Shown here in pieces: positions 1 through 64,000 of a DNA stretch of 64,000 nucleotides. Source of the stretch: Pyrococcus kukulkanii (GTDB taxonomy: Archaea; Methanobacteriota_B; Thermococci; Thermococcales; Thermococcaceae); contig NZ_CP010835.1 of NCBI RefSeq assembly GCF_001577775.1, forward strand, positions 620,001-684,000. The letters are read 5' to 3'. The position numbers and the translations under genes were made by a program. Below the pieces are notes generated by a model. It saw only the letters and a list, made by a program, of their open reading frames with translations, did not search any database and was not told where the DNA came from. Each line of letters opens with the position of its first letter. Positions within the stretch are counted from its first letter, which is position 1.

Positions 1-972
1 CCAATCTCAGGAACTTTTGTTGCTATCCTACTTATAATCCTCAACAAAATATTCTTTAGGCTTCATGTTCCGATAGTATCTGCCATATGGAACTCGGAGA
101 GGGCATTTATGCTTGCCACACCTCTAGTACCGATAATAAGTGCCCAGGGGTTCTACCTGATAATAAGGCGATGGAAGTCCTTTGGGGTGTTTCTTTTAAT
201 CGCAGGGGTTACACTCGCCTTTCCACATGTGAGAATGGAGCACCTCGCGAGTGAGTCCTCCTACTTGTTAGACGATGAAACCGTGAATTTCATTCTGAAA
301 GTTCACAAAATCGTTGGAGATCACGAAGTATTGACGGCATGTGATTTCGACTCGGGAAGATGGATACCGATACTGACCGATACTCCCATAAAGTGCTATG
401 AGGGAGGAGTTGACAATGCAACCTACATATACGTTGATAGTAGAGGTGCGGGGGAGCTTAGGGCGTATCCACTAGATGTCACCCAGCTCTACTCTAAATA
501 TGGAATACTTGAATTTCACAATGGCCTCTGGTTGTTGTCCCGGGTAAATAAGACCTCTAGCAGGATCATGGAGAAGGTGTGCTCATATTACCTAGCATTG
601 GGGGAGATAAGTTGGCTGAACTCAACGAAGTATTTTGTCCATGGCTTCATAGTAAAGAACTATGCCACCCAAAAGCTAAGGCTTATGGGGTACCCTTACG
701 CTGTCTCGGTATCAAGGAATTCAACGATACTGTTCTGTACAAGGGACTACATTAAAATGCTTGAGATGAAAGTTGCAATAGGAAAAGGGTGTGAGAAAGC
801 CAATATCTACGTTGACGACAAGCTGGCTCTAACGACTAAACTCTCAGAAAGGTCAAAGATTCTGAGAATTCCAGTAGATCTTACTCCAGGTCTTCACTAT
901 ATAAGGATATCATGCAATTGTTCATACCTAAATCCCCTAGGAGTTGAATACGTGAGGCTTGAAGGTGGTTGA
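1..972 (+). CDS. Membrane protein, 3'-terminal part (possible GT-C glycosyltransferase)
   Basis: The reading frame is open from the first base of the window, so the gene begins upstream and only its last 323 codons are seen; the ATG at 109 is not a convincing start. The first 80 residues are hydrophobic and look like the last membrane helices of a polytopic protein. The remaining 240 or so residues are polar, with several Cys and N-glycosylation sequons, and probably lie outside the cell. This layout (GT-C-like helices, then an extracellular tail) matches the next gene, which starts two bases after this stop, so the two are probably co-transcribed. The glycosyltransferase idea rests on that context, because the catalytic N-terminus is missing. 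Confidence 0.6.
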   Translation, partial: PISGTFVAILLIILNKIFFRLHVPIVSAIWNSERAFMLATPLVPIISAQGFYLIIRRWKSFGVFLLIAGVTLAFPHVRMEHLASESSYLLDDETVNFILKVHKIVGDHEVLTACDFDSGRWIPILTDTPIKCYEGGVDNATYIYVDSRGAGELRAYPLDVTQLYSKYGILEFHNGLWLLSRVNKTSSRIMEKVCSYYLALGEISWLNSTKYFVHGFIVKNYATQKLRLMGYPYAVSVSRNSTILFCTRDYIKMLEMKVAIGKGCEKANIYVDDKLALTTKLSERSKILRIPVDLTPGLHYIRISCNCSYLNPLGVEYVRLEGG

Positions 973-973
973 A

Positions 974-2920
974 GTGAGAAAGGAGATAACCCTCATACTC
1001 GTGGTTGCAGTATATTTCCTCCTAAGGGTGCCACTCCTCTTTCACTTCTATGGATCTTTTGACTACGATGAGGGAACTTACCTAATGATAGGAAAAGAAT
1101 TTGCGGAGGGAACTATGCCGTATAGGGACATATTCACAGTTCATCCGCCCCTTTACTACATTCTCCTAGCTTTGTGGTTTAAGGTATTTCCTATAACGTA
1201 CGTCTGGGGAAGAGTGCTATCATTGTTCCTTGGCTTTGTTTCGGTCATATTGGCCTATAAAATAGGTGAGGCCTTGGGAGGAAGGGGGATTCTTGTGACA
1301 TTAATTCCCGCTTTGGATCTTCAGACGATATTCCTTAACTCTTTGGCATTACATGAGACTCTCCTTGAGCTCTTTGTTTTCTTGAGTGTATATCTCTATG
1401 TTAAGGGAAAGCCAAAGCTCTCTGCTTTTGTTCTTGGAATAGGAACCTCAGTCAAGCACACGTTCTTGCCTTTTGCGGCTGCAATGCTGATGAGTATGAT
1501 TGTGAATGTGAGGGTTAAAAGGAGCATCTTCAAGGCATTGGTAGAGGCGTATCTAGCGTACATTCTCATTATCACGCCAGTGGCAATCCTGTATCCCTAT
1601 AGGCTAACTAAAGGCATATTCCCAGTACCTGGGTTCTCTTCAATTGAGATTATAGGAGCGAAGTACGGATTACTTACCTTCCTGCTTCTGTTGACGTATT
1701 TCGCGCTTAAGGAGAAGGCCGTTGAATTCGATGCTTTCCGTGACTTATACAAGGCATTTTCTCTGCTCTCGTATGCTATAATTGGGAAGGCGATAGTTGA
1801 ACTGCCATTTTTCATATTATGTGGCAATGAGTATGTGAGAGATGTCTACTTGGCAAATAAAGGAAGAGGAATACTTTTTATGGGCCTACCCTCAGCGTTG
1901 GCTGACGTTATCTCGAATATAAGAGGATCAAATTTTGAAATGCTGTATCCCTACACTCTTCTGTTCTTTCTGCTACTCCTCTACGTAGCTGTGGGGGGGA
2001 AAATGGTGAGTGATTTAGCTAAGCCACTGTTTTTTGGTACTCTATTTTATGTCTTAGCCCCAATGCCTGGGGCTCCTCGCTTTGTATATCCTCTAATTCT
2101 CTTGGCAATGATAGCGCTTTCAACTTCGCTGAGAGACCCAAAAAAAGTTACTCCTTTCTTGGTAATGTCTTTAATATTCTCAGCCACACTGCCCCAGGGA
2201 AAGCTTCCAATAGCATTCCTTAACCATGAAGAAATTCTTTGGGAGCTAGAGGTTGAGGGCAATGCTTATTCCTTCAATCCAATGATAACCTTCATTTATG
2301 GCATTCGGGAGCCCCCTTACTATATTGACAACTTTGGCCTTCTATACTTAAGAAAGCTTGATCCCAGGGATTTCATGAAGATGCTTGGGAACGTGTCAAC
2401 GATAATAGTTGACACATGGCTCTATTCGATGCTTAAAAAACCAGGGTTGGGAGAAAAGTACAGGGAAATCCTGGACATTCTCCACACTAATTACACTCTC
2501 ACCTATGCCCATTCTTACTCAGACGGTGAAGTTGTTGAAGTTTATAAAAAGGGTAGCATTAAATCGTTAAATATAGGAACAGAGAGAGGCCGTTTAGTGC
2601 TGTTTTACAATGGGGATAAAATTGTAGAGTTAAGTTTTCATAAGAATCCGATTTCACTAAAGGTGGTGGCAAGTGGCAACGATTACGCAGTAGTTCAGGA
2701 TAACACTTCAGTAGGAATTAGCTTAATGGATTCTAGCCTTGTCATTCATGCCCGGGAGGCTATATTGAAAGTTCCAGGGAACTTTACGATCCTTAACAGT
2801 ACCGTATTTTTTGGAAAATACAAAATATTCGTTGGGGGTGAAATAGATGCCAAAAATGGGTATATTGAAGTCAAAGGGAGAGAGGGAAAGATAATAATAA
2901 AGATCAGCACTATCCCTTAG
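974..2920 (+). CDS. GT-C membrane glycosyltransferase, PMT/ArnT-like (family 39)
   Basis: This is a polytopic membrane protein of about 648 residues. The first outer loop has the acidic motif DYDEGTYL, followed by HPPLYY, as in dolichyl-phosphate-mannose mannosyltransferase-like GT39 enzymes, which move a sugar from a lipid-phosphate donor to an acceptor on the outer face of the membrane. About a dozen hydrophobic helices are followed by a soluble C-terminal domain of about 200 residues. The start is uncertain. GTG at 974 has the best spaced site (AGGTGG at 963-968), while an in-frame TTG at 959 would overlap the upstream gene. It ends 11 bases inside the convergent pilin gene. Acceptor and sugar cannot be told from sequence. 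Confidence 0.75.
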   Translation: MRKEITLILVVAVYFLLRVPLLFHFYGSFDYDEGTYLMIGKEFAEGTMPYRDIFTVHPPLYYILLALWFKVFPITYVWGRVLSLFLGFVSVILAYKIGEALGGRGILVTLIPALDLQTIFLNSLALHETLLELFVFLSVYLYVKGKPKLSAFVLGIGTSVKHTFLPFAAAMLMSMIVNVRVKRSIFKALVEAYLAYILIITPVAILYPYRLTKGIFPVPGFSSIEIIGAKYGLLTFLLLLTYFALKEKAVEFDAFRDLYKAFSLLSYAIIGKAIVELPFFILCGNEYVRDVYLANKGRGILFMGLPSALADVISNIRGSNFEMLYPYTLLFFLLLLYVAVGGKMVSDLAKPLFFGTLFYVLAPMPGAPRFVYPLILLAMIALSTSLRDPKKVTPFLVMSLIFSATLPQGKLPIAFLNHEEILWELEVEGNAYSFNPMITFIYGIREPPYYIDNFGLLYLRKLDPRDFMKMLGNVSTIIVDTWLYSMLKKPGLGEKYREILDILHTNYTLTYAHSYSDGEVVEVYKKGSIKSLNIGTERGRLVLFYNGDKIVELSFHKNPISLKVVASGNDYAVVQDNTSVGISLMDSSLVIHAREAILKVPGNFTILNSTVFFGKYKIFVGGEIDAKNGYIEVKGREGKIIIKISTIP

Positions 2921-3104
2921 TTTCCTCGCTTGTGATATTTAATATGCCCTCCTTTACATTGGACATAACATTTCCTGCTGTTCTGTTAGCTATAGAAGCC
3001 TCACTATGAGTATAAGTTGCTACATAGCCAACGACTATAAATATTATTACTATTGTAATTCCCAATAGTATTAGATATTCAATAGAACCCTGTGACCTCC
3101 TCAC
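2910..3104 (-). CDS. Class III signal-peptide pilin-like protein
   Basis: This 64-residue protein begins with two arginines, then SQGSIEYLILL and one long hydrophobic helix, then a short polar tail. The Q-x-S-x-E-x-x-x-L pattern is the class III signal peptide of archaeal pilins, cut before the Gln by an EppA-type prepilin peptidase; the helix then packs the filament core. I prefer GTG at 3104 (AAAGGTG seven bases upstream) over the GTG at 3113, because it gives the same N-terminus as the neighbouring pilin at 3165-3359. The tail is very short, so it may be a minor or structural subunit. No peptidase gene lies nearby. Confidence 0.8.
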   Translation of the reverse strand: MRRSQGSIEYLILLGITIVIIFIVVGYVATYTHSEASIANRTAGNVMSNVKEGILNITSEETKG

Positions 3105-3164
3105 TAGATTCACCTTTAAAAGTTTATTATAAATTTAAAAAGGGTTTAATAAGGAGAAATGTCT

Positions 3165-3359
3165 TCACTCTTTGGTTGCGTTACTAATTGCCTTGCTTAT
3201 AGCACTCTGAATAAGCTGTCCTGCCTGGCTTACTGTATTGTTCGCCTGCGCTCCAGCAGTTTCACCAGTACTCCTTAGGTACTTAATCACCACTGCTATT
3301 ATTATCAACGCAGCTGCAATCATGAAGAGGTACTCTATTGCACCTTGCGCCCTCCTCAT
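3165..3359 (-). CDS. Class III signal-peptide pilin-like protein
   Basis: This second 64-residue pilin-like protein starts MRRAQGAIEYLFMI, again a class III signal peptide with processing expected before the Gln. A single hydrophobic helix follows, then an Ala/Ser/Asn-rich tail. ATG at 3359 is chosen because GGAGGT lies seven bases upstream; an in-frame GTG at 3366-3368 would sit inside that ribosome binding site. The gene is upstream of the similar pilin at 2910-3104 on the same strand, 60 bases apart, so the pair is probably one transcript from the TATA box near 3412. Confidence 0.8.
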   Translation of the reverse strand: MRRAQGAIEYLFMIAAALIIIAVVIKYLRSTGETAGAQANNTVSQAGQLIQSAISKAISNATKE

Positions 3360-3408
3360 GCCTTCCACCTCCTAAATATCCTTTCTATTAACTATTTTCA
3401 TCGAAGCC

Positions 3409-3416
3409 TATATATA
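3409..3416. promoter_or_regulatory. TATATATA box between divergent pilin and regulator genes
   Basis: A symmetric TATATATA lies 50 to 60 bases from both divergent starts (ATG 3359 on minus, ATG 3470 on plus). It could serve either or both genes. The distance predicts a short leader carrying the ribosome binding sites seen upstream of each start. Confidence 0.5.
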
Positions 3417-3469
3417 CATTAACCCTCAATTCTGCTTATGGTATAAACCATTTTTGTGGGTGTTGAAAT

Positions 3470-4018
3470 ATGCTCGTCATACTACACTCAGAGGGCGCAA
3501 ATGTTAGAGAATCAATAAAAAACTTAAATAATTTGGCTCAAAGAAAGTTCCCACCACGTGGAAAAGTCACAACTTCAAAAATAAAGATATCAATGGGTGC
3601 TTTTCTTTCAATATCGATAATGGCGGTTTTTGACTTGGGGGAGCCCTATAAGCCTGGAATAATAGTGGACTACGCGGTCTCTGGGAATAAAGAGAAGGCT
3701 ATAGAGGAACTTCAGGAAAAGCTAAACTCCAAGATAACCCCCGACATGGAAATTAAGGATTTCTCCTTAGAGACGTACACAACTCCAGTGACCAGGAGAA
3801 CCTATGCCGTTGCAGTTATCTTGTATAACAGGCCGGTTAAGAGTAGTTTTGAAGAGTTAAAATTGCAGAATAGGAGGAAAATCCTTGCGAAGTTACTTGA
3901 GCTGGTTAATTTTAACCCAAAGGCATTAAATATCTCAGAGCTTGCCAGGATGTTTGGTGTTTCTAGAGATGCAATTTACAATGACATCCAGCAGATACTA
4001 AAAGGGCAAGAAAGCTGA
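3470..4018 (+). CDS. HTH-domain protein, probable transcription regulator
   Basis: I do not recognise the family of the first 130 residues, which read as a mixed alpha/beta domain. The last 45 residues (about 135-180) form a clear helix-turn-helix: NISELARMFGVSRDAIYND. The ATG is preceded by GGGTG. It is divergent from the class III pilin genes across a 110-base gap with a single TATA box, so control of the pilin pair is a reasonable but untested guess. It ends 41 bases before tmcA. Confidence 0.65.
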   Translation: MLVILHSEGANVRESIKNLNNLAQRKFPPRGKVTTSKIKISMGAFLSISIMAVFDLGEPYKPGIIVDYAVSGNKEKAIEELQEKLNSKITPDMEIKDFSLETYTTPVTRRTYAVAVILYNRPVKSSFEELKLQNRRKILAKLLELVNFNPKALNISELARMFGVSRDAIYNDIQQILKGQES

Positions 4019-4059
4019 AGTTTTTAAGCTTTCAACCTTTCCTTTTACTGGGATGGAAG

Positions 4060-6510
4060 ATGACGCTCAAGGTAAGATTCCCAAAAGACATCCGCGAGTA
4101 CGCGAGAAATGAGAAGGTTAAAGAATCATTCATCAAGCTCACCGAGACGGCTTTAGCACAGGCCATTGAGAATTTTCATAGGAGAATGATAGTTCTCCAA
4201 GGTGAAACCCTAGAGAAGGCTAAACTCGCAGGAATTCTTGCCGGAGGCGTCGCTCGAGTTCTCTCCGAGTACATTCCAGAATTCCTTGAGAGAAAGCTTA
4301 GGGATACCGACAGGGTAGAGGTTCTGTACGCTACAGATGCCCTGGGTGAGGAAACGTACGGGAGAAAAAGATTTGAAGAATTTAGGAAGCATTTCTCCGT
4401 TCTTGCCCCGAATGCGGAATTAACATCGGTGACCTTTAAATACAGTAGGGATATCCTGGGGAGGACTTTTGATGTTCTAATAATTGACCTTAGCTATGAC
4501 TACTCGCCGAATGATCTTGGAAGGATCATTGAAACTGTGAGGGGAGGAGGGATAATATTCGTTCTCACGAACCCGTTTGAGAAGTGGAAGGACATGTGGA
4601 CGGGATTCCACAAGAGCTTAGTTACGCCACCATACACCATAGAAGACGTGAAGAAGAGGTTTAACAGGAGGCTAATTAGAAAGTTCACTGAGCATAGGGG
4701 GATATACATAATAAACGCCGATAAGAAGAAAGCCGAAAGGAAACCTAGGAAGTACAAGAGCCAAGCGAAGCTTCCGGAGAGAGAGAAAATTGAGATCCCT
4801 AAGGACACGAGGTTCCCCAGAGAGCTATACGAGCTGTGTCTAACTAGGGGCCAAGTTGAAGTCCTGAAGGCCCTCGAGGATCTAATAGAAAACGAGGGAA
4901 TGATAGTCCTAACGGCTGATAGGGGAAGAGGTAAGAGTGTCTCTGTGGGAATAGCTGCCGTAGGTCTCGCCGTTACAAGCAGGAAGAAGAGGTTTAGGAT
5001 AGTTGTTACGGCCCCAGAAATAGAGAACGTTCAGAGCCTGTTCAGGTTCGCGAAGAAGAGCTTGGAAGTGTTGGGTTACAAGACGAAGACCGTGAAAGAG
5101 AATGGCCTGATAAAGGAGCTGTACGCTAAAGGAATTGCCCTAAGGTATTATCCACCAACTAAGGGCTACAGGCAGAAGGCTGACCTTTACATAGTTGATG
5201 AAGCAGCAGGAATTCACGTTCCAATTCTGCACAGGTACCTCGAAAAGGATAGAGTAGTGTTCTCCTCAACTATACATGGTTATGAGGGAGCTGGAAGAGG
5301 ATTCTCAGTTAAGTTCCTCAAGAAGGCCAAGGAGAAGAGGGAGTACAAGGAAGTTCACCTCTCAGTTCCAATAAGGTACGCAGAGGGAGATCCAATAGAG
5401 AAGTGGCTGTTTGACGTTTTATTACTTGACGCTGAGCCCGTTGAGCTAACAGAGGAGGATTATGAGTTAATAAGGAAGATGGAAGTTTACTTGGAGGAGC
5501 CTGATCTAGATGACTGGTTCGAGAACGACAGAGAAGATCTGAGGCACTTCGTTGGGATCTATGTTTTAGCCCACTACAGGAACAGGCCAAGTGATGTAGC
5601 TTTGTTGGCCGATGCCCCCCACCATGAAGCGAGGGTTCTAAGGTTGAAAAATGGGAAAATCGTGACGGCAATCCAGATAGCCAAGGAAGGAGGAATTCCA
5701 AAGGCGGTAATAGATAAGATGGCCAAGGGTTACAAGCCTCCCGGCAATATAATCCCGGACATGATGGTCAAGCACCACTATGCCAAGGAGTTCGCAAAGC
5801 TTAGGGGCTACAGGGTTGTAAGGATAGCAACGCACCCGGATGCAATGGATCTAGGCTTGGGAAGCAAGGCCCTTGAGTTACTCGTTAAGGAAGCTGAGGA
5901 GAAGGGCCTTGACTGGGTTGGTTCAGGCTTCGGTGCGAGTCCCGAGCTAATAAGGTTCTGGGTGAGGAACGGCTTCGCCGTGGTTCACCTAAGCCCAACA
6001 AGAAACCCCGTGAGCGGTGAGTATACTGCAATAGTCATAAAGCCGATAAGCGAGAGGGCCAAGGAAATCGTGAAGAAAGCCAACGACGAGTTCAGGTTAA
6101 GGCTAACGGAATGGTTGGGCGACACCCACAGGGATCTTGAGCCCGAGATAGCGAGGTGGCTCTTTGAAACGCCCTTCGGTGAGGCCGTCAGCTACCCAAT
6201 ATATCTCACCAAAACTCAGAAAAGAAGGCTTGAGATGTTCATAAAGAGGGTTTTAACGTACGATACTGTGGTGGATGCAGTTAAACCTCTTGTCAAGATG
6301 TACTTCCTCGATGGCTGGATGAGGCCGTACCTCGATGAGAGGCAAATAGTTCTCTTAATCCACCGGGTTCTCCAAGCCCATGATTGGAAGGAGACTGCTA
6401 AGCTGATAAACAGGACTGAACTTTATACCATGATAGAGCTTAGGGACATAGTTAGGGGATTGTGGTACTACTACAAGCACATGATCAGGGAAGAAAAGGA
6501 TATAAGCTGA
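4060..6510 (+). CDS. tmcA: tRNA(Met) cytidine acetyltransferase TmcA
   Basis: This RNA acetyltransferase makes N4-acetylcytidine using acetyl-CoA and ATP. The 816 residues show the family order: N-terminal DUF1726-type domain (about 1-230), RecA-like helicase module with Walker A DRGRGKSVSVG (about 290-300) and Walker B VDEAAG (about 385), then a GNAT acetyltransferase domain (about 480-660) and a C-terminal tRNA-binding tail. In Thermococcales this enzyme is known to acetylate many sites in rRNA and tRNA, which supports growth at high temperature. A TATA-like GTTTTTAAG at about 4020 gives a very short leader before the ATG at 4060. Confidence 0.93.
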   Translation: MTLKVRFPKDIREYARNEKVKESFIKLTETALAQAIENFHRRMIVLQGETLEKAKLAGILAGGVARVLSEYIPEFLERKLRDTDRVEVLYATDALGEETYGRKRFEEFRKHFSVLAPNAELTSVTFKYSRDILGRTFDVLIIDLSYDYSPNDLGRIIETVRGGGIIFVLTNPFEKWKDMWTGFHKSLVTPPYTIEDVKKRFNRRLIRKFTEHRGIYIINADKKKAERKPRKYKSQAKLPEREKIEIPKDTRFPRELYELCLTRGQVEVLKALEDLIENEGMIVLTADRGRGKSVSVGIAAVGLAVTSRKKRFRIVVTAPEIENVQSLFRFAKKSLEVLGYKTKTVKENGLIKELYAKGIALRYYPPTKGYRQKADLYIVDEAAGIHVPILHRYLEKDRVVFSSTIHGYEGAGRGFSVKFLKKAKEKREYKEVHLSVPIRYAEGDPIEKWLFDVLLLDAEPVELTEEDYELIRKMEVYLEEPDLDDWFENDREDLRHFVGIYVLAHYRNRPSDVALLADAPHHEARVLRLKNGKIVTAIQIAKEGGIPKAVIDKMAKGYKPPGNIIPDMMVKHHYAKEFAKLRGYRVVRIATHPDAMDLGLGSKALELLVKEAEEKGLDWVGSGFGASPELIRFWVRNGFAVVHLSPTRNPVSGEYTAIVIKPISERAKEIVKKANDEFRLRLTEWLGDTHRDLEPEIARWLFETPFGEAVSYPIYLTKTQKRRLEMFIKRVLTYDTVVDAVKPLVKMYFLDGWMRPYLDERQIVLLIHRVLQAHDWKETAKLINRTELYTMIELRDIVRGLWYYYKHMIREEKDIS
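6499..6507 (+). promoter_or_regulatory. TATA box for a leaderless ABC permease transcript
   Basis: GGATATAAGC lies in the last codons of tmcA with its centre about 27 bases before the GTG at 6530. No ribosome binding site precedes that GTG, which fits a leaderless message starting at or near the start codon. Confidence 0.5.
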
Positions 6511-6529
6511 TGGCATATTTATCCAAATC

Positions 6530-7525
6530 GTGAGAAAGATAATCCTTGCACTTTCCCTAGTCTCACTGGGCTCGATAGTAGTAGCATTGTCTATTGGGGC
6601 AGTTAATGTTCCGCTTAATGAGGTTATTTCTTCTCTTTCTCCATCCTCAATATCTCTTTATAGGAGAGGGGATCTTTCGGGGGCGAAATTCATAATTCTT
6701 GACATAAGATTACCAAGGGTTTTGCTGGCATACCTTGTTGGGTTTTCGTTGGCACTCTCTGGAACCGCGAGCCAAGCCCTGTTTAAGAATCCCCTGGCAG
6801 ATCCCTATGTATTGGGCATAAGTGGAGGGGCCTCGATAGGGGCCGCTCTGGCATTAGCCTATGACCCTAGGTACATAGAAATTGCCGCATTCTTTGGAGC
6901 GGTTTTGGCGGTTTACATTGTTTACTCAATATCAAAGGTAAACGGACATATCCCCGTAGATGTCTTATTGCTCGCGGGGATAGCGGTTGGCTTCTTCTCA
7001 CACGCCGTGACGTCTTACGTGCTCTATACGAACAAGGACAGGATTCATCAAGGATTGCTGTGGCTCTTCGGAACTTTCGCATTAGCCACGTGGAAGAAGG
7101 TAGGGATTATGCTGGGGGTATCGATCTTGGGAGCGTTGTTATTGTTCATGAGCTGGAGAGAGCTTAACCTACTTTTATTAGGTGAGGAGAGCATCGCGTT
7201 AGGGTTAGACGTAAACATGTATAGGAAGCTTATAATATTAGCGATCTCTATAATGACGGGAGTGGCCGTTGCGGAAAGTGGAGTAATCGGATTCATTGGT
7301 CTTGTAAGTCCACACATCATGAGAATGATAGTTGGTCCAAATCACAAGAGACTATTACCAACGGCCGCAATGTTTGGGGGAATACTAGCTGTCCTTTCAG
7401 ACTTGATAGCGAGAATAGCAATAGCTCCAGCTGAAATTCCGATAGGAATAGTAACGGCGCTCTTTGGGGCTCCCTTCTTTGCTTACCTTCTGGTGAGGAA
7501 GAAGAGAGGTGAGTTGTATGCCTAA
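6530..7525 (+). CDS. FecCD/BtuC-family ABC transporter permease
   Basis: This integral membrane subunit imports iron-siderophore, heme or cobalamin type substrates. The 331 residues carry about ten helices. The motif RLPRVLLAYLVGFSLALSG near residue 60 and the loop GVIGFIGLVSPHIMRMIVG near residue 250, which contacts the ATPase, are typical of the family. The ATPase gene follows with an eight-base overlap. No periplasmic-type binding protein gene lies next to it, so the substrate is unknown and the binding protein must be encoded elsewhere. Confidence 0.88.
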   Translation: MRKIILALSLVSLGSIVVALSIGAVNVPLNEVISSLSPSSISLYRRGDLSGAKFIILDIRLPRVLLAYLVGFSLALSGTASQALFKNPLADPYVLGISGGASIGAALALAYDPRYIEIAAFFGAVLAVYIVYSISKVNGHIPVDVLLLAGIAVGFFSHAVTSYVLYTNKDRIHQGLLWLFGTFALATWKKVGIMLGVSILGALLLFMSWRELNLLLLGEESIALGLDVNMYRKLIILAISIMTGVAVAESGVIGFIGLVSPHIMRMIVGPNHKRLLPTAAMFGGILAVLSDLIARIAIAPAEIPIGIVTALFGAPFFAYLLVRKKRGELYA

Positions 7526-8234
7526 GCTTCACGTTGACATCTCGTTCTCCTATGGCTCGAAAAGAGTCCTTGATGGTATCAGTTTCGAAGCAGAAAAGGG
7601 AAAGTTACTTGCAATAATAGGGCCAAATGGATCAGGAAAATCCACACTACTTAAATGTATAGCGGGAATACTAAAGCCCGAGGGCAAGATAATTTATGAT
7701 GGTATTGACTTAATACACTTAAGGCCAAAGGAGAGGGCGAGGATAGTTTCCTATGTTCCTCAAAGTTCTTTTCCAGAGTTTGCATTTACCGTTGAGGAGT
7801 TCGTTGAGTTGGGAACTTACGCAAGTGGAGGGGACGTGGAAAAAGCTCTTGAAAGCGTTGGACTAATAGAGAAAAGGGAGGAATTTATAACGAATTTAAG
7901 TGGGGGAGAGTATCAACTTGCTCTAATAGCAAGGGCCCTGGCCCAGGGAAGTGATGTGATGCTACTTGATGAGCCAACGAGTCATCTGGACATAAACCAC
8001 GCCAAGGAAGTCGTTGACCTTCTCCTGAGGCTTAAGGATGAGAAGGTAATAATAGCTGTTCTTCACGATTTAAACATAGCCCTCAACTATGCTGACGAAA
8101 TTCTCGTTCTTAAACATGGCAGGATAGTGTGGAGAGGATCTCCAGACGAAGTTTCGGAGAAAGTAATAGAGGAAAGCTATAGCGTAACGCCAAGGATTAT
8201 TAGGATTAATGGGATAAAGGCGGTTATACCCTAA
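7518..8234 (+). CDS. FecE/BtuD-type ABC transporter ATPase
   Basis: This is the ATP-hydrolysing subunit for the permease just upstream. It shows Walker A GPNGSGKST, the Q-loop VPQSS, the signature LSGGEYQLALIARAL, Walker B VMLLDEPT and the H-loop histidine in VLHDLN. The start is taken as ATG 7518, because GAGGTG lies about seven bases upstream; an in-frame GTG at 7509 would sit inside that site. At 238 residues it is a little shorter than many FecE proteins but has every motif. Confidence 0.9.
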   Translation: MPKLHVDISFSYGSKRVLDGISFEAEKGKLLAIIGPNGSGKSTLLKCIAGILKPEGKIIYDGIDLIHLRPKERARIVSYVPQSSFPEFAFTVEEFVELGTYASGGDVEKALESVGLIEKREEFITNLSGGEYQLALIARALAQGSDVMLLDEPTSHLDINHAKEVVDLLLRLKDEKVIIAVLHDLNIALNYADEILVLKHGRIVWRGSPDEVSEKVIEESYSVTPRIIRINGIKAVIP

Positions 8235-8250
8235 GGTTATTAAACCTTAG
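8231..8250. repeat. Perfect inverted repeat, 8-bp arms, 4-base spacer
   Basis: CTAAGGTT and AACCTTAG are separated by ATTA and overlap the stop codon of the ABC ATPase. The element lies 15 bases upstream of the NTPase start. It could be an operator, an RNA hairpin, or part of a terminator; sequence alone does not decide. Confidence 0.5.
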
Positions 8251-8264
8251 GAGTACTTTGAACC

Positions 8265-8807
8265 ATGAGGTTCTTCGTAAGTGGAATGCCTGGGGTTGGG
8301 AAGACGACATTAGCCAAGAGGGTAGCGGATGAAATAAGGCGAGAGGGATACAAGGTCGGAGGGATAATAACTCAAGAGATAAGGAGCGGCCCAAAGAGGG
8401 TAGGGTTTAGGGTAATAGCAATTGACACAGGTGAAATCGGAAGATTGGCTTACGTTGGCTACGGGCAACCAAGGCTTGGCAAGTACGTTGTAGATGTTGA
8501 AGGTTTTGAGAAGGTTGCAATTCCAGCGATATCGAGGGCTCTTAGAGAGGCTGATCTTATTGTGATAGACGAGATAGGACCAATGGAGTTCAAGAGTAAT
8601 GAATTCTTAAAAGCTCTCGGTCTAGTTCTCAAGAGCGAAAAATACCTCCTAGCTACAGTTCACAGAAGGCTAGTTGACAGGTACAGGCCCTTAGGGGAGT
8701 ACTATTGGCTAACCCCAGAGAACAGAAACGAAGTTTTCGCGGAGATCTTGGGGAAGATCAAGAGGGGACTAAAAAATGAGAACTCAAGTGATAAAGCCAA
8801 GGATTAG
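8265..8807 (+). CDS. Nucleoside-triphosphatase, THEP1 family
   Basis: This 180-residue P-loop NTPase has Walker [10 protein letters not shown] at residues 7-15 and Walker [10 protein letters not shown] at about 103-111, the pattern of THEP1 enzymes, which hydrolyse ATP, GTP and other nucleoside triphosphates. The physiological role of the family is unclear. The length is as expected. Its 3' end overlaps the taw2 gene by 32 bases in another frame, so translation of the two may be coupled. Confidence 0.88.
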
Positions 8808-9612
8808 AGAAATTCTATCCAAAGAGCTCCCTCCTGAGTTAGTGAGTTTGCTTCCGAAAAGGTGGGTTAAGATAGGGGATGTTTTGTTGCTTCCCCTCAG
8901 GCCAGAGCTTGAGCCTTACAAGCATAGGATAGCTCAAGTATATGCTGAAGTCATTGGGGCAAAGACCGTTTTAAGAAAAGGTCATATACATGGGGAAACG
9001 AGAAAGCCCGATTATGAATTGCTTTACGGAAATGATACAGTGACGGTTCACGTTGAGAACGGGATTAAGTACAAGCTTGATGTTGCCAAGATAATGTTCT
9101 CCCCTGCAAACGTCAAAGAGAGAGTCAGAATGGCCAACATTGCTAGGCCCGATGAGCTCGTTGTTGATATGTTTGCCGGGATAGGACACTTAAGCCTCCC
9201 CATAGCCGTTCACTGCAAGGCTAAAGTGATAGCGATAGAGAAAGACCCCTACACCTTCAAGTTCTTAGTCGAAAACATCCACTTAAACAAAGTCCAAGAT
9301 AGGATGACGGCTTACAACATGGACAACAGAGACTTTCCTGGGGAGAACATAGCCGATAGGATACTCATGGGGTACGTCGTCAAAACTCATGATTTCATTC
9401 CCAAGGCTCTTGAGATAGCCAAGGATGAAGCTATAATACACTATCACAACACCGTTCCTGAGAAGCTAATGCCAGAGGAACCTTTTGAAACCTTCAAGAA
9501 GATTGCTAGAGAGCACGGGTATGATGTTGAAAAGCTGAACGAGCTCAGGATAAAGAGATATGCCCCAGGAGTTTGGCACGTCGTCTTGGATTTGAGGGTG
9601 TATAAAGTCTAG
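8776..9612 (+). CDS. taw2: Wyosine synthesis enzyme Taw2 (aminocarboxypropyl transferase)
   Basis: Taw2 transfers the 3-amino-3-carboxypropyl group of S-adenosylmethionine to the tricyclic base imG-14 at position 37 of tRNA-Phe. The 278 residues match the family length. The SAM-binding loop [16 protein letters not shown] lies at about 130-146. Where the related Trm5 methyltransferases carry an NPP motif, this protein reads RILMGYV, which separates Taw2 from Trm5. It overlaps the THEP1 gene and is followed two bases after its stop by the arginase-fold gene region. Confidence 0.85.
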
Positions 9613-9622
9613 GGTGGTTAGC

Positions 9623-10327
9623 ATGGTGACGTTCTTGGCCGTAGGCGAGAAGCCCAACAGGGAAGGGGTGATATACACCGCGAAGCTCCTCAAAAGGGAA
9701 GGCTTAGTTGATGACTACGTGATAACGGAGAAACCCAGGGAGGATAAAATCTACGTCGTTGGTGATCATTCTGGAACTTATGGCGTGCTTCAGGTTCTGA
9801 AAGTTCGATCTGTCTTAAGTATTGACGCCCACACGGATTTAATGCAAGATTATTTTGATCATGCCTCGTGGCTTGCATATGCCTTGCGGGATGGGATAGT
9901 TGAAAGGGCCAGCGTCATAGGAGCTGTCTTAATGATCCCTACCACTGAAAGGACAAAGCTATGGACGAAGAGCGTTAAGATATTTCCCGCCCTTCCAAGA
10001 ACCAGAAGAGTAAGGGGGAGGTGGAGGAGATACATCAACTTGAAACAACATGGTCTTTTCGTTGTAGATGAGGCTAGGAGGTTCCTTGGTGATGAGATTT
10101 ATCTTACAATAGATTTGGACGTGCTGAGGCCTGAATATAGGATAGCTAGGTTCCAGCACGGAGAGTTAACCCTAAGGGAGTTGTTGGAGATTATTGAGGA
10201 AATATTCAAGAGATTTAGCGTAGTTGCCGTTGACATTGCAGAGGTTAGTGATAGGGTGGCGAGATCAAAGCTTGGTAGGAGAGCGTTAATAGAAGTTTTC
10301 TCCTTAATTAGGGAGGTGATGGGATGA
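9623..10327 (+). CDS. Arginase/deacetylase-fold metalloprotein, shortened
   Basis: The protein keeps the ureohydrolase metal ligands in order: VGDHSG (His), SIDAHTDL (Asp-His-Asp) and TIDLDV (Asp-x-Asp), followed by VVAVDIAEV. It is only about 234 residues, against about 300 for arginase or agmatinase, and the usual DP after the last Asp is replaced by RPEYR. A basic stretch TRRVRGRWRR sits in the middle. The two-metal site therefore looks intact while the substrate pocket has changed. ATG at 9623 follows AGGGTGG with five bases between. Substrate unknown; neighbours suggest a housekeeping or RNA-related role, but that is a guess. Confidence 0.7.
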   Translation: MVTFLAVGEKPNREGVIYTAKLLKREGLVDDYVITEKPREDKIYVVGDHSGTYGVLQVLKVRSVLSIDAHTDLMQDYFDHASWLAYALRDGIVERASVIGAVLMIPTTERTKLWTKSVKIFPALPRTRRVRGRWRRYINLKQHGLFVVDEARRFLGDEIYLTIDLDVLRPEYRIARFQHGELTLRELLEIIEEIFKRFSVVAVDIAEVSDRVARSKLGRRALIEVFSLIREVMG

Positions 10328-10641
10328 TAACGGACGAAGAAATCAGGAAGGTCATTGCACCCCTACTACTCTCAGGTGCGAAGATGCTTGATAAACACTG
10401 CCCTAAGTGTGGTTCCCCTCTTTTCGAAAAGGATGGTAGGGTGTTCTGTCCAGTTTGTGAATATAGGGAAAAGAAGAGGAAGCGGGAACTTAAGGGTGTT
10501 GAGGAAGTTCTAATGGAAAAATTTAAAGAGCTAGCGAATTCAATGCCTACGGAGGTTGAAAAGCTTAGGGTTCACCTTGAAGTTATGGAGAAACTTCTCA
10601 CGATAATCGAGAGGTATAAAAAGCTGGAGGGAGGAACATGA
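10324..10641 (+). CDS. p27/SSSCA1-like zinc protein (UPF0148-type)
   Basis: The 105 residues start with a helix, then a zinc ribbon with CPKCG (about 26-30) and CPVCE (about 41-45), then a charged, helical, probably coiled-coil region. This is the layout of archaeal proteins related to the Sjogren syndrome/scleroderma autoantigen 1 (p27), whose function is not known. The ATG overlaps the previous stop, and the TGA overlaps the next ATG in ATGA, so three genes are tightly coupled. Confidence 0.75.
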   Translation: MITDEEIRKVIAPLLLSGAKMLDKHCPKCGSPLFEKDGRVFCPVCEYREKKRKRELKGVEEVLMEKFKELANSMPTEVEKLRVHLEVMEKLLTIIERYKKLEGGT

Positions 10642-10850
10642 AGCACTTAAAGATACTAAAAGTCCTTGAAAGTGGCGAAAAAAGTGAAGAAGAAATAGCC
10701 AAAGTGACTGGACTCTCAAGACTTGAAACAAGAAGATTTCTTCTTAGGCTTGCAGAACAGGGAAAAGTTGAGAGCTTCCAGAAAGAGGGCAAAATTTTCT
10801 GGAAGATAAGGGAGAAGAAACCGGAAGAAGAGGAGTTTAAGTATCTTTAG
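10638..10850 (+). CDS. Small winged-helix protein
   Basis: This 70-residue protein is almost entirely a winged helix-turn-helix: EEEIAKVTGLSRLETRRFLL, followed by a wing with KVESFQKEGKIFWKI. It is translationally coupled to the p27-like gene through ATGA. Its stop shares bases with the stop of trmBL2 on the other strand (TTAG). It could be a DNA-binding regulator or an accessory factor; no target is evident. Confidence 0.7.
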   Translation: MKHLKILKVLESGEKSEEEIAKVTGLSRLETRRFLLRLAEQGKVESFQKEGKIFWKIREKKPEEEEFKYL

Positions 10851-11641
10851 GCGCTCTCCGCCTTCTCCCAGTACTCCTCAAACTTCTTCTTGAATAAGTT
10901 GACAACCCTGTGGTCTTTGATCCATACCTGAGTCTCATAGTTGAAGTACCTTGCTGCAAGGTCTTCAAGTGCAAAGAATACTTCCTCGTCGCAGATCAAC
11001 ATTGGTAAGTCGAATTTCTCGAGAACCTTAAGCTCGATCTTTCCATCGTTAGCATACTGAACGATCTTTGAACCCTTTATCCTAGGTAGTAGGTTCTTGG
11101 TTAGGATTATCCTTGCCCTGACTCCCCTGTCAACTGCTTTAATTATGTCGTCTTCAAGGTTAATTGCTATGAAGCCGTCATCTGCAAGGAGGAGCTCGTT
11201 CTGGACTTCTTCGAGCATCTCCTTGGTCTTGAGGGTTGAGTTCTTGATTCCTCTGACTACCCAGACCCTCTCGACACCGTACTTTGGAACTTCCGTTTCT
11301 ATAAGGGGGGCCATTAGCTCAAGCAACTCTTCCTTGGCCTTCTTCTTTGCCTCAAGCTCTTCCTTGACCCTCTCTTGCCAGTCCTGAATGAACTTCTCAA
11401 GAATGTTAGCTGGGTGTACTGGCCTGTACTTGTTGGTCTTTCCTGGCTGGTTCATTGCGAAGCCCTTCTTCTCAAGGCTCCTCAGAACGTCGTAAGTTCT
11501 TGGAGCAGGCACCTCGGAAACACTTGCCAACTCTGCAGGTGTAAGAACGCCAAACGCTACTAAGGCAACATAAGCTCTAGCCTCGTATAAGTTCAACTCA
11601 AAGTGTTCTTGTAATAGTTCTACCATCCTATCCTTGCTCAT
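10847..11641 (-). CDS. trmBL2: Chromatin protein / global regulator TrmBL2
   Basis: TrmBL2 is an abundant TrmB-family protein that coats DNA as thick filaments and represses genes in Thermococcales. The protein has an N-terminal winged helix (about residues 5-75, with ELASVSEVPAPRTYDVLRSL), a coiled-coil linker (about 80-120), and a C-terminal domain shorter than the sugar-binding TrmB proteins. ATG at 11641 gives 264 residues, the usual TrmBL2 length; upstream in-frame ATG and GTG codons lie in the GGTGGT binding site. It sits directly downstream of reverse gyrase on the same strand but has its own promoter. Confidence 0.9.
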   Translation of the reverse strand: MSKDRMVELLQEHFELNLYEARAYVALVAFGVLTPAELASVSEVPAPRTYDVLRSLEKKGFAMNQPGKTNKYRPVHPANILEKFIQDWQERVKEELEAKKKAKEELLELMAPLIETEVPKYGVERVWVVRGIKNSTLKTKEMLEEVQNELLLADDGFIAINLEDDIIKAVDRGVRARIILTKNLLPRIKGSKIVQYANDGKIELKVLEKFDLPMLICDEEVFFALEDLAARYFNYETQVWIKDHRVVNLFKKKFEEYWEKAESA

Positions 11642-11687
11642 CTTTACCACCATCACAAACTTGTCAATACAAATGGGGCTTAACTGT

Positions 11688-11697
11688 TATATAAAAG
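11688..11697 (-). promoter_or_regulatory. TATA box of trmBL2
   Basis: On the minus strand the sequence reads CTTTTATATAA, about 50 bases before the ATG. Transcription would start near 11666 and leave a leader of about 25 bases holding GGTGGT. Confidence 0.65.
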
Positions 11698-11698
11698 T

Positions 11699-11886
11699 TT
11701 TCCCGTATTATGATAAGGATTTAACTTTATCCTATCTAAGAGTTAAATACTTATTGTCTTTATAGATAGATTGCATGATTATGCATATGATTTCTACCTA
11801 ATAAGATTTTTGACGCTACAACAGTATTCAAACGTACGTTAATTGTTCTAGATATGGAACACTAACTCAACAAAGAAAAATTGGAT
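11699..11886. other. AT-rich spacer between reverse gyrase and trmBL2
   Basis: This spacer of almost 190 bases is long for this window. It holds a T-rich stretch just after the reverse gyrase stop, a perfect palindrome AACGTACGTT at 11831-11840, and the repeated words GCATGATTATGCATATGAT near 11773. I see no reading frame or RNA signature in it. Confidence 0.5.
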
Positions 11887-14800
11887 TCAAGAAGAGGTAA
11901 CGTATCTCCGAATCTCTTCATATAACTCATTAAGAACCTCTTGATAATTGGCCTTTGCTTCTTCAATTTCATCCATGATCTTCTCTAACTGCCTCGTTCT
12001 TTCCTCGCTTACTAAGTCTTTATACTTGCTTACTAAGTAGTGGTATACCTTTATTCCCTTGTCTGTAGGAACGAGCTTCTTCTTGCCCTTTGTTTCTATT
12101 ACGTAGCCCCTCTGTAGGAGCGTCTGGACGATTTTTGCATAAGTTGAAGGCCTACCTATTCCCCTCTCCTTCATTAGTGCAATAACGTCACCCTGGGTGT
12201 ATAGGGAGACCTTGGGAGCTTTCCAATGTTTCACTTCCTTCACCTTGATCTTTTGGCCCTTCTCGAGCTTAGGTATCTGCTTTAGGGGTAGCGGCTTTAC
12301 CTTAGACCATCCATCGTATAGCACCTCGATGTAACCCTCAACCTCAACGTCTCCAAAGGGGGTCTCGAGGACTGCCTTTTCATAAAGAACTTTAGCCGGC
12401 CTCATCTGGCTGGCTATGAATCTCCTAAATATCATATCATAAAGTTTGAAGTGATCCCTTGTTAAGTTCCTGGGTAAGGTTATTATGCCGTCCCTAATTA
12501 GCTGAATCAGCCTTCCAGTGTCAATTGGCCTCGTTGGCCTTATCGCTTCATGGGCTCCTTCCTCTCCCCACTTCCTTGGGGCGAAGTATTCTTCCCCAAT
12601 CTCCTGGGTTATGTACTCCTTGGCTATCTCTATTCCAGTATTGCTTACATGGGTTGAGTCGGTTCTGTGATAACTCGTTAAACCTAGCTCGAAAAGATCC
12701 TGGGCTAGCTGCATGGTCTTCGTTGCAGAAAAGCCCAGGAACCTTGAGGCATCCTGAAGCATTGCATCTGTGGTGTACGGTGGGAGTGGATTGATTTCCC
12801 TTTCCTCTATCGTTACTTCCCTAACTGTGACTTCCTCAACCTCACCCTTAACACCCTCAAGGGTCACGCTTATGCCGTTTTCAAGGATTATCCCCAGGAA
12901 GTCCGTTTCGCTCTCGGTGAACTCCTTATACCTCTGCACTATCCAGCCTAAGACTGGAGTCTGAACCCTCCCCGCGGAGAGGTTCCTGTTCTCGAAGACT
13001 TGCCATAGCTTTTGGCTCAGCTCGAATCCTATCCACCTATCTTCTATCCTCCTGACGAGCTGGGCGTTTACCCTCTCCTCGTTTATGTCCCTTGCCTCCT
13101 TTATTGCCTTTAGAATTGCCGGCCTCGTTACTTCATGGAACTCTATCCTCTTTATGTTTGGAGCGTACGGTGAGAGAACGTTCCTTATATCCCAGGCTAT
13201 CTTTTCTCCCTCGGTATCCGGGTCTGTACCGATCAGTATCTCATCAACTTCCTGGGCAAGATCCCTCATTGCCTTAACGTTTTCAAGGGCATCATGAACG
13301 TTTCTGCTTCCACACTTGGGACAAACTCCTTTTTGCTCCCAGTCAACAAACTGATGACCACAGTCCCTGCACCTCTTAATTGTATCATAGACGGGAACGA
13401 AGTACCTCTTCCCCTCCCTCTCAAGCATTAGAACTCCATGATAGCCCTCCGTGGTGACGAGGTCGAACATATGACCCCCACTGGCCAATATCGTGAGCAT
13501 CTTATCTCCAATGCTGACTTCGTAAGCTACGAGATCCCCAATTCTCCTCTTGCTTGGCTGGCCGAAGAAGTTCGCTATTGTCCTCGCCTTGTTCGGGCTT
13601 TCCACGATCATTAAGGCGGATTTTACGAGATCCTTTACCTGCTCGCTTATCTTGCCTTCGATAACCAACCTTACCTTCTCTCTATCTCTATCAATCTCCT
13701 TAAGGATCTCTTCAAGGTTGATCTCGTCAAACCTCTTTATGTCGAACTCCACGAAGCGCCAGCGCATCTGCCTTACCAGGCCATTAAATACCTTCTGATC
13801 ATCGACGAGGATAATGCTAAGTCCCTTTGTTATTCCACCTGCGAAGAGCCTTGAGGTTCTTCCACTCGCCTGGATGTAGGTTCTCACATCAGGAATTTCA
13901 ATGTACCACTTCTCCTCCTCTTTCTTTAAGCTCAGGAAGGGATTCTCAGCAATCTTCCTTAGAACCTCCTCGTCCTTGAGGGCAGATCTTAGAAATTCAA
14001 CGGCTTGCTTAAACACCTCAAGAACGTGACTATGAAAGCCTTCGAGTTCTAGACCCTCCGCTAGAGCTTCCTCTATCTTCATAAGCTCAAATTGTGGAAT
14101 GTTTCTAATGAGCCTTCTAAGCCTTGCGTATAATTTTTCTCCCTCGCTCCTCTTCTCCTCAGGCAAGAACTCGAGGATTTCACTCATCAAGCCGAGAACC
14201 CTATAGATCGTTGGTTGCTCAAGATCAAGGGAAAACCTAAACTTTGGAACTCCCGTAAAGATTGCGAATCTTATAAGGTGAGGCAGGTCCAATCCCCTAA
14301 CTATAGTCCCATAATATGTTGCAACACCAACCAGATAATCTACCTCCTCCTGCTCAAAGAGCTCCAATCCCTTCTTGTTCTTAGCGGAGACTAGCTCAAC
14401 CTTGAAGCCTCTCTCCCTCAGATAATTGGCTAGGTGCTCAGCGTACTCTATTCCCTTATCTATTGGAACGAATATTAAGCCACCCTTGCCAAGCTTTTCT
14501 AATAACTCTGCAACGTGCTCCTCCATGCTCTTCTCTGGGACTATATAAGTATCGACGATGTTCCTGAGAACGCTCCTTCCACTCCCGACCTCAAAGCCCA
14601 AAAGCTCACGGTAAAGCTTAATCCTATCGCCTTTTGCGCTTCCCGTAGCCGATGCCACTATTAGAATTCCTATCTCATTTTCTCTCTTGTACCTCTCTAT
14701 TTCTCTTTCAAGTCTCTCTATTTCTCTGTTTAGCTTTTCTATTTCCTCATTAGAGTTCTCTTTTGAAAGAAGTTTTGCTAGTTGCTTCTTCAGCTTTATT

Positions 14801-15534
14801 ATCTCCCATGCCTTTCCTATCATCTCTTCATTGAAGCCGAGCATTAAGAGTGACCTATCTATGTTCTTACTTGCCTTAAGGAATGCATCAACGTCATCAA
14901 CGAATATCAAGTCAAAGTGCTTGTCCTTCAAAAGTTCATCGAACCTAGTCGCCAAAAACTGGCTTGACGTTACAAGGATGTCAAAATCTCCTGATCTTAT
15001 TTTTTCTAGGGCTTCCTCTTTCTCCTTTTTCTTTAAATTGCCGTGATAGTAGACAAGCTTTACAGAAACGCCGGCCCTTTCAATCATACCTTTTATCTTT
15101 TTAACTGTCTGGACGACGAGGGGGGTAGTTGGAACTACAATGTAGCTTTTCTTTCCCTTGCTTGCAAAGTATATCGAAATAAAGGCACCAAATGTACTCT
15201 TCCCCATTCCTGTGGGGGCGATTATGGAGAAGCTCTTCCCCTTGATTATTCTTTTAACCCAAGTTCTCTGAGCGCTCCAAAACGTGAAACCTGTAGCCTT
15301 TTTAAAGAACTCTTCAACATCTTTAACCTCTTTATTTAACCTGTATACCTCCTCCCACTCTTTTAGCGTTCCCCTAAGTTTTAGAGCGTTTCTCACGGCA
15401 GTTATGAGCTTGAAGTAATCTTCATGAACTTCGGGTTCATCAAGGCACGCATCACACGGATTCTTGCTGGCAAGCCTATCGTCAGTTATGGCACCTCTAC
15501 AGTTTGGGCACATTCCTCTATAAATCGCCTTCAT
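11887..15534 (-). CDS. rgy: Reverse gyrase
   Basis: This hyperthermophile hallmark enzyme introduces positive supercoils, joining a helicase-like half to a type IA topoisomerase half. The 1215 residues show an N-terminal zinc finger (Cys 9, 12, 27, 30), Walker [10 protein letters not shown] near residue 105, motif II FVDDVDA, and a long charged insert before the second RecA domain. The topoisomerase half has [20 protein letters not shown], a second zinc finger CRDCG...CPKCG, and the catalytic Tyr in [10 protein letters not shown]. No intein is present. A TATA-like CTTTTTAAG lies about 45 bases upstream. It is separated from topA by a methyltransferase and a HEPN gene. Confidence 0.97.
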
Positions 15535-15629
15535 AACTTCTCCCTCTTACTTTTACTTCGACTTATTCCTTCTTAAAAAGGTTTTCTAAGGGCCCTAAAT
15601 CAGAAAATTAATCTTATCTAATTCAGAAA

Positions 15630-15655
15630 TAGTTATATCTCTCCGGAAATAACTA
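15630..15655 (+). promoter_or_regulatory. Inverted repeat over the HEPN gene promoter
   Basis: TAGTTAT and ATAACTA form 7-base arms 12 bases apart, ending 15 bases before the HEPN ATG. The left arm includes the TTATAT that is the best TATA candidate for this gene. A protein bound here would block transcription, so this is a plausible operator. Confidence 0.45.
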
Positions 15656-15670
15656 CCTATGGGATGAGAA

Positions 15671-16090
15671 ATGTTCGAGGGTAGTGAGTATGAGAGGTGG
15701 ATAAGGCAAGCAGAGAGAACGTTAAAGTCTGCAGAGAGGGACTTGGAGCATAAAGACTATGAGTGGGCAAGCTTTAAGGCACAGCAAGCAGCGGAATTGG
15801 CAATGAAAGCAATAACAAGGGCCCTAGGAATTACGCTCCCGGGCCACTCCATAACGAAACTCCTTAAGGCCCTAGAAGAGCATGGGATCAAGGTACCTGA
15901 GGAGCTTTATAATATGGCAATGGAGCTTGACAGGAACTACATAACATCAAGGTACCCTTTAGCGTACTCTGAGGGTTCCCCTTATGAGTACTACTCCAAT
16001 GATATAGCGAGGAAGCTGATAAATTATGCAAAAGAATTGGTAGAGTTTGCAAAAAGAATAGCAGTTCAAAAGGTGGAAGGGGGAGAATGA
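15671..16090 (+). CDS. HEPN-domain protein, no MNT partner
   Basis: This 139-residue all-helical protein carries the HEPN pattern: KAQQAAELAMKAI near residue 40, then PGHSITKLLKAL near residue 60. HEPN proteins are often RNases or the toxin half of a pair with an MNT nucleotidyltransferase. No MNT gene is adjacent: upstream is reverse gyrase on the other strand, and downstream is a convergent methyltransferase whose 3' end overlaps by 25 bases. The gene stands alone behind a likely operator. Toxicity or RNase activity cannot be concluded, because I do not see a clear R-x4-6-H motif. Confidence 0.75.
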   Translation: MFEGSEYERWIRQAERTLKSAERDLEHKDYEWASFKAQQAAELAMKAITRALGITLPGHSITKLLKALEEHGIKVPEELYNMAMELDRNYITSRYPLAYSEGSPYEYYSNDIARKLINYAKELVEFAKRIAVQKVEGGE

Positions 16091-16860
16091 ATAATTTCCT
16101 CTGCAACATTTTTTCTTGGCTTTCTGAATACTATGACATCGGAAACTCCTTGCACTCCATGCTGAAATCTATCAAGAAGCTTGTACTCCTTAAAGAATAT
16201 CGACCCAATTGCAAGTTGAGAGGCTAGATCCCAGAGCCTGTGGTATTCTTCAGTGACCTTCTCGAATCCTGGGAGCTTATAATAAGTCCTCTTAAATGCC
16301 CCTCTCCTCTTATCATAGCCCGAATGCACTGAGACCAGCTGATAACCTTCACCCTCGCTTTCAACGAGGAAGTCCTTGTAGCCCACCATGTACATTATTC
16401 CATAAACTCTGTCAGTCTCCTCGATTATGAAGTATCCCTCTTTTGAGAGGGTTAGGGCAACTGAAGCAAACAGTTTTATCGCATCAAATGCGTCGAAGTG
16501 AGGCATCGTCAATCCCCAAAGCACTGCGATGTCATGTTCTCCAACGAGCTCGTGAACACTTCTAGCATCTCCAACTACTTTATCTACCTGTACTTCTCTT
16601 CCTGAAATTCTAATCCACTCGTAGACTTTCTCCAGATCATCTCTTCTTGCATCAAGAATTGTGAGTTTTGAGGCGTTGGTAGCTAGAGCAAAGGCAACGC
16701 CCGCTATTCCCGTTCCAGCACAGATATCTAGTATTCTCCCATTTTCTGGGAGAGCAAGCTTTTTTGCTACCTCAACTATCCTCTGGAATCGCTTCCTTGC
16801 CCCTTCATCTTTGGGGTCCATCCTCCATCTTAGATATCTGTATAGTTCTTCAAGTGACAT
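16066..16860 (-). CDS. Class I SAM-dependent methyltransferase, target unknown
   Basis: The SAM-binding motif ILDICAGTGIAGVAFA lies around residue 43 and a second acidic strand ILDARRDD follows. The later part (YKDFLVESEGEGYQLV and on) is not one I recognise, so the substrate is open. ATG at 16860 is chosen, giving 264 residues, because TATTTAAATA at 16881-16890 is correctly placed for a leaderless message from it. An upstream in-frame GTG at 16899 would overlap topA and bury the TATA box in the coding region. Confidence 0.75.
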   Translation of the reverse strand: MSLEELYRYLRWRMDPKDEGARKRFQRIVEVAKKLALPENGRILDICAGTGIAGVAFALATNASKLTILDARRDDLEKVYEWIRISGREVQVDKVVGDARSVHELVGEHDIAVLWGLTMPHFDAFDAIKLFASVALTLSKEGYFIIEETDRVYGIMYMVGYKDFLVESEGEGYQLVSVHSGYDKRRGAFKRTYYKLPGFEKVTEEYHRLWDLASQLAIGSIFFKEYKLLDRFQHGVQGVSDVIVFRKPRKNVAEEIIHSPPSTF

Positions 16861-16880
16861 GGAGTTTAATAAACGCGGAT

Positions 16881-16890
16881 TATTTAAATA
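16881..16890 (-). promoter_or_regulatory. TATA box of the methyltransferase gene
   Basis: TATTTAAATA is palindromic and centred about 26 bases before ATG 16860. It lies immediately after the topA stop and fits a leaderless transcript. Confidence 0.6.
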
Positions 16891-16892
16891 CC

Positions 16893-18938
16893 TTACCACT
16901 CCTTACAGTTCATATCGAGGCAGATAACCCTCTTTTCCTTCCCATCCTTAACTATGACGACAGGCGCACCGTTGCAGCACGTCCTTCCCGTAGGGATTAT
17001 CTCACCTCTTTGAAGGATTGGATAGGTAACATCACACTTAGGCCAGTTTGAGCAGCCAATGAACCTCTTCCCAGTCTTCTTGTTGTACTTGACGATTAGA
17101 TCTCCCCCGCACTTTGGGCACTTCCCAACGACGAGGGGCTTTTCTACCTTATCCTCTCCAATGACTATCTTAGCTAACTCAAGGCCGATTTCAAGTTCCT
17201 TCTTTTTGAACTCCTCGAGTATCTTAATCAGTTTCTGTTTTGCCTCTTCAATAACTTCCTCTTTTGTAAGCTTTCCTTGCATTATAAGTTCCATCTTCTT
17301 CTCGAACTCCCTCGTTAGCTCGACGCTGATTATCTCGGGAACGTACTTCTCTAGGGTTTCAATTACTTTCATCCCCAGGGGAGTTACCTTTATGCTCTTC
17401 TTCCCCTCTATGTAGCCCCTCTGATACAGGGTTTCAAGTATTTGAGCTCTCGTTGCCTTTGTTCCTAAACCTAAGTCCTCCATCTTCTTTATTACCGCCG
17501 CAGGTGAATACCTTGCTGGGGGCTTAGTCTTCTTTTTCTCCCTCTTTATCTGTAGAACTCTGACCTTCTCTCCAACTAGGAACGTTGGGAGGGTTACCTC
17601 CTCGAACTTAACGTACTTTCCATAAACGGCAAGCCATCCTTCTTTGACAGTCCTGCCACCAGAAAGTATGAAGTTGTGAGGGCCAGCTCTAATAGTAACT
17701 TTTACGCTCTCCCTCACGGCCGGCTCCATGAATAATGCGAGGAACCTCCTAACTATCATGTCGTAAAGCTTTTCTTCATCCTTTGTTAGGTCGCCGGGTC
17801 TGGGAACTTCTCCAGTTGGGTATATTGCTGGATGTGCTGGATCTTCCTTTTTGCCCTCCACTGGCTTAAGTTCGGGCATGCCTAGGAGGATGTGAGCGTA
17901 GGGCCTGTACTGGGGCATCTTTGCCAAGCTTTGAATTATGTACCTAAAGTTTAGGTTCTTTGGCAACTTTTGACTTTCAGTCCTGGGGTAAGAAGAGAAT
18001 CCTTTCTCGTATAGGTTTTGGGCCAGATCTAAGGTTTTCTTTGGGCTGAAGCCAAAGGCCGAATAAGCTTCTCTCTGCAGGGTTCCAAGGTCAAAGGGGA
18101 CTGGTGGATTTCTCTTCTGCCTTTTTACATCTATCCCTGCTACCCTCACTGGTCCCTTCTTCGCCTCAAGTACTATCCTCCTAGCCTCGTTTTCATCCCA
18201 GACTTTATCCTTTTCATAATTGGCGATAAATTTCTGTCCGTTCTTTTCGAAAATAAGCTTTATAACCCAGTAGGGCTTTGGAACAAAGTTCTGAATTTCT
18301 CTTTCCCTTTCAACGAGGAACTTCAGGGTGGGGCCCTGAACCCTGCCAGTGCTCAAGACTATCCATTTTCCACTAGCCCTCTTTATGGCATGGGTTAGTG
18401 CCCTAGAGAGGTTCACCCCCCAGTACCAGTCAAGAACGTGCCTCGCGATTCCCGCATTTGCCATTCCAAAGTTTATAGTTGGCTCAAGATTATGCCATGC
18501 CTTCACTAAGTCTCTCTTAGTTAATGCCGAGAACTTCATTCTCTTGGCTATCCCAGGATCTACACCGCAGGCGTACTTTAATGCAGTATATCCTATGACC
18601 TCACCCTCTGTGTCGTAGTCACATGCAACCACGAATCCCTTGACCCTCTTGGCAAGAACGGAAAGAAGCTTAATGTAGTCCTTAGCGTATTCTTTTCCCT
18701 TCTCGGCTATGTATACTGGAACCCACTCTATGTCAAATATAGGGTAGCCAAAGAAGTCCTGCTTGGGAGCTAGACCGTAGAGGTGCCCCACGGCAGGGGC
18801 AACGATTAGCTTTTTACCGTCCCTGAAGAACTCATAATATGGGACTCCAAAGAGGCTCTTCTTTACGGGCCTTCCTTCGGCTAGAGCTCCGGCTATTTTC
18901 CTCGCGACGTTAGGCTTTTCGGCAATGATTAGTATCAT
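16893..18938 (-). CDS. topA: DNA topoisomerase I (type IA)
   Basis: This enzyme relaxes negative supercoils through a 5'-phosphotyrosine intermediate. The 681 residues begin with a TOPRIM domain ([15 protein letters not shown], then [11 protein letters not shown] near residue 105), continue through the topoisomerase domains with the catalytic Tyr in [10 protein letters not shown] at about 315-320, and end with zinc ribbons (CPKCGG...CSNWPKC, then a Cys-rich tail). The start overlaps the end of the DUF460 gene by four bases (ATGA), so the two are co-translated. Confidence 0.95.
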
Positions 18939-20914
18939 TGCCTTTCCTCCTCAGCTTTCCTGATGAGTTCCTTCACCCTCTCTATCCTGTACTCCTCTAT
19001 TACTCTCAAGACGCTCTCAAGCTCCTCTCTCTTCTCCTCTTCCTCCCATTCCTTGATTTTTCTTTTTATCACATCTTCAAGCTCATCTCTCTTAACGACA
19101 GCGAAATCCTCAAGCCTTATAACTTCAATGTCCTCCCCTTCAAGTAGGACTGGAATTCTTTCTTCCTTGAAGACTTCATAAACTGAAACAGGCAATTCTT
19201 TTTGAGAGATAAGGGCTTTTATCTTTTTCTTTACAAGGTGCTCTGCTATCTTCCTTCCCGCTCCGGCTGGGTTCATAACGTATATTATATCACCCCTCTT
19301 TATTCCGACGTCTTCTTCAAGCTCCTCCAAGTCTTTCCAAGTTAAATTCTCGAGGACTTTCATGGGATATACCTTTCCGCTGAGTTCGAGCCTGTGCATT
19401 TTCCTCGTTTGAGCAAGTTTCCTTGCTAAAATTTCAACTTTCTCTTTCTCTTCTTTTAACTTCTTCTCCAAAATTGCGATCCTTTCATCCCTGGCCCTTA
19501 TCTCCCTTTCCTTGAGAACCCTAAACCTGACTTCTTCATCGAACTCGGCGAGTTTTCTCTCCAATCTTTCAATGATTTTTCTCTGTTCTTCAATTATGGC
19601 CTTTAGTTCTGCATTTTCTCTCTCAAGATCAGCTATTGTCTTTTCAAGGGCTTTTATCTTTTCAATGTAAGGAGTTACATCGATTTCTGGTTTAGCCTCC
19701 TCACGCAATTCTTCTTTCGGTCTTTCAGCGAGCTTAACCCTCATTATAGCTTCTCCAAGGCTGTAACCAGTAAGAACAAGGGCTTTTATCTCATTTCTCT
19801 TTTTCCAAAGCCCAATTTCTCTTAGTCTGGCTTCAATGTGCTCAAACTTTGGCTTGTACCTTAAATAGGCTTTATAGGCTGCAGCAAGGGCATCCCTCTG
19901 GTGGTCATCTTCAACGGAAATTCCAAGGTTTCTCAAGAGCTCATTCTTCTCTTCAACCTTAAGGCTTTCCCTGGGAACGAAAAGTTGAGCTTTAAACGAT
20001 CTTGCGATCTTTTCCACTAATCCTGGGGCGGGGTTAACGTCGGTGGCAATTATTATTGGATGTCCTATTTCACTTATGAATCGAACTATCTCGCTTAGAG
20101 CCATATTTTTCTCACTGTATACAGCTAGTATTTTACCGTCGAGGTCTATTGCAGCTATTCCCACCGTTATCCCAGGGTCAAGACCGACGATTATGCTTTT
20201 TCTTTCTTCAATGGCAGTTTCTGCTTTTAAAGGCACGAACTCCAAGACTTTCCTCTCAACTGGCTTTATCCTAACTTCAACGTCTCCCCCTCTCATCGGC
20301 TTTACGAGACCTGCAAGTTCCTCCCTACTGGCGTAAACTTTAAACTCACCCCTTGAGACACCATAGTCTCTTTCCTCTATTTCTAAGTCGAACGGTATAT
20401 CGGCCCTTCTGAGGGCTTCTTCGATCTGTCTAACCTTAGCTTGGACTAAGCTATGCACCCTCCTTCTGTACCTATCTTGGCTCCATCCTCCTTTTCCTTG
20501 ACTCCTTCCCCTAGTTACCGTTATTAAGACTTCGTCTTCAAAAGCTAAAACCTCATAACCGACTCCTTTAGAAGCAAGAAGAGCAGCAACTTTTGCTTCC
20601 TCGTACGGATCGAACTTATCCGTAATCCTAATTCCGTGCTCCTTAGCTAAACTCCACAGTGATCTTTGTTCCCCTGGTCTTCCAGTTACTTGAACTAATT
20701 TGGTCCCCTCGGGGAGTGCACGAAGGAACTTCCTCAAATCCTCCCCTAACTCGGTAACACTATCCATGGCAACTATGTCTGGTCTCTTAGCCCTAATAAA
20801 CCGGATTAGCCGATATAAGTTAAACTCTCCTTTTCTCTCAACCTTTCCATTAAACCAAGTTACAACGGCAAACCTTTTGGGATTCTCACTGATTATATCA
20901 ATTCCGATAATCAG
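18935..20914 (-). CDS. DUF460 protein: RNase H-like fold plus coiled coil, non-standard start
   Basis: The central region ([19 protein letters not shown]) has the RNase H/RuvC-like first strand typical of DUF460 proteins, followed by a coiled coil of about 100 residues and a C-terminal domain. The first normal start is ATG 20767 (610 residues), but the same frame stays open for 49 more codons and reads [17 protein letters not shown], plainly a conserved N-terminal strand. A TGA at 20921-20923 closes the frame. No ATG, GTG or TTG lies between, so the start must be CTG 20914, ATC 20917 or ATT, behind a strong GAGGTGAT site, or a frameshift is present. Function unknown; a nucleic acid role is likely from fold and neighbours. 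Confidence 0.75.
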
Positions 20915-20923
20915 GATGACTCA

Positions 20924-21204
20924 TCACCTCATCGATTCTCTCTTATTATTTAGAACCTTTAAGGGGGTTATAAAGCCAGTTGTGCATAATAGATAACCAT
21001 AATGTGGTCACACTAATAGGGACAGTGATATGGCTCGAAAACTCAAAAAGAGGATTAAAATACCTATTCATATCACACTTAAGATCAAGTTGTGTTTGAT
21101 GTTCTTGATAAGATTACGAGAAATAGGAGTCAATTTATTGGGGGAGGCCATCATAATGAGGCTTTTCCATGAAAATTTGATTCCAAAAGAAGTTAGAATG
21201 ACCT
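20924..21204. other. Non-coding stretch between DUF460 gene and tRNA-Lys
   Basis: About 280 bases lie here between two minus-strand genes. A plus-strand frame runs through it into the tRNA, but its basic, low-complexity start and its reading across the tRNA make it unlikely to be real. I found no C/D boxes, repeats or convincing protein signature. It may hold a decayed gene. Confidence 0.4.
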
Positions 21205-21282
21205 TGGCGGGCCGGGCGGGATTTGAACCCGCGACCACCGGGTTAAAAGCCCGGTGCTCTAACCAGGCTGAGCTACCGGCCC
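21205..21282 (-). tRNA. tRNA-Lys (anticodon UUU)
   Basis: The minus strand folds as a full cloverleaf. The acceptor stem pairs GGGCCGG with CCGGCCC, the D stem is GCTC/GAGC, the anticodon stem is CCGGG/CCCGG with loop CTTTTAA (anticodon TTT), and the T arm is GCGGG TTCAAAT CCCGC. The discriminator is G and the CCA end is encoded. There is no intron. A TATA box sits 29 bases upstream. Confidence 0.97.
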
Positions 21283-21306
21283 ACCCGATGAGTAACTTGG
21301 CAGAAG

Positions 21307-21316
21307 TTTTATAAGC
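21307..21316 (-). promoter_or_regulatory. TATA box of tRNA-Lys
   Basis: On the minus strand CTTATAAAA is centred about 29 bases before the first base of the tRNA, the normal archaeal spacing. Confidence 0.7.
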
Positions 21317-21386
21317 TTTTTTGTGGACAGCTATGTTGATAAATCCCTGAGGGGCCAGCAACTTCAGAGATGTGGGGGTGACATAG

Positions 21387-21668
21387 TTGGAAGTAATCAT
21401 CGAGAAGTTCAAGCCAAAGGTTACTAGGCCGTTTAAGAGGAAGAATGAATGGTGGGTAAAGCTCATCACTGAAGATGGAGAGTACATTATGAAGTTTAAG
21501 AGCCCAATAGAGGCAGAGGACGTTGTCTACGGCCTTCTTGACTTGCAGGTTTATGGTGGAAAAGTCAAGCTTAAGCTAAGAGAGGGGAATGTAATAGAGG
21601 ACATTGAAGTCCTTGAGATATATAAACCCTCTGCTAAAGAGCTTGTCGATGAGTATTTGACGAAATGA
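21387..21668 (+). CDS. Conserved-looking small protein, function unknown
   Basis: This 93-residue protein starts at TTG with GGGGGTG six bases upstream. It reads as a compact alpha/beta or beta-rich domain (WWVKLITEDGEYIMKFKS, then VVYGLLDLQVYGGKVKLKL) with a charged helical end. There are no cysteines, membrane segments or known motifs. Codon use fits a real gene. It stands about 100 bases before tfe. Confidence 0.65.
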   Translation: MEVIIEKFKPKVTRPFKRKNEWWVKLITEDGEYIMKFKSPIEAEDVVYGLLDLQVYGGKVKLKLREGNVIEDIEVLEIYKPSAKELVDEYLTK

Positions 21669-21703
21669 CTTTCCTTTGCCCTTCTTGAATATCTTCCTTA
21701 AAG

Positions 21704-21711
21704 TATATATA
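21704..21711 (+). promoter_or_regulatory. TATA box of tfe
   Basis: TATATATA about 62 bases before the tfe ATG predicts a leader of about 35 bases, which contains the GGGAGGTC ribosome binding site. Confidence 0.55.
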
Positions 21712-21769
21712 GGGTTATGTCCATACTAATTCATTGGGAGAAGTAGGTTAAAATTGGGAGGTCAAGGGG

Positions 21770-22318
21770 ATGGCCAGAAGAAACAAGGCTCTTCTTGAGA
21801 TAGCAAGGGACATCGGAGGGGAAGAGGCCGTTGAAGTTATAAAGGCCCTCGAAAAGAGGGGAGAGGCTACGGATGAAGAGCTTGCTGAAATTACAGGGAT
21901 TAGAGTTAATACAGTTAGGAAAATTCTTTATGCCCTTTACGATGCCAAATTGGCAGATTTTAAGAGGATAAGAGATGACGAAACAGGGTGGTACTATTAT
22001 TACTGGCACATAGAAACTAAAAGATTGCCTGAAATCATTAGGGCTAGGAAAATGCAGGAACTTGAAAAATTAAAGAAAATGCTGCAAGAGGAGACTAATG
22101 AAGTGTACTACCATTGTGGCACTCCAGGGCACCCAAAGTTAACGTTTGACGAGGCTTTTGAGTATGGGTTTACCTGTCCGATATGTGGGGAAATACTCCA
22201 TGAATATGATAATTCAGCAATAATAGAGGAGCTTAAAAAGAGGATAGAAGAACTAGAAATTGAGCTAGGTCTCAGGAAATCTCCAAAGGCTAAAACTAGA
22301 AAAAGCAGGAAAAAGTGA
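21770..22318 (+). CDS. tfe: Transcription factor E, alpha subunit (TFE)
   Basis: TFE helps RNA polymerase open promoters and is the archaeal relative of TFIIE-alpha. The 182 residues show an N-terminal winged helix (about 10-90, with [20 protein letters not shown] and the wing near GWYYYYW), then a zinc-ribbon region (about 112-150) and a charged C-terminal coiled coil. The first metal pair reads YYHCGTPGH rather than CxxC, while the second is CPICG, so one ligand may be His or missing. The gene is followed seven bases later by the DUF2110 gene. Confidence 0.93.
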
Positions 22319-22324
22319 AGAGCC

Positions 22325-23071
22325 ATGGAAGTTATAATTCCCCAGAAGATATATGGGGATAGGAGTGGGTTTAATAAGTTGAATAAAAAGCTAAAATCAC
22401 TAATTGGTGATCTTGATGTTAGTTGGAAAATCTCCATAACTACAAGGCAGTGGGCTAAGATAACCCTTGAAGGAGAGGATAAAGAAATTTCGGCGAACCT
22501 TATTAGGGAGGAATGGGGTGAAATTCCATATTCGTTATCAAATGTAAATGAAGGAGATATCTTTTTTGGCCGGTTAATAGACCTTGGTGAAGTTGGGTAT
22601 GGTGTCTATGTTGATATAGGAGTTTTAAAACCGAGACCCAAAGATGCCCTGATTCCTTTGTATTGGCTTAAACGAACATTCGGGGAAAAGCCCGTAAGAC
22701 AGATGATCAGGGAGTTTGGGTGGGTAGACTACCTTCCAGTAGAAATTAGGATAGAGAGAGTTGAAAGGCTCGCTCAAGAGATTGAGGCTTATCTCACGGA
22801 GAAGTGGATCAAAAAGATAAGAGGATGGACTAGTGATAAGTACGACAAGCTATTCATCGTTGGGACGATTAGTGAGAACGTGGAGAGAGCGTTGGTAGAA
22901 ACAGGTCATAGCAGAGATGTTAGGAGGATTGAAGAACTTGGACTTATGGAAACCATGCTAATTTTAAAAAAGGGAACTCACGCCCCAGGTATCATAAAGG
23001 AAATAGGACCATATATAAAACCAGCCAAGATAGGAGCTATAAAGTTTCCTCGGGATGAGGCAGAGACATGA
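22325..23071 (+). CDS. DUF2110-family protein
   Basis: This 248-residue archaeal protein follows tfe by six bases, probably in the same transcript. A central stretch (EGDIFFGRLIDLGEVGYGVYVDIG, residues about 76-99 in part) looks like an S1/OB-type beta barrel, so RNA binding is plausible. The C-terminal part is alpha/beta. I recall the family as conserved with transcription genes in Euryarchaeota but with no known function. Its end overlaps the convergent membrane gene by 35 bases. Confidence 0.7.
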   Translation: MEVIIPQKIYGDRSGFNKLNKKLKSLIGDLDVSWKISITTRQWAKITLEGEDKEISANLIREEWGEIPYSLSNVNEGDIFFGRLIDLGEVGYGVYVDIGVLKPRPKDALIPLYWLKRTFGEKPVRQMIREFGWVDYLPVEIRIERVERLAQEIEAYLTEKWIKKIRGWTSDKYDKLFIVGTISENVERALVETGHSRDVRRIEELGLMETMLILKKGTHAPGIIKEIGPYIKPAKIGAIKFPRDEAET

Positions 23072-23807
23072 CTAATCTAACACTTGTGGCCGCCAAAAGC
23101 AGAACGAAGGCCTGGGTTGCATAGGGGATAAAGGGGGCCATAAATAGCGAGAACATCAATAACGTAAGCGTTTGTCTTTTCCTTAATATGCCCTTCTTCT
23201 CAATGTAGATTGAGTAGATGATCAGAATTAAAGGGATAGCAATTGCTGTTAAGATACTGGTGCTTGGGAGTGCGGGATCAGGAAAAGAGTAAAGCCCAAA
23301 CTCATGGAGTACTATGGATGTTAGTACAGTTACAAAGGCATACGTATAGCTGAGGGACGTTAGCGGAAATACGAATATATAGGCTATTGAGAGCAGGGGA
23401 AATGGAGGAATAAATATTCCAAGAAGCCCAGACAAAATGCCAAGGATCCCAGTATAAAGCGCTCTTGCAAATTTTCCAGATGGGAGAGGTGATATCCTCA
23501 GGGCCAATACCAGGCTAAACGCTGAAAGGGTTAAGATGTTAATTGGTGTTAGTCCTTCTCTTACCTGAGGATCTATTAGGAATAGGCCAAGGATTAAAAA
23601 CCCCATTTCTCTGGCAAATTTTGGTGCTAATGTGAATACTGCGGGCATTAAAATTATCATTGGAAAATACTTCTGGGGAACAAGGAGAATGTAAAGTAGA
23701 GAAGCTATAATCAAATATTGACTTTCTTTTGAATCCCAGATGATCTGAATTAGCAATATTGGAGCTAAAATTAAAATTAAGATCGTTAGCGATATCAAAA
23801 GCAACAC
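23037..23807 (-). CDS. Polytopic membrane protein, function unknown
   Basis: Nearly all of the protein is hydrophobic, with about eight to nine helices and short loops; no transporter motif is recognisable. The start is uncertain. GTG at 23807 puts the first membrane helix at the N-terminus (256 residues). An in-frame TTG at 23870 would add 21 residues, but those codons lie in a GC-rich hairpin that looks like RNA structure and encode an odd Gly/Arg-rich stretch. It is downstream of rps6e on the same strand. Confidence 0.65.
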   Translation of the reverse strand: MLLLISLTILILILAPILLIQIIWDSKESQYLIIASLLYILLVPQKYFPMIILMPAVFTLAPKFAREMGFLILGLFLIDPQVREGLTPINILTLSAFSLVLALRISPLPSGKFARALYTGILGILSGLLGIFIPPFPLLSIAYIFVFPLTSLSYTYAFVTVLTSIVLHEFGLYSFPDPALPSTSILTAIAIPLILIIYSIYIEKKGILRKRQTLTLLMFSLFMAPFIPYATQAFVLLLAATSVRLVMSLPHPEETL

Positions 23808-23826
23808 CCCGATGTAGCCTGATCCA

Positions 23827-23868
23827 GCGCGGCCCCATCGCTTCGGCTCCAGCCGGCCTGAGCCGCGC
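23827..23868 (-). ncRNA. GC-rich hairpin, candidate structured RNA
   Basis: Forty-two bases of very high GC stand out in an AT-rich neighbourhood. On the minus strand GCGCGGCUC pairs with GGGCCGCGC (nine pairs with one G-U), and an inner CGGC/GCCG hairpin is possible. An AAAGTTTTTTAAC box at 23890-23902 lies about 27 bases before its 5' end, so it may have its own promoter. An ACA triplet follows the stem 11 bases downstream, which would suit an unusual H/ACA-like RNA, but I could not fit a standard K-turn. It could also be a leader of the membrane gene. Confidence 0.45.
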
Positions 23869-23902
23869 AAAGAATAGTAAGAAGTAAGGGAGTTAAAAAA
23901 CT

Positions 23903-24280
23903 TTAGTATATCAGCTTAACATTAACCTGAACTATTTCGGGGCTTATTGTATTACCCCTTACCGTTTTCTTTCTTCTTTCACCTTTCTCCCTTGGTCTGA
24001 ATCCCGGGCCCTTTGAGAGGAGTATCCTAACTCTTCTTGGTCCATGTACATCTGGTCTCATTGGGAAACCGTCTTTGTCAGTTCCTCCCCTAATTTCCAT
24101 TTTTACATCTTCTGGAAATTCTTTGCCAAATATTGCGTTTAGATCTATACCCAACTCTTTAACGGGTATATGATCTCCTATTTTCTTCCCTATAAGCTTC
24201 TCAGCTGCGTCTCCAGTAATTTCTATCTGCTTGGCGATTCCTGTCTTTGGATCGGATATGACTAACTTGAACGTCGCCAT
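23903..24280 (-). CDS. rps6e: Ribosomal protein S6e
   Basis: This small-subunit protein of archaea and eukaryotes is 125 residues here, the normal archaeal length. The typical core [18 protein letters not shown], the [10 protein letters not shown] stretch and the segment [15 protein letters not shown] (about 64-78) are all present, with a basic [10 protein letters not shown] near the end. GGTGGGAGGAA precedes the ATG. A T-rich stretch directly after the stop may act as terminator and as TATA box for the hairpin RNA. Confidence 0.97.
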
Positions 24281-24312
24281 TTCCTCCCACCTCCATGTTC
24301 ATCAGCGGGATT

Positions 24313-24337
24313 CATCGGGTTCCCCCTTAGCCCGATG
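24313..24337. repeat. Inverted repeat in the rps6e upstream region
   Basis: CATCGGG and CCCGATG form perfect 7-base arms with an 11-base loop, between rps6e and a divergent gene. An ATTTAAAT box at 24345-24352 would start the rps6e transcript near 24321, inside the repeat. It may be an operator over the start site or, with an upstream start, a leader hairpin. Confidence 0.4.
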
Positions 24338-24389
24338 CATGAAAATTTAAATAGTTTAAAAACCTTGGGGTTAGAGGGAGGGAGTTTAA

Positions 24390-25388
24390 GTGAGAAGAGT
24401 TTTAATTTCGTTGGTTCTAATGTCCTTTTTCATAGGGCATGTATACGCCTCTTATCCTCAATACGATCTAATAATCGTGAGAAATGATGACATAATAGAT
24501 TACTTGATAGCTCTTCCCTATTCCCATTTAATAAACGTTCCTATCCTGCCAGTAAATCCTAAAAGGTTAGATAAAATAACAAAAGCTCAGCTATATTCGT
24601 ATATTCAACTTGGCAGGAATAAGGTTCTTATTGTTGGAAGTGCTAATGCAGTGAGCCTAGAGGTTGAAAATGAGCTTAGGGATATGGGATTTAAAGTTAC
24701 GAGAATCGGTGGAGCAGATAGAGCAGAAACGGCAGAAAAGTTAGCTTTACATTTCTACCCAAATGGAAGCAAGGTCGTAGTACTCGCTAGTGCTTGGGAC
24801 TATGGATCTACACTAGCAGCTGCAAAATTCGCAATGGAATATAAGTATCCCCTGTTATTAACCTGGGAGAATCAACTTTCGCCCGCAGCGTTGGCTGGAA
24901 TAAAGGCCCTTCATCCGAATATGGTTATTTTGGTTGGTCTTGGTTTAAATGAAACAATTGAGAAAACCTTGGAGGAGGTGGGGTACGAAACTTATTGGAT
25001 CGGGAGAGATATAGAGCCACTTCCCATAGAAACTAATACTACTACAACTTCAACGCCACCTAGCAAAGGTACTGGTTTATCTTTCATAATGGGGATGTTG
25101 GTTGCATTCCTTATTATGGGTCCCTTTATAGTCTACTTAAGCAAAAAGAGGTCTGAAAGAAAGCAGGAGCTACTTGAATTGTTAAACGAAAAGGAAATTG
25201 CTGTTTTAAGGGCAATAATTGAAAATGGAGGGGAAATAAAGCAGGAGGAATTGCCAGAGATAGTGGGATACTCTAGACCGACTATTAGCAGGATTATCCA
25301 GAGCCTTGAGAAGAAAGGCATGGTAATCAGGGAAAAGAGTGGAAAAACCTTCATAGTTAAGGTAATAAAGAAGGTAAAGCTTGATTAA
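24390..25388 (+). CDS. Membrane-tethered winged-helix regulator with CWB2-like outer domain
   Basis: The 332 residues run in a clear order: signal peptide (1-21), an outer domain of about 200 residues with the CWB2/cell-wall-binding-repeat pattern (VLIVGSANAVS, RIGGADRAETAEKLA, VVVLASAWDYGSTLAAAKFA), a Thr/Pro/Ser linker, one membrane helix (about 228-250), and a cytoplasmic winged helix (about 262-325, with QEELPEIVGYSRPTISRIIQ). It thus reads as a one-component sensor that binds something outside and DNA inside. The start is GTG. Its stop overlaps the convergent transporter stop. Confidence 0.8.
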   Translation: MRRVLISLVLMSFFIGHVYASYPQYDLIIVRNDDIIDYLIALPYSHLINVPILPVNPKRLDKITKAQLYSYIQLGRNKVLIVGSANAVSLEVENELRDMGFKVTRIGGADRAETAEKLALHFYPNGSKVVVLASAWDYGSTLAAAKFAMEYKYPLLLTWENQLSPAALAGIKALHPNMVILVGLGLNETIEKTLEEVGYETYWIGRDIEPLPIETNTTTTSTPPSKGTGLSFIMGMLVAFLIMGPFIVYLSKKRSERKQELLELLNEKEIAVLRAIIENGGEIKQEELPEIVGYSRPTISRIIQSLEKKGMVIREKSGKTFIVKVIKKVKLD

Positions 25389-26242
25389 GCTGTTAACAGC
25401 CATATACCTGAAACTACCAACCCTAAACTTATCCATATTTTCCAGTTTGGAGGTTCTTTAAGGAAAAGGATTGCGAGTAGTGTGGATATTATTGGATTTA
25501 TGGCGGTAATTGGAGTTGCTATTTGGGATCCTAGCATAGCTACAGAAGATACGAACGTGTACTGGGCAACAACAAGTCCAAGTACGCCTGCAGTTGAGAT
25601 TACTGCTATTTCCTTAATGGTTACCTTCTTAATTTCGGGGATAATTTTTACAGAGGCTATAGTTAGGCCAAGAGCTGCGTATATTATTCTTAACCCAGCT
25701 AAAGTAAGGGAAGAGACTCTATTTGAGAGCCAGTCCATTAAGATTATGGCCATGCTCCAGGAAATGGGGGTTAGAAACGCATACAAAAGCCCCCTTGGGT
25801 CAACATGTTCTTCAACCTCAGCCTGCCTTACAATAATTATCCCCAGGACTATCATTAATGCTCCGATGGTTATCCTTAAGGTTATCTCCCTCCCTAAGAA
25901 TATATAAGCCCACACTAACGTCCAAAGGGGATAAGTTGACGTTATTGGAACGGTTCTTGACACTCCTAATGACTTAAGGGCGGAAAAGTAGAAGTAATCC
26001 CCTATAACGAATCCAAATTGGGCCGAAATGAAAGCGACAATGTGGTATCTTAGTGGCATGCTCACTATTTCCTGGAAGTTGCCTCCTATTGTGAAGATAA
26101 CGACGTAAACCAGGGAAGAAAACAGTAGCCTTACTAGGTTGGCGATTATTGGAGTCTTATTCCTTAATCCAATTTTAATTAGTACCGAAGCGGTTCCCCA
26201 GCAAAAAGCCGAGATTAGGGCGAATAATACGCCAAGTATCAT
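25385..26242 (-). CDS. DMT-superfamily transporter (EamA type)
   Basis: Ten hydrophobic helices fall in two repeats of five, as in EamA proteins; each repeat starts with the typical small-residue helix (FALISAFCWGTASVLIKIG and FLTPISWSMAIILMDW). These export or import small metabolites such as amino acids or nucleotide sugars. ATG at 26242 is preferred, because a TTTTTAAG box lies about 30 bases upstream and would give a leaderless message; a GTG at 26251 is also in frame. Confidence 0.8.
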   Translation of the reverse strand: MILGVLFALISAFCWGTASVLIKIGLRNKTPIIANLVRLLFSSLVYVVIFTIGGNFQEIVSMPLRYHIVAFISAQFGFVIGDYFYFSALKSLGVSRTVPITSTYPLWTLVWAYIFLGREITLRITIGALMIVLGIIIVRQAEVEEHVDPRGLLYAFLTPISWSMAIILMDWLSNRVSSLTLAGLRIIYAALGLTIASVKIIPEIKKVTIKEIAVISTAGVLGLVVAQYTFVSSVAMLGSQIATPITAINPIISTLLAILFLKEPPNWKIWISLGLVVSGIWLLTA

Positions 26243-26349
26243 GGTCGGCACTACATCAGTTAACTTAAAAACTTAACGTTTCGATGAAAAATTCAATGAG
26301 AGAAAAATTATAAATTCCTGAAAATGAAAGGTGATAGGAGGTTTTTGAC

Positions 26350-27087
26350 ATGACAAGGATAATATCGATAGTTTCTGGGAAGGGAGGGACTGGGAAAACT
26401 ACCGTGACTGCTAATCTATCTGTAGCTCTTGGAGAGAGAGGAAAGAAAGTTCTTGCAGTTGATGGCGATTTAACGATGGCAAATCTAAGCCTAGTTCTTG
26501 GAGTTGACGATGCTGATGTTACACTTCACGATGTCCTCGCCGGGGAAGCAAAAATAGAGGATGCAATATACATGACGCAGTTTGACAACGTTTATGTCTT
26601 GCCTGGGGCCGTTGACTGGGAACACGTGATAAAGGCCGACCCCAGGAAACTTCCAGATGTGATAAAATCCCTAAAGGATCAATACGACTTTATTCTCATA
26701 GATTGTCCTGCGGGACTGCAACTGGACGCTATGAGTGCAATGTTAAGCGGTGAAGAGGCGTTACTTGTGACGAATCCCGAAATATCCTGTTTAACCGATA
26801 CAATGAAAGTTGGCGTAGTCTTAAAAAAGGCAGGACTAGCAATTTTGGGGTTTGTTCTTAATAGGTATGGTAGAACTGAGAAAGATATTCCACCAGAGGC
26901 TGCGGAGGAAGTTATGGAGGTACCACTTCTGGCTGTAATACCAGAAGATCCAGCAATTAGAGAGGGAACCTTAGAGGGCATCCCAGCGGTAAAGTACAAG
27001 CCCGAAAGTGAGGGAGCTAAGGCCTTTGTTAAACTTGCTGAAGAGGTTGAAAAACTTGCTGGGATAAAGGCTAGGATAATGTACTAA
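26350..27087 (+). CDS. minD: MinD-family ATPase
   Basis: This is a deviant Walker A ATPase of the MinD/ParA group: SGKGGTGKTTVTANL at residues 9-23, DGDLTMANLSLVLG near 41, and LIDCPAGLQLDAMSAM near 117. Length (245) matches the archaeal MinD proteins of Pyrococcus. The C-terminus lacks an obvious amphipathic membrane-targeting helix, as is usual in the archaeal copies. Its role in archaea is positioning of cell structures rather than classic Min oscillation. AGGAGG precedes the ATG; the TATA box ATTATAAAT is near 26310. Confidence 0.9.
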   Translation: MTRIISIVSGKGGTGKTTVTANLSVALGERGKKVLAVDGDLTMANLSLVLGVDDADVTLHDVLAGEAKIEDAIYMTQFDNVYVLPGAVDWEHVIKADPRKLPDVIKSLKDQYDFILIDCPAGLQLDAMSAMLSGEEALLVTNPEISCLTDTMKVGVVLKKAGLAILGFVLNRYGRTEKDIPPEAAEEVMEVPLLAVIPEDPAIREGTLEGIPAVKYKPESEGAKAFVKLAEEVEKLAGIKARIMY

Positions 27088-27130
27088 AACTTTTTAGGCT
27101 CGCCTAATTTTAGCTAACCTGGGAGGAACC

Positions 27131-27877
27131 ATGATAATAGCGTTCGTGGGAACGGCAGGTAGTGGGAAAACAGCTTTAACAGGGGCATTTGGAAGGTACT
27201 TAGAAGAGAACCACAAAGTTGCGTACGTCAACTTAGATACTGGGGTGAAAACACTTCCTTACAAACCAGATCTTGATGTAAGAGACTCAGTTACCGTGGA
27301 AGAGATAATGAAAGAGGGATATGGACCAAACGGTGCTATTGTGGAGAGCTACGATAGGTTAATGGAAGAGTTTGATCACTATCTAAACTTGATATTGAGG
27401 CTTGATGAAAAGAATGATTACGTTCTAATAGACACACCAGGACAGATGGAAACCTTTCTATTCCACGAGTTTGGAGTTAAACTCATGGAGAACCTTCCTT
27501 ACCCATTGGTAGTTTATCTTTCCGATCCTGAAATATTGAAGAAGCCTCATGACTATTGCTTCGTCAGATTCTTTGCTCTTTTAATAGACTTGAGGCTTGG
27601 GGCAACCACGATTCCAGCACTGAACAAGGTTGATCTCCTGGGTAGGGAAGAGCTGGAAAGGCACAAAAGAATGTTTGAGGACATAGAGTACTTAACTGCG
27701 AGGCTTAAGCTTGATCCCTCAACCCAGGGGTTGTTGGCTTATAAGATGTGCTCAATGCTCCCCGAGGTTTCACCTCCTGTCAGGGTAATATACCTCTCGG
27801 CGAAGACTGGTGAGGGCTTTGAAGAGCTTGAAACGCTTGCATATGAGCATTACTGTACATGTGGCGACCTAACGTAA
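27131..27877 (+). CDS. GPN-loop GTPase
   Basis: GPN-loop GTPases are small dimeric enzymes related to eukaryotic GPN1-3, which help assemble RNA polymerase. The protein shows the P-loop GTAGSGKTAL (7-16), the GPN insert in GYGPNGAI (about 64-71), the G3 motif DTPGQME and the G4 motif NKVDLL. The 248 residues match the single archaeal family member. It follows minD by 43 bases and precedes the replication genes. The archaeal function is not settled. Confidence 0.9.
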   Translation: MIIAFVGTAGSGKTALTGAFGRYLEENHKVAYVNLDTGVKTLPYKPDLDVRDSVTVEEIMKEGYGPNGAIVESYDRLMEEFDHYLNLILRLDEKNDYVLIDTPGQMETFLFHEFGVKLMENLPYPLVVYLSDPEILKKPHDYCFVRFFALLIDLRLGATTIPALNKVDLLGREELERHKRMFEDIEYLTARLKLDPSTQGLLAYKMCSMLPEVSPPVRVIYLSAKTGEGFEELETLAYEHYCTCGDLT

Positions 27878-27926
27878 GGGCTTTAAGATTGGAAGGGGAG
27901 GTTTGAGTGCGCTGGGTGAAGGGTTA

Positions 27927-28415
27927 ATGCTAACTGGGAAAGCCTTAATCCCTGTTAAAGTACTCAAACCATTCGGAAACTGGAAAGAGGGAGATATGAT
28001 CCTCCTAGAGGACTGGAAAGCTAAAGAGCTATGGGAGATGGGGATAGTTGAGGTTATTGATGAGGCTGATAAGGTAATTGGCGAGATAGATAGAGTTTTA
28101 ACGGAAGAAAGGAAAAACCCACCCCTCTCTCCGATTCCTGAAGGTCTGTATGATAGAGCTGAATTCTACATCTATTACCTCGAGAAATTTGTACAAGTAA
28201 GTGGAGGGAATATAGACGTTATACAGACTAAGTTGACGAAGCTTCAGAATTTGAAAAAGAAGTACAAGATGCTCAAGGAGATAAGGTTTAAGAAAATCCT
28301 TGAGGCCGTTAGGTTAAGGCCTAATAGCATGGAAATTCTTGCGAGACTTTCTCCAGAGGAGAAGAGAATCTATCTCCAGATTTCTAAGATAAGGAATGAG
28401 TGGATTGGTGAGTAG
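27927..28415 (+). CDS. gins23: GINS complex subunit Gins23
   Basis: Gins23 pairs with Gins51 (Gins15) to form the GINS tetramer of the CMG replicative helicase. The call rests on the beta-domain N-terminus (LIPVKVLKPFGNWKEGDMILLEDWKAKEL in part), the following helical A domain, and the position directly upstream of mcm, an operon known in Pyrococcus. ATG at 27927 is preferred: GGTG lies eight bases upstream and the product starts MLTGKALIPV. A TTG at 27903 in frame abuts its own binding site. Confidence 0.85.
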   Translation: MLTGKALIPVKVLKPFGNWKEGDMILLEDWKAKELWEMGIVEVIDEADKVIGEIDRVLTEERKNPPLSPIPEGLYDRAEFYIYYLEKFVQVSGGNIDVIQTKLTKLQNLKKKYKMLKEIRFKKILEAVRLRPNSMEILARLSPEEKRIYLQISKIRNEWIGE

Positions 28416-28416
28416 G

Positions 28417-31400
28417 ATGGAAAGGGAAGAGATGATAGAGAGGTTCGTCAAGTTCTTTAGGGAGTATACTGAAGAGGAGGAGCCCCTTTACTTGGGTAAA
28501 ATAAAGGATCTGCTTACTGTAACCCCCAAAAGGTCGGTTACAATAAATTGGATGCATTTAAACTCTTATGACCCCGAATTAGCTAATGAAATTCTTGAGC
28601 ATCCGGAAGAAGGTATTGGGGCGGCAGAAGATGCGATCCAGATAGTACTTAGGGAAGAGTTCCTAAGAGAAGATTTACCCAGGATACACGCGAGATTTCA
28701 CAATCTTCCAGAGACATTGCTAGTCAAGGACATTGGAGCGGAGCACATAAACAAACTGATTCAGGTGGAGGGGGTTATAACCAGGGTCACGGAAATAAAA
28801 CCCTTCGTTTCAAAGGCGGTGTTCGTTTGTAAGGACTGCGGTAATGAAATGGTTGTAACTCAGAGGCCCTACGAGGGATTTACGGTCATAAAGAAGTGTG
28901 AAGTTTGTGGAAGTAAGAACGTTACTCTTGATGTTGATAAAAGCTCATTCGTTAACTTTCAGATGTTCAGGATTCAGGATAGGCCAGAAACGCTAAAAGG
29001 TGGCCAGATGCCCAGGTTTATTGATGGAATTCTGTTAGATGATATAGTTGATACGGCAATGCCCGGTGACAGGGTTCTCGTGACTGGAATACTGAGGGTG
29101 GTACAAGAAAGGAGAGAGAAAACACCTGTATTTAGGAAGATTCTTGAGGTTAATCATATTGAGCCAGTAAGCAGGGAAATAGAAGAACTTGAGATAACTC
29201 CAGAAGACGAGCAGAAGATTAGAGAGTTAGCGAAGAGAAAAGATATAGTGGAGGCAATAGTTGATTCTATCGCCCCGGCAATTTACGGTTATAGGGAGGT
29301 AAAGAAGGGTATAGCCTTGGCTTTATTTGGTGGTGTCCCCAGGACTTTGCCCGATGGAACTAGGCTTAGAGGTGACATCCACGTTTTACTGGTGGGTGAT
29401 CCTGGGGTTGCAAAGAGTCAGATTCTAAGATACGTCTCTAATCTTGCTCCAAGGGCTATCTATACCTCTGGAAAGAGCAGTTCGGCTGCGGGTTTAACAG
29501 CAGCTGCCGTAAGGGATGAGTTCACAGGCGGATGGGTTCTTGAAGCTGGAGCCTTAGTTTTGGCAGATGGAGGTTACGCGCTAATAGATGAGCTCGATAA
29601 GATGAGCGACAGGGATAGGAGTGTTATACACGAAGCACTGGAGCAGCAGAGCTACCACCACGACTTTGAGATATTATTGGCAGATGGAAAGAAGGTTAAG
29701 ATTGGAGAGCTTGTTGATTCGCTAATTGAGAAGAATAGGGACAGAGTCATTGTTGGTAAAGATACCGAAATTTTACCCGTTGATGATATCTATGTCTTGG
29801 CATACGATCTTAAAAACAAGAGGATAGTGAAAGTAAAAGCAGATCGTGTAAGTAGGCATAAAGCTCCTGAATACTTTATAAGGCTGAAGTTCTCCAACGG
29901 AAGGGAGATAGTGGTTACTCCTGAGCACCCAATCATGATATGGGAAAATGGGGAGATTAAGGAGAAGCCAGCTGAAGAGGTTAAAGAGGGTGAGATTGCT
30001 GTTGGAGTGCGCGCTTATGAAGGGTTAATTGAGAAAGACGGTGTTGATGAAGTAACAGCAAGACTTCTTGGCTTTTTACTTTCTGAAGGCTTTGCCTATG
30101 CGAATCCTAAAAATGGGTATTATGAAGTTGGATTCACAAATACCGACGAGGAACTAGTAGAGGAGTTTAAAGAGCTTCTGCATAAACTTGGAGTTAAGTT
30201 TAATATTCAGGTAAGAAAAAGAGAAGGAGAAAAGGTCCTTTATACTATCCGTATTATTTCGAAAGAATTCTATCTAGGACTAAAAAGAGAGTTCCCAGAA
30301 ATGTTCCCAGAAAGTGGAAATGAAAGGCCTGCTCGGAGGAAGAGAATTCCTGCAAAAATTATTAGATCACCGTATTACATAAAGATTGCTTTCCTAAATA
30401 CATTTTTCAAGGGAGATGGGTTTGTGGATAAATATAGGGTTGGATTTACAACATCCTCAAAAGCGATGGCAGAAGACCTTCAAGATATTTTATATAGCAT
30501 TGGGATATACTCATACCTATTCGAGGAAGTTAGAGGGAATAAGAGGTATTATAAAGTAATCATTAGTGGAACTAAAGATCTTGAGCGCTTTTCTCAAATT
30601 ATTAAAGATGATAGGAGGATAGAAAAAGTAAAAAGGCTCATAGAAATATCGAAGAAGAGAAGAAATTATAGGGACATAATACCTTCCGACATCCTTATTA
30701 ATATTAGAAGGATATTAAATGAAATTCACATAAATGATGGAGGTCTAACCAATAACATATCTCGCTCTTACAATGCAAATAGAGAGAGAGTTAAAGAATA
30801 CCTTAATAAAATCGAAAAGGAGCTTTATAGGATTAAAAATGCATTAAAGGATGGGGATATCAAGATACTAAGAAGGTTTGTCACAATAAAAGAGTTAGCG
30901 AAGTCTTTTGGTTGGCCTTACTCTACAACATTCTGTAGAGTAAACAGGAGAGAAGAAGAAACAATAAAAGCCCTTTTTGAATTTGCAACTAAGAAAATTG
31001 AGAACATCGAAGAAGAACTTGAAAAAATTAAAGGAATAGTTGATGGCAATATTAGATTTCTCAAAATTGTAAAGGTAGAAAAGATACCCAACAAAGATTG
31101 GAAGTGGGTATATGATGTAACAGTCGAACCTTATCACCTCTTCGTATCCCATGGATTAGTACTTCATAACACGATTAGTATATCAAAAGCAGGTATAACG
31201 GCTACTCTAAATGCCAGAACAACCGTTATAGCGGCCGCAAATCCAAAGCACGGTAGGTTCAATAGGATGAAGCCACTCTTCGAGCAGATAGACCTCCCTC
31301 CCACACTACTAAGCAGGTTCGACTTGATCTTCGTTCTCGTAGATGAACCCGACGAAAAGCTAGATAGCGAGATAGCGAGGCACATCCTAAGGGTAAGGAG

Positions 31401-31980
31401 GGGAGAGAGCGAGGTAGTAACGCCTAAGATCTCTCACGAATTGCTGAGGAAGTACATAGCCTACGCTAAGAAGAACGTTCATCCTGTAATAAGCGAAGAG
31501 GCAATGGAGGAGATCGAGAAGTACTATGTGAGGATGAGGAGGAGCGCTAAGAAGGGTAGTGAGAATGAGGGGATAAGACCAATCCCAATCACCGCGAGGC
31601 AGCTTGAGGCCCTAATAAGGCTGAGTGAGGCCCACGCTAGGATGAGGCTAAGCCCCATAGTCACCAGGGAAGATGCGAGAGAGGCGATTAAGCTGATGGA
31701 GTACACCCTTAGGCAGATAGCTACGGATGAGACTGGCCAGATAGATGTCACGATCCTTGAAGTTGGACAGAGTGCAAGGAAGCTCAGTAAGGTTGAGAGG
31801 ATCCTCGATATAATTGAGAAGCTACAGAAGACGAGCGAGAAGGGTGCCCACATAGATGATATACTCGAAGAGGCAAAGAAGTTTGGAATAGAGAAGCAGG
31901 AGGCAAGAGAGATAATAGAAAAGTTGCTCCAGCAGGGCCAGATATACATGCCTGAAACCGGCTATTACAAGTTGCTCTGA
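28417..31980 (+). CDS. mcm: Replicative helicase MCM, interrupted by an intein
   Basis: MCM unwinds DNA at the archaeal replication fork. The host protein has the N-terminal domain with zinc motif (CKDCG...CEVCG, about 138-171), AAA+ Walker A GDPGVAKSQ, Walker B ALIDELDKM and sensor AAANPKHGRF, followed by the arginine finger LLSRFD and a C-terminal winged helix. Between HEALEQQ and TISISKAG a 507-residue intein is inserted in frame; without it the helicase is about 680 residues. ATG at 28417 is chosen with GGTG six bases upstream; an in-frame ATG at 28396 lies within gins23. Confidence 0.96.
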   Translation: MEREEMIERFVKFFREYTEEEEPLYLGKIKDLLTVTPKRSVTINWMHLNSYDPELANEILEHPEEGIGAAEDAIQIVLREEFLREDLPRIHARFHNLPETLLVKDIGAEHINKLIQVEGVITRVTEIKPFVSKAVFVCKDCGNEMVVTQRPYEGFTVIKKCEVCGSKNVTLDVDKSSFVNFQMFRIQDRPETLKGGQMPRFIDGILLDDIVDTAMPGDRVLVTGILRVVQERREKTPVFRKILEVNHIEPVSREIEELEITPEDEQKIRELAKRKDIVEAIVDSIAPAIYGYREVKKGIALALFGGVPRTLPDGTRLRGDIHVLLVGDPGVAKSQILRYVSNLAPRAIYTSGKSSSAAGLTAAAVRDEFTGGWVLEAGALVLADGGYALIDELDKMSDRDRSVIHEALEQQSYHHDFEILLADGKKVKIGELVDSLIEKNRDRVIVGKDTEILPVDDIYVLAYDLKNKRIVKVKADRVSRHKAPEYFIRLKFSNGREIVVTPEHPIMIWENGEIKEKPAEEVKEGEIAVGVRAYEGLIEKDGVDEVTARLLGFLLSEGFAYANPKNGYYEVGFTNTDEELVEEFKELLHKLGVKFNIQVRKREGEKVLYTIRIISKEFYLGLKREFPEMFPESGNERPARRKRIPAKIIRSPYYIKIAFLNTFFKGDGFVDKYRVGFTTSSKAMAEDLQDILYSIGIYSYLFEEVRGNKRYYKVIISGTKDLERFSQIIKDDRRIEKVKRLIEISKKRRNYRDIIPSDILINIRRILNEIHINDGGLTNNISRSYNANRERVKEYLNKIEKELYRIKNALKDGDIKILRRFVTIKELAKSFGWPYSTTFCRVNRREEETIKALFEFATKKIENIEEELEKIKGIVDGNIRFLKIVKVEKIPNKDWKWVYDVTVEPYHLFVSHGLVLHNTISISKAGITATLNARTTVIAAANPKHGRFNRMKPLFEQIDLPPTLLSRFDLIFVLVDEPDEKLDSEIARHILRVRRGESEVVTPKISHELLRKYIAYAKKNVHPVISEEAMEEIEKYYVRMRRSAKKGSENEGIRPIPITARQLEALIRLSEAHARMRLSPIVTREDAREAIKLMEYTLRQIATDETGQIDVTILEVGQSARKLSKVERILDIIEKLQKTSEKGAHIDDILEEAKKFGIEKQEAREIIEKLLQQGQIYMPETGYYKLL
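29650..31170 (+). mobile_element. LAGLIDADG intein in MCM (507 residues)
   Basis: The intein starts with Ser in SYHHDFEILLADGKKVKI (block A) and ends with VLHN before Thr+1. Block B reads VVTPEHPIMIW and blocks F/G read WVYDVTVEPYHLFVSHGLVL. Two LAGLIDADG-type helices are visible, LLGFLLSEGFA and LNTFFKGDGFVD, so a homing endonuclease is present. Residues near the C-terminal third contain an HTH-like stretch (TIKELAKSFGWPYSTTFCRV). All splicing residues look intact. The insertion point is the conserved EQQ/TIS site used by other archaeal CDC21/MCM inteins. It is more AT-rich than the host gene. Confidence 0.95.
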
Positions 31981-31989
31981 GACCGTCTG

Positions 31990-31999
31990 ATTTATATAC
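31990..31999 (+). promoter_or_regulatory. TATA box of aIF2-beta
   Basis: ATTTATATAC about 40 bases before the ATG, just after the mcm stop, gives the translation factor its own promoter and a leader with GGGGGGTGAG. Confidence 0.6.
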
Positions 32000-32034
32000 G
32001 AGGACAAATACTCAGGAATGGGGGGTGAGATATA

Positions 32035-32457
32035 ATGGAGATTGACTATTACGATTATGAAAAGTTGTTGGAGAAGGCATATGAAGAGCTTCCAGAGAAC
32101 GTTAAGCACCACAAGTCACGTTTCGAGGTTCCTGGGGCCCTCGTAACTATTGAGGGCAACAAGACGATAATTGAGAACTTTAAGGATATAGCAGAAGCCC
32201 TTAACAGGGATCCACAACACCTCCTCAAGTTCCTGCTCAGGGAGATAGCTACCGCCGGAACGCTTGAGGGTAAGAGGGTGATCCTCCAGGGTAGGTTTAC
32301 TCCCTACCTTATAGCAAACAAGCTGAAGAAGTACATCAAGGAGTACGTTATCTGTCCCGTCTGTGGAAGTCCCGATACGAAGATCATCAAGAGAGACAGG
32401 TTTTACTTCCTCAAGTGCGAGGCGTGTGGTGCCGAAACTCCAATTCAGCACCTGTAA
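32035..32457 (+). CDS. Translation initiation factor 2, beta subunit (aIF2-beta)
   Basis: This subunit of the heterotrimeric factor carries initiator tRNA to the ribosome with aIF2-gamma. The 140 residues have the alpha/beta core (residues about 20-100) and a C-terminal zinc ribbon with CPVCGSPDT (about 106) and CEACGAET (about 127). Length and sequence pattern are typical. It follows mcm, as in other Pyrococcus genomes as far as I recall, but has its own TATA box. Confidence 0.95.
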
Positions 32458-32461
32458 CCCA

Positions 32462-32516
32462 GGGATGATGACTTTGCCGAGTGCTGAGGCATGATGAATA
32501 AACAGTCGTCTGACCC
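32462..32516 (+). ncRNA. C/D box sRNA with two 12-nt guides
   Basis: All four boxes are perfect: C ATGATGA (32465-32471), D' CTGA (32484-32487), C' ATGATGA (32491-32497) and D CTGA (32510-32513). The guides between them are both 12 nt, the spacer D'-C' is 3 nt, and GGG/CCC form a terminal stem. The D' guide is complementary to CACUCGGCAAAG, the D guide to ACGACUGUUUAU. By the box-plus-five rule each directs 2'-O-methylation of a C. From memory both targets resemble conserved segments of archaeal 23S rRNA. The C' box coincides with the first two ATG codons of the next gene. Confidence 0.9.
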
Positions 32517-34107
32517 GGCCTTTCTCCTATTCTTTTCTGCGTTTTCAATTAGCCTAGTTATAGCTTTGGTCTCTAAGTTCAAGTCAATCCCAGGCCCTCC
32601 GTACGGAGGAGATCTATACTTCCATACAGGCATTGCGCAGGCGATAATGTTTGGGAATCCTCCGTTTAGGGATCCAACAAGCGTTGGAGAGTATGCATTC
32701 TACCCTTGGCTGTACCACCTTATAGTCGCCTTCCTGGGCAAGATCCTCGGGATATTTTTCGTAGTCACAAAGGTAGTTCCGATCCTTATTTTGACACTCT
32801 CAATGCTCGTTCTTTACCAAATTGCAAGAGAGAACTTCAATCGCAGAGTCGCAATTGTTGCTGTTTTAATACCACTTGCCCTTAAGTTTCCTGAAGCGCA
32901 TCCAAGGGCCCTGCTTTCAATGGTCATGATTCCCCTGTTCTACCTTGCCCTGTTTAGGTTCTCCAGAGATAGGGATGTTAAAAATTCCGTGTTTTTAGGT
33001 GTATCTTGGGGCTTGGCAGGTTTGACGCATGTGCTTGGGACTTTCGGTGCAGGAGCGATTTTATTAACCAAGACAGTGATGGATAAAATAAAGCGGATGA
33101 AGATCAAGTATAACATCGTGGCAATAGCTATTGGGGTTACGATACTCCTCCTCTTTTGGGGCCCTCTATTGTTCGTGTATCATGCAAAAACACCTAACCC
33201 GTATCAGGAGCTAGTAATGAGGCACTTCACGCTTCCCGAGTTTATAGTCTCTTTTCTTACCTTCCCCCTCTCCTTCTCAGGATTAAAAATCTTCCTGGGG
33301 ATGCTGACAATTCCTGGGATTATACTCGGCTTAATTCGGTATAGAGACGTGTTTTTACCCTCACTCTTGGGAATACTGGGAGCGGGAGTTCTGTTCATTG
33401 TGTTAGGTGACAACTTAGTAGCGTACAAGCTGTCCTCATATTATTTTACATTAAATGCCCTCGCAATCCTTGAATCGCTGAACTGGCTCTCTGAGAACTT
33501 GAAGTGGAGCAAAATAATGCCTTTAGCAGTTATTCTCCTTATGGGAACTTCGGCCATAACTGTAGGTGACTATGCAAACTCTCCATGGACAGCCATTGGG
33601 TTTAAAGATCCGTGGTACAATGACCTCAGGTGCTGGATACTTACCAATTCCGACGTAAATATGGTGTTCTTGAGTAGCTATGAGAGCTCATTCTTTCTGT
33701 TTTCCATCTCTGGAAGAAAAACGGTGCTGTTTAGAAGAACTCATGCATCTCCATTCGTGGATTACGATAAAAGAAGCCTCGATATAGCCATTGCACTTGC
33801 GGGCAATGATACCGAAGAATCGCTAAGAATTCTCAAGAAATACAACGTGGCCTATATCTATATTGACAGCTTCACAAAGAGAGATCCAATTTGGGTGCCC
33901 TATAAGTACTCCAGTATCCTCAGGGAAAAAGGAATTGAGTGCAGAGTTGGATATGTCCCGTATGACCCTGCAGACCCTAAGAGCGTGAAGATAAAGGCGT
34001 GCCGAGTTAAGTTTAAAATTAATCCCAAGCTGAAAAGGATGCTAAAGCTTGTATACTCTAACGGAGAAACGAAGATATACAAGCTTATTAATGGACAAGA
34101 CAATTAA
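32491..34107 (+). CDS. Polytopic membrane protein, GT-C-like
   Basis: The protein has a first membrane helix (about 10-28), then an outer loop with GGDLYFHTGIAQAI and DPTSVGEYAFYPWLYH, about a dozen helices in all, and a soluble C-terminal region of about 170 residues. An acidic motif in the first outer loop followed by His-rich turns is typical of GT-C glycosyltransferases, though I cannot place the family. The first ATGs (32491, 32494) are part of the C' box of an sRNA; no other good start precedes the first helix, so they are probably used. Confidence 0.65.
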   Translation: MMNKQSSDPAFLLFFSAFSISLVIALVSKFKSIPGPPYGGDLYFHTGIAQAIMFGNPPFRDPTSVGEYAFYPWLYHLIVAFLGKILGIFFVVTKVVPILILTLSMLVLYQIARENFNRRVAIVAVLIPLALKFPEAHPRALLSMVMIPLFYLALFRFSRDRDVKNSVFLGVSWGLAGLTHVLGTFGAGAILLTKTVMDKIKRMKIKYNIVAIAIGVTILLLFWGPLLFVYHAKTPNPYQELVMRHFTLPEFIVSFLTFPLSFSGLKIFLGMLTIPGIILGLIRYRDVFLPSLLGILGAGVLFIVLGDNLVAYKLSSYYFTLNALAILESLNWLSENLKWSKIMPLAVILLMGTSAITVGDYANSPWTAIGFKDPWYNDLRCWILTNSDVNMVFLSSYESSFFLFSISGRKTVLFRRTHASPFVDYDKRSLDIAIALAGNDTEESLRILKKYNVAYIYIDSFTKRDPIWVPYKYSSILREKGIECRVGYVPYDPADPKSVKIKACRVKFKINPKLKRMLKLVYSNGETKIYKLINGQDN

Positions 34108-34124
34108 GGTACGGGGGAAAGATA

Positions 34125-35282
34125 ATGTACCTGACCAAAGAGGAAGAGCTCGCGCTTTCGGGGGAATACGGTCCCGCAGTTCAGAAGGCCATGGAGATTT
34201 TGGTTGCCCTTGGCGATATCTATAACGCTGACAGGTTAATCCCGATAAAAAGCGCTCAAATAGCTGGAGTTAGCTATAAGAATCTTGGAGAGTACGGAAT
34301 GCAGTTCCTAAGGGACTTCGTCGAGATGGGGGCCAAGGTTTCCGTGTACACAACCCTAAACCCTGCGGGAATAGGGGATGAGGAGTTCACGGAAAAACAG
34401 CAGGAAATCCTTGACTTATATAGGGCAATGGGTGTTGAGATAACTTCTACGTGCACGCCTTATTATGGTCCAAACCTCCCCAAGTTTGGTGATCACCTTG
34501 CTTGGAGCGAAAGCTCGGCGGTAAGTTTCGCCAACTCCGTTTTGGGTGCAAGAACGAACAGAGAAGGCGGTCCTTCAAGCTTAGCCGCCGCGATAGTTGG
34601 GAAGACGCCAAACTACGGCCTCCACTTAGAGGAGAACAGGAGGGCCACCCATCTAATAAAGATTGAGGCTGAAGTAAGGGAGAGAACTGAGTATTCGATC
34701 TTGGGCTATAGGATAGGGGAGATCGTTAAGGATGGCGTGCCCTATATAAAAGGGATAAGGCCAGATGTCGATGACCTAAAGGCAATGGGGGCTAGCATGG
34801 CTGCGAGCGGTAGCGTTGCCCTCTACCATGTTGAAGGCGAGACTCCAGAGTGGAGAACTGCTTTAAACGATGTCGTTGAGGAGATATTAATTGATGAAAA
34901 GGATCTCCAGGAGGTTAAGGAGAGGTTCTCGGCCGAGTGGAGGGAAGTTGATTTTATACTCTTAGGATGCCCACACGCTTCCCTCAAGGAAATCAAAGAG
35001 ATAGCGGAACTGTTGAGGATGAGAAATAGGCCTCTAAAGGTTCCCCTCTTTGTAACCGTTAGCAAGTCGGTGAAAGCATTGGCAGACTACCTTGGCTATA
35101 CGGAGATAATTGAGAGGTACAACGGTAAATTGTTGAGTGATGTTTGCCTTGTCGTGTCTCCAGTGAACGAGTGGTACTCGGGTGTGGCAACCAACAGCGG
35201 AAAGGCGGCGTTCTACTTCAAGTCTTTTGGTCTGAACGTTAGATTAGACGGCCTCGAAAAAATAATTATGGAGGCGCCATGA
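34125..35282 (+). CDS. Phosphomevalonate dehydratase large subunit (aconitase X type)
   Basis: This is the catalytic subunit of the aconitase X family. In most archaea the enzyme turns 5-phosphomevalonate into trans-anhydromevalonate phosphate in the modified mevalonate pathway, using an Fe-S cluster. The 385 residues begin MYLTKEEELALSGEYG and include SVYTTLNPAG, TCTPYYGPN and NSVLGARTNREGGPSS, all characteristic. The small subunit follows with ATGA overlap, as expected for a two-subunit enzyme. Confidence 0.88.
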   Translation: MYLTKEEELALSGEYGPAVQKAMEILVALGDIYNADRLIPIKSAQIAGVSYKNLGEYGMQFLRDFVEMGAKVSVYTTLNPAGIGDEEFTEKQQEILDLYRAMGVEITSTCTPYYGPNLPKFGDHLAWSESSAVSFANSVLGARTNREGGPSSLAAAIVGKTPNYGLHLEENRRATHLIKIEAEVRERTEYSILGYRIGEIVKDGVPYIKGIRPDVDDLKAMGASMAASGSVALYHVEGETPEWRTALNDVVEEILIDEKDLQEVKERFSAEWREVDFILLGCPHASLKEIKEIAELLRMRNRPLKVPLFVTVSKSVKALADYLGYTEIIERYNGKLLSDVCLVVSPVNEWYSGVATNSGKAAFYFKSFGLNVRLDGLEKIIMEAP

Positions 35283-35686
35283 TGAAGCTGAAGGGTAGGG
35301 GGATAGGAAAGGGTGTAGTTGAGGGAGTAGTAATAGTTTCAAGGAGGCCACTCTCATTTTTGGGTGGCGTTGATCCCGAAACTGGAATTATTACGGATGC
35401 CGAGAGCGACATAAAGGGGGAGAGTATAAAGGGAAAAATATTGGCCTTCCCCAGGGGTAAAGGGTCGACTGTCGGCTCTTATGTAATATACGCCCTAGCG
35501 AAGGGTGGTAATGGTCCAAAAGCATTAATCGTCGAGGATGCAGAGACGATAGTAACGGTTGGTGCGATAATCTCCGGGATACCCCTTGTAACTGGAATAG
35601 ACATTAAAAAGCTGAAGACGGGGATGAGGGTCAGGGTAAACGCCGAAACTGGGGAGGTGGAGATAATTGGCGAAGGGAATCTATGA
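35279..35686 (+). CDS. Phosphomevalonate dehydratase small subunit
   Basis: This 135-residue swivelling domain corresponds to the small subunit of aconitase X (DUF126). The loop PRGKGSTVGSYVIYALA (about 60-76), which holds the essential Ser in related proteins, is present, as is KALIVEDAETIVTVGAI. ATG overlaps the stop of the large subunit, so the two are made in step. The stop lies 20 bases inside the following zinc-ribbon/protease gene. Confidence 0.88.
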   Translation: MMKLKGRGIGKGVVEGVVIVSRRPLSFLGGVDPETGIITDAESDIKGESIKGKILAFPRGKGSTVGSYVIYALAKGGNGPKALIVEDAETIVTVGAIISGIPLVTGIDIKKLKTGMRVRVNAETGEVEIIGEGNL

Positions 35687-36886
35687 GTGCATACAGTGTG
35701 GTCACAGGGAAGTTAGGGACACAACTCAGCCTCTCCTTCCTGGAGCATGTCCCGTGTGTGGGGGAGATATGATACTTGTTGGCTATGAAGTGGAGATTGA
35801 AGAGGAGGAGAAACCCAGCATAGAGGAGGAGCTGCTAAAATACTATGAGTTAGGGCCTCTCCTTGAGAGAAGAGGAGAAGTCCTAGTATATGAAGTCATC
35901 TCGATAAAGGAGGAGAATTTTGAGAAGGTCATGAGGGAAATTGAGAAGCTTGGTTATTGGATAGCCCTAAAGAGAAGTAACGGAAAAATCTTACTCTACG
36001 TTTTTCCAGCTCAAAGAGTTGAGATGAGAGAAAATCCTCTTATTGGTGTCTTGTTATTTGTTCTTACTTTAATTAGCACATTTTTGCGGGTTATATCCTT
36101 TCCTTAAACTACATAAAGACCCTTGAGGATCTTGGCATCCCTGGGGTCAAAAACGTCTATCTAAATGCTTTGGCTTTCTCCGTTGGTATAATGGCGATCC
36201 TCGGAACTCATGAGATGGGGCACAAAATTGCAGCAACTATTCATGGTGTTAAGTCAACATTTCCTTATTTCATCCCATTTCCCTCCTTTATAGGAACCCT
36301 TGGGGCTGTGATAAGAGTTAAATCCCCAATACCAACGAGAAATGCGGCAATAGATTTAGGAGCAAGTGGGCCGATTGCTGGGTTACTGGTTGCTATCCCC
36401 GTGACGGTTGTGGGGCTCAAACTTTCTGCTATAGTTCCTATGGAGTACCTCAAGCAGGGCGAGACGGTATACTTTGGAACGAGCATATTGTTCTATGCAC
36501 TAACCAAGATGGTCTTGGGAAACCTTGGGAGTGATGTCGGAATAATACTTCATCCCTTAGCTATTGCAGGCTGGGTCGGGATACTTGTCACATTCCTTAA
36601 TTTGATTCCCGCGGCTCAACTTGATGGAGGACATATCGCCAGGGCTCTTCTTCCAGAAAAAGTTCATAGAGTCTTAACTTACGCCCTGGGATTCTTGGCG
36701 ATAGGCTTGAGCTATTTCTGGCCAGGGTGGTTCCTTTGGGGGATTCTAATACTTTTAATGGGTAGGGTTGGCAACCCTGGAGCTTTAGATGAGGTGACAC
36801 CCTTAACCTTAAGCAGAAAGATACTCGCCTTATTAGCAGCGGTTATCTTCATAGTCTCGGCTGTACCAGCACCATTTTCAAGCTGA
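35667..36886 (+). pseudogene. Site-2-protease family M50 gene, split by one-base frameshift
   Basis: Read in two frames this is one gene of about 406 codons. The first frame (35667-36107, TTG start with GGAGGTGG six bases before) gives a zinc ribbon (CIQCG...CPVCG) and a small domain, then enters the first membrane helix and breaks. The second frame continues from about 36086 with AGYILSLNYIKTLEDLGIPG and on to the protease core: HEMGH (zinc ligands, active Glu) and LDGGH (third ligand). One extra T in the run at 36081-36085 would restore a full protein. It may be a true mutation, a slip site, or a sequencing error. Confidence 0.8.
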
Positions 36887-36953
36887 CAGAAGCCTTTTAT
36901 TTTTTAACCGCCTACTTCAATAAAAAGCTTGATGCAAATAAGGAGGGGTATAG

Positions 36954-37673
36954 ATGAGAATAGAGATAAAACTACTTCCCCTTAAGGATAATGCTATACT
37001 GCCTTTTAATTACAATTATGAAGTGTACACACAAATAGTAGAAAAAGTTAGTTCAATAGAGCCAGGTTTGACGAAGATGCTGTCTTCTCCGCATGGATAT
37101 TGGACATTCTCAAGGATAATTGTTAGAAAGAGGCGGGTATTGCCTGAAAAGGGGATTGAGATATTATCGGATGATGTCTCTCTGTATGTATCATCTTATA
37201 ATGAGGAAATAATTAGGGCAATTGCAGAAGCCGTTGAAAAAAGTCCTGAGTTCAAAATAGGAGATGTAACGTTTCTTGTCGGGGATATAAAGGCAATAAG
37301 GGTTAAGGATATAGGGAGGGAGAATGTGTTCTCAACGTTGAGTCCAATAGTTGTGAGGACGGTAAAGTTTGAGAACGGAAAGCTTAGGCATTGGGATCTT
37401 TACCCTCATGATGATCTTTTTATGGATAGGCTCAGGAAGGTAATGTTCCTAAGGTATAATGAGATTATGGGTCACCTTCCAGAAGATAAAGAGTTCAAGA
37501 TAGAGGTGCTGAAGTTCAAACCTACAAGGTTGATGGTTGGTGATTCCTACATCAGGGGGTCGCTCATGGTGTTCAGGTACATTGGTTCAGAAGAGATAGC
37601 AAGATTTGGCTACGAAAATGGGTTTGGTGAAAAGACAAGGTTTGGCTTTGGCATGGTCAAGCTAATAGACTAA
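36954..37673 (+). CDS. cas6: Cas6-family protein, probably non-catalytic, orphan
   Basis: The C-terminal glycine-rich loop GYENGFGEKTRFGFGMVK (about 219-236) is the Cas6 signature, and the fold pattern fits two RAMP domains in 239 residues. Against the P. furiosus Cas6 sequence as I remember it, the catalytic Tyr31, His46 and Lys52 fall on Val29, Ser44 and Gly48, so cleavage by the known mechanism is unlikely. It resembles the Cas6 paralogues of Pyrococcus described as non-catalytic. No other cas gene or CRISPR array is in the window. GGAGGGG precedes the ATG. It ends 17 bases inside the convergent GT4 gene. Confidence 0.85.
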   Translation: MRIEIKLLPLKDNAILPFNYNYEVYTQIVEKVSSIEPGLTKMLSSPHGYWTFSRIIVRKRRVLPEKGIEILSDDVSLYVSSYNEEIIRAIAEAVEKSPEFKIGDVTFLVGDIKAIRVKDIGRENVFSTLSPIVVRTVKFENGKLRHWDLYPHDDLFMDRLRKVMFLRYNEIMGHLPEDKEFKIEVLKFKPTRLMVGDSYIRGSLMVFRYIGSEEIARFGYENGFGEKTRFGFGMVKLID

Positions 37674-38532
37674 GGCCAATAATCCCTAGGATTATTTCAA
37701 TTCCCCAAACGTAGAGGACGAGTTCCCACTCTTTTACCTTCTTTACTCTCATTATCAGGCCTAAAAATGAAAGATAGGGAGGGGGAGTTAGTGTTCCGTC
37801 CTCCCTAACTTTTGTCCTTCCAATTTGCTTTCCTTTAAACTTCACCCTTATTTTAAGCATAAAGTCAATCGCGTGAGGAATCAGCATTACAGCTAGGGGG
37901 AGCTCTAAATGGTTTTCAATAGCGATGAGAGCCATTAGAGCTCCAAGCGACAACGTTCCAGTATCTCCTGGAAAAACCTTTGCAGGATATTTGTTCCACC
38001 ATAAAAAACCAAGAGATGCTAAGAATGCTATCAAAGAAAGTTTGCTCCCTGACATTAAGTAAAGGAAGAAGAATATTATAGCTGAAGTACCAACTTCAAG
38101 CCCATTAAATCCGGCTAACATGTTAACTAAGTTAGCGGAGGCTATTGTATAAAGCCAGAACACTATTGGAGTTATTAGGCCAAGGTAAAGCTTAACTTCG
38201 CCTAGGGATACGTATTCCCTCTTAACCCAGAGCATTATCGGAAAAGTTGCCAAGGCGGATAGGATAACTTTATGTGACTGGGGTAGGTTACTCAAGTCAT
38301 CCAGGATACCAACCATGCTGACAAGTGCAAACACTATCAATATAAATCCTGGGCTTCTTGTGAGAAGCCCTACAAGGAGAATTGAGAATACTATGGCAAG
38401 TCCGCCCATCTCAGGAACGAAAACTTCATACGGCTTATGAACATCCCTACCCGCAATGCCTGCTTTCATCATAGCTTTAGCTATATAATGCGTGAGTATT
38501 AGGGAAAGGATTAATGATATTGCTTCAATCAC
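37657..38532 (-). CDS. MraY/WecA/Alg7-type sugar-1-phosphate transferase (GT4)
   Basis: This polytopic enzyme moves a sugar-1-phosphate, probably GlcNAc-1-P, from a UDP sugar to dolichyl phosphate, the first step of N-glycan assembly. About ten helices are seen in 291 residues. Family motifs are VHKPYEVFVPEMGG (about 31), GILDDLSNLPQSHK (about 75-88), the NMLAGFNGLE Asn-Asp-type loop (about 136) and FPGDTGTLSLGA (about 188-199). GTG start with GGAGG seven bases before, overlapping the HD gene stop by eight bases. Confidence 0.85.
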   Translation of the reverse strand: MIEAISLILSLILTHYIAKAMMKAGIAGRDVHKPYEVFVPEMGGLAIVFSILLVGLLTRSPGFILIVFALVSMVGILDDLSNLPQSHKVILSALATFPIMLWVKREYVSLGEVKLYLGLITPIVFWLYTIASANLVNMLAGFNGLEVGTSAIIFFFLYLMSGSKLSLIAFLASLGFLWWNKYPAKVFPGDTGTLSLGALMALIAIENHLELPLAVMLIPHAIDFMLKIRVKFKGKQIGRTKVREDGTLTPPPYLSFLGLIMRVKKVKEWELVLYVWGIEIILGIIGLSLLA

Positions 38533-39052
38533 GCTTAAGCCTCCTGATTTCCTTTATTAGTCCTGAAAAGTACTTTGAGATATCTAATTTCTCAATTTCA
38601 TCTAGGGATTTCCAGAATTCTCCTAAATTCCTACTTCCTGAGAGTCCATAGATATAAGCCTGAATTACCATATCAATCCTATCGGCGAGTTTTACAAGCT
38701 GGGCTTCTATTGAGTTCCCTCTTCGATATTCCTCGAATAGATCCATAAACTCGGGAAATTCCTCTTTAAATGCTAAACGCTCGGCTTCCTCTTTGTTTAG
38801 GTACAGTTGTGCAGGAAGGGGAAGATCAGTTATTACAGCCTCGGCAATATCATGAACTATCGCTAATTTGAGGGCTTTCTCTGTATTTACCTTGACTCCC
38901 CTACTCTTTAAGTTCTCAGCAAGTAATAGAGTTATGAAGGCGACCATATAGGAGTGATCGGCAATGCTCTCGGGATTTGGAATGCCCTTCAATAGCCACC
39001 CCATTCTTGGTAGCATTTTGAGCCTTGTAACTACCATTATTCTCTCCAACAT
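38525..39052 (-). CDS. HD-domain phosphohydrolase (HDDC2/YfbR-like)
   Basis: This metal-dependent phosphohydrolase of the group includes 5'-deoxynucleotidases. The motifs are DHSYMVAF (His ligand, about 32), VHDIAEAV (His-Asp pair, about 64) and LADRIDMV (final Asp, about 123). ATG 39052 is chosen for the AGGAGTGAT binding site; the frame extends upstream but without a good start. It is likely co-transcribed with the GT4 gene and the small upstream gene. The exact substrate is not readable. Confidence 0.82.
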   Translation of the reverse strand: MLERIMVVTRLKMLPRMGWLLKGIPNPESIADHSYMVAFITLLLAENLKSRGVKVNTEKALKLAIVHDIAEAVITDLPLPAQLYLNKEEAERLAFKEEFPEFMDLFEEYRRGNSIEAQLVKLADRIDMVIQAYIYGLSGSRNLGEFWKSLDEIEKLDISKYFSGLIKEIRRLKRD

Positions 39053-39059
39053 TTGCCGA

Positions 39060-39374
39060 TCACTCCTCTGTGAGGTATATTGCACCTTCAGTTTCGATGG
39101 CCCTCGCTATTATCCCGTCTCCTACGAACACTCCATAAACTTTTATCCTTTCCCCAATCTTAACGTAGGGTGTTCCTGAGAACTCTATTTTCAGGCCTGC
39201 CAATGTAAATATTGTCCTGTAGCTAGGCAATTCCATGGGTAAAAACTCTATTACTGGTTTATTTTCAATTTCGCCCTCTATAACGATATTTTTCCCTTTG
39301 TACTTTCCATTCTTGAGCTCTTCGGGGGTGACTATGTAATAGTAATGATGACCGAGCTTTACTCTCTTGACCAT
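39060..39374 (-). CDS. Small beta-rich protein, possible OB fold
   Basis: About 104 residues, mostly strands (KNIVIEGEIENKPVIEF, PYVKIGERIKVYGVFVGDGIIA). The order of strands resembles an OB-type nucleic acid binding barrel, but there is no diagnostic motif. The start is open: ATG 39374 or, in frame, ATG 39410, which would run closer to the divergent GTPase gene. It is upstream of the HD gene with a seven-base gap, so the two are probably translated from one message. Confidence 0.6.
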   Translation of the reverse strand: MVKRVKLGHHYYYIVTPEELKNGKYKGKNIVIEGEIENKPVIEFLPMELPSYRTIFTLAGLKIEFSGTPYVKIGERIKVYGVFVGDGIIARAIETEGAIYLTEE

Positions 39375-39425
39375 CTCCCTCAACCCCTTAAAGCCAATGA
39401 GAACTATCATAATGTAGGTGAGAAC

Positions 39426-39989
39426 ATGATAAAGGTTGCGATCATAGGGGCTGAGAATGTTGGTAAATCTACTCTTATGAATGCCCTATTAGGGGGTAAA
39501 GTTTCAGAGGTCTCAGAAGTCCCAGGAACAACCAAGGGAACTATAAGAAGATACTTTGGAAAAGTTAAGTTGCCAAAGACTACGAAAAATCCTTTTGGAG
39601 GAGCTGATGAATTAGTGCTTATAGATACAGCAGGTCTTTTCGATCCAGAGAAGGAAGTTAGAGGAAAGGTACTCAGCGAGGAGAAGTTTAAGGAACTGAT
39701 AAAAGAGATTGTGAATGCTGACGTTATAATTCACATGATAGATGCCACAAAGGGGCTTCATAGGGGAATGGAAAAGCTTCACTACATGCTCAAGTTTAGG
39801 TATGAAAAACCAATAATAGTTGTAATAAACAAGATAGATCTGGTTCCCAGGGAAAAAGTTGAAGAACTGGCAAAAATCGTGGAGAAAAGACTTGAGCAGA
39901 GGCCAATCCTGCTATCGCTTGTAACTTATGAGGGATTCGATAAAGTGTTGGAAGCTTTAACATATTACTCTCAATATGCCTCCCGCTAG
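39426..39989 (+). CDS. Era/Der-like small GTPase
   Basis: TRAFAC-type GTPase with P-loop GAENVGKSTLM (8-18), the switch TTKGTIRR, G3 DTAGLFD (about 71) and G4 NKIDLV (about 140). It consists of little more than the G domain (187 residues) and lacks the KH or second G domain of bacterial Era or Der. ATG 39426 has GGTG five bases upstream. The partner is unknown; ribosome assembly is a guess from relatives. A T-rich run after the stop could terminate it. Confidence 0.8.
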   Translation: MIKVAIIGAENVGKSTLMNALLGGKVSEVSEVPGTTKGTIRRYFGKVKLPKTTKNPFGGADELVLIDTAGLFDPEKEVRGKVLSEEKFKELIKEIVNADVIIHMIDATKGLHRGMEKLHYMLKFRYEKPIIVVINKIDLVPREKVEELAKIVEKRLEQRPILLSLVTYEGFDKVLEALTYYSQYASR

Positions 39990-40077
39990 CTCATTTTTTG
40001 AACATCTGACAAATATGTGTAATCTTTTAGAGTTTGAAGAAAAGTTTGTAGGTTTTTCATATATTTGTACAAGAAAA

Positions 40078-40089
40078 TCTTATAATATT
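40078..40089 (+). promoter_or_regulatory. TATA box of the large protease gene
   Basis: TCTTATAATATT preceded by an A-rich element lies about 53 bases before the ATG, predicting a leader of about 30 bases that ends in GGGAGGTG. Confidence 0.55.
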
Positions 40090-40136
40090 CCCCCACATTA
40101 GTTCATAGACGAGTTAATATATAGGGAGGTGCACAA

Positions 40137-43100
40137 ATGCGAGCAAAGATGCTTGTTTACGCGATTATAATATTGCTTGTGTTGTCAGCAATACCAATAG
40201 TTCCAACAACTGCAGAGACTACTTCTCTAAATACGCTAGTAACGTTTGGTGTAAAAAAGCTCAACGTTAATACAAAAGAACCAGAGCCCTGGGTTCCCCC
40301 GTTAGACAAAATAGAGCCGGAATTACTCAAGGAGCTCAAGAATGCTAGCACTGGACTAAATTTTGTTCTGGCCAAAGTCGTTTCCACAGATGAAATATCT
40401 AAAGAACTCAAGAAGATCGGGTTGGATGTTCTCGGAAAGAGCAAGATAGCTGGAGCATACGTGTACATAGTTAAACTACCAAGGAAGGAGAATACAGAGA
40501 AAAAACTCCTCAAAGCCGCTTCACTCAAGCAAGTAATGTTCATAGCTAGAACGAATCCAGTAAAACCAATTGGAACTTATTCTGAGCCTTCAGAGGAAAG
40601 CTTAAAGAAGATCCAAGTTCCAAAGTCCAAATATTCCTATAGGGTTGACCAGTGGAAAGAGGAAGTTACAAATAGAGAGATCAAGGGAATGCGCGTAGTC
40701 CTTTCTTCAGAGATAGTGCCGGACAAGTTAAAGCCAAAATCAGCATCAGAGCTCAAGATACAAGTGCCCGAAATAACGATGCCTGAACCAAACGATGTGT
40801 TCGCGGTTTCCCATCACAAGGCCACGAAAGTGTGGGATCTTGGAATAACTGGTGAAGGAATAAACGTTGCGGTAATAGATAGTGGTGTTGACTTCGGAAA
40901 TCCTGACTTACAAGATGCTTATGCCGTTGATATTAATCCAAATTCGCCCTACTATGGCTGGCCAATAGCATACGACGGTAACTCAATGCTAGCTTACTTA
41001 TTGTTCAACCTAACGTTCCCTGAGTATCTATTCTCTTGGTACACGAACGTTTCTGTAAGGTTGACTCCTGTGCCCTTCTATGGGTCAGTAGGCATTGGTT
41101 ACAAGGGTAACTATACAGTTGTCTTCACAACTATGAGCATGGCTAACATCGTAAGTGCAAAGGACAGAGCAGAAATAATGGTTGAGATATTTAGCTGGAT
41201 AGGAAATGTCAGTAAGGTTCTTCTCGTGGATGATGATGGTGGAGATGTATTTGAGGTATTTTACGAGGAGGCTCTGAAGGAGCTTGACATGAACTATACA
41301 ATTATTCACTGCAATGAGACCAAAGTGGAGCTAAGCAACTTAACGGGATATGACGTTGTTCTATGGTTCACTGGAGGTGCATATGACACAATATCTGAGG
41401 ATGATGTAAAACTCTGGGAAGAGTACCTTAACAATGGCGGAAAGCTTTGGCTTTCAAGTGTTGACTACCTCTATCAGCAGGGATTCAATAACTTCACACT
41501 TAATTACCTCCATGTAGTAAACGCGATAGAGGACTTACCAGCACCATCGATAGTTGTCACTTACGAGGGAACAAAATACTGGGTGAGCGAGGTTGGGAAT
41601 GGTGCCTTCGTGAGCCCAACGGACGTGTACGTTGATTACATAGTCCCAGATGGAAACGCAACTATACTGCTTACGGGATATCTAGCCCTGGCACATGACC
41701 TCGCCAGGAACGTAACATACATCGACATAAAGTTACCACTCACAGAGAACTTAACCGTACCAACTAAGAGCGGAGTGGTTAGATTAGGATTACATCCTGA
41801 CTTAGCTCTATGGTTTGACTGGGCGGGAGGATACGTACTACTTACAGATCCAAACGAAAGCGAAAAGTATGACACCATTTACGTCGATCTATTACCTTCA
41901 ACCGTTATAGACTTCAACAAAGATACCGGGCATACAAAGGACAACCCAGTCATACAGCTAGACTTCTGGGATGCATTCAAGGGATGGTTTGGATCTGATG
42001 GATACGCGGATCTATCTGGAGGACTGTTGTACTTCATAGCCGATGGTAAGACACCAATACCATATTCAAACATAACTGCCGCAAGATGGGGATTCCCACT
42101 AAGGATACCGGAGAGTGGGGAGCTGGTTGCCTTCATGATAGGTACCGTCTACACCGCTGGTGGAGACCATGGAACTTTATGTGCAGCCGCAGTTGCGGCA
42201 AGAGGAAGAACTTATTATGGAGACGAATACCTTGCAAACACATACGGAACCGCTATTGGAGCTAAGATCATAGCCGAGGGGTCTCTCTATCAGGGTGGTA
42301 TATGGGAGGACTACCTGTTCTTCGCCGTTGAGGGATACGATGGAGTTCCTGGAACTGGAGATGAAGCGTTGGTAGTTAGTAACAGTTACGGTAACTCTTA
42401 CGTCATTAACAAGGGATACAGGTACGCCGATAGATTCCTCTACTACCTGACGCACTACTACACTCCATGGGTTACGTTCCTCTTCGCTGCTGGAAACGGT
42501 GGGCCAGGATATGGGACCGTGACAAGCAGTGGCGCTTCACCGGGAGTAATAACCGTCGGAGCGGCAGTTGAGTTTGGATACAGAAACTTGTACGGATACG
42601 ATGAGGGACCATTAGGATTCTCTAAGGCAAACTATGGTGACGTCGCTCCATTCTCAAACAGAGGTCCAAATGCCTTAGGTCAGGTAGATCCAGACGTTCT
42701 TGCAGTGGGAATGTTTGCCGCTGGAAGCTTACCAGTTAACTCAATAGGAAACGGTGTGTTTGCGTCAGATCTGTGGTCAGGTACTAGCCTGGCAACTCCA
42801 ATGGCTGCTGGAATAACGGCATTAGTATACCAGGCCTTCTATGAGGCCCACAGAAGATGGCCAACGTTTGAGGAGGTAAGAACGATACTAATGAACACTG
42901 CAGATGATGTAAGTCATGATGTATTTAGCCAAGGTGCTGGATTCCTAAATGCTTACAGGGCAGTGAAGTTGGCCCTTGACGAGGATGGACTCTTCGTGTA
43001 TCCACCAATGTGGCAGGCAGGCGAGACCCAGTATCCAGCGTTTGCTAATGTAATGTATCCTGGGGAGACCGCTGAGAAGACCTTCATGATAACGAATGTC

Positions 43101-46100
43101 AACAAGACCTCGGATAAGAACGTAACCATTTCAGCAGAAGTGTTCGAGAAAATCGGTGAATACGTGTTTGAAGTGAACTCAAGCATGCTTGGAGAGATGA
43201 TAAGGATTGACCAATACATGCCAAATGACACCGAACTACTGAAGGTCACTGTCTACACACCATATGAGTACTTCATAAGTGGTCCAGGCTTCTTATACGC
43301 GGAGCTCTTTGCGTGGACAGATGTAAACGGAAACGGCACGGTTGAAGTGCCAGATGAAGTTAACAGGTTACAAGCAGATGTCAGAGCTGGAACATCACTA
43401 GCACTCACTCTCGGAGACCCATGGAGCAAGTTCACGGATGGGTTACTCTTTAGGCTGAGGTTCGGTGGTGAAGTTAACTACGTCAAGCTTGAGTTCTATA
43501 AGAGAGTTCCATGGTTCTGGGTTGAAGTTCCAAGCAACGTAGTCGTGCCAGCCAACGGAACTACCACAATCACGGCCACACTTACTGTACCTGAAAATGC
43601 AAGCCTTGGAATATATGAGGGAGCAATTTACCTTGACTATAATGGAACTAGAACAACAATACCAGTGAGTGTTGTTGTAGCATCAAAAGAACCTAAGTTC
43701 ACATTTGGAGGTAAAACAAACGCTACAGGCCTCTACGACAACAGTAACATCTACGGCTACTTCGACTGGTGGTGGAGGTATGAGACTGGAGACTGGAGGC
43801 TGTTCTACTTCAACGTCTCCGACAACATAAGCACGGAGGACAAGTACATAGTTGTCGATCTCAACTGGACTGGAACCTATCCAACGGATATAAACCTCCA
43901 CGTTATAGGTCCAGAAGTTGATGACTGGAGCTTAATAGCTCCATCAGTCTTTGGCCCGTACACCCTGGTTGAGTATGCGAGAAGCGATGATGGCTACATT
44001 GACGCGGGACAATTTGTATTCAAGACGACAAGTGGCGAGATGAGAGAGGTAATATCATCCAAGATATCAAACGGACTACATGCAATATGGCTCCACAACG
44101 TGCTATTTGATGGAAACTCAAGCTATAGAACGTTCTCAGGTAGGGTAAGCATTGTCAAAGTATGGCCAAAGGATATCACGGAAATAACCAACAACCTCAC
44201 AGGAAAATTCAACGTAGACTTTGAGAGAGAGTATGACTTTGGAACCTTAACAACGCTCACGTATGGTCTAATAGTTCCAACTAGATACATTCACCAGCTT
44301 GCTCCACTAAGGGGTGAATCTAAGTACTACATCGTAAACGTCACCAATTCAGGACAACTTGATGTTGTGCTAACGAGTATCTACGATGACTTGGCGGGAC
44401 TGGATCTTGACCTATACGTATACTACTACGTCAATGGTCAAATGACCCTTATGGGCTCATCTGGAAGTCCAACCGCAGACGAGAGAGTCACGATAAACTT
44501 CCCATACCCAGGAACGTACATAATTGAGGTTTACTCATATGACAATCCAGCCCCAGGAGAAACGTACTACGACCTTTACATCTACAACTACGAAGCTAAG
44601 AACAACCTCTGGGCTAACACCACGGAATATGAAGAGAACAAGTATAACATAACCCTTAGCTACGATCTTAGAGCCGAAGAAAACAGGGACTACCTAGAGG
44701 CTACCATAACTGGATTCCTTGGAAAACTGTTCATAGGGTCACCTGCATCCCCAACCCTAATCCAAGTGCCAATAAAGATAATACCGTCCAATGAGACACT
44801 CACCGACATATACGTCTACGCGATGAACATAAGCCCAGAGCTAATAGAGGTAGGAGGCACTGCCAACATATCATTCATTATAATAAACATGGGACAGAGA
44901 CCGGGGTACACCACAAAGGTAAGCCTTCTGGACGGTAAAGGAAATGTACTAGCCCAGAGTGTTATCCCGGTATTCGAGCCGGGTGCCGTCTATGAGGCAT
45001 ACTTCGTTGTTGAGATAAACAACCCAGATCTAGAATACTATAAGCTCGTTGTCACAGCAACCAACGATGGATTCCCAGAGAACAACGAGATGACGTTTGG
45101 AATCAGGGGAGTTTCACCAGACTTCCTAATGAACGAGGGTAACGTTGATGTGCAGTATGTATATCCACGCGAGGATGAGCTCTCAGGCTATGGAGAGGTG
45201 GCCAGAGTAGATCCAGAAGTAACTGATGAGGGAGGCACTTATGGAGTAAGCCTAAACTTGAGAGGGATTGGAACGGTAGTAATGGTTCTACCTGAGGCCG
45301 CGGAGGATATTAAGGTTACGGACTTCCACGAAATCACAATGCTAACTGACATAGTATTCAACCCATTCGACGACAGGGCACTTGGCAAGAAGAACGCAAC
45401 GTCGTACGTGATCACCGTTAACGGAACTCCGAAGTTCAACCCATTCGCAATTCCAGAGGTAAGAAGGGCAATCCAGAAGCTAATAGACAGGGACTATGTG
45501 ATCAACGAGATATTCAACTCAACAGCACTTCCACTGTATGGAGCAATCAGCTCATGGAGCAAGCTCTACGAGCAGTTCTTGAACGTCTATGAGGTTGCAG
45601 GAGTCATGGAGTATAACGAGAAAGAGGCCCTCAAAGAAATCAATGAAGCACTCGAGAAGGCTAGTGTAGAGCTGGCCAAGTACAACTATACCCTTGAGAA
45701 GATTAATGGAACGTGGTACTTCAACGGAGAACCAGTTACTATAGTCGGAATAGGAGTGAGTGAGGACGAGAGGAAAGATATTGCTGAATACGTCGCCGAG
45801 TTACTCGAGGAGGCAGGATTCAAGGTTGAACTCGAAGTAGTCGACAGGAGAACTGCATCCGCAATGGTCTACACGAATGTAGACAACGCGACAACGGACT
45901 TCAAGTGGGCCTTCTACACCGAGGGATGGGTACCAAGCTTCACAACCGAGAGCAACCTTGATGTACGCACTGTCCAATACTACACACCACTATGGTTCTA
46001 TCCAGGATTTACCCCACTCTATCCGACGAACTTAGCTGTGAAAGACGGCATAGAGAGCCTAGGAGGGTACAACGAGACGATAGAGAAGCTAAGATTATAC

Positions 46101-47273
46101 TACTACAACACTCCAGAGAAGCTAATGGAGATAGAGAACATGACATTGGAGGAGCTTGGTAGGATGCTACTGAATGACATAGAGGACACCAACCAGCTCT
46201 TAGACTTGAGCAAGCTCGCGATGTACCTAGGATATATGGATGGTTTAAGGGTGTTCCTAGCATTAGATTACAACAATGATAACTCAACACTTCTTGGATA
46301 CAAGGTCATTGATTATGAGGGCAAGAAGCTACTCCTCATGCACTTCAACGGAACTGGAGGAGTAAGGTTCACAGTAAGCTACAAGATCCACAGGGAGCAA
46401 TACGAAGAGGAGGCCATTGAAGGAGTAGAGCAGGTTGAAGAAACAATAGACAAGGTTGTCGAAACCGCACAGGAAGTCCTTGAGAAGCTTGAGAACATAA
46501 CCACAGGAACGGAGAGCGTTGAAGAGCTCTTCGAGACGCTAGAAAATATCTCAGAGGAGAATCCAGAGGTGATAGAAGAGATAGCGGAGCAACTCAACAT
46601 GAGCCCAGAGGAGGTTCATGACTTAATTGAGGACACCCACGTGGAGGAAGTCGAGGGGGGAACTGCATTAATGATGATAGCTAGCGAAATCAATGGAAAT
46701 GCAAAGATAGTGAAGAATGAGACTGAGGTACAAGTCACGGCGAAGAAGGAGGGAGTTGAAGACGTTAAGAAGGCTACCGCAGAGATTGTGGTCGATGGAG
46801 ACCACGGAATGGTAGTTACTGTAGCAATTAAGCTACCGCTAGACATTCAGGAGTACGAGGTCAACGTCAAGGATGCGGACCTTCTCAGAACGCAACTAAT
46901 CAAGAAGGAGAGGTACTCACTACTCCTCGTCACATTGAGGCTGCACTCACCAGCGGAGATAACGGTCGAGGCATATGAAGTTAAGAAGCCACCAATGGTC
47001 CTAGTCTACAGCTATTACTACGTTGTCGGCTACAAGATATTAAGCCAAGACTTCGAGAAGTACTACAATATTGCACAAGAAGCAGGTGTTAGCTCGGAGG
47101 TTCTACAGGAAGCTATGGAGCTCAAGAAGGTTGCAGAGGAGAACTACAAGAAGGCGGTAGAGCTAGGAATACTAGTTAACTATGGTAATCCATATGCATT
47201 CCCATACATCAGGGAGGCATACATCAACCTACTGAAGGCCATTGACATACTAAAGAACGCCCTTGAATCTTGA
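40137..47273 (+). CDS. Giant secreted subtilase (S8) with solute-binding-protein-like C-terminal domain
   Basis: 2378 residues, the largest gene here. Signal peptide 1-27, propeptide to about 225, then the subtilisin triad: Asp248 (VAVIDSGVD), His678 (GGDHGTLCA) and Ser884 (SGTSLATPMAAG), with the oxyanion Asn in AAGNGGPGYG. Some 430 residues separate Asp and His; that insert contains a flavodoxin/amidotransferase-like segment at about 355-460 (KVLLVDDDGGDV, VVLWFTGG). Beta-rich domains rich in sequons follow. Residues about 1740-2045 (PEVRRAIQKLIDRDYVI, EYVAELLEEAGFKVELEVV) match the second half of a family 5 oligopeptide-binding protein. An acidic coiled coil and a helical end close the protein. 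Pyrolysin-like, cell surface. Confidence 0.92.
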   Translation: MRAKMLVYAIIILLVLSAIPIVPTTAETTSLNTLVTFGVKKLNVNTKEPEPWVPPLDKIEPELLKELKNASTGLNFVLAKVVSTDEISKELKKIGLDVLGKSKIAGAYVYIVKLPRKENTEKKLLKAASLKQVMFIARTNPVKPIGTYSEPSEESLKKIQVPKSKYSYRVDQWKEEVTNREIKGMRVVLSSEIVPDKLKPKSASELKIQVPEITMPEPNDVFAVSHHKATKVWDLGITGEGINVAVIDSGVDFGNPDLQDAYAVDINPNSPYYGWPIAYDGNSMLAYLLFNLTFPEYLFSWYTNVSVRLTPVPFYGSVGIGYKGNYTVVFTTMSMANIVSAKDRAEIMVEIFSWIGNVSKVLLVDDDGGDVFEVFYEEALKELDMNYTIIHCNETKVELSNLTGYDVVLWFTGGAYDTISEDDVKLWEEYLNNGGKLWLSSVDYLYQQGFNNFTLNYLHVVNAIEDLPAPSIVVTYEGTKYWVSEVGNGAFVSPTDVYVDYIVPDGNATILLTGYLALAHDLARNVTYIDIKLPLTENLTVPTKSGVVRLGLHPDLALWFDWAGGYVLLTDPNESEKYDTIYVDLLPSTVIDFNKDTGHTKDNPVIQLDFWDAFKGWFGSDGYADLSGGLLYFIADGKTPIPYSNITAARWGFPLRIPESGELVAFMIGTVYTAGGDHGTLCAAAVAARGRTYYGDEYLANTYGTAIGAKIIAEGSLYQGGIWEDYLFFAVEGYDGVPGTGDEALVVSNSYGNSYVINKGYRYADRFLYYLTHYYTPWVTFLFAAGNGGPGYGTVTSSGASPGVITVGAAVEFGYRNLYGYDEGPLGFSKANYGDVAPFSNRGPNALGQVDPDVLAVGMFAAGSLPVNSIGNGVFASDLWSGTSLATPMAAGITALVYQAFYEAHRRWPTFEEVRTILMNTADDVSHDVFSQGAGFLNAYRAVKLALDEDGLFVYPPMWQAGETQYPAFANVMYPGETAEKTFMITNVNKTSDKNVTISAEVFEKIGEYVFEVNSSMLGEMIRIDQYMPNDTELLKVTVYTPYEYFISGPGFLYAELFAWTDVNGNGTVEVPDEVNRLQADVRAGTSLALTLGDPWSKFTDGLLFRLRFGGEVNYVKLEFYKRVPWFWVEVPSNVVVPANGTTTITATLTVPENASLGIYEGAIYLDYNGTRTTIPVSVVVASKEPKFTFGGKTNATGLYDNSNIYGYFDWWWRYETGDWRLFYFNVSDNISTEDKYIVVDLNWTGTYPTDINLHVIGPEVDDWSLIAPSVFGPYTLVEYARSDDGYIDAGQFVFKTTSGEMREVISSKISNGLHAIWLHNVLFDGNSSYRTFSGRVSIVKVWPKDITEITNNLTGKFNVDFEREYDFGTLTTLTYGLIVPTRYIHQLAPLRGESKYYIVNVTNSGQLDVVLTSIYDDLAGLDLDLYVYYYVNGQMTLMGSSGSPTADERVTINFPYPGTYIIEVYSYDNPAPGETYYDLYIYNYEAKNNLWANTTEYEENKYNITLSYDLRAEENRDYLEATITGFLGKLFIGSPASPTLIQVPIKIIPSNETLTDIYVYAMNISPELIEVGGTANISFIIINMGQRPGYTTKVSLLDGKGNVLAQSVIPVFEPGAVYEAYFVVEINNPDLEYYKLVVTATNDGFPENNEMTFGIRGVSPDFLMNEGNVDVQYVYPREDELSGYGEVARVDPEVTDEGGTYGVSLNLRGIGTVVMVLPEAAEDIKVTDFHEITMLTDIVFNPFDDRALGKKNATSYVITVNGTPKFNPFAIPEVRRAIQKLIDRDYVINEIFNSTALPLYGAISSWSKLYEQFLNVYEVAGVMEYNEKEALKEINEALEKASVELAKYNYTLEKINGTWYFNGEPVTIVGIGVSEDERKDIAEYVAELLEEAGFKVELEVVDRRTASAMVYTNVDNATTDFKWAFYTEGWVPSFTTESNLDVRTVQYYTPLWFYPGFTPLYPTNLAVKDGIESLGGYNETIEKLRLYYYNTPEKLMEIENMTLEELGRMLLNDIEDTNQLLDLSKLAMYLGYMDGLRVFLALDYNNDNSTLLGYKVIDYEGKKLLLMHFNGTGGVRFTVSYKIHREQYEEEAIEGVEQVEETIDKVVETAQEVLEKLENITTGTESVEELFETLENISEENPEVIEEIAEQLNMSPEEVHDLIEDTHVEEVEGGTALMMIASEINGNAKIVKNETEVQVTAKKEGVEDVKKATAEIVVDGDHGMVVTVAIKLPLDIQEYEVNVKDADLLRTQLIKKERYSLLLVTLRLHSPAEITVEAYEVKKPPMVLVYSYYYVVGYKILSQDFEKYYNIAQEAGVSSEVLQEAMELKKVAEENYKKAVELGILVNYGNPYAFPYIREAYINLLKAIDILKNALES

Positions 47274-47297
47274 TTTTCCCTTTCTTTTCTCTTAAAT
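47274..47297 (+). terminator. Pyrimidine/T-rich terminator after the protease gene
   Basis: Directly after the TGA the plus strand reads runs of T broken by C, the usual archaeal termination signal. It lies between convergent genes, the next being carS. Confidence 0.5.
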
Positions 47298-47299
47298 TA

Positions 47300-47806
47300 T
47301 TACCAAGGTACATTCTTCCATCCCATTTTATAGGCGAAGATATTTGTGCCCCAGTGTATTAATGGCGTAACTATTAACAAAAAGAGGACTTCTCCAGTAG
47401 GAATTGTTTTTACAGGATAGGCGAAGCATAAAGCTGAGATTAAAAAGCCCCACTGATCAAGACCAACCGCTGGATATCCCCTGGGTAAATTTAACCTTCT
47501 CTTAATGAAACTACCAATTAAATCGCCAACAAGAGCTCCCAAGGCTAGGAGAAAGGCTAACTTGAGCGCCAGTCCTAGGGAGCCGTAATATTCCGGCATT
47601 AAATAATACTGGAGAACACCGATAAGTGTTCCTACCGTTAAACCGCCAAAAAATCCCCTCCAAGTTTTTCCATCTCCCAGGATCCTCCTGCCGTCTCTCC
47701 ACTTCTTGCCAAAGTCCATTGGAGTTCCTCCACCCAAGACGACAGGGGAAGAATTGGCGAAGTAAGCGGGAAGAATGTACCAAAAAGCTTCAAACACTGG
47801 ATTCAT
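47300..47806 (-). CDS. carS: CDP-archaeol synthase CarS
   Basis: CarS joins CTP and digeranylgeranylglyceryl phosphate to make the activated lipid for archaeal polar head groups. About 168 residues with four to five helices. The signature is seen at PVVLGGGTPMDFGKKW, then GDGKTWRGFFGG (about 44-55) and ALVGDLIGSFIKRRLNLPRG, as in the CDP-alcohol-forming family. ATG 47806 is preferred, with GGTG six bases upstream; an in-frame GTG 47815 overlaps the upstream gene. It is downstream of the HAN nuclease gene on the same strand. Confidence 0.9.
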   Translation of the reverse strand: MNPVFEAFWYILPAYFANSSPVVLGGGTPMDFGKKWRDGRRILGDGKTWRGFFGGLTVGTLIGVLQYYLMPEYYGSLGLALKLAFLLALGALVGDLIGSFIKRRLNLPRGYPAVGLDQWGFLISALCFAYPVKTIPTGEVLFLLIVTPLIHWGTNIFAYKMGWKNVPW

Positions 47807-47807
47807 T

Positions 47808-50030
47808 TCATGCACCAGCCTTCAATTTGAGTATCTCCTTGGCGAAGGCTTCAAGGACTTCCTTCCTCTTACCCTCAAAGAACTTTATCGAGCCAGCATA
47901 GCTGTGGCCCCCTCCTTCAACCCCTGCATCCGGAAGCTTCTCCTCGAGAACCTTAACGATCCTGTTGAGGTCGAAGTTGTATTTGGCCATTCCGTCGCTT
48001 GCCCTGACCACGGCAAAGTCTGGGCCGTAAGCTAGCGTCACAATTGGAGAGTCTTCTCCATACTTCTCCTTAAAGTGGTCGTGGATTATTCCTGAAAGTT
48101 TTCCTGGGCTTGGATACTCAAACTTTGGAGCGTACATCTCAACGTCTATCGTGTTGAACCTTATGCCGTTGGGTAAAACAACGCTCTTAACGTGCGGAAG
48201 GACGGCCTTGAGGACTTTTTCCTGCTTTGCCTTGACTTCCGGGTAGATTGACTCAACGAGCATCCTGTGCCTCTGCAAGTTTCCAGTGATGAGGAGTATC
48301 TCCTCGATAATCCCTCTACCGTCCATAAACTTCCAGTAGAAGGCTTCGTGGTCAATTACCTCCGCTATCTTCTTCAGATCCTCCTCGGTTAACCCCTTTT
48401 CCTTAGCGTATTCAAGGTACTGGTAGAACTCTGGAGCTTTACTCCTATCACCCGTTCCAGCGATAGCTGGGAGATGCTTTATCCTGTCCTCAACCTCGGG
48501 ATTTATGAATCTAGCAACTTCAGTGGCAAGCATTCCAGCTGTTAGCTCATAGTAACCCCTCTTGACGTGGTGCGGATTAACGTGAACGTCCACATATTCA
48601 TCAACTGCCGCCTTATCCTCGCTTACCCAGTCCCTAGGGTCGTGGTGGTCAATAACCACTATCTTGACACCATAAGCCTTGAGCCTCTTATAGGCCGGAA
48701 TGTCCTCGCTCGTTCCTCCGTTGTCGACTATAACTATAAGGGGTAGCTCATCCCCGAACCTCATGTGGTCTTCCATCATGAAGATTATGTCCTTTAAGAC
48801 GTCTTCAAGCTCGTAGAATGGAGCCCTTGAAGGCCTCCTCTTGAAGAGGTGCCACCTTGCATCTGGATCTGGAGCAACCTTCTCTATTAGAGGGACTATG
48901 GCAGTTTCAAGGGCGACTCCAGCTGTATAGCCATCAGTATCCGCGTGGTGCCTCAGTATTATCGGCCTGCCCTCGAAAATAGCCCTCCTTATCATAAAAG
49001 CAGCTTGCATTATCCTGGGCTTTAATGCTTCAAGGACCTCGCTCTTAACTAGGAATCCCACGTCTTCGGGCTTGGCTTTCCTGTCGAGCTCTTCTTCTAT
49101 TTTCTTCTTGACCTCAGCTGCCTCCGGACCCCAAAGTCTGTACATGTCGATGATTTCAACTTGGATCTTTCCAGCGTGGAACGAAACCTTTCCAATTACC
49201 TCCACTATATCCCCAACGTTTATGTTTGGATAGGCCCTAACTCCCGGGGCCTCGAACGCTGCGGCCCATGTAATCCCGGTTCCATCAGTTAACGTGAAAA
49301 CCGTTGGGCCGCCGGTAACTTGAACTTGCGTGACTTTACCTCTAATCTTAACGGTCTTGCCGGCAAGCTCCTCTCTCAGCTCGCCAATTGGTGTTACCGG
49401 GAGCTCTTTCTTTACCTGAACTTCTCTGTACTTAGTTAAGGGTGCCTCAAGGAAGTCTATCTCTCTTTTGTCTGGCCTAACATCCAGCACTTGGACTATA
49501 ATTTCCTGCCCAGGAACGTACTGCCTCTTGCCGAGAAGATCCTTCTTCTTTATTAAGCCGAGGACGTGCTTGTTCAACCTCACGAAAACCCCAAACCTCT
49601 CAACTCTATCAATTACTCCTTTGTAGTAGCTACCTATTTCAACGTCCTCATAATCGCAGGCGTTGTCTAGAACGTATACAACCTTAAACTTCCTCTCGCA
49701 CTCAGGGCAGACCCAAGTTGTCTCCATCCCGGGCTCCCAAGGTCCTTTAACCCTACCGCAGATGTCGCAGACTAGAACTTTCCCAGTCCCACCGCAGGTT
49801 GGGCATGTATCGTAAACAGGAACTACACCTTTGCCGTGGCACTCTGGGCATGGGATTTCATCGACCTCCTCATCAACCCCTATGTTCTGGAGGTTCCTGT
49901 AGCCCTTTAGGTGCTCGCTCAGGTTAAACTCGGCCGGAACATACCCCCATCCACCACAGACGGGGCATTCCTTCTCGCCCACTTTTACTTTCCCAGTACC
50001 GTGGCATTCGGGACAATCCCTGACGGCCAT
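47808..50030 (-). CDS. DHH-family 3'-5' exonuclease HAN (Hef-associated nuclease)
   Basis: 740 residues in the order: DnaJ-type zinc repeats (CPECHGTGK, CPVCGGWGY, CPECHGKGV, CPTCGGTGK), an S1 RNA-binding-type domain (about 128-190), an OB fold (about 215-300), then a DHH phosphoesterase core (HHADTDGYTAG, VIVDNGG, VIDHHDPRDW) and a DHHA1 domain ending GGGHSYAGS. This composition is that of the archaeal RecJ-like nuclease described as partner of the Hef helicase in repair. It is longer than the GINS-associated RecJ (GAN). ATG 50030 follows a perfect GGAGGTGAT. Confidence 0.85.
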   Translation of the reverse strand: MAVRDCPECHGTGKVKVGEKECPVCGGWGYVPAEFNLSEHLKGYRNLQNIGVDEEVDEIPCPECHGKGVVPVYDTCPTCGGTGKVLVCDICGRVKGPWEPGMETTWVCPECERKFKVVYVLDNACDYEDVEIGSYYKGVIDRVERFGVFVRLNKHVLGLIKKKDLLGKRQYVPGQEIIVQVLDVRPDKREIDFLEAPLTKYREVQVKKELPVTPIGELREELAGKTVKIRGKVTQVQVTGGPTVFTLTDGTGITWAAAFEAPGVRAYPNINVGDIVEVIGKVSFHAGKIQVEIIDMYRLWGPEAAEVKKKIEEELDRKAKPEDVGFLVKSEVLEALKPRIMQAAFMIRRAIFEGRPIILRHHADTDGYTAGVALETAIVPLIEKVAPDPDARWHLFKRRPSRAPFYELEDVLKDIIFMMEDHMRFGDELPLIVIVDNGGTSEDIPAYKRLKAYGVKIVVIDHHDPRDWVSEDKAAVDEYVDVHVNPHHVKRGYYELTAGMLATEVARFINPEVEDRIKHLPAIAGTGDRSKAPEFYQYLEYAKEKGLTEEDLKKIAEVIDHEAFYWKFMDGRGIIEEILLITGNLQRHRMLVESIYPEVKAKQEKVLKAVLPHVKSVVLPNGIRFNTIDVEMYAPKFEYPSPGKLSGIIHDHFKEKYGEDSPIVTLAYGPDFAVVRASDGMAKYNFDLNRIVKVLEEKLPDAGVEGGGHSYAGSIKFFEGKRKEVLEAFAKEILKLKAGA

Positions 50031-50093
50031 GAGCATCACCTCCAGAAGTCTCTCGCTACTCCTCATGGGGCCAAGTTCTTATTTTAAGTTTTC

Positions 50094-51080
50094 TTATACC
50101 CTCATCACGTAGAAGTACCTTGAGAGGGAAGAGTGAACCCTCTGATAAAATCGTTCGAGGACTTTAAATCCTATTGACTCTGCAACTTCAACTGCATCGA
50201 AATCAGCAGGAAATGCTATGCTTAAGTAGCCCTCAAGGACTTCATACATGCTTTCCAAAGCCCTTTTGTATAGCTCGTCTCTGTCCATTGGCAGTGTGGT
50301 TGATGTTCCATAAGGGGGATCTGTGGCTATGGCCTCGAAGGTCTTCCCTGGGAATGCTTCCCTTATTCTTGTTGCATCTCCAACTTTGACCACGTAATCT
50401 TTGACTCCATAGTACTCGAGGTTTATCTTTGCTCCTTCAACCATGTCTTCTCTTATGTCTATTCCATACACTTTAAGCCCCATTAAACCGGCCTCTATCA
50501 ACATTCCTCCCGTTCCCATGAAAGGATCAAGTACCTCTCTTGTGGCCCTTGTTAGATTTACCATCGCCCTAGCTATCCTTGGGGGCAGGGCTATTGGCCT
50601 TGAAAATGGCCTTTTATCGGCTTTTCTAGCATCAAACTCCTTTCCTTTAAACTCTCGAAGTCTAATCCCCAACCACAGCTTTCTCCCACAATAAATCCTC
50701 ACTATCGTGTCAGGTTTGGAAAGATTAACCTTCAATCCCTGAGAATTGATTATTGCTCCAACCCTTTTGTCTATATTTTCCACTTCGTATGAACAATTTA
50801 ACATCCTCTCCTTTCTTACTGCAAACGTACCTGAGATTAATTTTCTCCACTCTATCCCCTCTGAGTACTCTATGAGATCCTCTATTGATTCAAACGACCC
50901 TACTAGAATCCCATACTCATGGGCAAGGCCAAGCCTGCTTAGAACGTCAATATTTTCCACTCTCCCGTAGACTAATAGGTAATCTGAGCCCAAGACTTCC
51001 CCACGCCCAAGCTCAGCTAGTGCTTGAACCTCGGCTTTTGCCATTTCTGGAATCATTCCCAGGATTTCTACATAGAACAT
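50094..51080 (-). CDS. tRNA (guanine-10-N2)-dimethyltransferase (Trm-G10/Trm11 family)
   Basis: This methyltransferase modifies G10 of tRNA. The 328 residues have an N-terminal THUMP-containing half (about 1-155) and a Rossmann methyltransferase half, with VLDPFMGTGGMLIEA (about 183-197) and the catalytic DPPYGTST (about 253). The DPPY motif marks amino-group methylation. Matches in length the well-studied P. abyssi enzyme, as I recall it. It follows the TasA-like gene by 30 bases on the same strand. Confidence 0.88.
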   Translation of the reverse strand: MFYVEILGMIPEMAKAEVQALAELGRGEVLGSDYLLVYGRVENIDVLSRLGLAHEYGILVGSFESIEDLIEYSEGIEWRKLISGTFAVRKERMLNCSYEVENIDKRVGAIINSQGLKVNLSKPDTIVRIYCGRKLWLGIRLREFKGKEFDARKADKRPFSRPIALPPRIARAMVNLTRATREVLDPFMGTGGMLIEAGLMGLKVYGIDIREDMVEGAKINLEYYGVKDYVVKVGDATRIREAFPGKTFEAIATDPPYGTSTTLPMDRDELYKRALESMYEVLEGYLSIAFPADFDAVEVAESIGFKVLERFYQRVHSSLSRYFYVMRV

Positions 51081-51110
51081 CAGGATAAGAGAAGAAAAGA
51101 AAGTTAAAAA

Positions 51111-51689
51111 TCATTGGGTGGCAACTATCTTCATCATAACCTCGGCACTGTCAGTCATGCATTCATTGCCAGCATCCCTGGCAAGTTTCATTGTCATCTT
51201 AACTTCAAGGGTTTCCTTACTCTTTAGGCCCCCAGTGAACAGCCTTATCTCCTTACCTACAAGATCAGAGAGTCTCGTGGGGGAATCGAGGACATCTTTT
51301 GAGTTTACAGTTATTTTCTCGACAATTATGCACGAGCTTAGTTCCCCCTTTTCAGGCGTTAGGTCATAGGGCTTTTCAGCTGGAGATAATTCGTCTTCGA
51401 TATCCTTAACGAAGATAAAAAGAGATACATTTCCGATTGGCACATCTCCATAGTTCTTGATGAAAAACGATATCTCCTTAGTGTCCCCCGGTTTTAAGCT
51501 TTCTATTTTGAATACCCGTAGATCATCATAAAACCTTGAGTTATCTTTGCTTATCCTTACGTCAAATTCCCCCGTTGAAAGTATGTTCCCTTCAGACCTA
51601 GAAACATCTCTAAATTCTCCTAGGGCTTTTCCTAGGGTTACCGTTGCTACTATAATTATCAGTAATATTAATATTATCGGCTTTCTCAT
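51111..51689 (-). CDS. TasA/camelysin-like secreted protein
   Basis: The 192 residues start with a signal peptide or N-terminal helix (1-24), followed by the pattern FRDVSRSEGNILSTGEFDVRI, which is how TasA/camelysin-fold proteins begin, then a beta-rich domain with LKPGDTKEISFFIKNYGDVP. Bacterial TasA and its archaeal relatives build surface fibres. No SipW-type signal peptidase is nearby. Two Cys near the C-terminal half could form a disulfide. Divergent from the nucleotidyltransferase gene. Confidence 0.7.
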   Translation of the reverse strand: MRKPIILILLIIIVATVTLGKALGEFRDVSRSEGNILSTGEFDVRISKDNSRFYDDLRVFKIESLKPGDTKEISFFIKNYGDVPIGNVSLFIFVKDIEDELSPAEKPYDLTPEKGELSSCIIVEKITVNSKDVLDSPTRLSDLVGKEIRLFTGGLKSKETLEVKMTMKLARDAGNECMTDSAEVMMKIVATQ

Positions 51690-51823
51690 CGTCTACCACC
51701 TTCAGATTTTGTCTTTTATTTTTAGCTTATACTAAATATAAAAGTTACTATCAAGTCTCAAAATATTTGATAACATCGATAAAGTTTTAAAGAAGAATTT
51801 TCGACAGTATTGAGGTGGTAACG

Positions 51824-52825
51824 TTGAAAGCTTTAATAATGGCAGGGGGATACGCCACAAGGTTATGGCCAATAACAAAGAACAGGCCAAAGCCCCTTCT
51901 TCCAATTGGGAACAAAACGATAATTGAACACATTCTTGAAAAAGTTAGTGACCTTGGAATCCCCACATACATTTCAACGAATAAATTTTTTGAGAAGCAC
52001 TTCAAGAAACTCGCAGAGAAATATGAGGTAGAGTTGATAGTAGAGGATACATACAGTGAAGAGGAAAAACTTGGGACTATTGGTGCAATAAAAAATGCAG
52101 TGGACATTCTTGGGGAGGATGATTATCTTATAATAGCTGGAGATAATGTCTTCTCGCTTTCCTTAGTTGATTTCGTTAAGAGATTCAACGATATTAAAAA
52201 GACATTAATAGCTGTATATGATGTTGGAGACCTCGAACTAGCGAAGAGGTATGGAGTCGTAATACTTGAAGGTGAAAGGGTGGTGTATTTTGAAGAGAAG
52301 CCTCCTGAGGCAAAGACCAGCTTGATTAGCACGGGGATATATGCCCTACCAAGGGATGTTATAAAGCTCGTTTATGAGTACTTAAAGAATGGAAATAAAG
52401 ACGCTCCGGGCTATTTTATTCAGTGGCTCCTGGAGAAAGGAGTTGAGGTGTATGCGTACAAGTTCAGCGAGTACTGGTACGATATAGGATCCGCCGACAG
52501 TTACCTTGAAGCCCTAAAGATGTTCTTGAAGGAAAGTGAAATAGAAGAGATACAGATAAGTCCTTACGCTAAGATAATTCCTCCCGTGATAATTAAGAAA
52601 GGGGCTAAGATCTTAGGCAGGTCGATCATAGGTCCCTACGCTTACATCGACGAGGAGTGCATAATAGAGAACTCCGATGTTAGTGATTCGATAATCTTCA
52701 AGAAGACGATAATAAGGAACTCGACGATATGGCGTTCTATAATAGACGAAAAGTGTGAGATAAGGAATTTGGAGCTGAGGAAGAGCTTAGTAGGGGGCCA
52801 TGCAAAGATACAAAGGGGTGATTAA
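51824..52825 (+). CDS. Sugar-1-phosphate nucleotidyltransferase
   Basis: N-terminal nucleotidyltransferase domain with the signature MAGGYATRLWPITKNRPKPLL (in part, about 6-25) and the metal-binding AGDNVF; C-terminal left-handed beta helix made of hexapeptide-like repeats (ILGRSIIGPYAYIDEECII). It makes an NDP-sugar, perhaps GDP-mannose or UDP-/dTDP-glucose type; the base and sugar cannot be fixed by eye. TTG 51824 is preferred because GAGGTGG is five bases before it, although GTG 51815 is in frame. Its stop shares bases with the end of the MscS frame. Confidence 0.85.
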   Translation: MKALIMAGGYATRLWPITKNRPKPLLPIGNKTIIEHILEKVSDLGIPTYISTNKFFEKHFKKLAEKYEVELIVEDTYSEEEKLGTIGAIKNAVDILGEDDYLIIAGDNVFSLSLVDFVKRFNDIKKTLIAVYDVGDLELAKRYGVVILEGERVVYFEEKPPEAKTSLISTGIYALPRDVIKLVYEYLKNGNKDAPGYFIQWLLEKGVEVYAYKFSEYWYDIGSADSYLEALKMFLKESEIEEIQISPYAKIIPPVIIKKGAKILGRSIIGPYAYIDEECIIENSDVSDSIIFKKTIIRNSTIWRSIIDEKCEIRNLELRKSLVGGHAKIQRGD

Positions 52826-53858
52826 CGCTCAAGCTTTACCCTCAGTTCCTCCGCGAACCAATTGACCCTTTGCGGGAACGGGATCTCGATGCCCTCCCTG
52901 TCTAACGCTTCTTTTATTTTTCCAGGATTTGCGTTCTAACGTCAAACCATTTTTCACTTGGAGCCCAGGCCCTTACCGCTATATTAACGCTACTATCCCC
53001 CAATTCATCGATGAAAATGGAAGGTTCTGGTTCTGCTAGGACGTAGGGCATCTTCTCAAGGGTCTCCCTTATTACCTTTATCGCCCTCTTAACGTCCTCC
53101 TTGTACGCTATCCCTACTATGACATCAACCCTTCTAGCTGGGTACTTTGCGAGATTCTTTATCTCACTGTTAAAAAGCTTCTCATTTGGTATTCTGACGA
53201 GTAGACCGTCCCATGTCCTGATCCTGGTCGAGAGTATCCTTATATCATGGACTATTCCAGAATAACCCCCAACTTCAACTGGGTCCCCTATCTTCAGGGG
53301 CTTGTCGAAGTACATAAATATCCCCGAGATAAAGTTGGCAACTACCGTCTGAGCCGAGAAACCGAGAACTATACCAGTGATCCCAGCGGCGGCAATTATC
53401 GTTGTTAGCTTACCGCTGAAGCCTGCAATGTTTAATGCTAAGAAAAACGCTATTGTTACCAAGGTGTAGTAGAATATCTTTGCCTTTATCTGAGCCTCCG
53501 CACCTTCCTTTATAAGCCAGTAGTCCTGGACTTTCTTCCCTATTAGGTAGGAGATGTAAAATAGAAGGAAGCCTCCGATTATCTTGCTCAGCTTACTTCC
53601 AAAGACTACTATATCGAATAATCCCAGTGTGTCAAAGGCGGAGAGCAAGGAGCCGATTATAATGAAGTTCCTTAAGAGTTTTGCCGTGTCCTCATTAAAT
53701 ATCCAAACATATTTAGTGTTCTTTGAGAGATTTAATATCCACCTGTAAAATACTTCAGCCAAGATTAGGCCTATAACTACACTCGCTATCGCACTAAACA
53801 GAGAATCCAGGGTAAGTGAGACACCCCCAATAAGTTCAAGTGTTGCATTTTCGACCAT
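52822..53858 (-). pseudogene. MscS-family mechanosensitive channel, frameshift near the C-terminus
   Basis: Small-conductance mechanosensitive channel: about five N-terminal helices, the pore helix region LTTIIAAAGITGIVLGFSAQ, then the beta domain with FDKPLKIGDPVEVGGYSGIV and IRTWDGLLVRIPNEKLFN. In the given sequence the frame stops at 52914 after RTQILEK. Adding one base to the A5 run (T5 on plus, 52917-52921) continues as IKEALDREGIEIPFPQRV and on to a stop at 52822, which is the normal MscS ending. So the gene is either slightly shortened or the sequence has a one-base error. ATG 53858 has GGTGAT upstream. Confidence 0.85.
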
Positions 53859-53863
53859 CGTTA

Positions 53864-54484
53864 TCACCATCTCATCTTAAATGACAGCTTCTTTAGCTCG
53901 CCAACCACGGAGAGTCCATCCATTGGGGGTTCTCCCGTATTTACGACCTCGATGTCTTTGTCAACAATGACCTCCACCAAGGGGTAGAATGCCCTGTCCT
54001 TTGTATAGTACATAACATCTAACAGGGGAAACACTATCCTATCGACTCTTCCCCAGGATGTTCCCCTATTAATTAACTTAACTTTTAGAACTCCAATTCC
54101 ATTTGGCTTCTCTTGGATGCTTCCCCTTGAGTACCTTACGATAACTCCTCTCTCAAGAGTTCCATAGAGAGCATACTTCTCCCCACCTAATGGGAACCTA
54201 TCGACTTCCACCTCCCCTGCCCTTACTGAAACTTCGATGGGAACCGTAAGGAACCCCTCAACCCTATTTCCTGGGGCTATGACTATATCCTCCTCAAGCC
54301 TTACCATCATGAGCTTCACTCCATACCCCTTGGCAGGTGCGGGCAATATCTGAAGGGTATCGCCAACTATTTTCCTTCTTACGTCTCCCCTAAGATACTC
54401 AAACCATTCTCCAAGCCTTTTTATTTCTATTTTCTGATCTCCTATTGAAATGCTTCCTTGGGCCAGCTTGATCTTTCCAAACAT
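53864..54484 (-). CDS. DUF432 protein, MscS neighbour
   Basis: A soluble, beta-rich protein of about 206 residues with the DUF432 pattern (EDIVIAPGNRVEGFLTVPIEV, in part; YGTLERGVIVRYSRG). Function unknown. The stop overlaps the binding site of mscS directly downstream, so the two are co-translated, and I recall DUF432 genes often being beside mscS in archaea. That makes a role with the channel likely. ATG 54484 and GTG 54499 are both possible starts. Confidence 0.7.
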   Translation of the reverse strand: MFGKIKLAQGSISIGDQKIEIKRLGEWFEYLRGDVRRKIVGDTLQILPAPAKGYGVKLMMVRLEEDIVIAPGNRVEGFLTVPIEVSVRAGEVEVDRFPLGGEKYALYGTLERGVIVRYSRGSIQEKPNGIGVLKVKLINRGTSWGRVDRIVFPLLDVMYYTKDRAFYPLVEVIVDKDIEVVNTGEPPMDGLSVVGELKKLSFKMRW

Positions 54485-54508
54485 CAAAATATCTTCCACA
54501 ACTTCCGT

Positions 54509-54520
54509 TAAAAATATAAT
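54509..54520 (+). promoter_or_regulatory. TATA box for the leaderless gene at 54542
   Basis: TTAAAAATATAAT is centred about 28 bases before the GTG start, with no ribosome binding site between, fitting a leaderless message. Confidence 0.55.
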
Positions 54521-54541
54521 GCAGTATATGAAACAATAAGT

Positions 54542-55045
54542 GTGTGGATCGATATATTAACTTATCCCTCTACCTCGCCCCCAAAGTTTCCGAAATTTAG
54601 GAGGGCTACTTTTAGGTTAGAAGGAAAGAGGCTGATATTTAACCTAAGACCTATGGGAGAATTGGCATTCAACTTAGAGGACATCAAGGAAGTCAACGGA
54701 GTAACGCTGACACTTTTCAAGCCTCCTCGGAGAGGAATTAAGTTGACTTTATCCTGGGGTCAGGAGGTTATAGTTTCAGTTGGTAGAAATCCCTTAATTT
54801 ACGATAAGAGGGACATGTACAAGTTACTTCGCATGATTTTCTCTCCTCTAATAGAAGGAGCCGTGGCGGAAGTCAATGGAAGAGTTGGCGTCCTAAAAAT
54901 ACTCGACAATCAGGTCGCCTTAGTTACCCAGGGGAACGTCATCCCAATAAAACCAGACGAGATTAAAGGAGAAGTTGGAGAAAAAGTTAGGAAGTTTTTA
55001 AGTCTTCTTAAATTTCTTTCCAAGGAGAACCAGGAGAAGCAATAG
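54542..55045 (+). CDS. Hypothetical protein, beta-rich
   Basis: 167 residues, not recognised. The first 100 residues alternate short strands (RATFRLEGKRLIFNLRPMG in part, GIKLTLSWGQEVIVSVG) in a way that suggests a PH-like or beta-sandwich fold; a helix with MYKLLRMIF is followed by more strands and a lysine-rich end. No signal peptide or membrane helix. GTG start with correctly placed TATA box. The 3' end overlaps the convergent beta-propeller gene by 48 bases, long for this window. Confidence 0.6.
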   Translation: MWIDILTYPSTSPPKFPKFRRATFRLEGKRLIFNLRPMGELAFNLEDIKEVNGVTLTLFKPPRRGIKLTLSWGQEVIVSVGRNPLIYDKRDMYKLLRMIFSPLIEGAVAEVNGRVGVLKILDNQVALVTQGNVIPIKPDEIKGEVGEKVRKFLSLLKFLSKENQEKQ

Positions 55046-56185
55046 TCCTGATCCACAGATAGATTTTGGTATTACTTCGTCTTCCTTAAAGACCATGAAT
55101 ATGTTGCTCCCAGTTCCAACGACTATGAACCCATTCCCCGGTGAGATGCTCCTCACGTATCCTGCTGGTATTTCATTTAGTATCTTCCCATTCTTCGGAT
55201 CAATAACGTATAGTGTTCCAACGCTGTATACGGTTCCATTCTTCGTCTTAAACTCTCCACTTCCGGCGAGTAACTTCCCCTTATAGATGGCCAAGGTCTT
55301 TACCCTATACGGCAATTTTAGCTCCCACTTTATCCTACGCTCTTTTAGATCAACGGCAACAACGCTTTTATACCCGCCAACGTAGGCGGTGTCGCCATTT
55401 ACCAGGATGTCCTCAACGTAGAACAGGGTCTGGTTCCACAATACGTTTCCATTATAGTCTACTAAGAGAATACGCCCGGTTTCATTATAACCCGTCCCAA
55501 CTACGGCGTAACCCTTCCAGACCTCTAAGTCCCTCACCCATTCTCCAAGTTCAACTTGCCATAAGATTTTTCCTTCAGGACTAACTCCGTAAAGCCTTCC
55601 AAATTTGAGCTTGCCTGCAAAACCTGATGGATAGCCACTTCCAACGTAAATGACCTTTCCAACCCTTACTCTATCTAATAGATCCGTAAAATTGAGGGAC
55701 CATATTTGAGTCAAGTTACTGAGGTAAAGTTTGTATAGCATTCCTTTCCTTTCATTTTTAGTAAACATGTCTCCGCTAGCAATGTAGATATAGCTTCCAT
55801 TTACTGTGAAATCGTAGAGCTTATACTTAGTTATAAACCTTCCAGTATAGTTGCCAGTCTTATTTAGCCTTAATAGGCCTCCCAAGCTCCCCACGAGGAC
55901 ACCATCTTTAAGGGGGACTAACCTAACTACGAAGCCCGAATCAACTTCCCACAACTTCGTACCGTTTATTGAGTATGCGCCAGTAGTTCCGAGGTAGTAG
56001 ATTCCTATAAGACCTGAGGAATTTGCTACTGCCCTGTAGGAGCATGAGGCGTATATTGTTGAATTCTCCACTGCAACAGCCTCTATGCTCTTTTGATACT
56101 TAACGGTGGAACATAACTGCCCATTCCATCCAACTACCGATGGAAGAAACAAGAGTAGAAATATTAAGACTGCAACTCTCTTCAT
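54998..56185 (-). CDS. Secreted PQQ-like beta-propeller protein, membrane anchored
   Basis: 395 residues: signal peptide (1-19), then about seven repeats of the PQQ/WD-like kind (LYGVSPEGKILWQVELGEW, ILLVDYNGNVLWNQTLF, VVAVDLKERRIKWELKLPY), many N-glycosylation sequons, and a C-terminal hydrophobic helix followed by KKFKKT, which probably anchors it facing outward. It is the last gene of the MoxR operon, 12 bases after the preceding gene. No catalytic residues are evident; a scaffold or sensor role is likely. Confidence 0.75.
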   Translation of the reverse strand: MKRVAVLIFLLLFLPSVVGWNGQLCSTVKYQKSIEAVAVENSTIYASCSYRAVANSSGLIGIYYLGTTGAYSINGTKLWEVDSGFVVRLVPLKDGVLVGSLGGLLRLNKTGNYTGRFITKYKLYDFTVNGSYIYIASGDMFTKNERKGMLYKLYLSNLTQIWSLNFTDLLDRVRVGKVIYVGSGYPSGFAGKLKFGRLYGVSPEGKILWQVELGEWVRDLEVWKGYAVVGTGYNETGRILLVDYNGNVLWNQTLFYVEDILVNGDTAYVGGYKSVVAVDLKERRIKWELKLPYRVKTLAIYKGKLLAGSGEFKTKNGTVYSVGTLYVIDPKNGKILNEIPAGYVRSISPGNGFIVVGTGSNIFMVFKEDEVIPKSICGSGLLLLLVLLGKKFKKT

Positions 56186-56197
56186 TATTGATCCCCC

Positions 56198-57019
56198 CTA
56201 TATAGGTTTTGTTTCTTCATTGGAATACAGGATTAACCTCACCCCATTATCATCAACGGATTCTAAGATCTTCTTGAGTTGTACTTCCCTGTCCTCCTCT
56301 AACATCACTACCTTATCAAACTGTCCTTCGAACTCTATTACCTTAGTTCCGATTGGTCCCCTCTTTGGGATTATTATTAACTTTTTATCTTCAACTTTAA
56401 CCTCCGCTATGGCGTTTGTTCTTATCCTTACTACCGTGATTACATGTTTTTTTCTTTCTTGGGACAAAAGGTAAAGGCCCAGGCCAAAGAGAGGAAGAAG
56501 GATTATTGGATTGATGGATGGTAACCTTGGAGGCTTAATAAGCAGGGAGATTAAGAAGGCGACAAGGGTAATTACGGTAAATGTAGCAACCCCAATAAGC
56601 CTCTCGCGAATAGGTGTTCTTATTTCCTCGTATTTCCAATATAGGTCGAAGAAATACGAGATGACCAAGATGAGGGTGATAATTGCAATATCTTCACTTG
56701 AGACATCTGGGAAGAATGCAAGGAATATGTTTGTGAAGGCGGGGGATATAGATGAGAGTACCTGGGAATTCTGACCGACCCATATGAGGAAATACATCAT
56801 GAAAGCTATCGATGCTATGGAGTAGGAAGGTTTCGGTGATAGGATTGCCGCTGTGCCTATCAAGCTAAGTATCAATCCTAAGAATGTCATGGCATCAAGC
56901 GGAATCCCTAAGATTGAAAGGCCTAATGACAGGGTCTCCATTAACAAGCTTACGTTTGAGAGGAGGTGGTATATGTAATAGAGGGAAGGTATAAGAACGA
57001 GGGCCTTCAGAGCTTTCAT
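56198..57019 (-). CDS. Membrane protein of the MoxR operon
   Basis: 273 residues with about six helices in the first 195 residues and a soluble tail rich in strands (RIRTNAIAEVKVEDKKLIIIPKR, in part). Not recognised. ATG overlaps the stop of the DUF58 gene (ATGA), so it is co-translated with it. Position within a MoxR/DUF58/transglutaminase cluster suggests an envelope assembly function. Confidence 0.65.
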   Translation of the reverse strand: MKALKALVLIPSLYYIYHLLSNVSLLMETLSLGLSILGIPLDAMTFLGLILSLIGTAAILSPKPSYSIASIAFMMYFLIWVGQNSQVLSSISPAFTNIFLAFFPDVSSEDIAIITLILVISYFFDLYWKYEEIRTPIRERLIGVATFTVITLVAFLISLLIKPPRLPSINPIILLPLFGLGLYLLSQERKKHVITVVRIRTNAIAEVKVEDKKLIIIPKRGPIGTKVIEFEGQFDKVVMLEEDREVQLKKILESVDDNGVRLILYSNEETKPI

Positions 57020-58209
57020 TCGACCACCCCTAAGAGCTTTAACAGCACTTCATGGGGACTTTCCCTACCCACGTCCCACTTGATAACCCTCTTTTGAGCA
57101 GCCTTTCTGAGGGCCTGTTTTTTCAGCTCAACAAGCGAGCCTTCCTCACTGATCTCCCCATACATTGAGACGTCGATTATCACAAGATCCCTCTTTAATG
57201 AAGTGATTTCCGATGTTACGTCCTCGGTTAAATTTGTTATGAGGATAACTGCGGGAGAAAACCTTCTAAGAATTATTTCTAAGTTTTTAAAGGCATTTTC
57301 GAGGGTTTCCTCCTTGTCTAATCCAGCGGAGAGCAGGGCCTTGACTATGGTTTCACGTTGGCTCATAGAAGAGGCAGGAGTTACGAGCTTTCCCTGTCCT
57401 AATATGTACAAGCCAACGTTATTTCCCAGGGATAGGTAAAAGTCTGCTAAGATCATCGAAAGTTTAATTCCATACTCAAGGGGGTTCTCAAAGTATGAAC
57501 CGAGCTTCTCCATCCTTGCATCTAGGATTATCATTACGGTTTTCCTTCCCTCTCGTTCAAACTCATTTACCAAAAGCTTCCCAACTCTTGCGGTAGCTTT
57601 CCAGTTTATCGCTTTAAATGGATCTCCTGGTCTGTATTCCCTTATCTCCTTGAAATCAGTTGTTGTAGGGCCGAATCTTGAGTACATTATGGCTTGGGTC
57701 ATGCTTGCCCTTAGAATTCTATGGGGTGATACCTTCAAGTAACCGTGAGAAGTGACAACTATTTCGACGCTTTCACCTTTTAACATCCACCTTGTTGGAT
57801 GAACCCTTAAAACATGGAATGAGTATACCTCCGTTTTGGGCAATTCGTATTTTCCCCTTTTTCGGGCAATTAGGGAATAGCTAAACTTGAATTTCCTCCT
57901 CCAGGGTAACACGAAAAATGATGCATAAGGCCTTCCAATAACTTCGAACATCGGGGGAATTGTATCTCTAATAAAAACTAGGCCTGTCCCCTTCTTCACA
58001 CGAACTTCCAGGTTCACGGTTATGACTTCACCAATCCTAACATTCTTTTTGTCCAAAATTCTTTGAACTTCTATCCCCCCTGGGGAAGGTATTAAAACGG
58101 CGAAGATGAGTAGGATTAGGGGAAGGACTCCTATCCTTGGAACGTCAAACACTATTGACATGAGGATAAACCATAGGAATAGTGATACTAGGAAGCTTGC
58201 CCCCTTCAT
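57016..58209 (-). CDS. DUF58 protein with vWA-like domain
   Basis: Two N-terminal helices (1-45), a beta-rich linker (ITVNLEVRVKKGTGLVFIRD, in part), then the DUF58 hallmark EYRPGDPFKAINWKATARVG (about 190-210) and a vWA-like Rossmann part (VMIILDARMEKLGSYFENP). DUF58 proteins are coded beside MoxR ATPases, which probably act on them as chaperones. ATG overlaps the MoxR stop. Confidence 0.85.
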   Translation of the reverse strand: MKGASFLVSLFLWFILMSIVFDVPRIGVLPLILLIFAVLIPSPGGIEVQRILDKKNVRIGEVITVNLEVRVKKGTGLVFIRDTIPPMFEVIGRPYASFFVLPWRRKFKFSYSLIARKRGKYELPKTEVYSFHVLRVHPTRWMLKGESVEIVVTSHGYLKVSPHRILRASMTQAIMYSRFGPTTTDFKEIREYRPGDPFKAINWKATARVGKLLVNEFEREGRKTVMIILDARMEKLGSYFENPLEYGIKLSMILADFYLSLGNNVGLYILGQGKLVTPASSMSQRETIVKALLSAGLDKEETLENAFKNLEIILRRFSPAVILITNLTEDVTSEITSLKRDLVIIDVSMYGEISEEGSLVELKKQALRKAAQKRVIKWDVGRESPHEVLLKLLGVVE

Positions 58210-59159
58210 CAGTACCTCAACCCCTTCGGCACGGGTACCGCTTCAAGGGCCTCCTTAACTATCTCAACTTCAACCCCCCTCTCTAGGGAATATTCGGGCC
58301 TCAAAATTATTCTGTGGCTCAACGCTTCTATTGCGAACATCTTAACGTCATCGGGAATAACGTAGTCTCTACCCTCTATGAACGCATTTGCCTTTGCAAG
58401 CTTCATCAACGCCAGTCCTCCCCTTGGACTTGGCCCAGCTTCAACTCTCTCATCCTCTCTTATTGTTCGGACTATCCTTGCTATGTACCGGAGGATATCA
58501 TCGTGGATTTTAATTTCAGACTCTACTTTTCTTTGCATTCTTAGGAATTCTTCCCTCCCTACAACTGGAGAAAGGTCTACAGTTGGATCATCCTTCTGCC
58601 ACCTAAGCCTTGCCCTTAAAATCTCGACTTCTTCCTCTTCACTCTTAGGATAGCCTATACTTAACCTCAGAAGGAACCTGTCTAATTGGGCCTCGGGTAA
58701 GGGGTACGTTCCTTCGAACTCAAGCGGATTTTGAGTTGCTATAACAAAGAAAGGTTCATCAAGCTTGAAGGTTTCTCCCTCTATTGTTACCTGTCTCTCT
58801 TCCATTGCTTCAAGAAGGGCTGACTGGGTCTTTGGTGGGGCCCTGTTTATTTCATCTGCAAGAAGAACATTAGTAAATATTGGTCCCTTCATTACCTCGA
58901 AGATTCCTTTCTCAGGTCTCCAAACCTTTGTCCCTATTATATCTGAAGGTAATAAATCGGGAGTAAACTGGATTCTCCTGTAGTTTAGCCCCAGAACCTT
59001 GGCGAAGGCCTTTGCAAGTAACGTTTTACCCAGCCCAGGATTGTCTTCAAATAACACGTTTCCGTTTACTAAGGCTGATGCAAGAACTTTCCTAACGACG
59101 TCTTCGTGTCCTATAAATGCTTTTCCTATCTCCTCAAATATTTCCTTTATCTCACTCAT
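58209..59159 (-). CDS. MoxR-family AAA+ ATPase
   Basis: 316 residues with Walker A EDNPGLGKTLLAKA (about 37-50), Walker B VLLADEINRAPPKTQ (about 100-114), sensor 1 IATQNPLEFEGTYPLPEAQLD in part and the sensor 2 region GPSPRGGLALMKLA. All ATPase residues are present. GGAGGATC precedes the ATG. MoxR proteins work with vWA proteins to mature or fold large complexes; here the partner is the DUF58 protein next door. Confidence 0.92.
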   Translation of the reverse strand: MSEIKEIFEEIGKAFIGHEDVVRKVLASALVNGNVLFEDNPGLGKTLLAKAFAKVLGLNYRRIQFTPDLLPSDIIGTKVWRPEKGIFEVMKGPIFTNVLLADEINRAPPKTQSALLEAMEERQVTIEGETFKLDEPFFVIATQNPLEFEGTYPLPEAQLDRFLLRLSIGYPKSEEEEVEILRARLRWQKDDPTVDLSPVVGREEFLRMQRKVESEIKIHDDILRYIARIVRTIREDERVEAGPSPRGGLALMKLAKANAFIEGRDYVIPDDVKMFAIEALSHRIILRPEYSLERGVEVEIVKEALEAVPVPKGLRY

Positions 59160-60111
59160 TTCTGATCCTCCTGCTAATTTCTTTTACTATATCCTCCCTC
59201 CTTTTTGCTTCTCTCTTCTCCATTAACTTTATCCACCATTTAGGTGCGAGATTTGAGTATTTTCTCTTTTCATAGTTAGCTAGAGGTTCAAGAAGTCTCA
59301 TAAGCTTGTCTTTCGGAAGTCCTGCCTGGACTCCATAGAATGCGATGTAAGTCAGGAGAGGCAACTTATTTCCTTTAACTACAAATTCCCTAACGGCATC
59401 TTCAGCCTCCTTTAACATTGGATCCTTCTTGAAGTCCTCTTCGATCTTGATATCGAGCTCCCCAACTATTGCCTCCTCCTCGCTTTTCTTAGATATTCCC
59501 GCGATAGTGAGGTAGGAAAGAAGATAAAGGCCAGTTACCATAGAAAACAATTTCAATAGAAATCCAAGGAATCCAAGGTATGACAAATTAAGTGAGTACG
59601 TTCCTAAGAGTAATCCCGCAATTGGAAAGGCTTTTACGTTCTCCCTAATTGCTTCCCCTTTAAGAATTCCAAAACCTTCGAGGGATGCCAATATGTACCC
59701 TAAGAGCGTTAAGAGGAAAGCTGAGTAAAACATGCTTTCCAATGGCTCGAAGATTTTTGAAAATGAGTAAAGCAAAATACTGAGTCCTATTCCCTGAAGG
59801 AGAAATGCAAAACCCTGGGAGAGCCTGGGAGCTACGTAAAACATGGAAAATCCTAAGATCATTGGTGATAGGACGTCATTATACCTTATCGGTGAGTAGT
59901 AAAGGGATATCCCAAGTCCCAACCCTCCAAAGAGAACACGAATCCCTGGGATACCTGTAATGATTACCACAATTTCACCAACGAGCATGAAAAGGAGAAA
60001 GCCCATCAGTACATCTGAGTAAATTTGGGGTAAATGCAGCAAGCTGGCGAGTAGGAGGGCAAAGGAGTATAGGAGTATGTAGGGCAAGCTACTTTTCACT
60101 CGCTCCCTCAT
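59152..60111 (-). CDS. Membrane protein of the MoxR operon
   Basis: 319 residues: about seven hydrophobic helices in the first 210 residues and a cytoplasmic helical, charged tail (KIEEDFKKDPMLKEAEDAVREF in part). No family recognised. GGAGGTG precedes the ATG. It overlaps the transglutaminase gene by 23 bases upstream and MoxR by eight bases downstream, in keeping with coupled translation. Confidence 0.65.
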   Translation of the reverse strand: MRERVKSSLPYILLYSFALLLASLLHLPQIYSDVLMGFLLFMLVGEIVVIITGIPGIRVLFGGLGLGISLYYSPIRYNDVLSPMILGFSMFYVAPRLSQGFAFLLQGIGLSILLYSFSKIFEPLESMFYSAFLLTLLGYILASLEGFGILKGEAIRENVKAFPIAGLLLGTYSLNLSYLGFLGFLLKLFSMVTGLYLLSYLTIAGISKKSEEEAIVGELDIKIEEDFKKDPMLKEAEDAVREFVVKGNKLPLLTYIAFYGVQAGLPKDKLMRLLEPLANYEKRKYSNLAPKWWIKLMEKREAKRREDIVKEISRRIRNE

Positions 60112-62860
60112 TTAAACACCTCCCCCTAATTCCCCTAAAGAACCTTAAAACTTCCCCTAGTGAGACCTTCTTAAGGCTATACCTTGCCTTTTCGAATATC
60201 AAGGATAAGTCATTTAACCCAAGGATCTCCCTGGCGGTCTTGCTTGGTTCCCCATCAAGGCACTCCTCAAAAATGCACACTATCACATTGTTATAGTCCT
60301 CCAGAACCTTAACTTCGCGCTCAATGGAGAAAAAGAAAAACCTCGCATATACCTTATGATTCCCAGGATTAAGCCTCAGCTTAAACTCTTTTCCCCTGCC
60401 ATGAAGTTTACCGTTTACGTAGAGGGATACTGGCAAGTTCGTCTTTACCTCAACGGTTTCATTGGTCATGTACACGGGTGGCTCCCTATTGAAGCTTAGT
60501 TTTACCCTTATCACCTTAGCGGAGAGAAGGAGAAGTGAAAGTAATAAGAGGAACAGGCCTACGTAAACGTAAAGCGGATATCTGAACACTCTAAGCTTTA
60601 TCGGAATTACCTCAAATCCATCGTTCGTTATTACTATTAACTTGGCGGTGTACTTACCAGTGGACTCTGGAGTTATCCTAAACGTGACTATTCCCTTCTT
60701 GTTGGTTATATTACTTAGCGTCTCATTAAAAGCGACTAACATGACCTTTGAACCAATAAGGGGGCTCCCATTGATGAAGGTGATTCTCATGGTGAGCTCA
60801 TTGGATCTGTTGACAACCATTAATGCGTTGGAAACATCTACAAGCAATTTCTGCTTAACGTAAACCTCTCTCTCGATTAATTTAAGGTCTCCATAGTAGA
60901 TTATTACCTTCCTATATCCTTTGGCATCCTGGGGGACGGGGATCCTTAGCTTAAAGGATCCATTCTCACTAAGCTTAGAGTAGTAATCTCCAAAATCTCC
61001 GCTAATACTCACTGTTCCGTCGCTGGCCCCCAGTATCTTCCCCCTTATCTCAAGTTCATCTCCCGCATAAACGAAAGAGGAGATGGTAATTGATGCGGAG
61101 ATCGCCCTAAACACAATGGTTTTCTTATCTCCTTCAATTCCCTTACTACCCTCATAGACAAGGGTAACTTTATGAATACCAGGATTTCCAACCCCTACGA
61201 AGAATGAAAATCTACCTGAACTGTCGGTTTTCGCGACACCTACAAGTTTTCCATCCAAGAATACCTCAAGGTACTCCCCACCAAGAGAAGCTCCTCCTTC
61301 CGTTCCCAGGAACCCCTGGATCTTTACCGAACCAACCCTTGTGTAGTTGAATTCCTTCACGTAGATCTTAGCTTTATCCCGAATTACTATGGTGGGATCA
61401 CTAGTTGATTCAAAATATGGCCCCCACCCCTCGTATACGGCTACTATATGGTACTTTCCTGCAACTCCCGTAGCTGAGCATTTAACTACAAATCTGCCAT
61501 GTCTAACTTCTCCTCTTCCTACAATTTTCCCTGGCGAGTCCTTCTCCTTTCTGAGTTCTATCCTCACGGAACCTGCGGGAACGAGGATGCCCTCTGTTGT
61601 AGTGACGATGCCTTCCACGGTGAAGTTAGAACCGGCCGTGATCTCCTTTGGCCACTTAGTTATCTTAGTTGTAGTGTTATAGCCAACTAAGATGGAAAGG
61701 TTCAATTTTCCTAAGGTAACATTAAACCACCCAACTTTCTCTCCAGTTATGTTCACTATCGTCTTCCCATCTTCAACCGTAATATTGATGGGAATTTCGG
61801 GGTTAGTTGTCAGGTTAACCTTGAATGGGAGCTCTATAACCGTACTATTTCCGAGGGATACTTTAACCTCTCTAACTCCGGACTTTTGTTGCACTTTCTC
61901 TTTCTCCTCCTCAGGCCTACGGGATCCAGTGGCGTCAAAAGTTATCCAGCCTATACCTTCAAAGTAAACCTCAGCCCAGGCATGTGCCTGCCTTAACTTA
62001 ACTTCTTGCATTCCAGGCTCGGCCTTGATCTTGAACCCTGTTACTAGCCTTGCCGGAAGGCCGTTGAGCCTTGCTAAGATGACAAAGGCCGTATTAAAAT
62101 CGAGACAGACTCCCCGCTTTGAATAGAAGAGGAACCACTCAACGGGATCTATTCCTGGGGGTGCTGGAGGAGCTTTTTCATCGTAGAAGTAGTTCTCTTC
62201 AAGGTACCTCTCTATGGCAAGGGCTTTCTCATAGGGGCTCTCTATTCCTTTAGTTATGTTCTTTGCCAACTTAAGTACCTTTTCGCTAACCTCTGGAACT
62301 TCTAAACCTACTTTTGGAACTTTAGCTTTTCTTAGAACATCATCCGGGAACTCATAAAGCGTTGCTTCAAAATCGTAGGATTCCACGGGGTACCTCTTTG
62401 GTCTAAGCAACTCAAGATCCCCCGAATATAAAGCGGGAATCGAGATCCAGGAGGTATAAAGGGTTGTATAGAGGTTTCCCGAAAGGAGGGGAGATTTTAA
62501 TTCAACCCTTACCCTATCGATAATTGTTTCGTGCGGTGCTTTAGGTTCAAAAACTGGTATCTTTCCGAAAACCTTTATTCCCTCGAATTTTTCCCCAATC
62601 CACTTACCGTTCTTATAGGTATAGTAGACGTTTTGCCTTAGGTACGTGACCCTCCCCTTATCCTCGAACACAACCATGACGGTTGCATCGTTAAATACAG
62701 ACAATCTATAGAGGTTTTCCCTGAGATCTATGGAATGGGATTCTTTTTTTGGGAGCTCATTAGATATAGTTGGGACTAACGTTATCGGAGAAGAGGAGGA
62801 GAGGAGAAGCAACCCCAGTACTCCAATTATTACCGCCGAAAATATCTCCCTCATCATCAT
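60089..62860 (-). CDS. Transglutaminase-like membrane protein with Ig-like domains
   Basis: 923 residues. N-terminal helix (1-22), an outer domain, then a transglutaminase/papain-like core with Cys in RGVCLDFNTAFVILARL (about 250), His in RQAHAWAEVYFEG (about 290) and Asp in WITFDATGSR (about 305), all three of the triad. Several beta-sandwich, sequon-rich domains follow (about 340-740), then a membrane helix (about 745-765) and a cytoplasmic tail. This is the domain plan of the TgpA-like proteins that travel with MoxR and DUF58. The ATG overlaps the stop of the VIT1 gene (ATGA). Confidence 0.85.
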   Translation of the reverse strand: MMMREIFSAVIIGVLGLLLLSSSSPITLVPTISNELPKKESHSIDLRENLYRLSVFNDATVMVVFEDKGRVTYLRQNVYYTYKNGKWIGEKFEGIKVFGKIPVFEPKAPHETIIDRVRVELKSPLLSGNLYTTLYTSWISIPALYSGDLELLRPKRYPVESYDFEATLYEFPDDVLRKAKVPKVGLEVPEVSEKVLKLAKNITKGIESPYEKALAIERYLEENYFYDEKAPPAPPGIDPVEWFLFYSKRGVCLDFNTAFVILARLNGLPARLVTGFKIKAEPGMQEVKLRQAHAWAEVYFEGIGWITFDATGSRRPEEEKEKVQQKSGVREVKVSLGNSTVIELPFKVNLTTNPEIPINITVEDGKTIVNITGEKVGWFNVTLGKLNLSILVGYNTTTKITKWPKEITAGSNFTVEGIVTTTEGILVPAGSVRIELRKEKDSPGKIVGRGEVRHGRFVVKCSATGVAGKYHIVAVYEGWGPYFESTSDPTIVIRDKAKIYVKEFNYTRVGSVKIQGFLGTEGGASLGGEYLEVFLDGKLVGVAKTDSSGRFSFFVGVGNPGIHKVTLVYEGSKGIEGDKKTIVFRAISASITISSFVYAGDELEIRGKILGASDGTVSISGDFGDYYSKLSENGSFKLRIPVPQDAKGYRKVIIYYGDLKLIEREVYVKQKLLVDVSNALMVVNRSNELTMRITFINGSPLIGSKVMLVAFNETLSNITNKKGIVTFRITPESTGKYTAKLIVITNDGFEVIPIKLRVFRYPLYVYVGLFLLLLSLLLLSAKVIRVKLSFNREPPVYMTNETVEVKTNLPVSLYVNGKLHGRGKEFKLRLNPGNHKVYARFFFFSIEREVKVLEDYNNVIVCIFEECLDGEPSKTAREILGLNDLSLIFEKARYSLKKVSLGEVLRFFRGIRGRCLNEGASEK

Positions 62861-63951
62861 AGCCCCGAGACGTTAAATACTGATTCCATTAAATGTCCAA
62901 ATAGGTAACTTAAAAACGCTGCTCCCAGGCCGGTGACTACCATCTCTGCAACCTTCTTCTTAATTGAGATCCCTGAGATCAAGGCAACTGAAGTTGCCAC
63001 AATACTCAACGCCAAGCCAGCAAGCATTACCGAGATGGGGAGGGCCGTTAGTGATGAGCGCGCGAAGAAGTAGGGAGTCACTGGGAATGCAACGCCGACA
63101 AGGTAAGCGAGGCCGGTATATAGGGCGGCCCTTAACTCGTTCTGTTCTTCTTCATGGACAAGGAGCTTTATTAAAGCTTCCTCTTTTCCCTTTAACTTTA
63201 CGGATACTTCCTGAGCTATCTCTTCCGGGAGACCTCCCCCGATAAGTTTTTCATATACCTCTTTAACGGCTCTTTCTGGTGAGACCTTGAACAGGACTTT
63301 AGTTCTCTCCCTTATTGCCTCGCTTACCTGTCTTTGAGATCTAACCGAGATTAAGGCTCCAATGGCCATTGATAGTGCACCGGCAACTCCCACGATAAGA
63401 CCACTGATCCCGACTAGCCTTGGCGAGTACGGATAGACGGCAGAAAGACCTGTTACAGCTCCAAGTATTTCGACGAGACCATCGTTCATTCCTAAGACGA
63501 AGTCCCTCACGTTCTCTACGTGAAACCTTCTCTTGCTCTCATAGAAGAACTTCTCATGCTCTAACTCTTCCAAGATTATCTTCTTTAGTTCTTCCATTTC
63601 ATCTGGGGAGAATTCTTGGGAGTGTTCAGTAAGGAACTTGAAGTACTTTTGGATCGCGCTATTTTCGCCCATCTCCAAAAGGGAAGCAACGACCCCTGGG
63701 CCTAGAATTTTCCTCATTAGTTTTAGGACGTGAATTGTCCATCTTTTGACCTTGGGCTTGTTGGGGGTTATCCCTCTCCTCTCTAAAAAGGAGAGCCAGA
63801 ACTTTGCGTGCTTAGCCTCTATTCTTGCCAATCTTAAGAATTCCCTTTTAATCTTTTCATCTTTCTCAACTTTAGCAAGTTCTGCATAGAGAAGAGAATC
63901 GGAGTATTCATCGTTGTAGAATTTGATGACAAGACTTAAAACATCTGACAT
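62857..63951 (-). CDS. Ferritin-like/VIT1 (CCC1) iron transporter fusion
   Basis: 364 residues. Residues 1-150 form a ferritin-like four-helix domain with di-iron ligands of the E...ExxH type (RIEAKHAKFW and LEELEHEKFFYE). The rest is a VIT1/CCC1 transporter with five helices (DFVLGMNDGLVEILGAVTGL in part; LALSIVATSVALISG). Such fusions move Fe2+ or Mn2+ across the membrane. ATG 63951 is chosen with GGGGATTC and a TATA box correctly placed; the frame opens further upstream without a signal. First gene of the operon that runs to 54998. Confidence 0.85.
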   Translation of the reverse strand: MSDVLSLVIKFYNDEYSDSLLYAELAKVEKDEKIKREFLRLARIEAKHAKFWLSFLERRGITPNKPKVKRWTIHVLKLMRKILGPGVVASLLEMGENSAIQKYFKFLTEHSQEFSPDEMEELKKIILEELEHEKFFYESKRRFHVENVRDFVLGMNDGLVEILGAVTGLSAVYPYSPRLVGISGLIVGVAGALSMAIGALISVRSQRQVSEAIRERTKVLFKVSPERAVKEVYEKLIGGGLPEEIAQEVSVKLKGKEEALIKLLVHEEEQNELRAALYTGLAYLVGVAFPVTPYFFARSSLTALPISVMLAGLALSIVATSVALISGISIKKKVAEMVVTGLGAAFLSYLFGHLMESVFNVSGL

Positions 63952-63980
63952 TCGAATCCCCAAAATAAAATAAAAGGGCA

Positions 63981-63988
63981 TTTATAAA
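63981..63988 (-). promoter_or_regulatory. TATA box of the VIT1-MoxR operon
   Basis: TTTATAAA lies about 34 bases before ATG 63951 and would start transcription near 63958. No second good promoter is evident between the following genes, which overlap or nearly touch. Confidence 0.6.
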
Positions 63989-64000
63989 CTGTTATGTCAC

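What the first reader, a model, noticed from the sequence alone, without database searches (positions are those of the whole stretch)
32462..32516. C/D box sRNA whose C' box is the start codon of a membrane protein gene
Four perfect boxes, two guides of 12 nt and a terminal GGG/CCC stem make this a near-certain C/D sRNA. The C' box ATGATGA is also the tandem ATG start of the downstream gene, and the D guide is inside its coding region. One sequence therefore seems to serve as rRNA guide and as translation start, so snoRNP binding and translation could compete on a shared transcript. Both guides seem to fit conserved 23S rRNA segments (ACUCGGCAAA and CGACUGUUUA, from memory).
Basis: partly seen in the sequence, partly recalled or inferred. 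Interest (0 to 1): 0.72.

Follow-up and report, generated by a model that had tools for sequence, protein, structure and literature searches.

The report
Known sR11 guide RNA overlapping ORF
This is a well-conserved, already catalogued small RNA (sR11) that directs methylation of ribosomal RNA in Pyrococcus; in this genome a membrane-protein reading frame happens to begin inside it, an overlap of a kind already described, and close relatives lack that gene or carry it broken.

Summary
Window 32462-32516 (+) is a canonical archaeal C/D box sRNA with four perfect boxes, two 12-nt guides and a GGG/CCC terminal stem. It scores above threshold for Rfam RF01150 (sR11). Both guides pair perfectly over 10 nt with this genome's own 23S rRNA, at 1827-1836 and 1909-1918 (predicted Cm1830 and Cm1912). 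The C' box ATGATGA is also the only ATG/GTG start ahead of the first hydrophobic segment of a 538-aa PMT_2-type membrane-protein ORF.

The proposed dual function is not supported. In all 8 near-complete Pyrococcus genomes examined the sRNA sits just behind the aIF2-beta gene. The downstream gene is absent in four, a different 24%-identical paralogue in one, broken by nonsense and frameshifts in one, cut off from the C' ATG by a 1-nt deletion in one, and intact only here. The sRNA is therefore the constrained element; the ORF is a lineage-specific neighbour that seems to use an ATG the RNA already had. Such 5' overlaps are published: about 7% of archaeal C/D sRNA genes, with reduced downstream expression and suggested pseudogene formation. 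An ordinary case, worth a small note as a concrete example of that decay.

The parts
31991..31998 (+). TATA box TTTATATA upstream of aIF2-beta, likely promoter of the aIF2-beta/sRNA transcript
   Evidence: 8/8 match; best TATA-like match upstream of the sRNA itself is only 4-5/8; transcription not measured
32035..32457 (+). aIF2-beta (translation initiation factor 2 beta) gene, 140 aa, with strong Shine-Dalgarno
   Evidence: Pfam PF01873 E 2e-40; anti-SD pairing -14.9 kcal/mol
32462..32516 (+). C/D box sRNA, orthologue of Rfam sR11, with GGG/CCC terminal stem
   Evidence: Rfam RF01150 43.4 bits, GA 39; conserved in 8/8 near-complete Pyrococcus genomes
32465..32471 (+). box C ATGATGA
   Evidence: sequence
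32472..32483 (+). D' guide CTTTGCCGAGTG; 10 nt perfect to 23S 1827-1836, predicted Cm1830 (E. coli position 1672)
32484..32487 (+). box D' CTGA; its TGA is the in-frame stop upstream of the ORF
32491..32497 (+). box C' ATGATGA, also tandem ATG start of the downstream ORF
32498..32509 (+). D guide ATAAACAGTCGT; 10 nt perfect to 23S 1909-1918, predicted Cm1912 (E. coli C1774)
32510..32513 (+). box D CTGA
32517..32556 (+). T-rich stretch directly behind the sRNA (38-55% T in all eight Pyrococcus), possible termination region; here it codes the first hydrophobic segment
   Evidence: role inferred
32491..34107 (+). 538-aa membrane-protein ORF (PMT_2 glycosyltransferase type) whose first eight to nine codons lie inside the sRNA
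   Evidence: Pfam PF13231 E 3e-6; broken or absent in relatives
34125..35282 (+). aconitase X gene; in G008 it follows the sRNA directly with no membrane-protein gene between
   Evidence: Pfam PF04412 E 5e-149

Best explanation
The element is the Pyrococcus sR11 C/D box sRNA. It is transcribed as the 3' trailer of the aIF2-beta mRNA, bound by L7Ae, Nop5 and fibrillarin at C/D and C'/D', trimmed to about 55 nt, and guides 2'-O-methylation of two cytidines 82 nt apart in 23S rRNA. A PMT_2-type membrane-protein gene came to lie between the sRNA and the aconitase X gene and uses, if it is translated at all, the tandem ATG that the C' box already offered. This adds about eight residues (MMNKQSSDP) that homologues lack. 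The overlap is an incidental consequence of compact gene order, not a regulatory device. Shown here: sRNA family, targets by complementarity, conserved position behind aIF2-beta, non-conservation of the ORF. Inferred: co-transcription, processing, methylation, and the order of events.
For: Rfam sR11 above threshold. Perfect 10-nt pairing of both guides to the own 23S, each from the second nucleotide before its box; only 35 of 4000 shuffled D' guides and 1 of 4000 shuffled D guides reach 10. Identical targets in 8 genomes. sRNA directly behind aIF2-beta in all 8. TATA box before aIF2-beta and none before the sRNA. The ORF is intact at this locus only here; G007 has a 24%-identical paralogue, G005 and G010 are shifted or broken, G004, G006, G008 and G011 have none. 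Homologues at other loci lack the N-terminal tag. Published frequency of 5' overlaps is 7%, with reduced downstream expression (PMC7994747).
Against: The ORF is intact here, and dN/dS against G005 and G010 is low (0.04/0.30 and 0.06/0.50), so the protein was selected for most of that time. In G007 another paralogue also runs open from the C' ATG, so the overlap may have arisen or been kept more than once. No RNA data could be examined.
Confidence: 0.85

Rival explanations
1. One reading: a shared transcript on which sRNP assembly and ribosome binding at the C' ATG compete, so sRNA production and membrane-protein translation are coupled.
For: C' ATG is the only ATG/GTG start before the first hydrophobic segment and its upstream frame is closed by the D' box TGA. 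G007 has a second intact case. L7Ae binding to a k-turn that flanks a Shine-Dalgarno represses translation in Sulfolobus (PMC5539422).
Against: The frame is broken in the two nearest relatives and absent in four others, while the sRNA is kept. SD pairing is weak (-5.6 vs median -8.3 kcal/mol for ORFs of 150 aa or more) and lies only 1-4 nt from the ATGs.
Confidence: 0.08
2. The membrane-protein ORF is no longer expressed (incipient pseudogene) and only the sRNA works here. This is compatible with the best explanation and differs only on whether the ORF is still used.
For: Broken copies at the same locus in G005 and G010; weak SD; 5' overlaps lower downstream transcription and may lead to pseudogenes (PMC7994747).
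Against: Full-length intact ORF with low dN/dS. The G005 break is one base in a C run and could be a sequencing error.
Confidence: 0.3
3. The motif is a cis-acting k-turn/L7Ae element of the downstream mRNA and not a guide RNA.
For: Such a reading was raised for some 5' snoRNA-like elements in T. kodakarensis (PMC4247193).
Against: Both guides match 23S and are conserved where no downstream gene exists.
Confidence: 0.03

Closest known systems
Rfam RF01150, sR11 (Pyrococcus C/D box sRNA)
   Same: Same boxes and guides over the whole 57-position model; score above the gathering threshold
   Different: D'-C' spacer is 3 nt in this genome and varies from 3 to 5 nt across the genus; no functional difference seen
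5'-overlapping archaeal C/D sRNA genes (Tripp et al. 2017, as reviewed in PMC7994747; 12 snoRNAs in 5' coding regions in T. kodakarensis, PMC4247193)
   Same: Start codon of the downstream ORF lies inside the sRNA
   Different: Here the start coincides with box C'; the review says guide or downstream of box D is commoner
L7Ae k-turn autoregulation (PMC5539422)
   Same: k-turn-type motif next to a start codon
   Different: There a dedicated leader k-turn masks the SD; here a two-guide sRNA with rRNA targets and no conserved downstream gene

Membership tests
archaeal C/D box sRNA | Boxes C, D', C', D in order with guides of about 9-14 nt | tested here: met
archaeal C/D box sRNA | Guide complementary to rRNA or tRNA in register with box D or D' | tested here: met
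   10 nt perfect for both guides, 23S rRNA
archaeal C/D box sRNA | Stable about 50-65 nt RNA bound by L7Ae, Nop5 and fibrillarin | not testable with these tools
   no RNA data available
Rfam RF01150 sR11 | Covariance model score at or above gathering threshold | tested here: met
   43.4 vs 39 bits; the stricter whole-genome search gave 31.8 bits for the same site
Rfam RF01150 sR11 | Orthologous position across Pyrococcus | tested here: met
   behind aIF2-beta in 8/8
5'-overlapping C/D sRNA gene | Start codon of downstream ORF inside the sRNA | tested here: met
   32491
5'-overlapping C/D sRNA gene | Start is actually used by ribosomes | not testable with these tools
   no ribosome profiling
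L7Ae-regulated leader | Conserved association of the k-turn with one downstream gene | tested here: not met
   downstream gene differs, is broken or is absent

The most novel reading that the evidence does not exclude
The C' box start is a selected, recurrent device: PMT_2-type genes settle behind sR11 and use its C' ATG so that sRNP assembly sets the membrane protein's translation (intact cases in this genome and in G007).
Probability: 0.06. Interest if true: 0.6.

Novelty: new member of a known kind. Interest (0 to 1): 0.2.

Why it matters
It gives a clean example of how a conserved non-coding RNA outlives the coding sequence overlapping it: four related genomes show an intact overlap, a shifted frame, a clear pseudogene and a different paralogue at one site. 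It also warns that an ATG inside a C/D box can be either a real start or an accident. It opens no new mechanism.

Tried and rejected
Scoring guide pairing with G-U pairs and mismatches did not separate the real guides from shuffled ones; the longest perfect duplex did. An own promoter for the sRNA was looked for and not found. A cis-only k-turn element was rejected because guides and targets are conserved without the downstream gene. Literature searches for sR11 by name gave nothing useful. Tripp et al. 2017 itself was not read and is cited through PMC7994747.

Full report
Observation. The sequence at 32462-32516 reads GGG-ATGATGA-CTTTGCCGAGTG-CTGA-GGC-ATGATGA-ATAAACAGTCGT-CTGA-CCC, exactly as described. 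It is the only four-box site in the window; 60 simulated windows of the same dinucleotide content contain none. The genome has 27 sites of this type with a D'-C' spacer of 3 or 4 nt, against none for the reversed control pattern, so the motif is specific for real sRNAs.

Identity. Rfam's sR11 model (RF01150) matches 32461-32514 at 43.4 bits, above its gathering score of 39. A stricter whole-genome search scores the same site 31.8 bits and finds clear orthologues (31-43 bits) in the seven other near-complete genomes of the genus. One fragmentary genome (G009, 77% complete) had no strong match.

Targets. In the genome's own 23S rRNA (L052) the D' guide pairs perfectly with ACUCGGCAAA at 1827-1836 and the D guide with CGACUGUUUA at 1909-1918, each once, starting at the second nucleotide before the box. 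Of 4000 shuffled guides, 35 and 1 respectively reach a 10-nt duplex. By the fifth-nucleotide rule (established knowledge of C/D guides) the methylated residues are C1830 and C1912, which align with E. coli 1672 and 1774. All eight Pyrococcus 23S genes have identical target sites. Helix 61 and other domain IV helices are known hotspots of guided methylation (PMC4644070).

Context. The sRNA starts 4 nt after the stop codon of aIF2-beta. In all eight Pyrococcus genomes box C lies within about 17 nt of the end of aIF2-beta. A perfect TATA box (TTTATATA, 31991-31998) precedes aIF2-beta; no comparable box precedes the sRNA in any genome. The 40 nt behind the sRNA are T-rich in all of them. The simplest reading is that sR11 is the 3' trailer of the aIF2-beta transcript, protected by its proteins and trimmed, as proposed for archaeal C/D sRNAs in general (PMC7994747). 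This step is inferred.

The overlapping gene. ATG 32491 opens a 538-aa ORF (PMT_2 domain). An in-frame TGA two codons upstream, inside D', and the lack of another ATG or GTG before the first hydrophobic segment make C' the only likely start. Its SD pairing is weak, -5.6 kcal/mol against a median of -8.3 for ORFs of 150 aa or more in the window and -14.9 for aIF2-beta. In the two nearest relatives, with identical sRNAs, the gene is damaged: in G005 a 1-nt deletion ends the C' frame after 50 codons, and the remaining 509-codon frame has no ATG near its start; in G010 a TAG ends it after 42 codons and two frameshifts follow. G007 has a 24%-identical paralogue, open from the C' ATG and also from box C. 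In G008 aconitase X follows the sRNA directly; G004, G006 and G011 also lack the gene. Homologues about 50% identical at other loci in another genus start about eight residues further in, without the sRNA-encoded tag. Low dN/dS (0.04/0.30 against G005) shows that the protein was selected until recently, so the losses look recent, and the G005 loss could be a sequencing error.

Interpretation. The constrained element is the sRNA. The ORF is a lineage-specific neighbour that uses a pre-existing ATG. Competition between sRNP and ribosome on one transcript is physically possible but is not a relation that evolution has kept here.

Comparison. 5' overlaps occur for about 7% of C/D sRNA genes in six archaea, reduce downstream transcription, and were suggested to lead to pseudogenes (PMC7994747). 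In T. kodakarensis 12 snoRNAs lie in 5' coding regions (PMC4247193). In this genome, among 27 perfect four-box sRNAs, three have a downstream ORF whose first start lies inside the sRNA (L074, L078 which is this one, L098), and four have the upstream stop codon in box C. This is in line with those reports. L074's real start is probably further downstream, after GGAGGTG.

Verdict. Observation confirmed; identity confirmed as sR11; dual-function idea not supported. A new example of a known arrangement, of modest interest.

Noticed in passing
L098 (G000:C1:1942553-1942604): Another C/D sRNA in the same genome has an ATG at the start of its D guide that opens a 229-aa ORF (MVGLADAPVAVLYSGGKDSNYAL..., resembling Dph6-type ATP-binding proteins, from memory); here the start looks genuine, so it is a better case for testing sRNA/translation overlap.
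   Followed up: partly
[quoted passage not shown]
   Followed up: partly
L011, L012, L014, L015, L017 (another genus of the family): An sRNA with the same D' guide overlaps the 3' end of an upstream ORF, with that ORF's TGA stop inside box C'; the D guide differs from Pyrococcus sR11.
   Followed up: partly
L032-L051: The string TGATGANTTTGCCGAGTNCTGA (box C, D' guide, box D') occurs exactly in MAGs labelled Desulfurococcales, Thermoproteota, Heimdallarchaeota, Aenigmatarchaeota and others, so this 23S site seems to be guided widely across archaea.
   Followed up: partly
L067 (G007:C1:791876-793309): A second PMT_2-type gene copy related to the window ORF (48%) appears frameshifted near its 5' end, suggesting frequent decay of this gene family in Pyrococcus.
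   Followed up: no
window 28396-31980: The MCM helicase ORF of 1194 aa appears to contain an intein (long insert ending in ...VSHGLVLHN between helicase blocks).
   Followed up: no

What the first reader, a model, noticed from the sequence alone, without database searches (positions are those of the whole stretch)
36954..37673. Orphan Cas6 lacking the known catalytic residues
The glycine-rich loop is clear, but positions that align with Tyr31, His46 and Lys52 of P. furiosus Cas6 are Val, Ser and Gly. There is no array or other cas gene within the window. It sits after a site-2 protease and before glycan genes. It could be an RNA-binding protein with a new role, or a non-cleaving helper of a distant CRISPR locus.
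Basis: partly seen in the sequence, partly recalled or inferred. Interest (0 to 1): 0.55.

Follow-up and report, generated by a model that had tools for sequence, protein, structure and literature searches.

The report
Core non-cutting Cas6 of Thermococcaceae archaea
This gene encodes a known type of CRISPR RNA-cutting protein that has lost its cutting residues, and nearly all heat-loving archaea of its family keep it, even some in which no other CRISPR protein gene was found, so it probably now does another RNA-binding job.

Summary
Window 36954-37673 encodes a 239-aa Cas6 with the glycine-rich loop intact and the Tyr/His/Lys triad replaced by Val29/Ser44/Gly48. It is not a new protein: it is the ortholog of crystallised non-catalytic Cas6 proteins of Pyrococcus horikoshii (PH0350) and P. 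furiosus (3UFC). One intact ortholog lies in 89 of 94 Thermococcaceae genomes, a 90th is broken, and four drafts lack it. The orthologs form one clade and all 89 lack the triad. Twenty-three positions are fixed in them but rare in the other Cas6 aligned. The gene is under purifying selection. Five genomes at least 95% complete gave no match for Cas1, Cas7/DevR, Cas10-palm2, RAMPs or another Cas6, yet keep it intact; all five still hold 1-10 repeat-core matches, and four are multi-contig drafts. The best reading is a Cas6 turned into a non-cleaving single-stranded-RNA-binding protein with a host role not strictly tied to CRISPR. The RNA target is unknown. A CRISPR helper role, or cleavage by an atypical basic site, is not excluded. 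One genome has a broken copy, so it is not universally essential.

The parts
36954..37673 (+). Non-catalytic Cas6 (Cas6nc), 239 aa; triad positions are V29, S44, G48; G-loop GFGEKTRFGFGMVK at residues 223-236
36942..36948 (+). Shine-Dalgarno-like GGAGGGG, separated from the ATG by 5 nt; an SD-like motif is present in 88 of 89 orthologs
36895..36907 (+). TATA-like TTTTATTTTTTAA, candidate own promoter (inferred)
   Evidence: a BRE/TATA-like motif is found in 79 of 89 orthologs, but the regular expression misses all 9 genus-g1 members, this one included, and L044
36170..36886 (+). Neighbour: site-2 protease (M50) C-terminal part; found beside the gene only in the 9 genus-g1 loci
37657..38532 (-). 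Neighbour: convergent glycosyltransferase family 4 (MraY/WecA-like), 17-bp 3' overlap; convergent GT4 in 78 of 89 ortholog loci

Best explanation
Cas6nc is a catalytic Cas6 that was duplicated or recruited once on the stem of the family Thermococcaceae, lost the Tyr/His/Lys triad, left the cas operons and became a core gene. Shown here: one clade, loss of the triad, retention, purifying selection, distance from listed cas loci. Reported by others for the P. [quoted passage not shown] Inferred: in the cell it binds single-stranded RNA the same way, aided by its own fixed basic and aromatic residues (R54, R58, R135, K162, W147, Y150), and acts as an RNA chaperone or regulator of a host RNA rather than as a crRNA maturase. 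The target is unknown.
For: One intact full-length ortholog (55-100% identity) in 89 of 94 Thermococcaceae genomes, and in 69 of the 70 with listed completeness of 95% or more. The 4 absences fall in the 24 genomes below 95%, where 4.9 absences are expected from incompleteness. For comparison: Cas1 72/94, DevR/Cas7 70/94, Cas10-palm2 36/94, RAMPs 35/94. Triad: 0 of 89 orthologs keep Tyr, His or Lys, against Y 33/34, H 34/34, K 33/34 in the other Cas6 aligned. 73 columns are at least 97% conserved in the orthologs; 34 of these are shared with at least 90% of the other Cas6 and 23 with at most 10%. dN/dS median 0.068 over 264 pairs with dS 0.1-1.2. The orthologs form one group at 100/100, and genera g1, g2, g4 and g5 each group together. 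Five genomes (G019, G038, G057, G079, G090) have no match for Cas1, DevR, Cas10-palm2, RAMPs or the III-A-type Cas6, and their only TIGR01877 match is this gene. In four of these five the tip branch is no longer than that of the nearest relative drawn beside it. In 32 genomes whose coordinates I copied, the nearest listed cas match is at least 28.7 kb away.
Against: All 74 good-quality genomes hold at least one exact match to the repeat core, and the five cas-poor genomes hold 1-10, so no CRISPR-free case exists among them. Only G019 of the five is a single contig; the others are 30-70-contig drafts in which arrays and cas loci can be lost in assembly. The genome search missed a Cas6 in G030, so absences are not proof. 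The exception to the tip-branch comparison is G057 (0.045 against 0.016). G025 has the gene broken in two, so it is dispensable there if the assembly is right. Cas6nc is not more conserved than the catalytic Cas6: median identity 62.5 against 66.5% over 406 genome pairs, higher in only 140. Its net charge is lower (median +1 against +10.5), which does not favour stronger RNA binding. K31 replaces an Arg of most catalytic copies, so it is not a gained charge.
Confidence: 0.5

Rival explanations
1. It is still a CRISPR component: a non-cleaving repeat-binding protein that protects, delivers or titrates pre-crRNA/crRNA beside the catalytic Cas6, and survives in cas-poor genomes because cas loss there is recent or remnant arrays are still used.
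For: The P. horikoshii ortholog binds repeat RNA like PfuCas6 (PMC3727216, section 6 read). Repeat-core matches in 89 of 94 genomes. G079 and G090 are close to their nearest relatives (dS 0.17 and 0.29), so their cas loss, if real, is recent.
Against: Intact in five genomes with no other cas family found; G038 and G079 have one repeat-core match each in the whole genome, the one in G038 in a degenerate repeat. Not near listed cas matches: at least 28.7 kb in 32 genomes compared; neighbours are PAN, GT4 or M50 in most loci. The own genome already has a Cas6 with the triad intact (L001).
Confidence: 0.33
2. It cleaves RNA by an atypical active site made of fixed basic residues (R54, R58, K162), as reported for S. 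solfataricus Cas6 paralogs that lack general acid and base, on a host or CRISPR substrate.
For: R54, R58 and K162 are invariant in 89 of 89, while the other Cas6 mostly have L, E and E. PMC3727216 states that two active Sso Cas6 lack acid and base and use positive residues.
Against: The P. horikoshii ortholog is called inactive and the P. furiosus one non-catalytic in the papers read. His47 is in only 63 of 89 orthologs, so it is not a displaced invariant catalytic His. The spatial position of R54, R58 and K162 was not checked on a structure here.
Confidence: 0.1
3. A decaying paralog with no function.
For: Active site lost; broken in G025.
Against: 55 invariant columns in 89 orthologs, median dN/dS 0.068, SD-like and promoter-like motifs kept.
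Confidence: 0.02

Closest known systems
P. horikoshii PH0350 (PDB 3QJJ, 3QJL, 3QJP), recalled to be the protein called PhCas6nc
   Same: Ortholog, full-length match, E = 3.8e-135; same residues at the triad positions apart from conservative changes nearby. PhCas6nc is described as inactive and RNA-binding (PMC3727216)
   Different: No functional difference identified; scattered substitutions (Leu for Val at position 29 in PH0350). That PH0350 is PhCas6nc is recalled, not stated in the passages read
P. furiosus Cas6 paralog (PDB 3UFC, PfuCas6nc)
   Same: Ortholog, E = 6.1e-124; named non-catalytic PfuCas6nc with this PDB code in PMC3652601 (passage read)
   Different: None identified
Catalytic P. 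furiosus Cas6 (3PKM, 3I4H; PF1131, locus tag recalled)
   Same: Same family, G-loop and shared conserved residues
   Different: Tyr31, His46 and Lys52 lost; 23 positions fixed here that are rare in the other Cas6; not in a cas operon
Cas6 of a type I-B locus in class relative G114 (L189)
   Same: Joins the Cas6nc clade as its nearest outside row (99/93)
   Different: Tyr, His and Lys present in the alignment, next to Cas8b, Cas7b and Cas5: an ordinary cas6

Membership tests
Cas6 (RAMP) family by sequence | Profile match over the curated cut-off and C-terminal glycine-rich loop | tested here: met
   TIGR01877 158 bits against 58.65; Pfam; the loop glycines and F224, K227, T228, F232, M234, K236 are invariant in 89 of 89
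Catalytic PF1131-type Cas6 | Tyr31/His46/Lys52 triad | tested here: not met
   V29/S44/G48 here; 0 of 89 orthologs keep any of the three
Catalytic PF1131-type Cas6 | Location in or near a cas operon or array | tested here: not met
   No cas match or repeat core in the window; nearest other Cas6 about 59 kb away
Cas6 endoribonuclease (function) | Cleaves repeat RNA | not testable with these tools
   P. horikoshii non-catalytic Cas6 reported inactive (PMC3727216)
Pyrococcus non-catalytic Cas6 (Cas6nc) | Orthology to PH0350 and 3UFC | tested here: met
   one clade of genome copies in the tree. The PDB sequences themselves were not put in the tree
Pyrococcus non-catalytic Cas6 (Cas6nc) | Binds single-stranded repeat RNA in the inter-domain cleft | not testable with these tools
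   Known for PhCas6nc from PMC3727216, section 6

The most novel reading that the evidence does not exclude
Cas6nc is a domesticated Cas6: a core RNA-binding protein of Thermococcaceae, recruited once from a CRISPR maturase on the family's stem, with a host RNA target and no requirement for CRISPR. If so, it would be a Cas protein taken over by the host as a housekeeping or regulatory RNA chaperone.
Probability: 0.45. Interest if true: 0.68.

Novelty: new member of a known kind. Interest (0 to 1): 0.42.

Why it matters
The two crystallised Pyrococcus proteins turn out to belong to a family-wide gene, apparently inherited vertically, that is kept more steadily than any of the cas families tested here. 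That makes a concrete question testable in genetically tractable Thermococcus: what RNA does a Cas6 without its nuclease triad hold, and can a CRISPR protein become a host RNA-binding factor?

Tried and rejected
Displaced catalytic His47: rejected, His in only 63 of 89 orthologs. A repeat-like NCAATAA box before the ATG as an autoregulatory site: present in 7 of 89, five of them g1 relatives; not pursued. Solitary repeats in cas-poor genomes as a conserved regulatory element: the sequences printed look like remnant arrays. Functional link to the M50 protease or GT4: the protease is a neighbour in 9 loci, all g1; the other configurations are PAN divergent (54), PAN downstream (8) or neither (18). 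G030 as a genome that relies on Cas6nc alone: rejected, it has its own Cas6 beside Cas10. Relatives outside the family: 6 of 21 class genomes match, best G114, an ordinary I-B cas6. PF10040 gave no match in the own genome. Structure prediction was not run, because crystal structures of orthologs exist. The named-genome scan gave 25 loci, 23 of them Thermococci-type MAGs, and was not used for counts. Literature: ten searches. Listings, plus passages of nine papers opened (PMC3652601, PMC3727216, PMC5823998, PMC4945791, PMC12934983, PMC4158269, PMC3124441, PMC8866350, PMC5965380), showed nothing on family-wide conservation of Cas6nc; most listed papers were not opened, and the library lacks most subscription papers. 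The PhCas6nc structure paper (PMC3375441) is not held.

Full report
What is there. Window 36954-37673 (+) is an ATG ORF of 239 aa that belongs to Cas6 by TIGR01877, Pfam and PADLOC models. The window is G000:C1:620001-684000 of a 1,977,126-bp single-contig genome. Against solved structures the best matches are the P. horikoshii protein PH0350 (3QJP, 3QJJ, 3QJL; E about 4e-135) and a P. furiosus protein (3UFC; E = 6e-124); the catalytic P. furiosus Cas6 (3PKM, 3I4H) is far weaker at about 3e-21. The window holds no repeat core and no other match to five cas families. The genome has three more Cas6 genes over the cut-off, of which L001 has the triad intact, plus Cas1, DevR/Cas7, Cas10 and RAMP matches and 86 repeat-core matches.

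It is known. Non-catalytic Cas6 of P. furiosus and P. horikoshii are named in two open papers. [quoted passage not shown] That PhCas6nc is PH0350 is recalled. The primary structure papers (Wang 2012, Park 2012) were seen only as references; PMC3375441 is not held.

Distribution. A protein search of the 94 Thermococcaceae genomes held found one full-length ortholog in 89, at 55-100% identity. G025 has two pieces in opposite directions about 23 kb apart. G053, G058, G088 and G091 have none; their listed completeness is 53, 90, 75 and 80%. The 24 genomes below 95% completeness should lack it in 4.9 cases by incompleteness alone; 4 were seen. Of the 70 genomes at 95% or more, 69 have an intact copy and the 70th is G025. 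The same 94 genomes have Cas1 in 72, DevR/Cas7 in 70, Cas10-palm2 in 36, RAMPs in 35 and a III-A-type Cas6 in 34.

Decoupling from cas genes. Five genomes at 95% or more (G019, G038, G057, G079, G090) match none of Cas1, DevR, Cas10-palm2, RAMPs and the III-A-type Cas6, and their only TIGR01877 match is this gene. Four lower-quality drafts (G051, G061, G064, G085) show the same. G019 is one contig; the other four of the five are 30-70 contigs. The repeat core is still found 6, 1, 10, 1 and 5 times in G019, G038, G057, G079 and G090. The single match in G038 lies in a degenerate repeat; the one in G079 is a full repeat without a second match. The pattern covers one repeat class only. A caution: the whole-genome search overlooked a Cas6 in G030, so absences rest on several families together, not on one.

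Sequence evidence. In the 89-row alignment 55 columns are invariant. Position 29 is L, V, I or M, never Tyr; position 44 is mostly E, Q or S, never His; the Lys column is D or G. In 34 other Cas6 rows Tyr is kept in 33, His in 34 and Lys in 33; the exception is L004 of the own genome. Of 73 columns at least 97% conserved in the orthologs, 34 are shared with at least 90% of the other rows, among them most of the G-loop, and 23 with at most 10%, among them K31, R54, R58, R135, K162, W147, Y150, S203, Y209 and T228. K31 stands where most of the others have Arg. This is change with new constraint, not decay. dN/dS has a median of 0.068 over 264 pairs with dS 0.1-1.2, the highest being 0.32. Against a special status, Cas6nc is not more conserved than catalytic Cas6: median identity 62.5 against 66.5% over 406 pairs of 29 genomes, higher in 140; and its net charge is lower.

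History. The tree of 123 rows puts all 89 orthologs on one side of a branch at 100/100 with a long stem of 2.94; genera g1, g2, g4 and g5 each hold together, g3 does not because g1 lies within it, and g6 has one row. This fits vertical descent; no species tree was built for comparison. The nearest outside row is G114, whose cas6 keeps Tyr, His and Lys in the alignment and lies beside Cas8b, Cas7b and Cas5, so the ancestor was most likely an ordinary catalytic cas6. The root is a midpoint and some rows are long, so the sister relation is less sure than the clade. In four of the five cas-poor genomes the tip branch is no longer than that of the nearest relative drawn beside it (G019 0.05 against 0.081; G038 0.027 against 0.033 and 0.044 plus their shared 0.081; G079 0 against 0.0053; G090 0 against 0.022); G057 is the exception (0.045 against 0.016).

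Context. A convergent GT4 gene follows in 78 of 89 loci; the upstream side is a divergent PAN proteasome ATPase in 54 and the M50 protease in 9, all genus g1. PAN was recognised by me from its N-terminus; its family was not searched. In 32 genomes compared the nearest listed cas match is 28.7 kb away or more. The gene therefore stands alone. A BRE/TATA-like motif is found before the ATG in 79 of 89, starting 55-63 nt upstream in 66 of them (about 0.007 expected per 70 nt, though relatedness inflates the count), and an SD-like motif in 88 of 89.

Verdict. Known kind, ortholog of the crystallised non-catalytic Cas6. The most likely mechanism is binding of single-stranded RNA without cleavage for a host function; the RNA-binding mode is reported for the ortholog by others, the host role and target are inferred. 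A CRISPR accessory role is the main rival, because repeats persist nearly everywhere. Cleavage by the fixed basic residues, as in some Sulfolobus Cas6, cannot be excluded from sequence.

Noticed in passing
window 35667-36886: The zinc-ribbon/site-2 protease gene before cas6nc is split by a frame change (frame 0 to frame 2) around 36090; in relative L131 it is one open frame of 406 aa. Frameshift or sequencing error.
   Followed up: partly
L124 and L125 (G025:C1 1235386-1235667 and 1258628-1259065): Break of the cas6nc gene after about residue 145 by a rearrangement in a single-contig genome; its length equals that recalled for T. onnurineus NA1.
   Followed up: partly
Upstream of cas6nc in L045-L123 (79 loci): Conserved promoter-like motif, typically CGAAATTCTTATTAAC, before the gene, kept although the upstream neighbour changes (the regular expression used was looser).
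   Followed up: partly
L192 11261-11983: Divergent Cas6 beside Cas10 in G030 that the TIGR01877 whole-genome search did not list.
   Followed up: yes
L126 7349-8470 (own genome, G000:C1 about 1229348-1230469): A 373-aa ORF whose first part matches Cas10 (residues 7-248) and whose end matches Csx1/Csm6 HEPN (about 243-353), between a Cas6 and Cas8b/Cas7b: looks like a type III-A locus collapsed by deletion beside a I-B locus.
   Followed up: partly
L004 (G000:C1:716432-717070): Another Cas6 of the own genome with Ile at the Tyr position and Val at the Lys position but His kept.
   Followed up: no
window 40137-47273: Single 2378-aa ORF, a pyrolysin-like secreted serine protease by recalled resemblance.
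   Followed up: no
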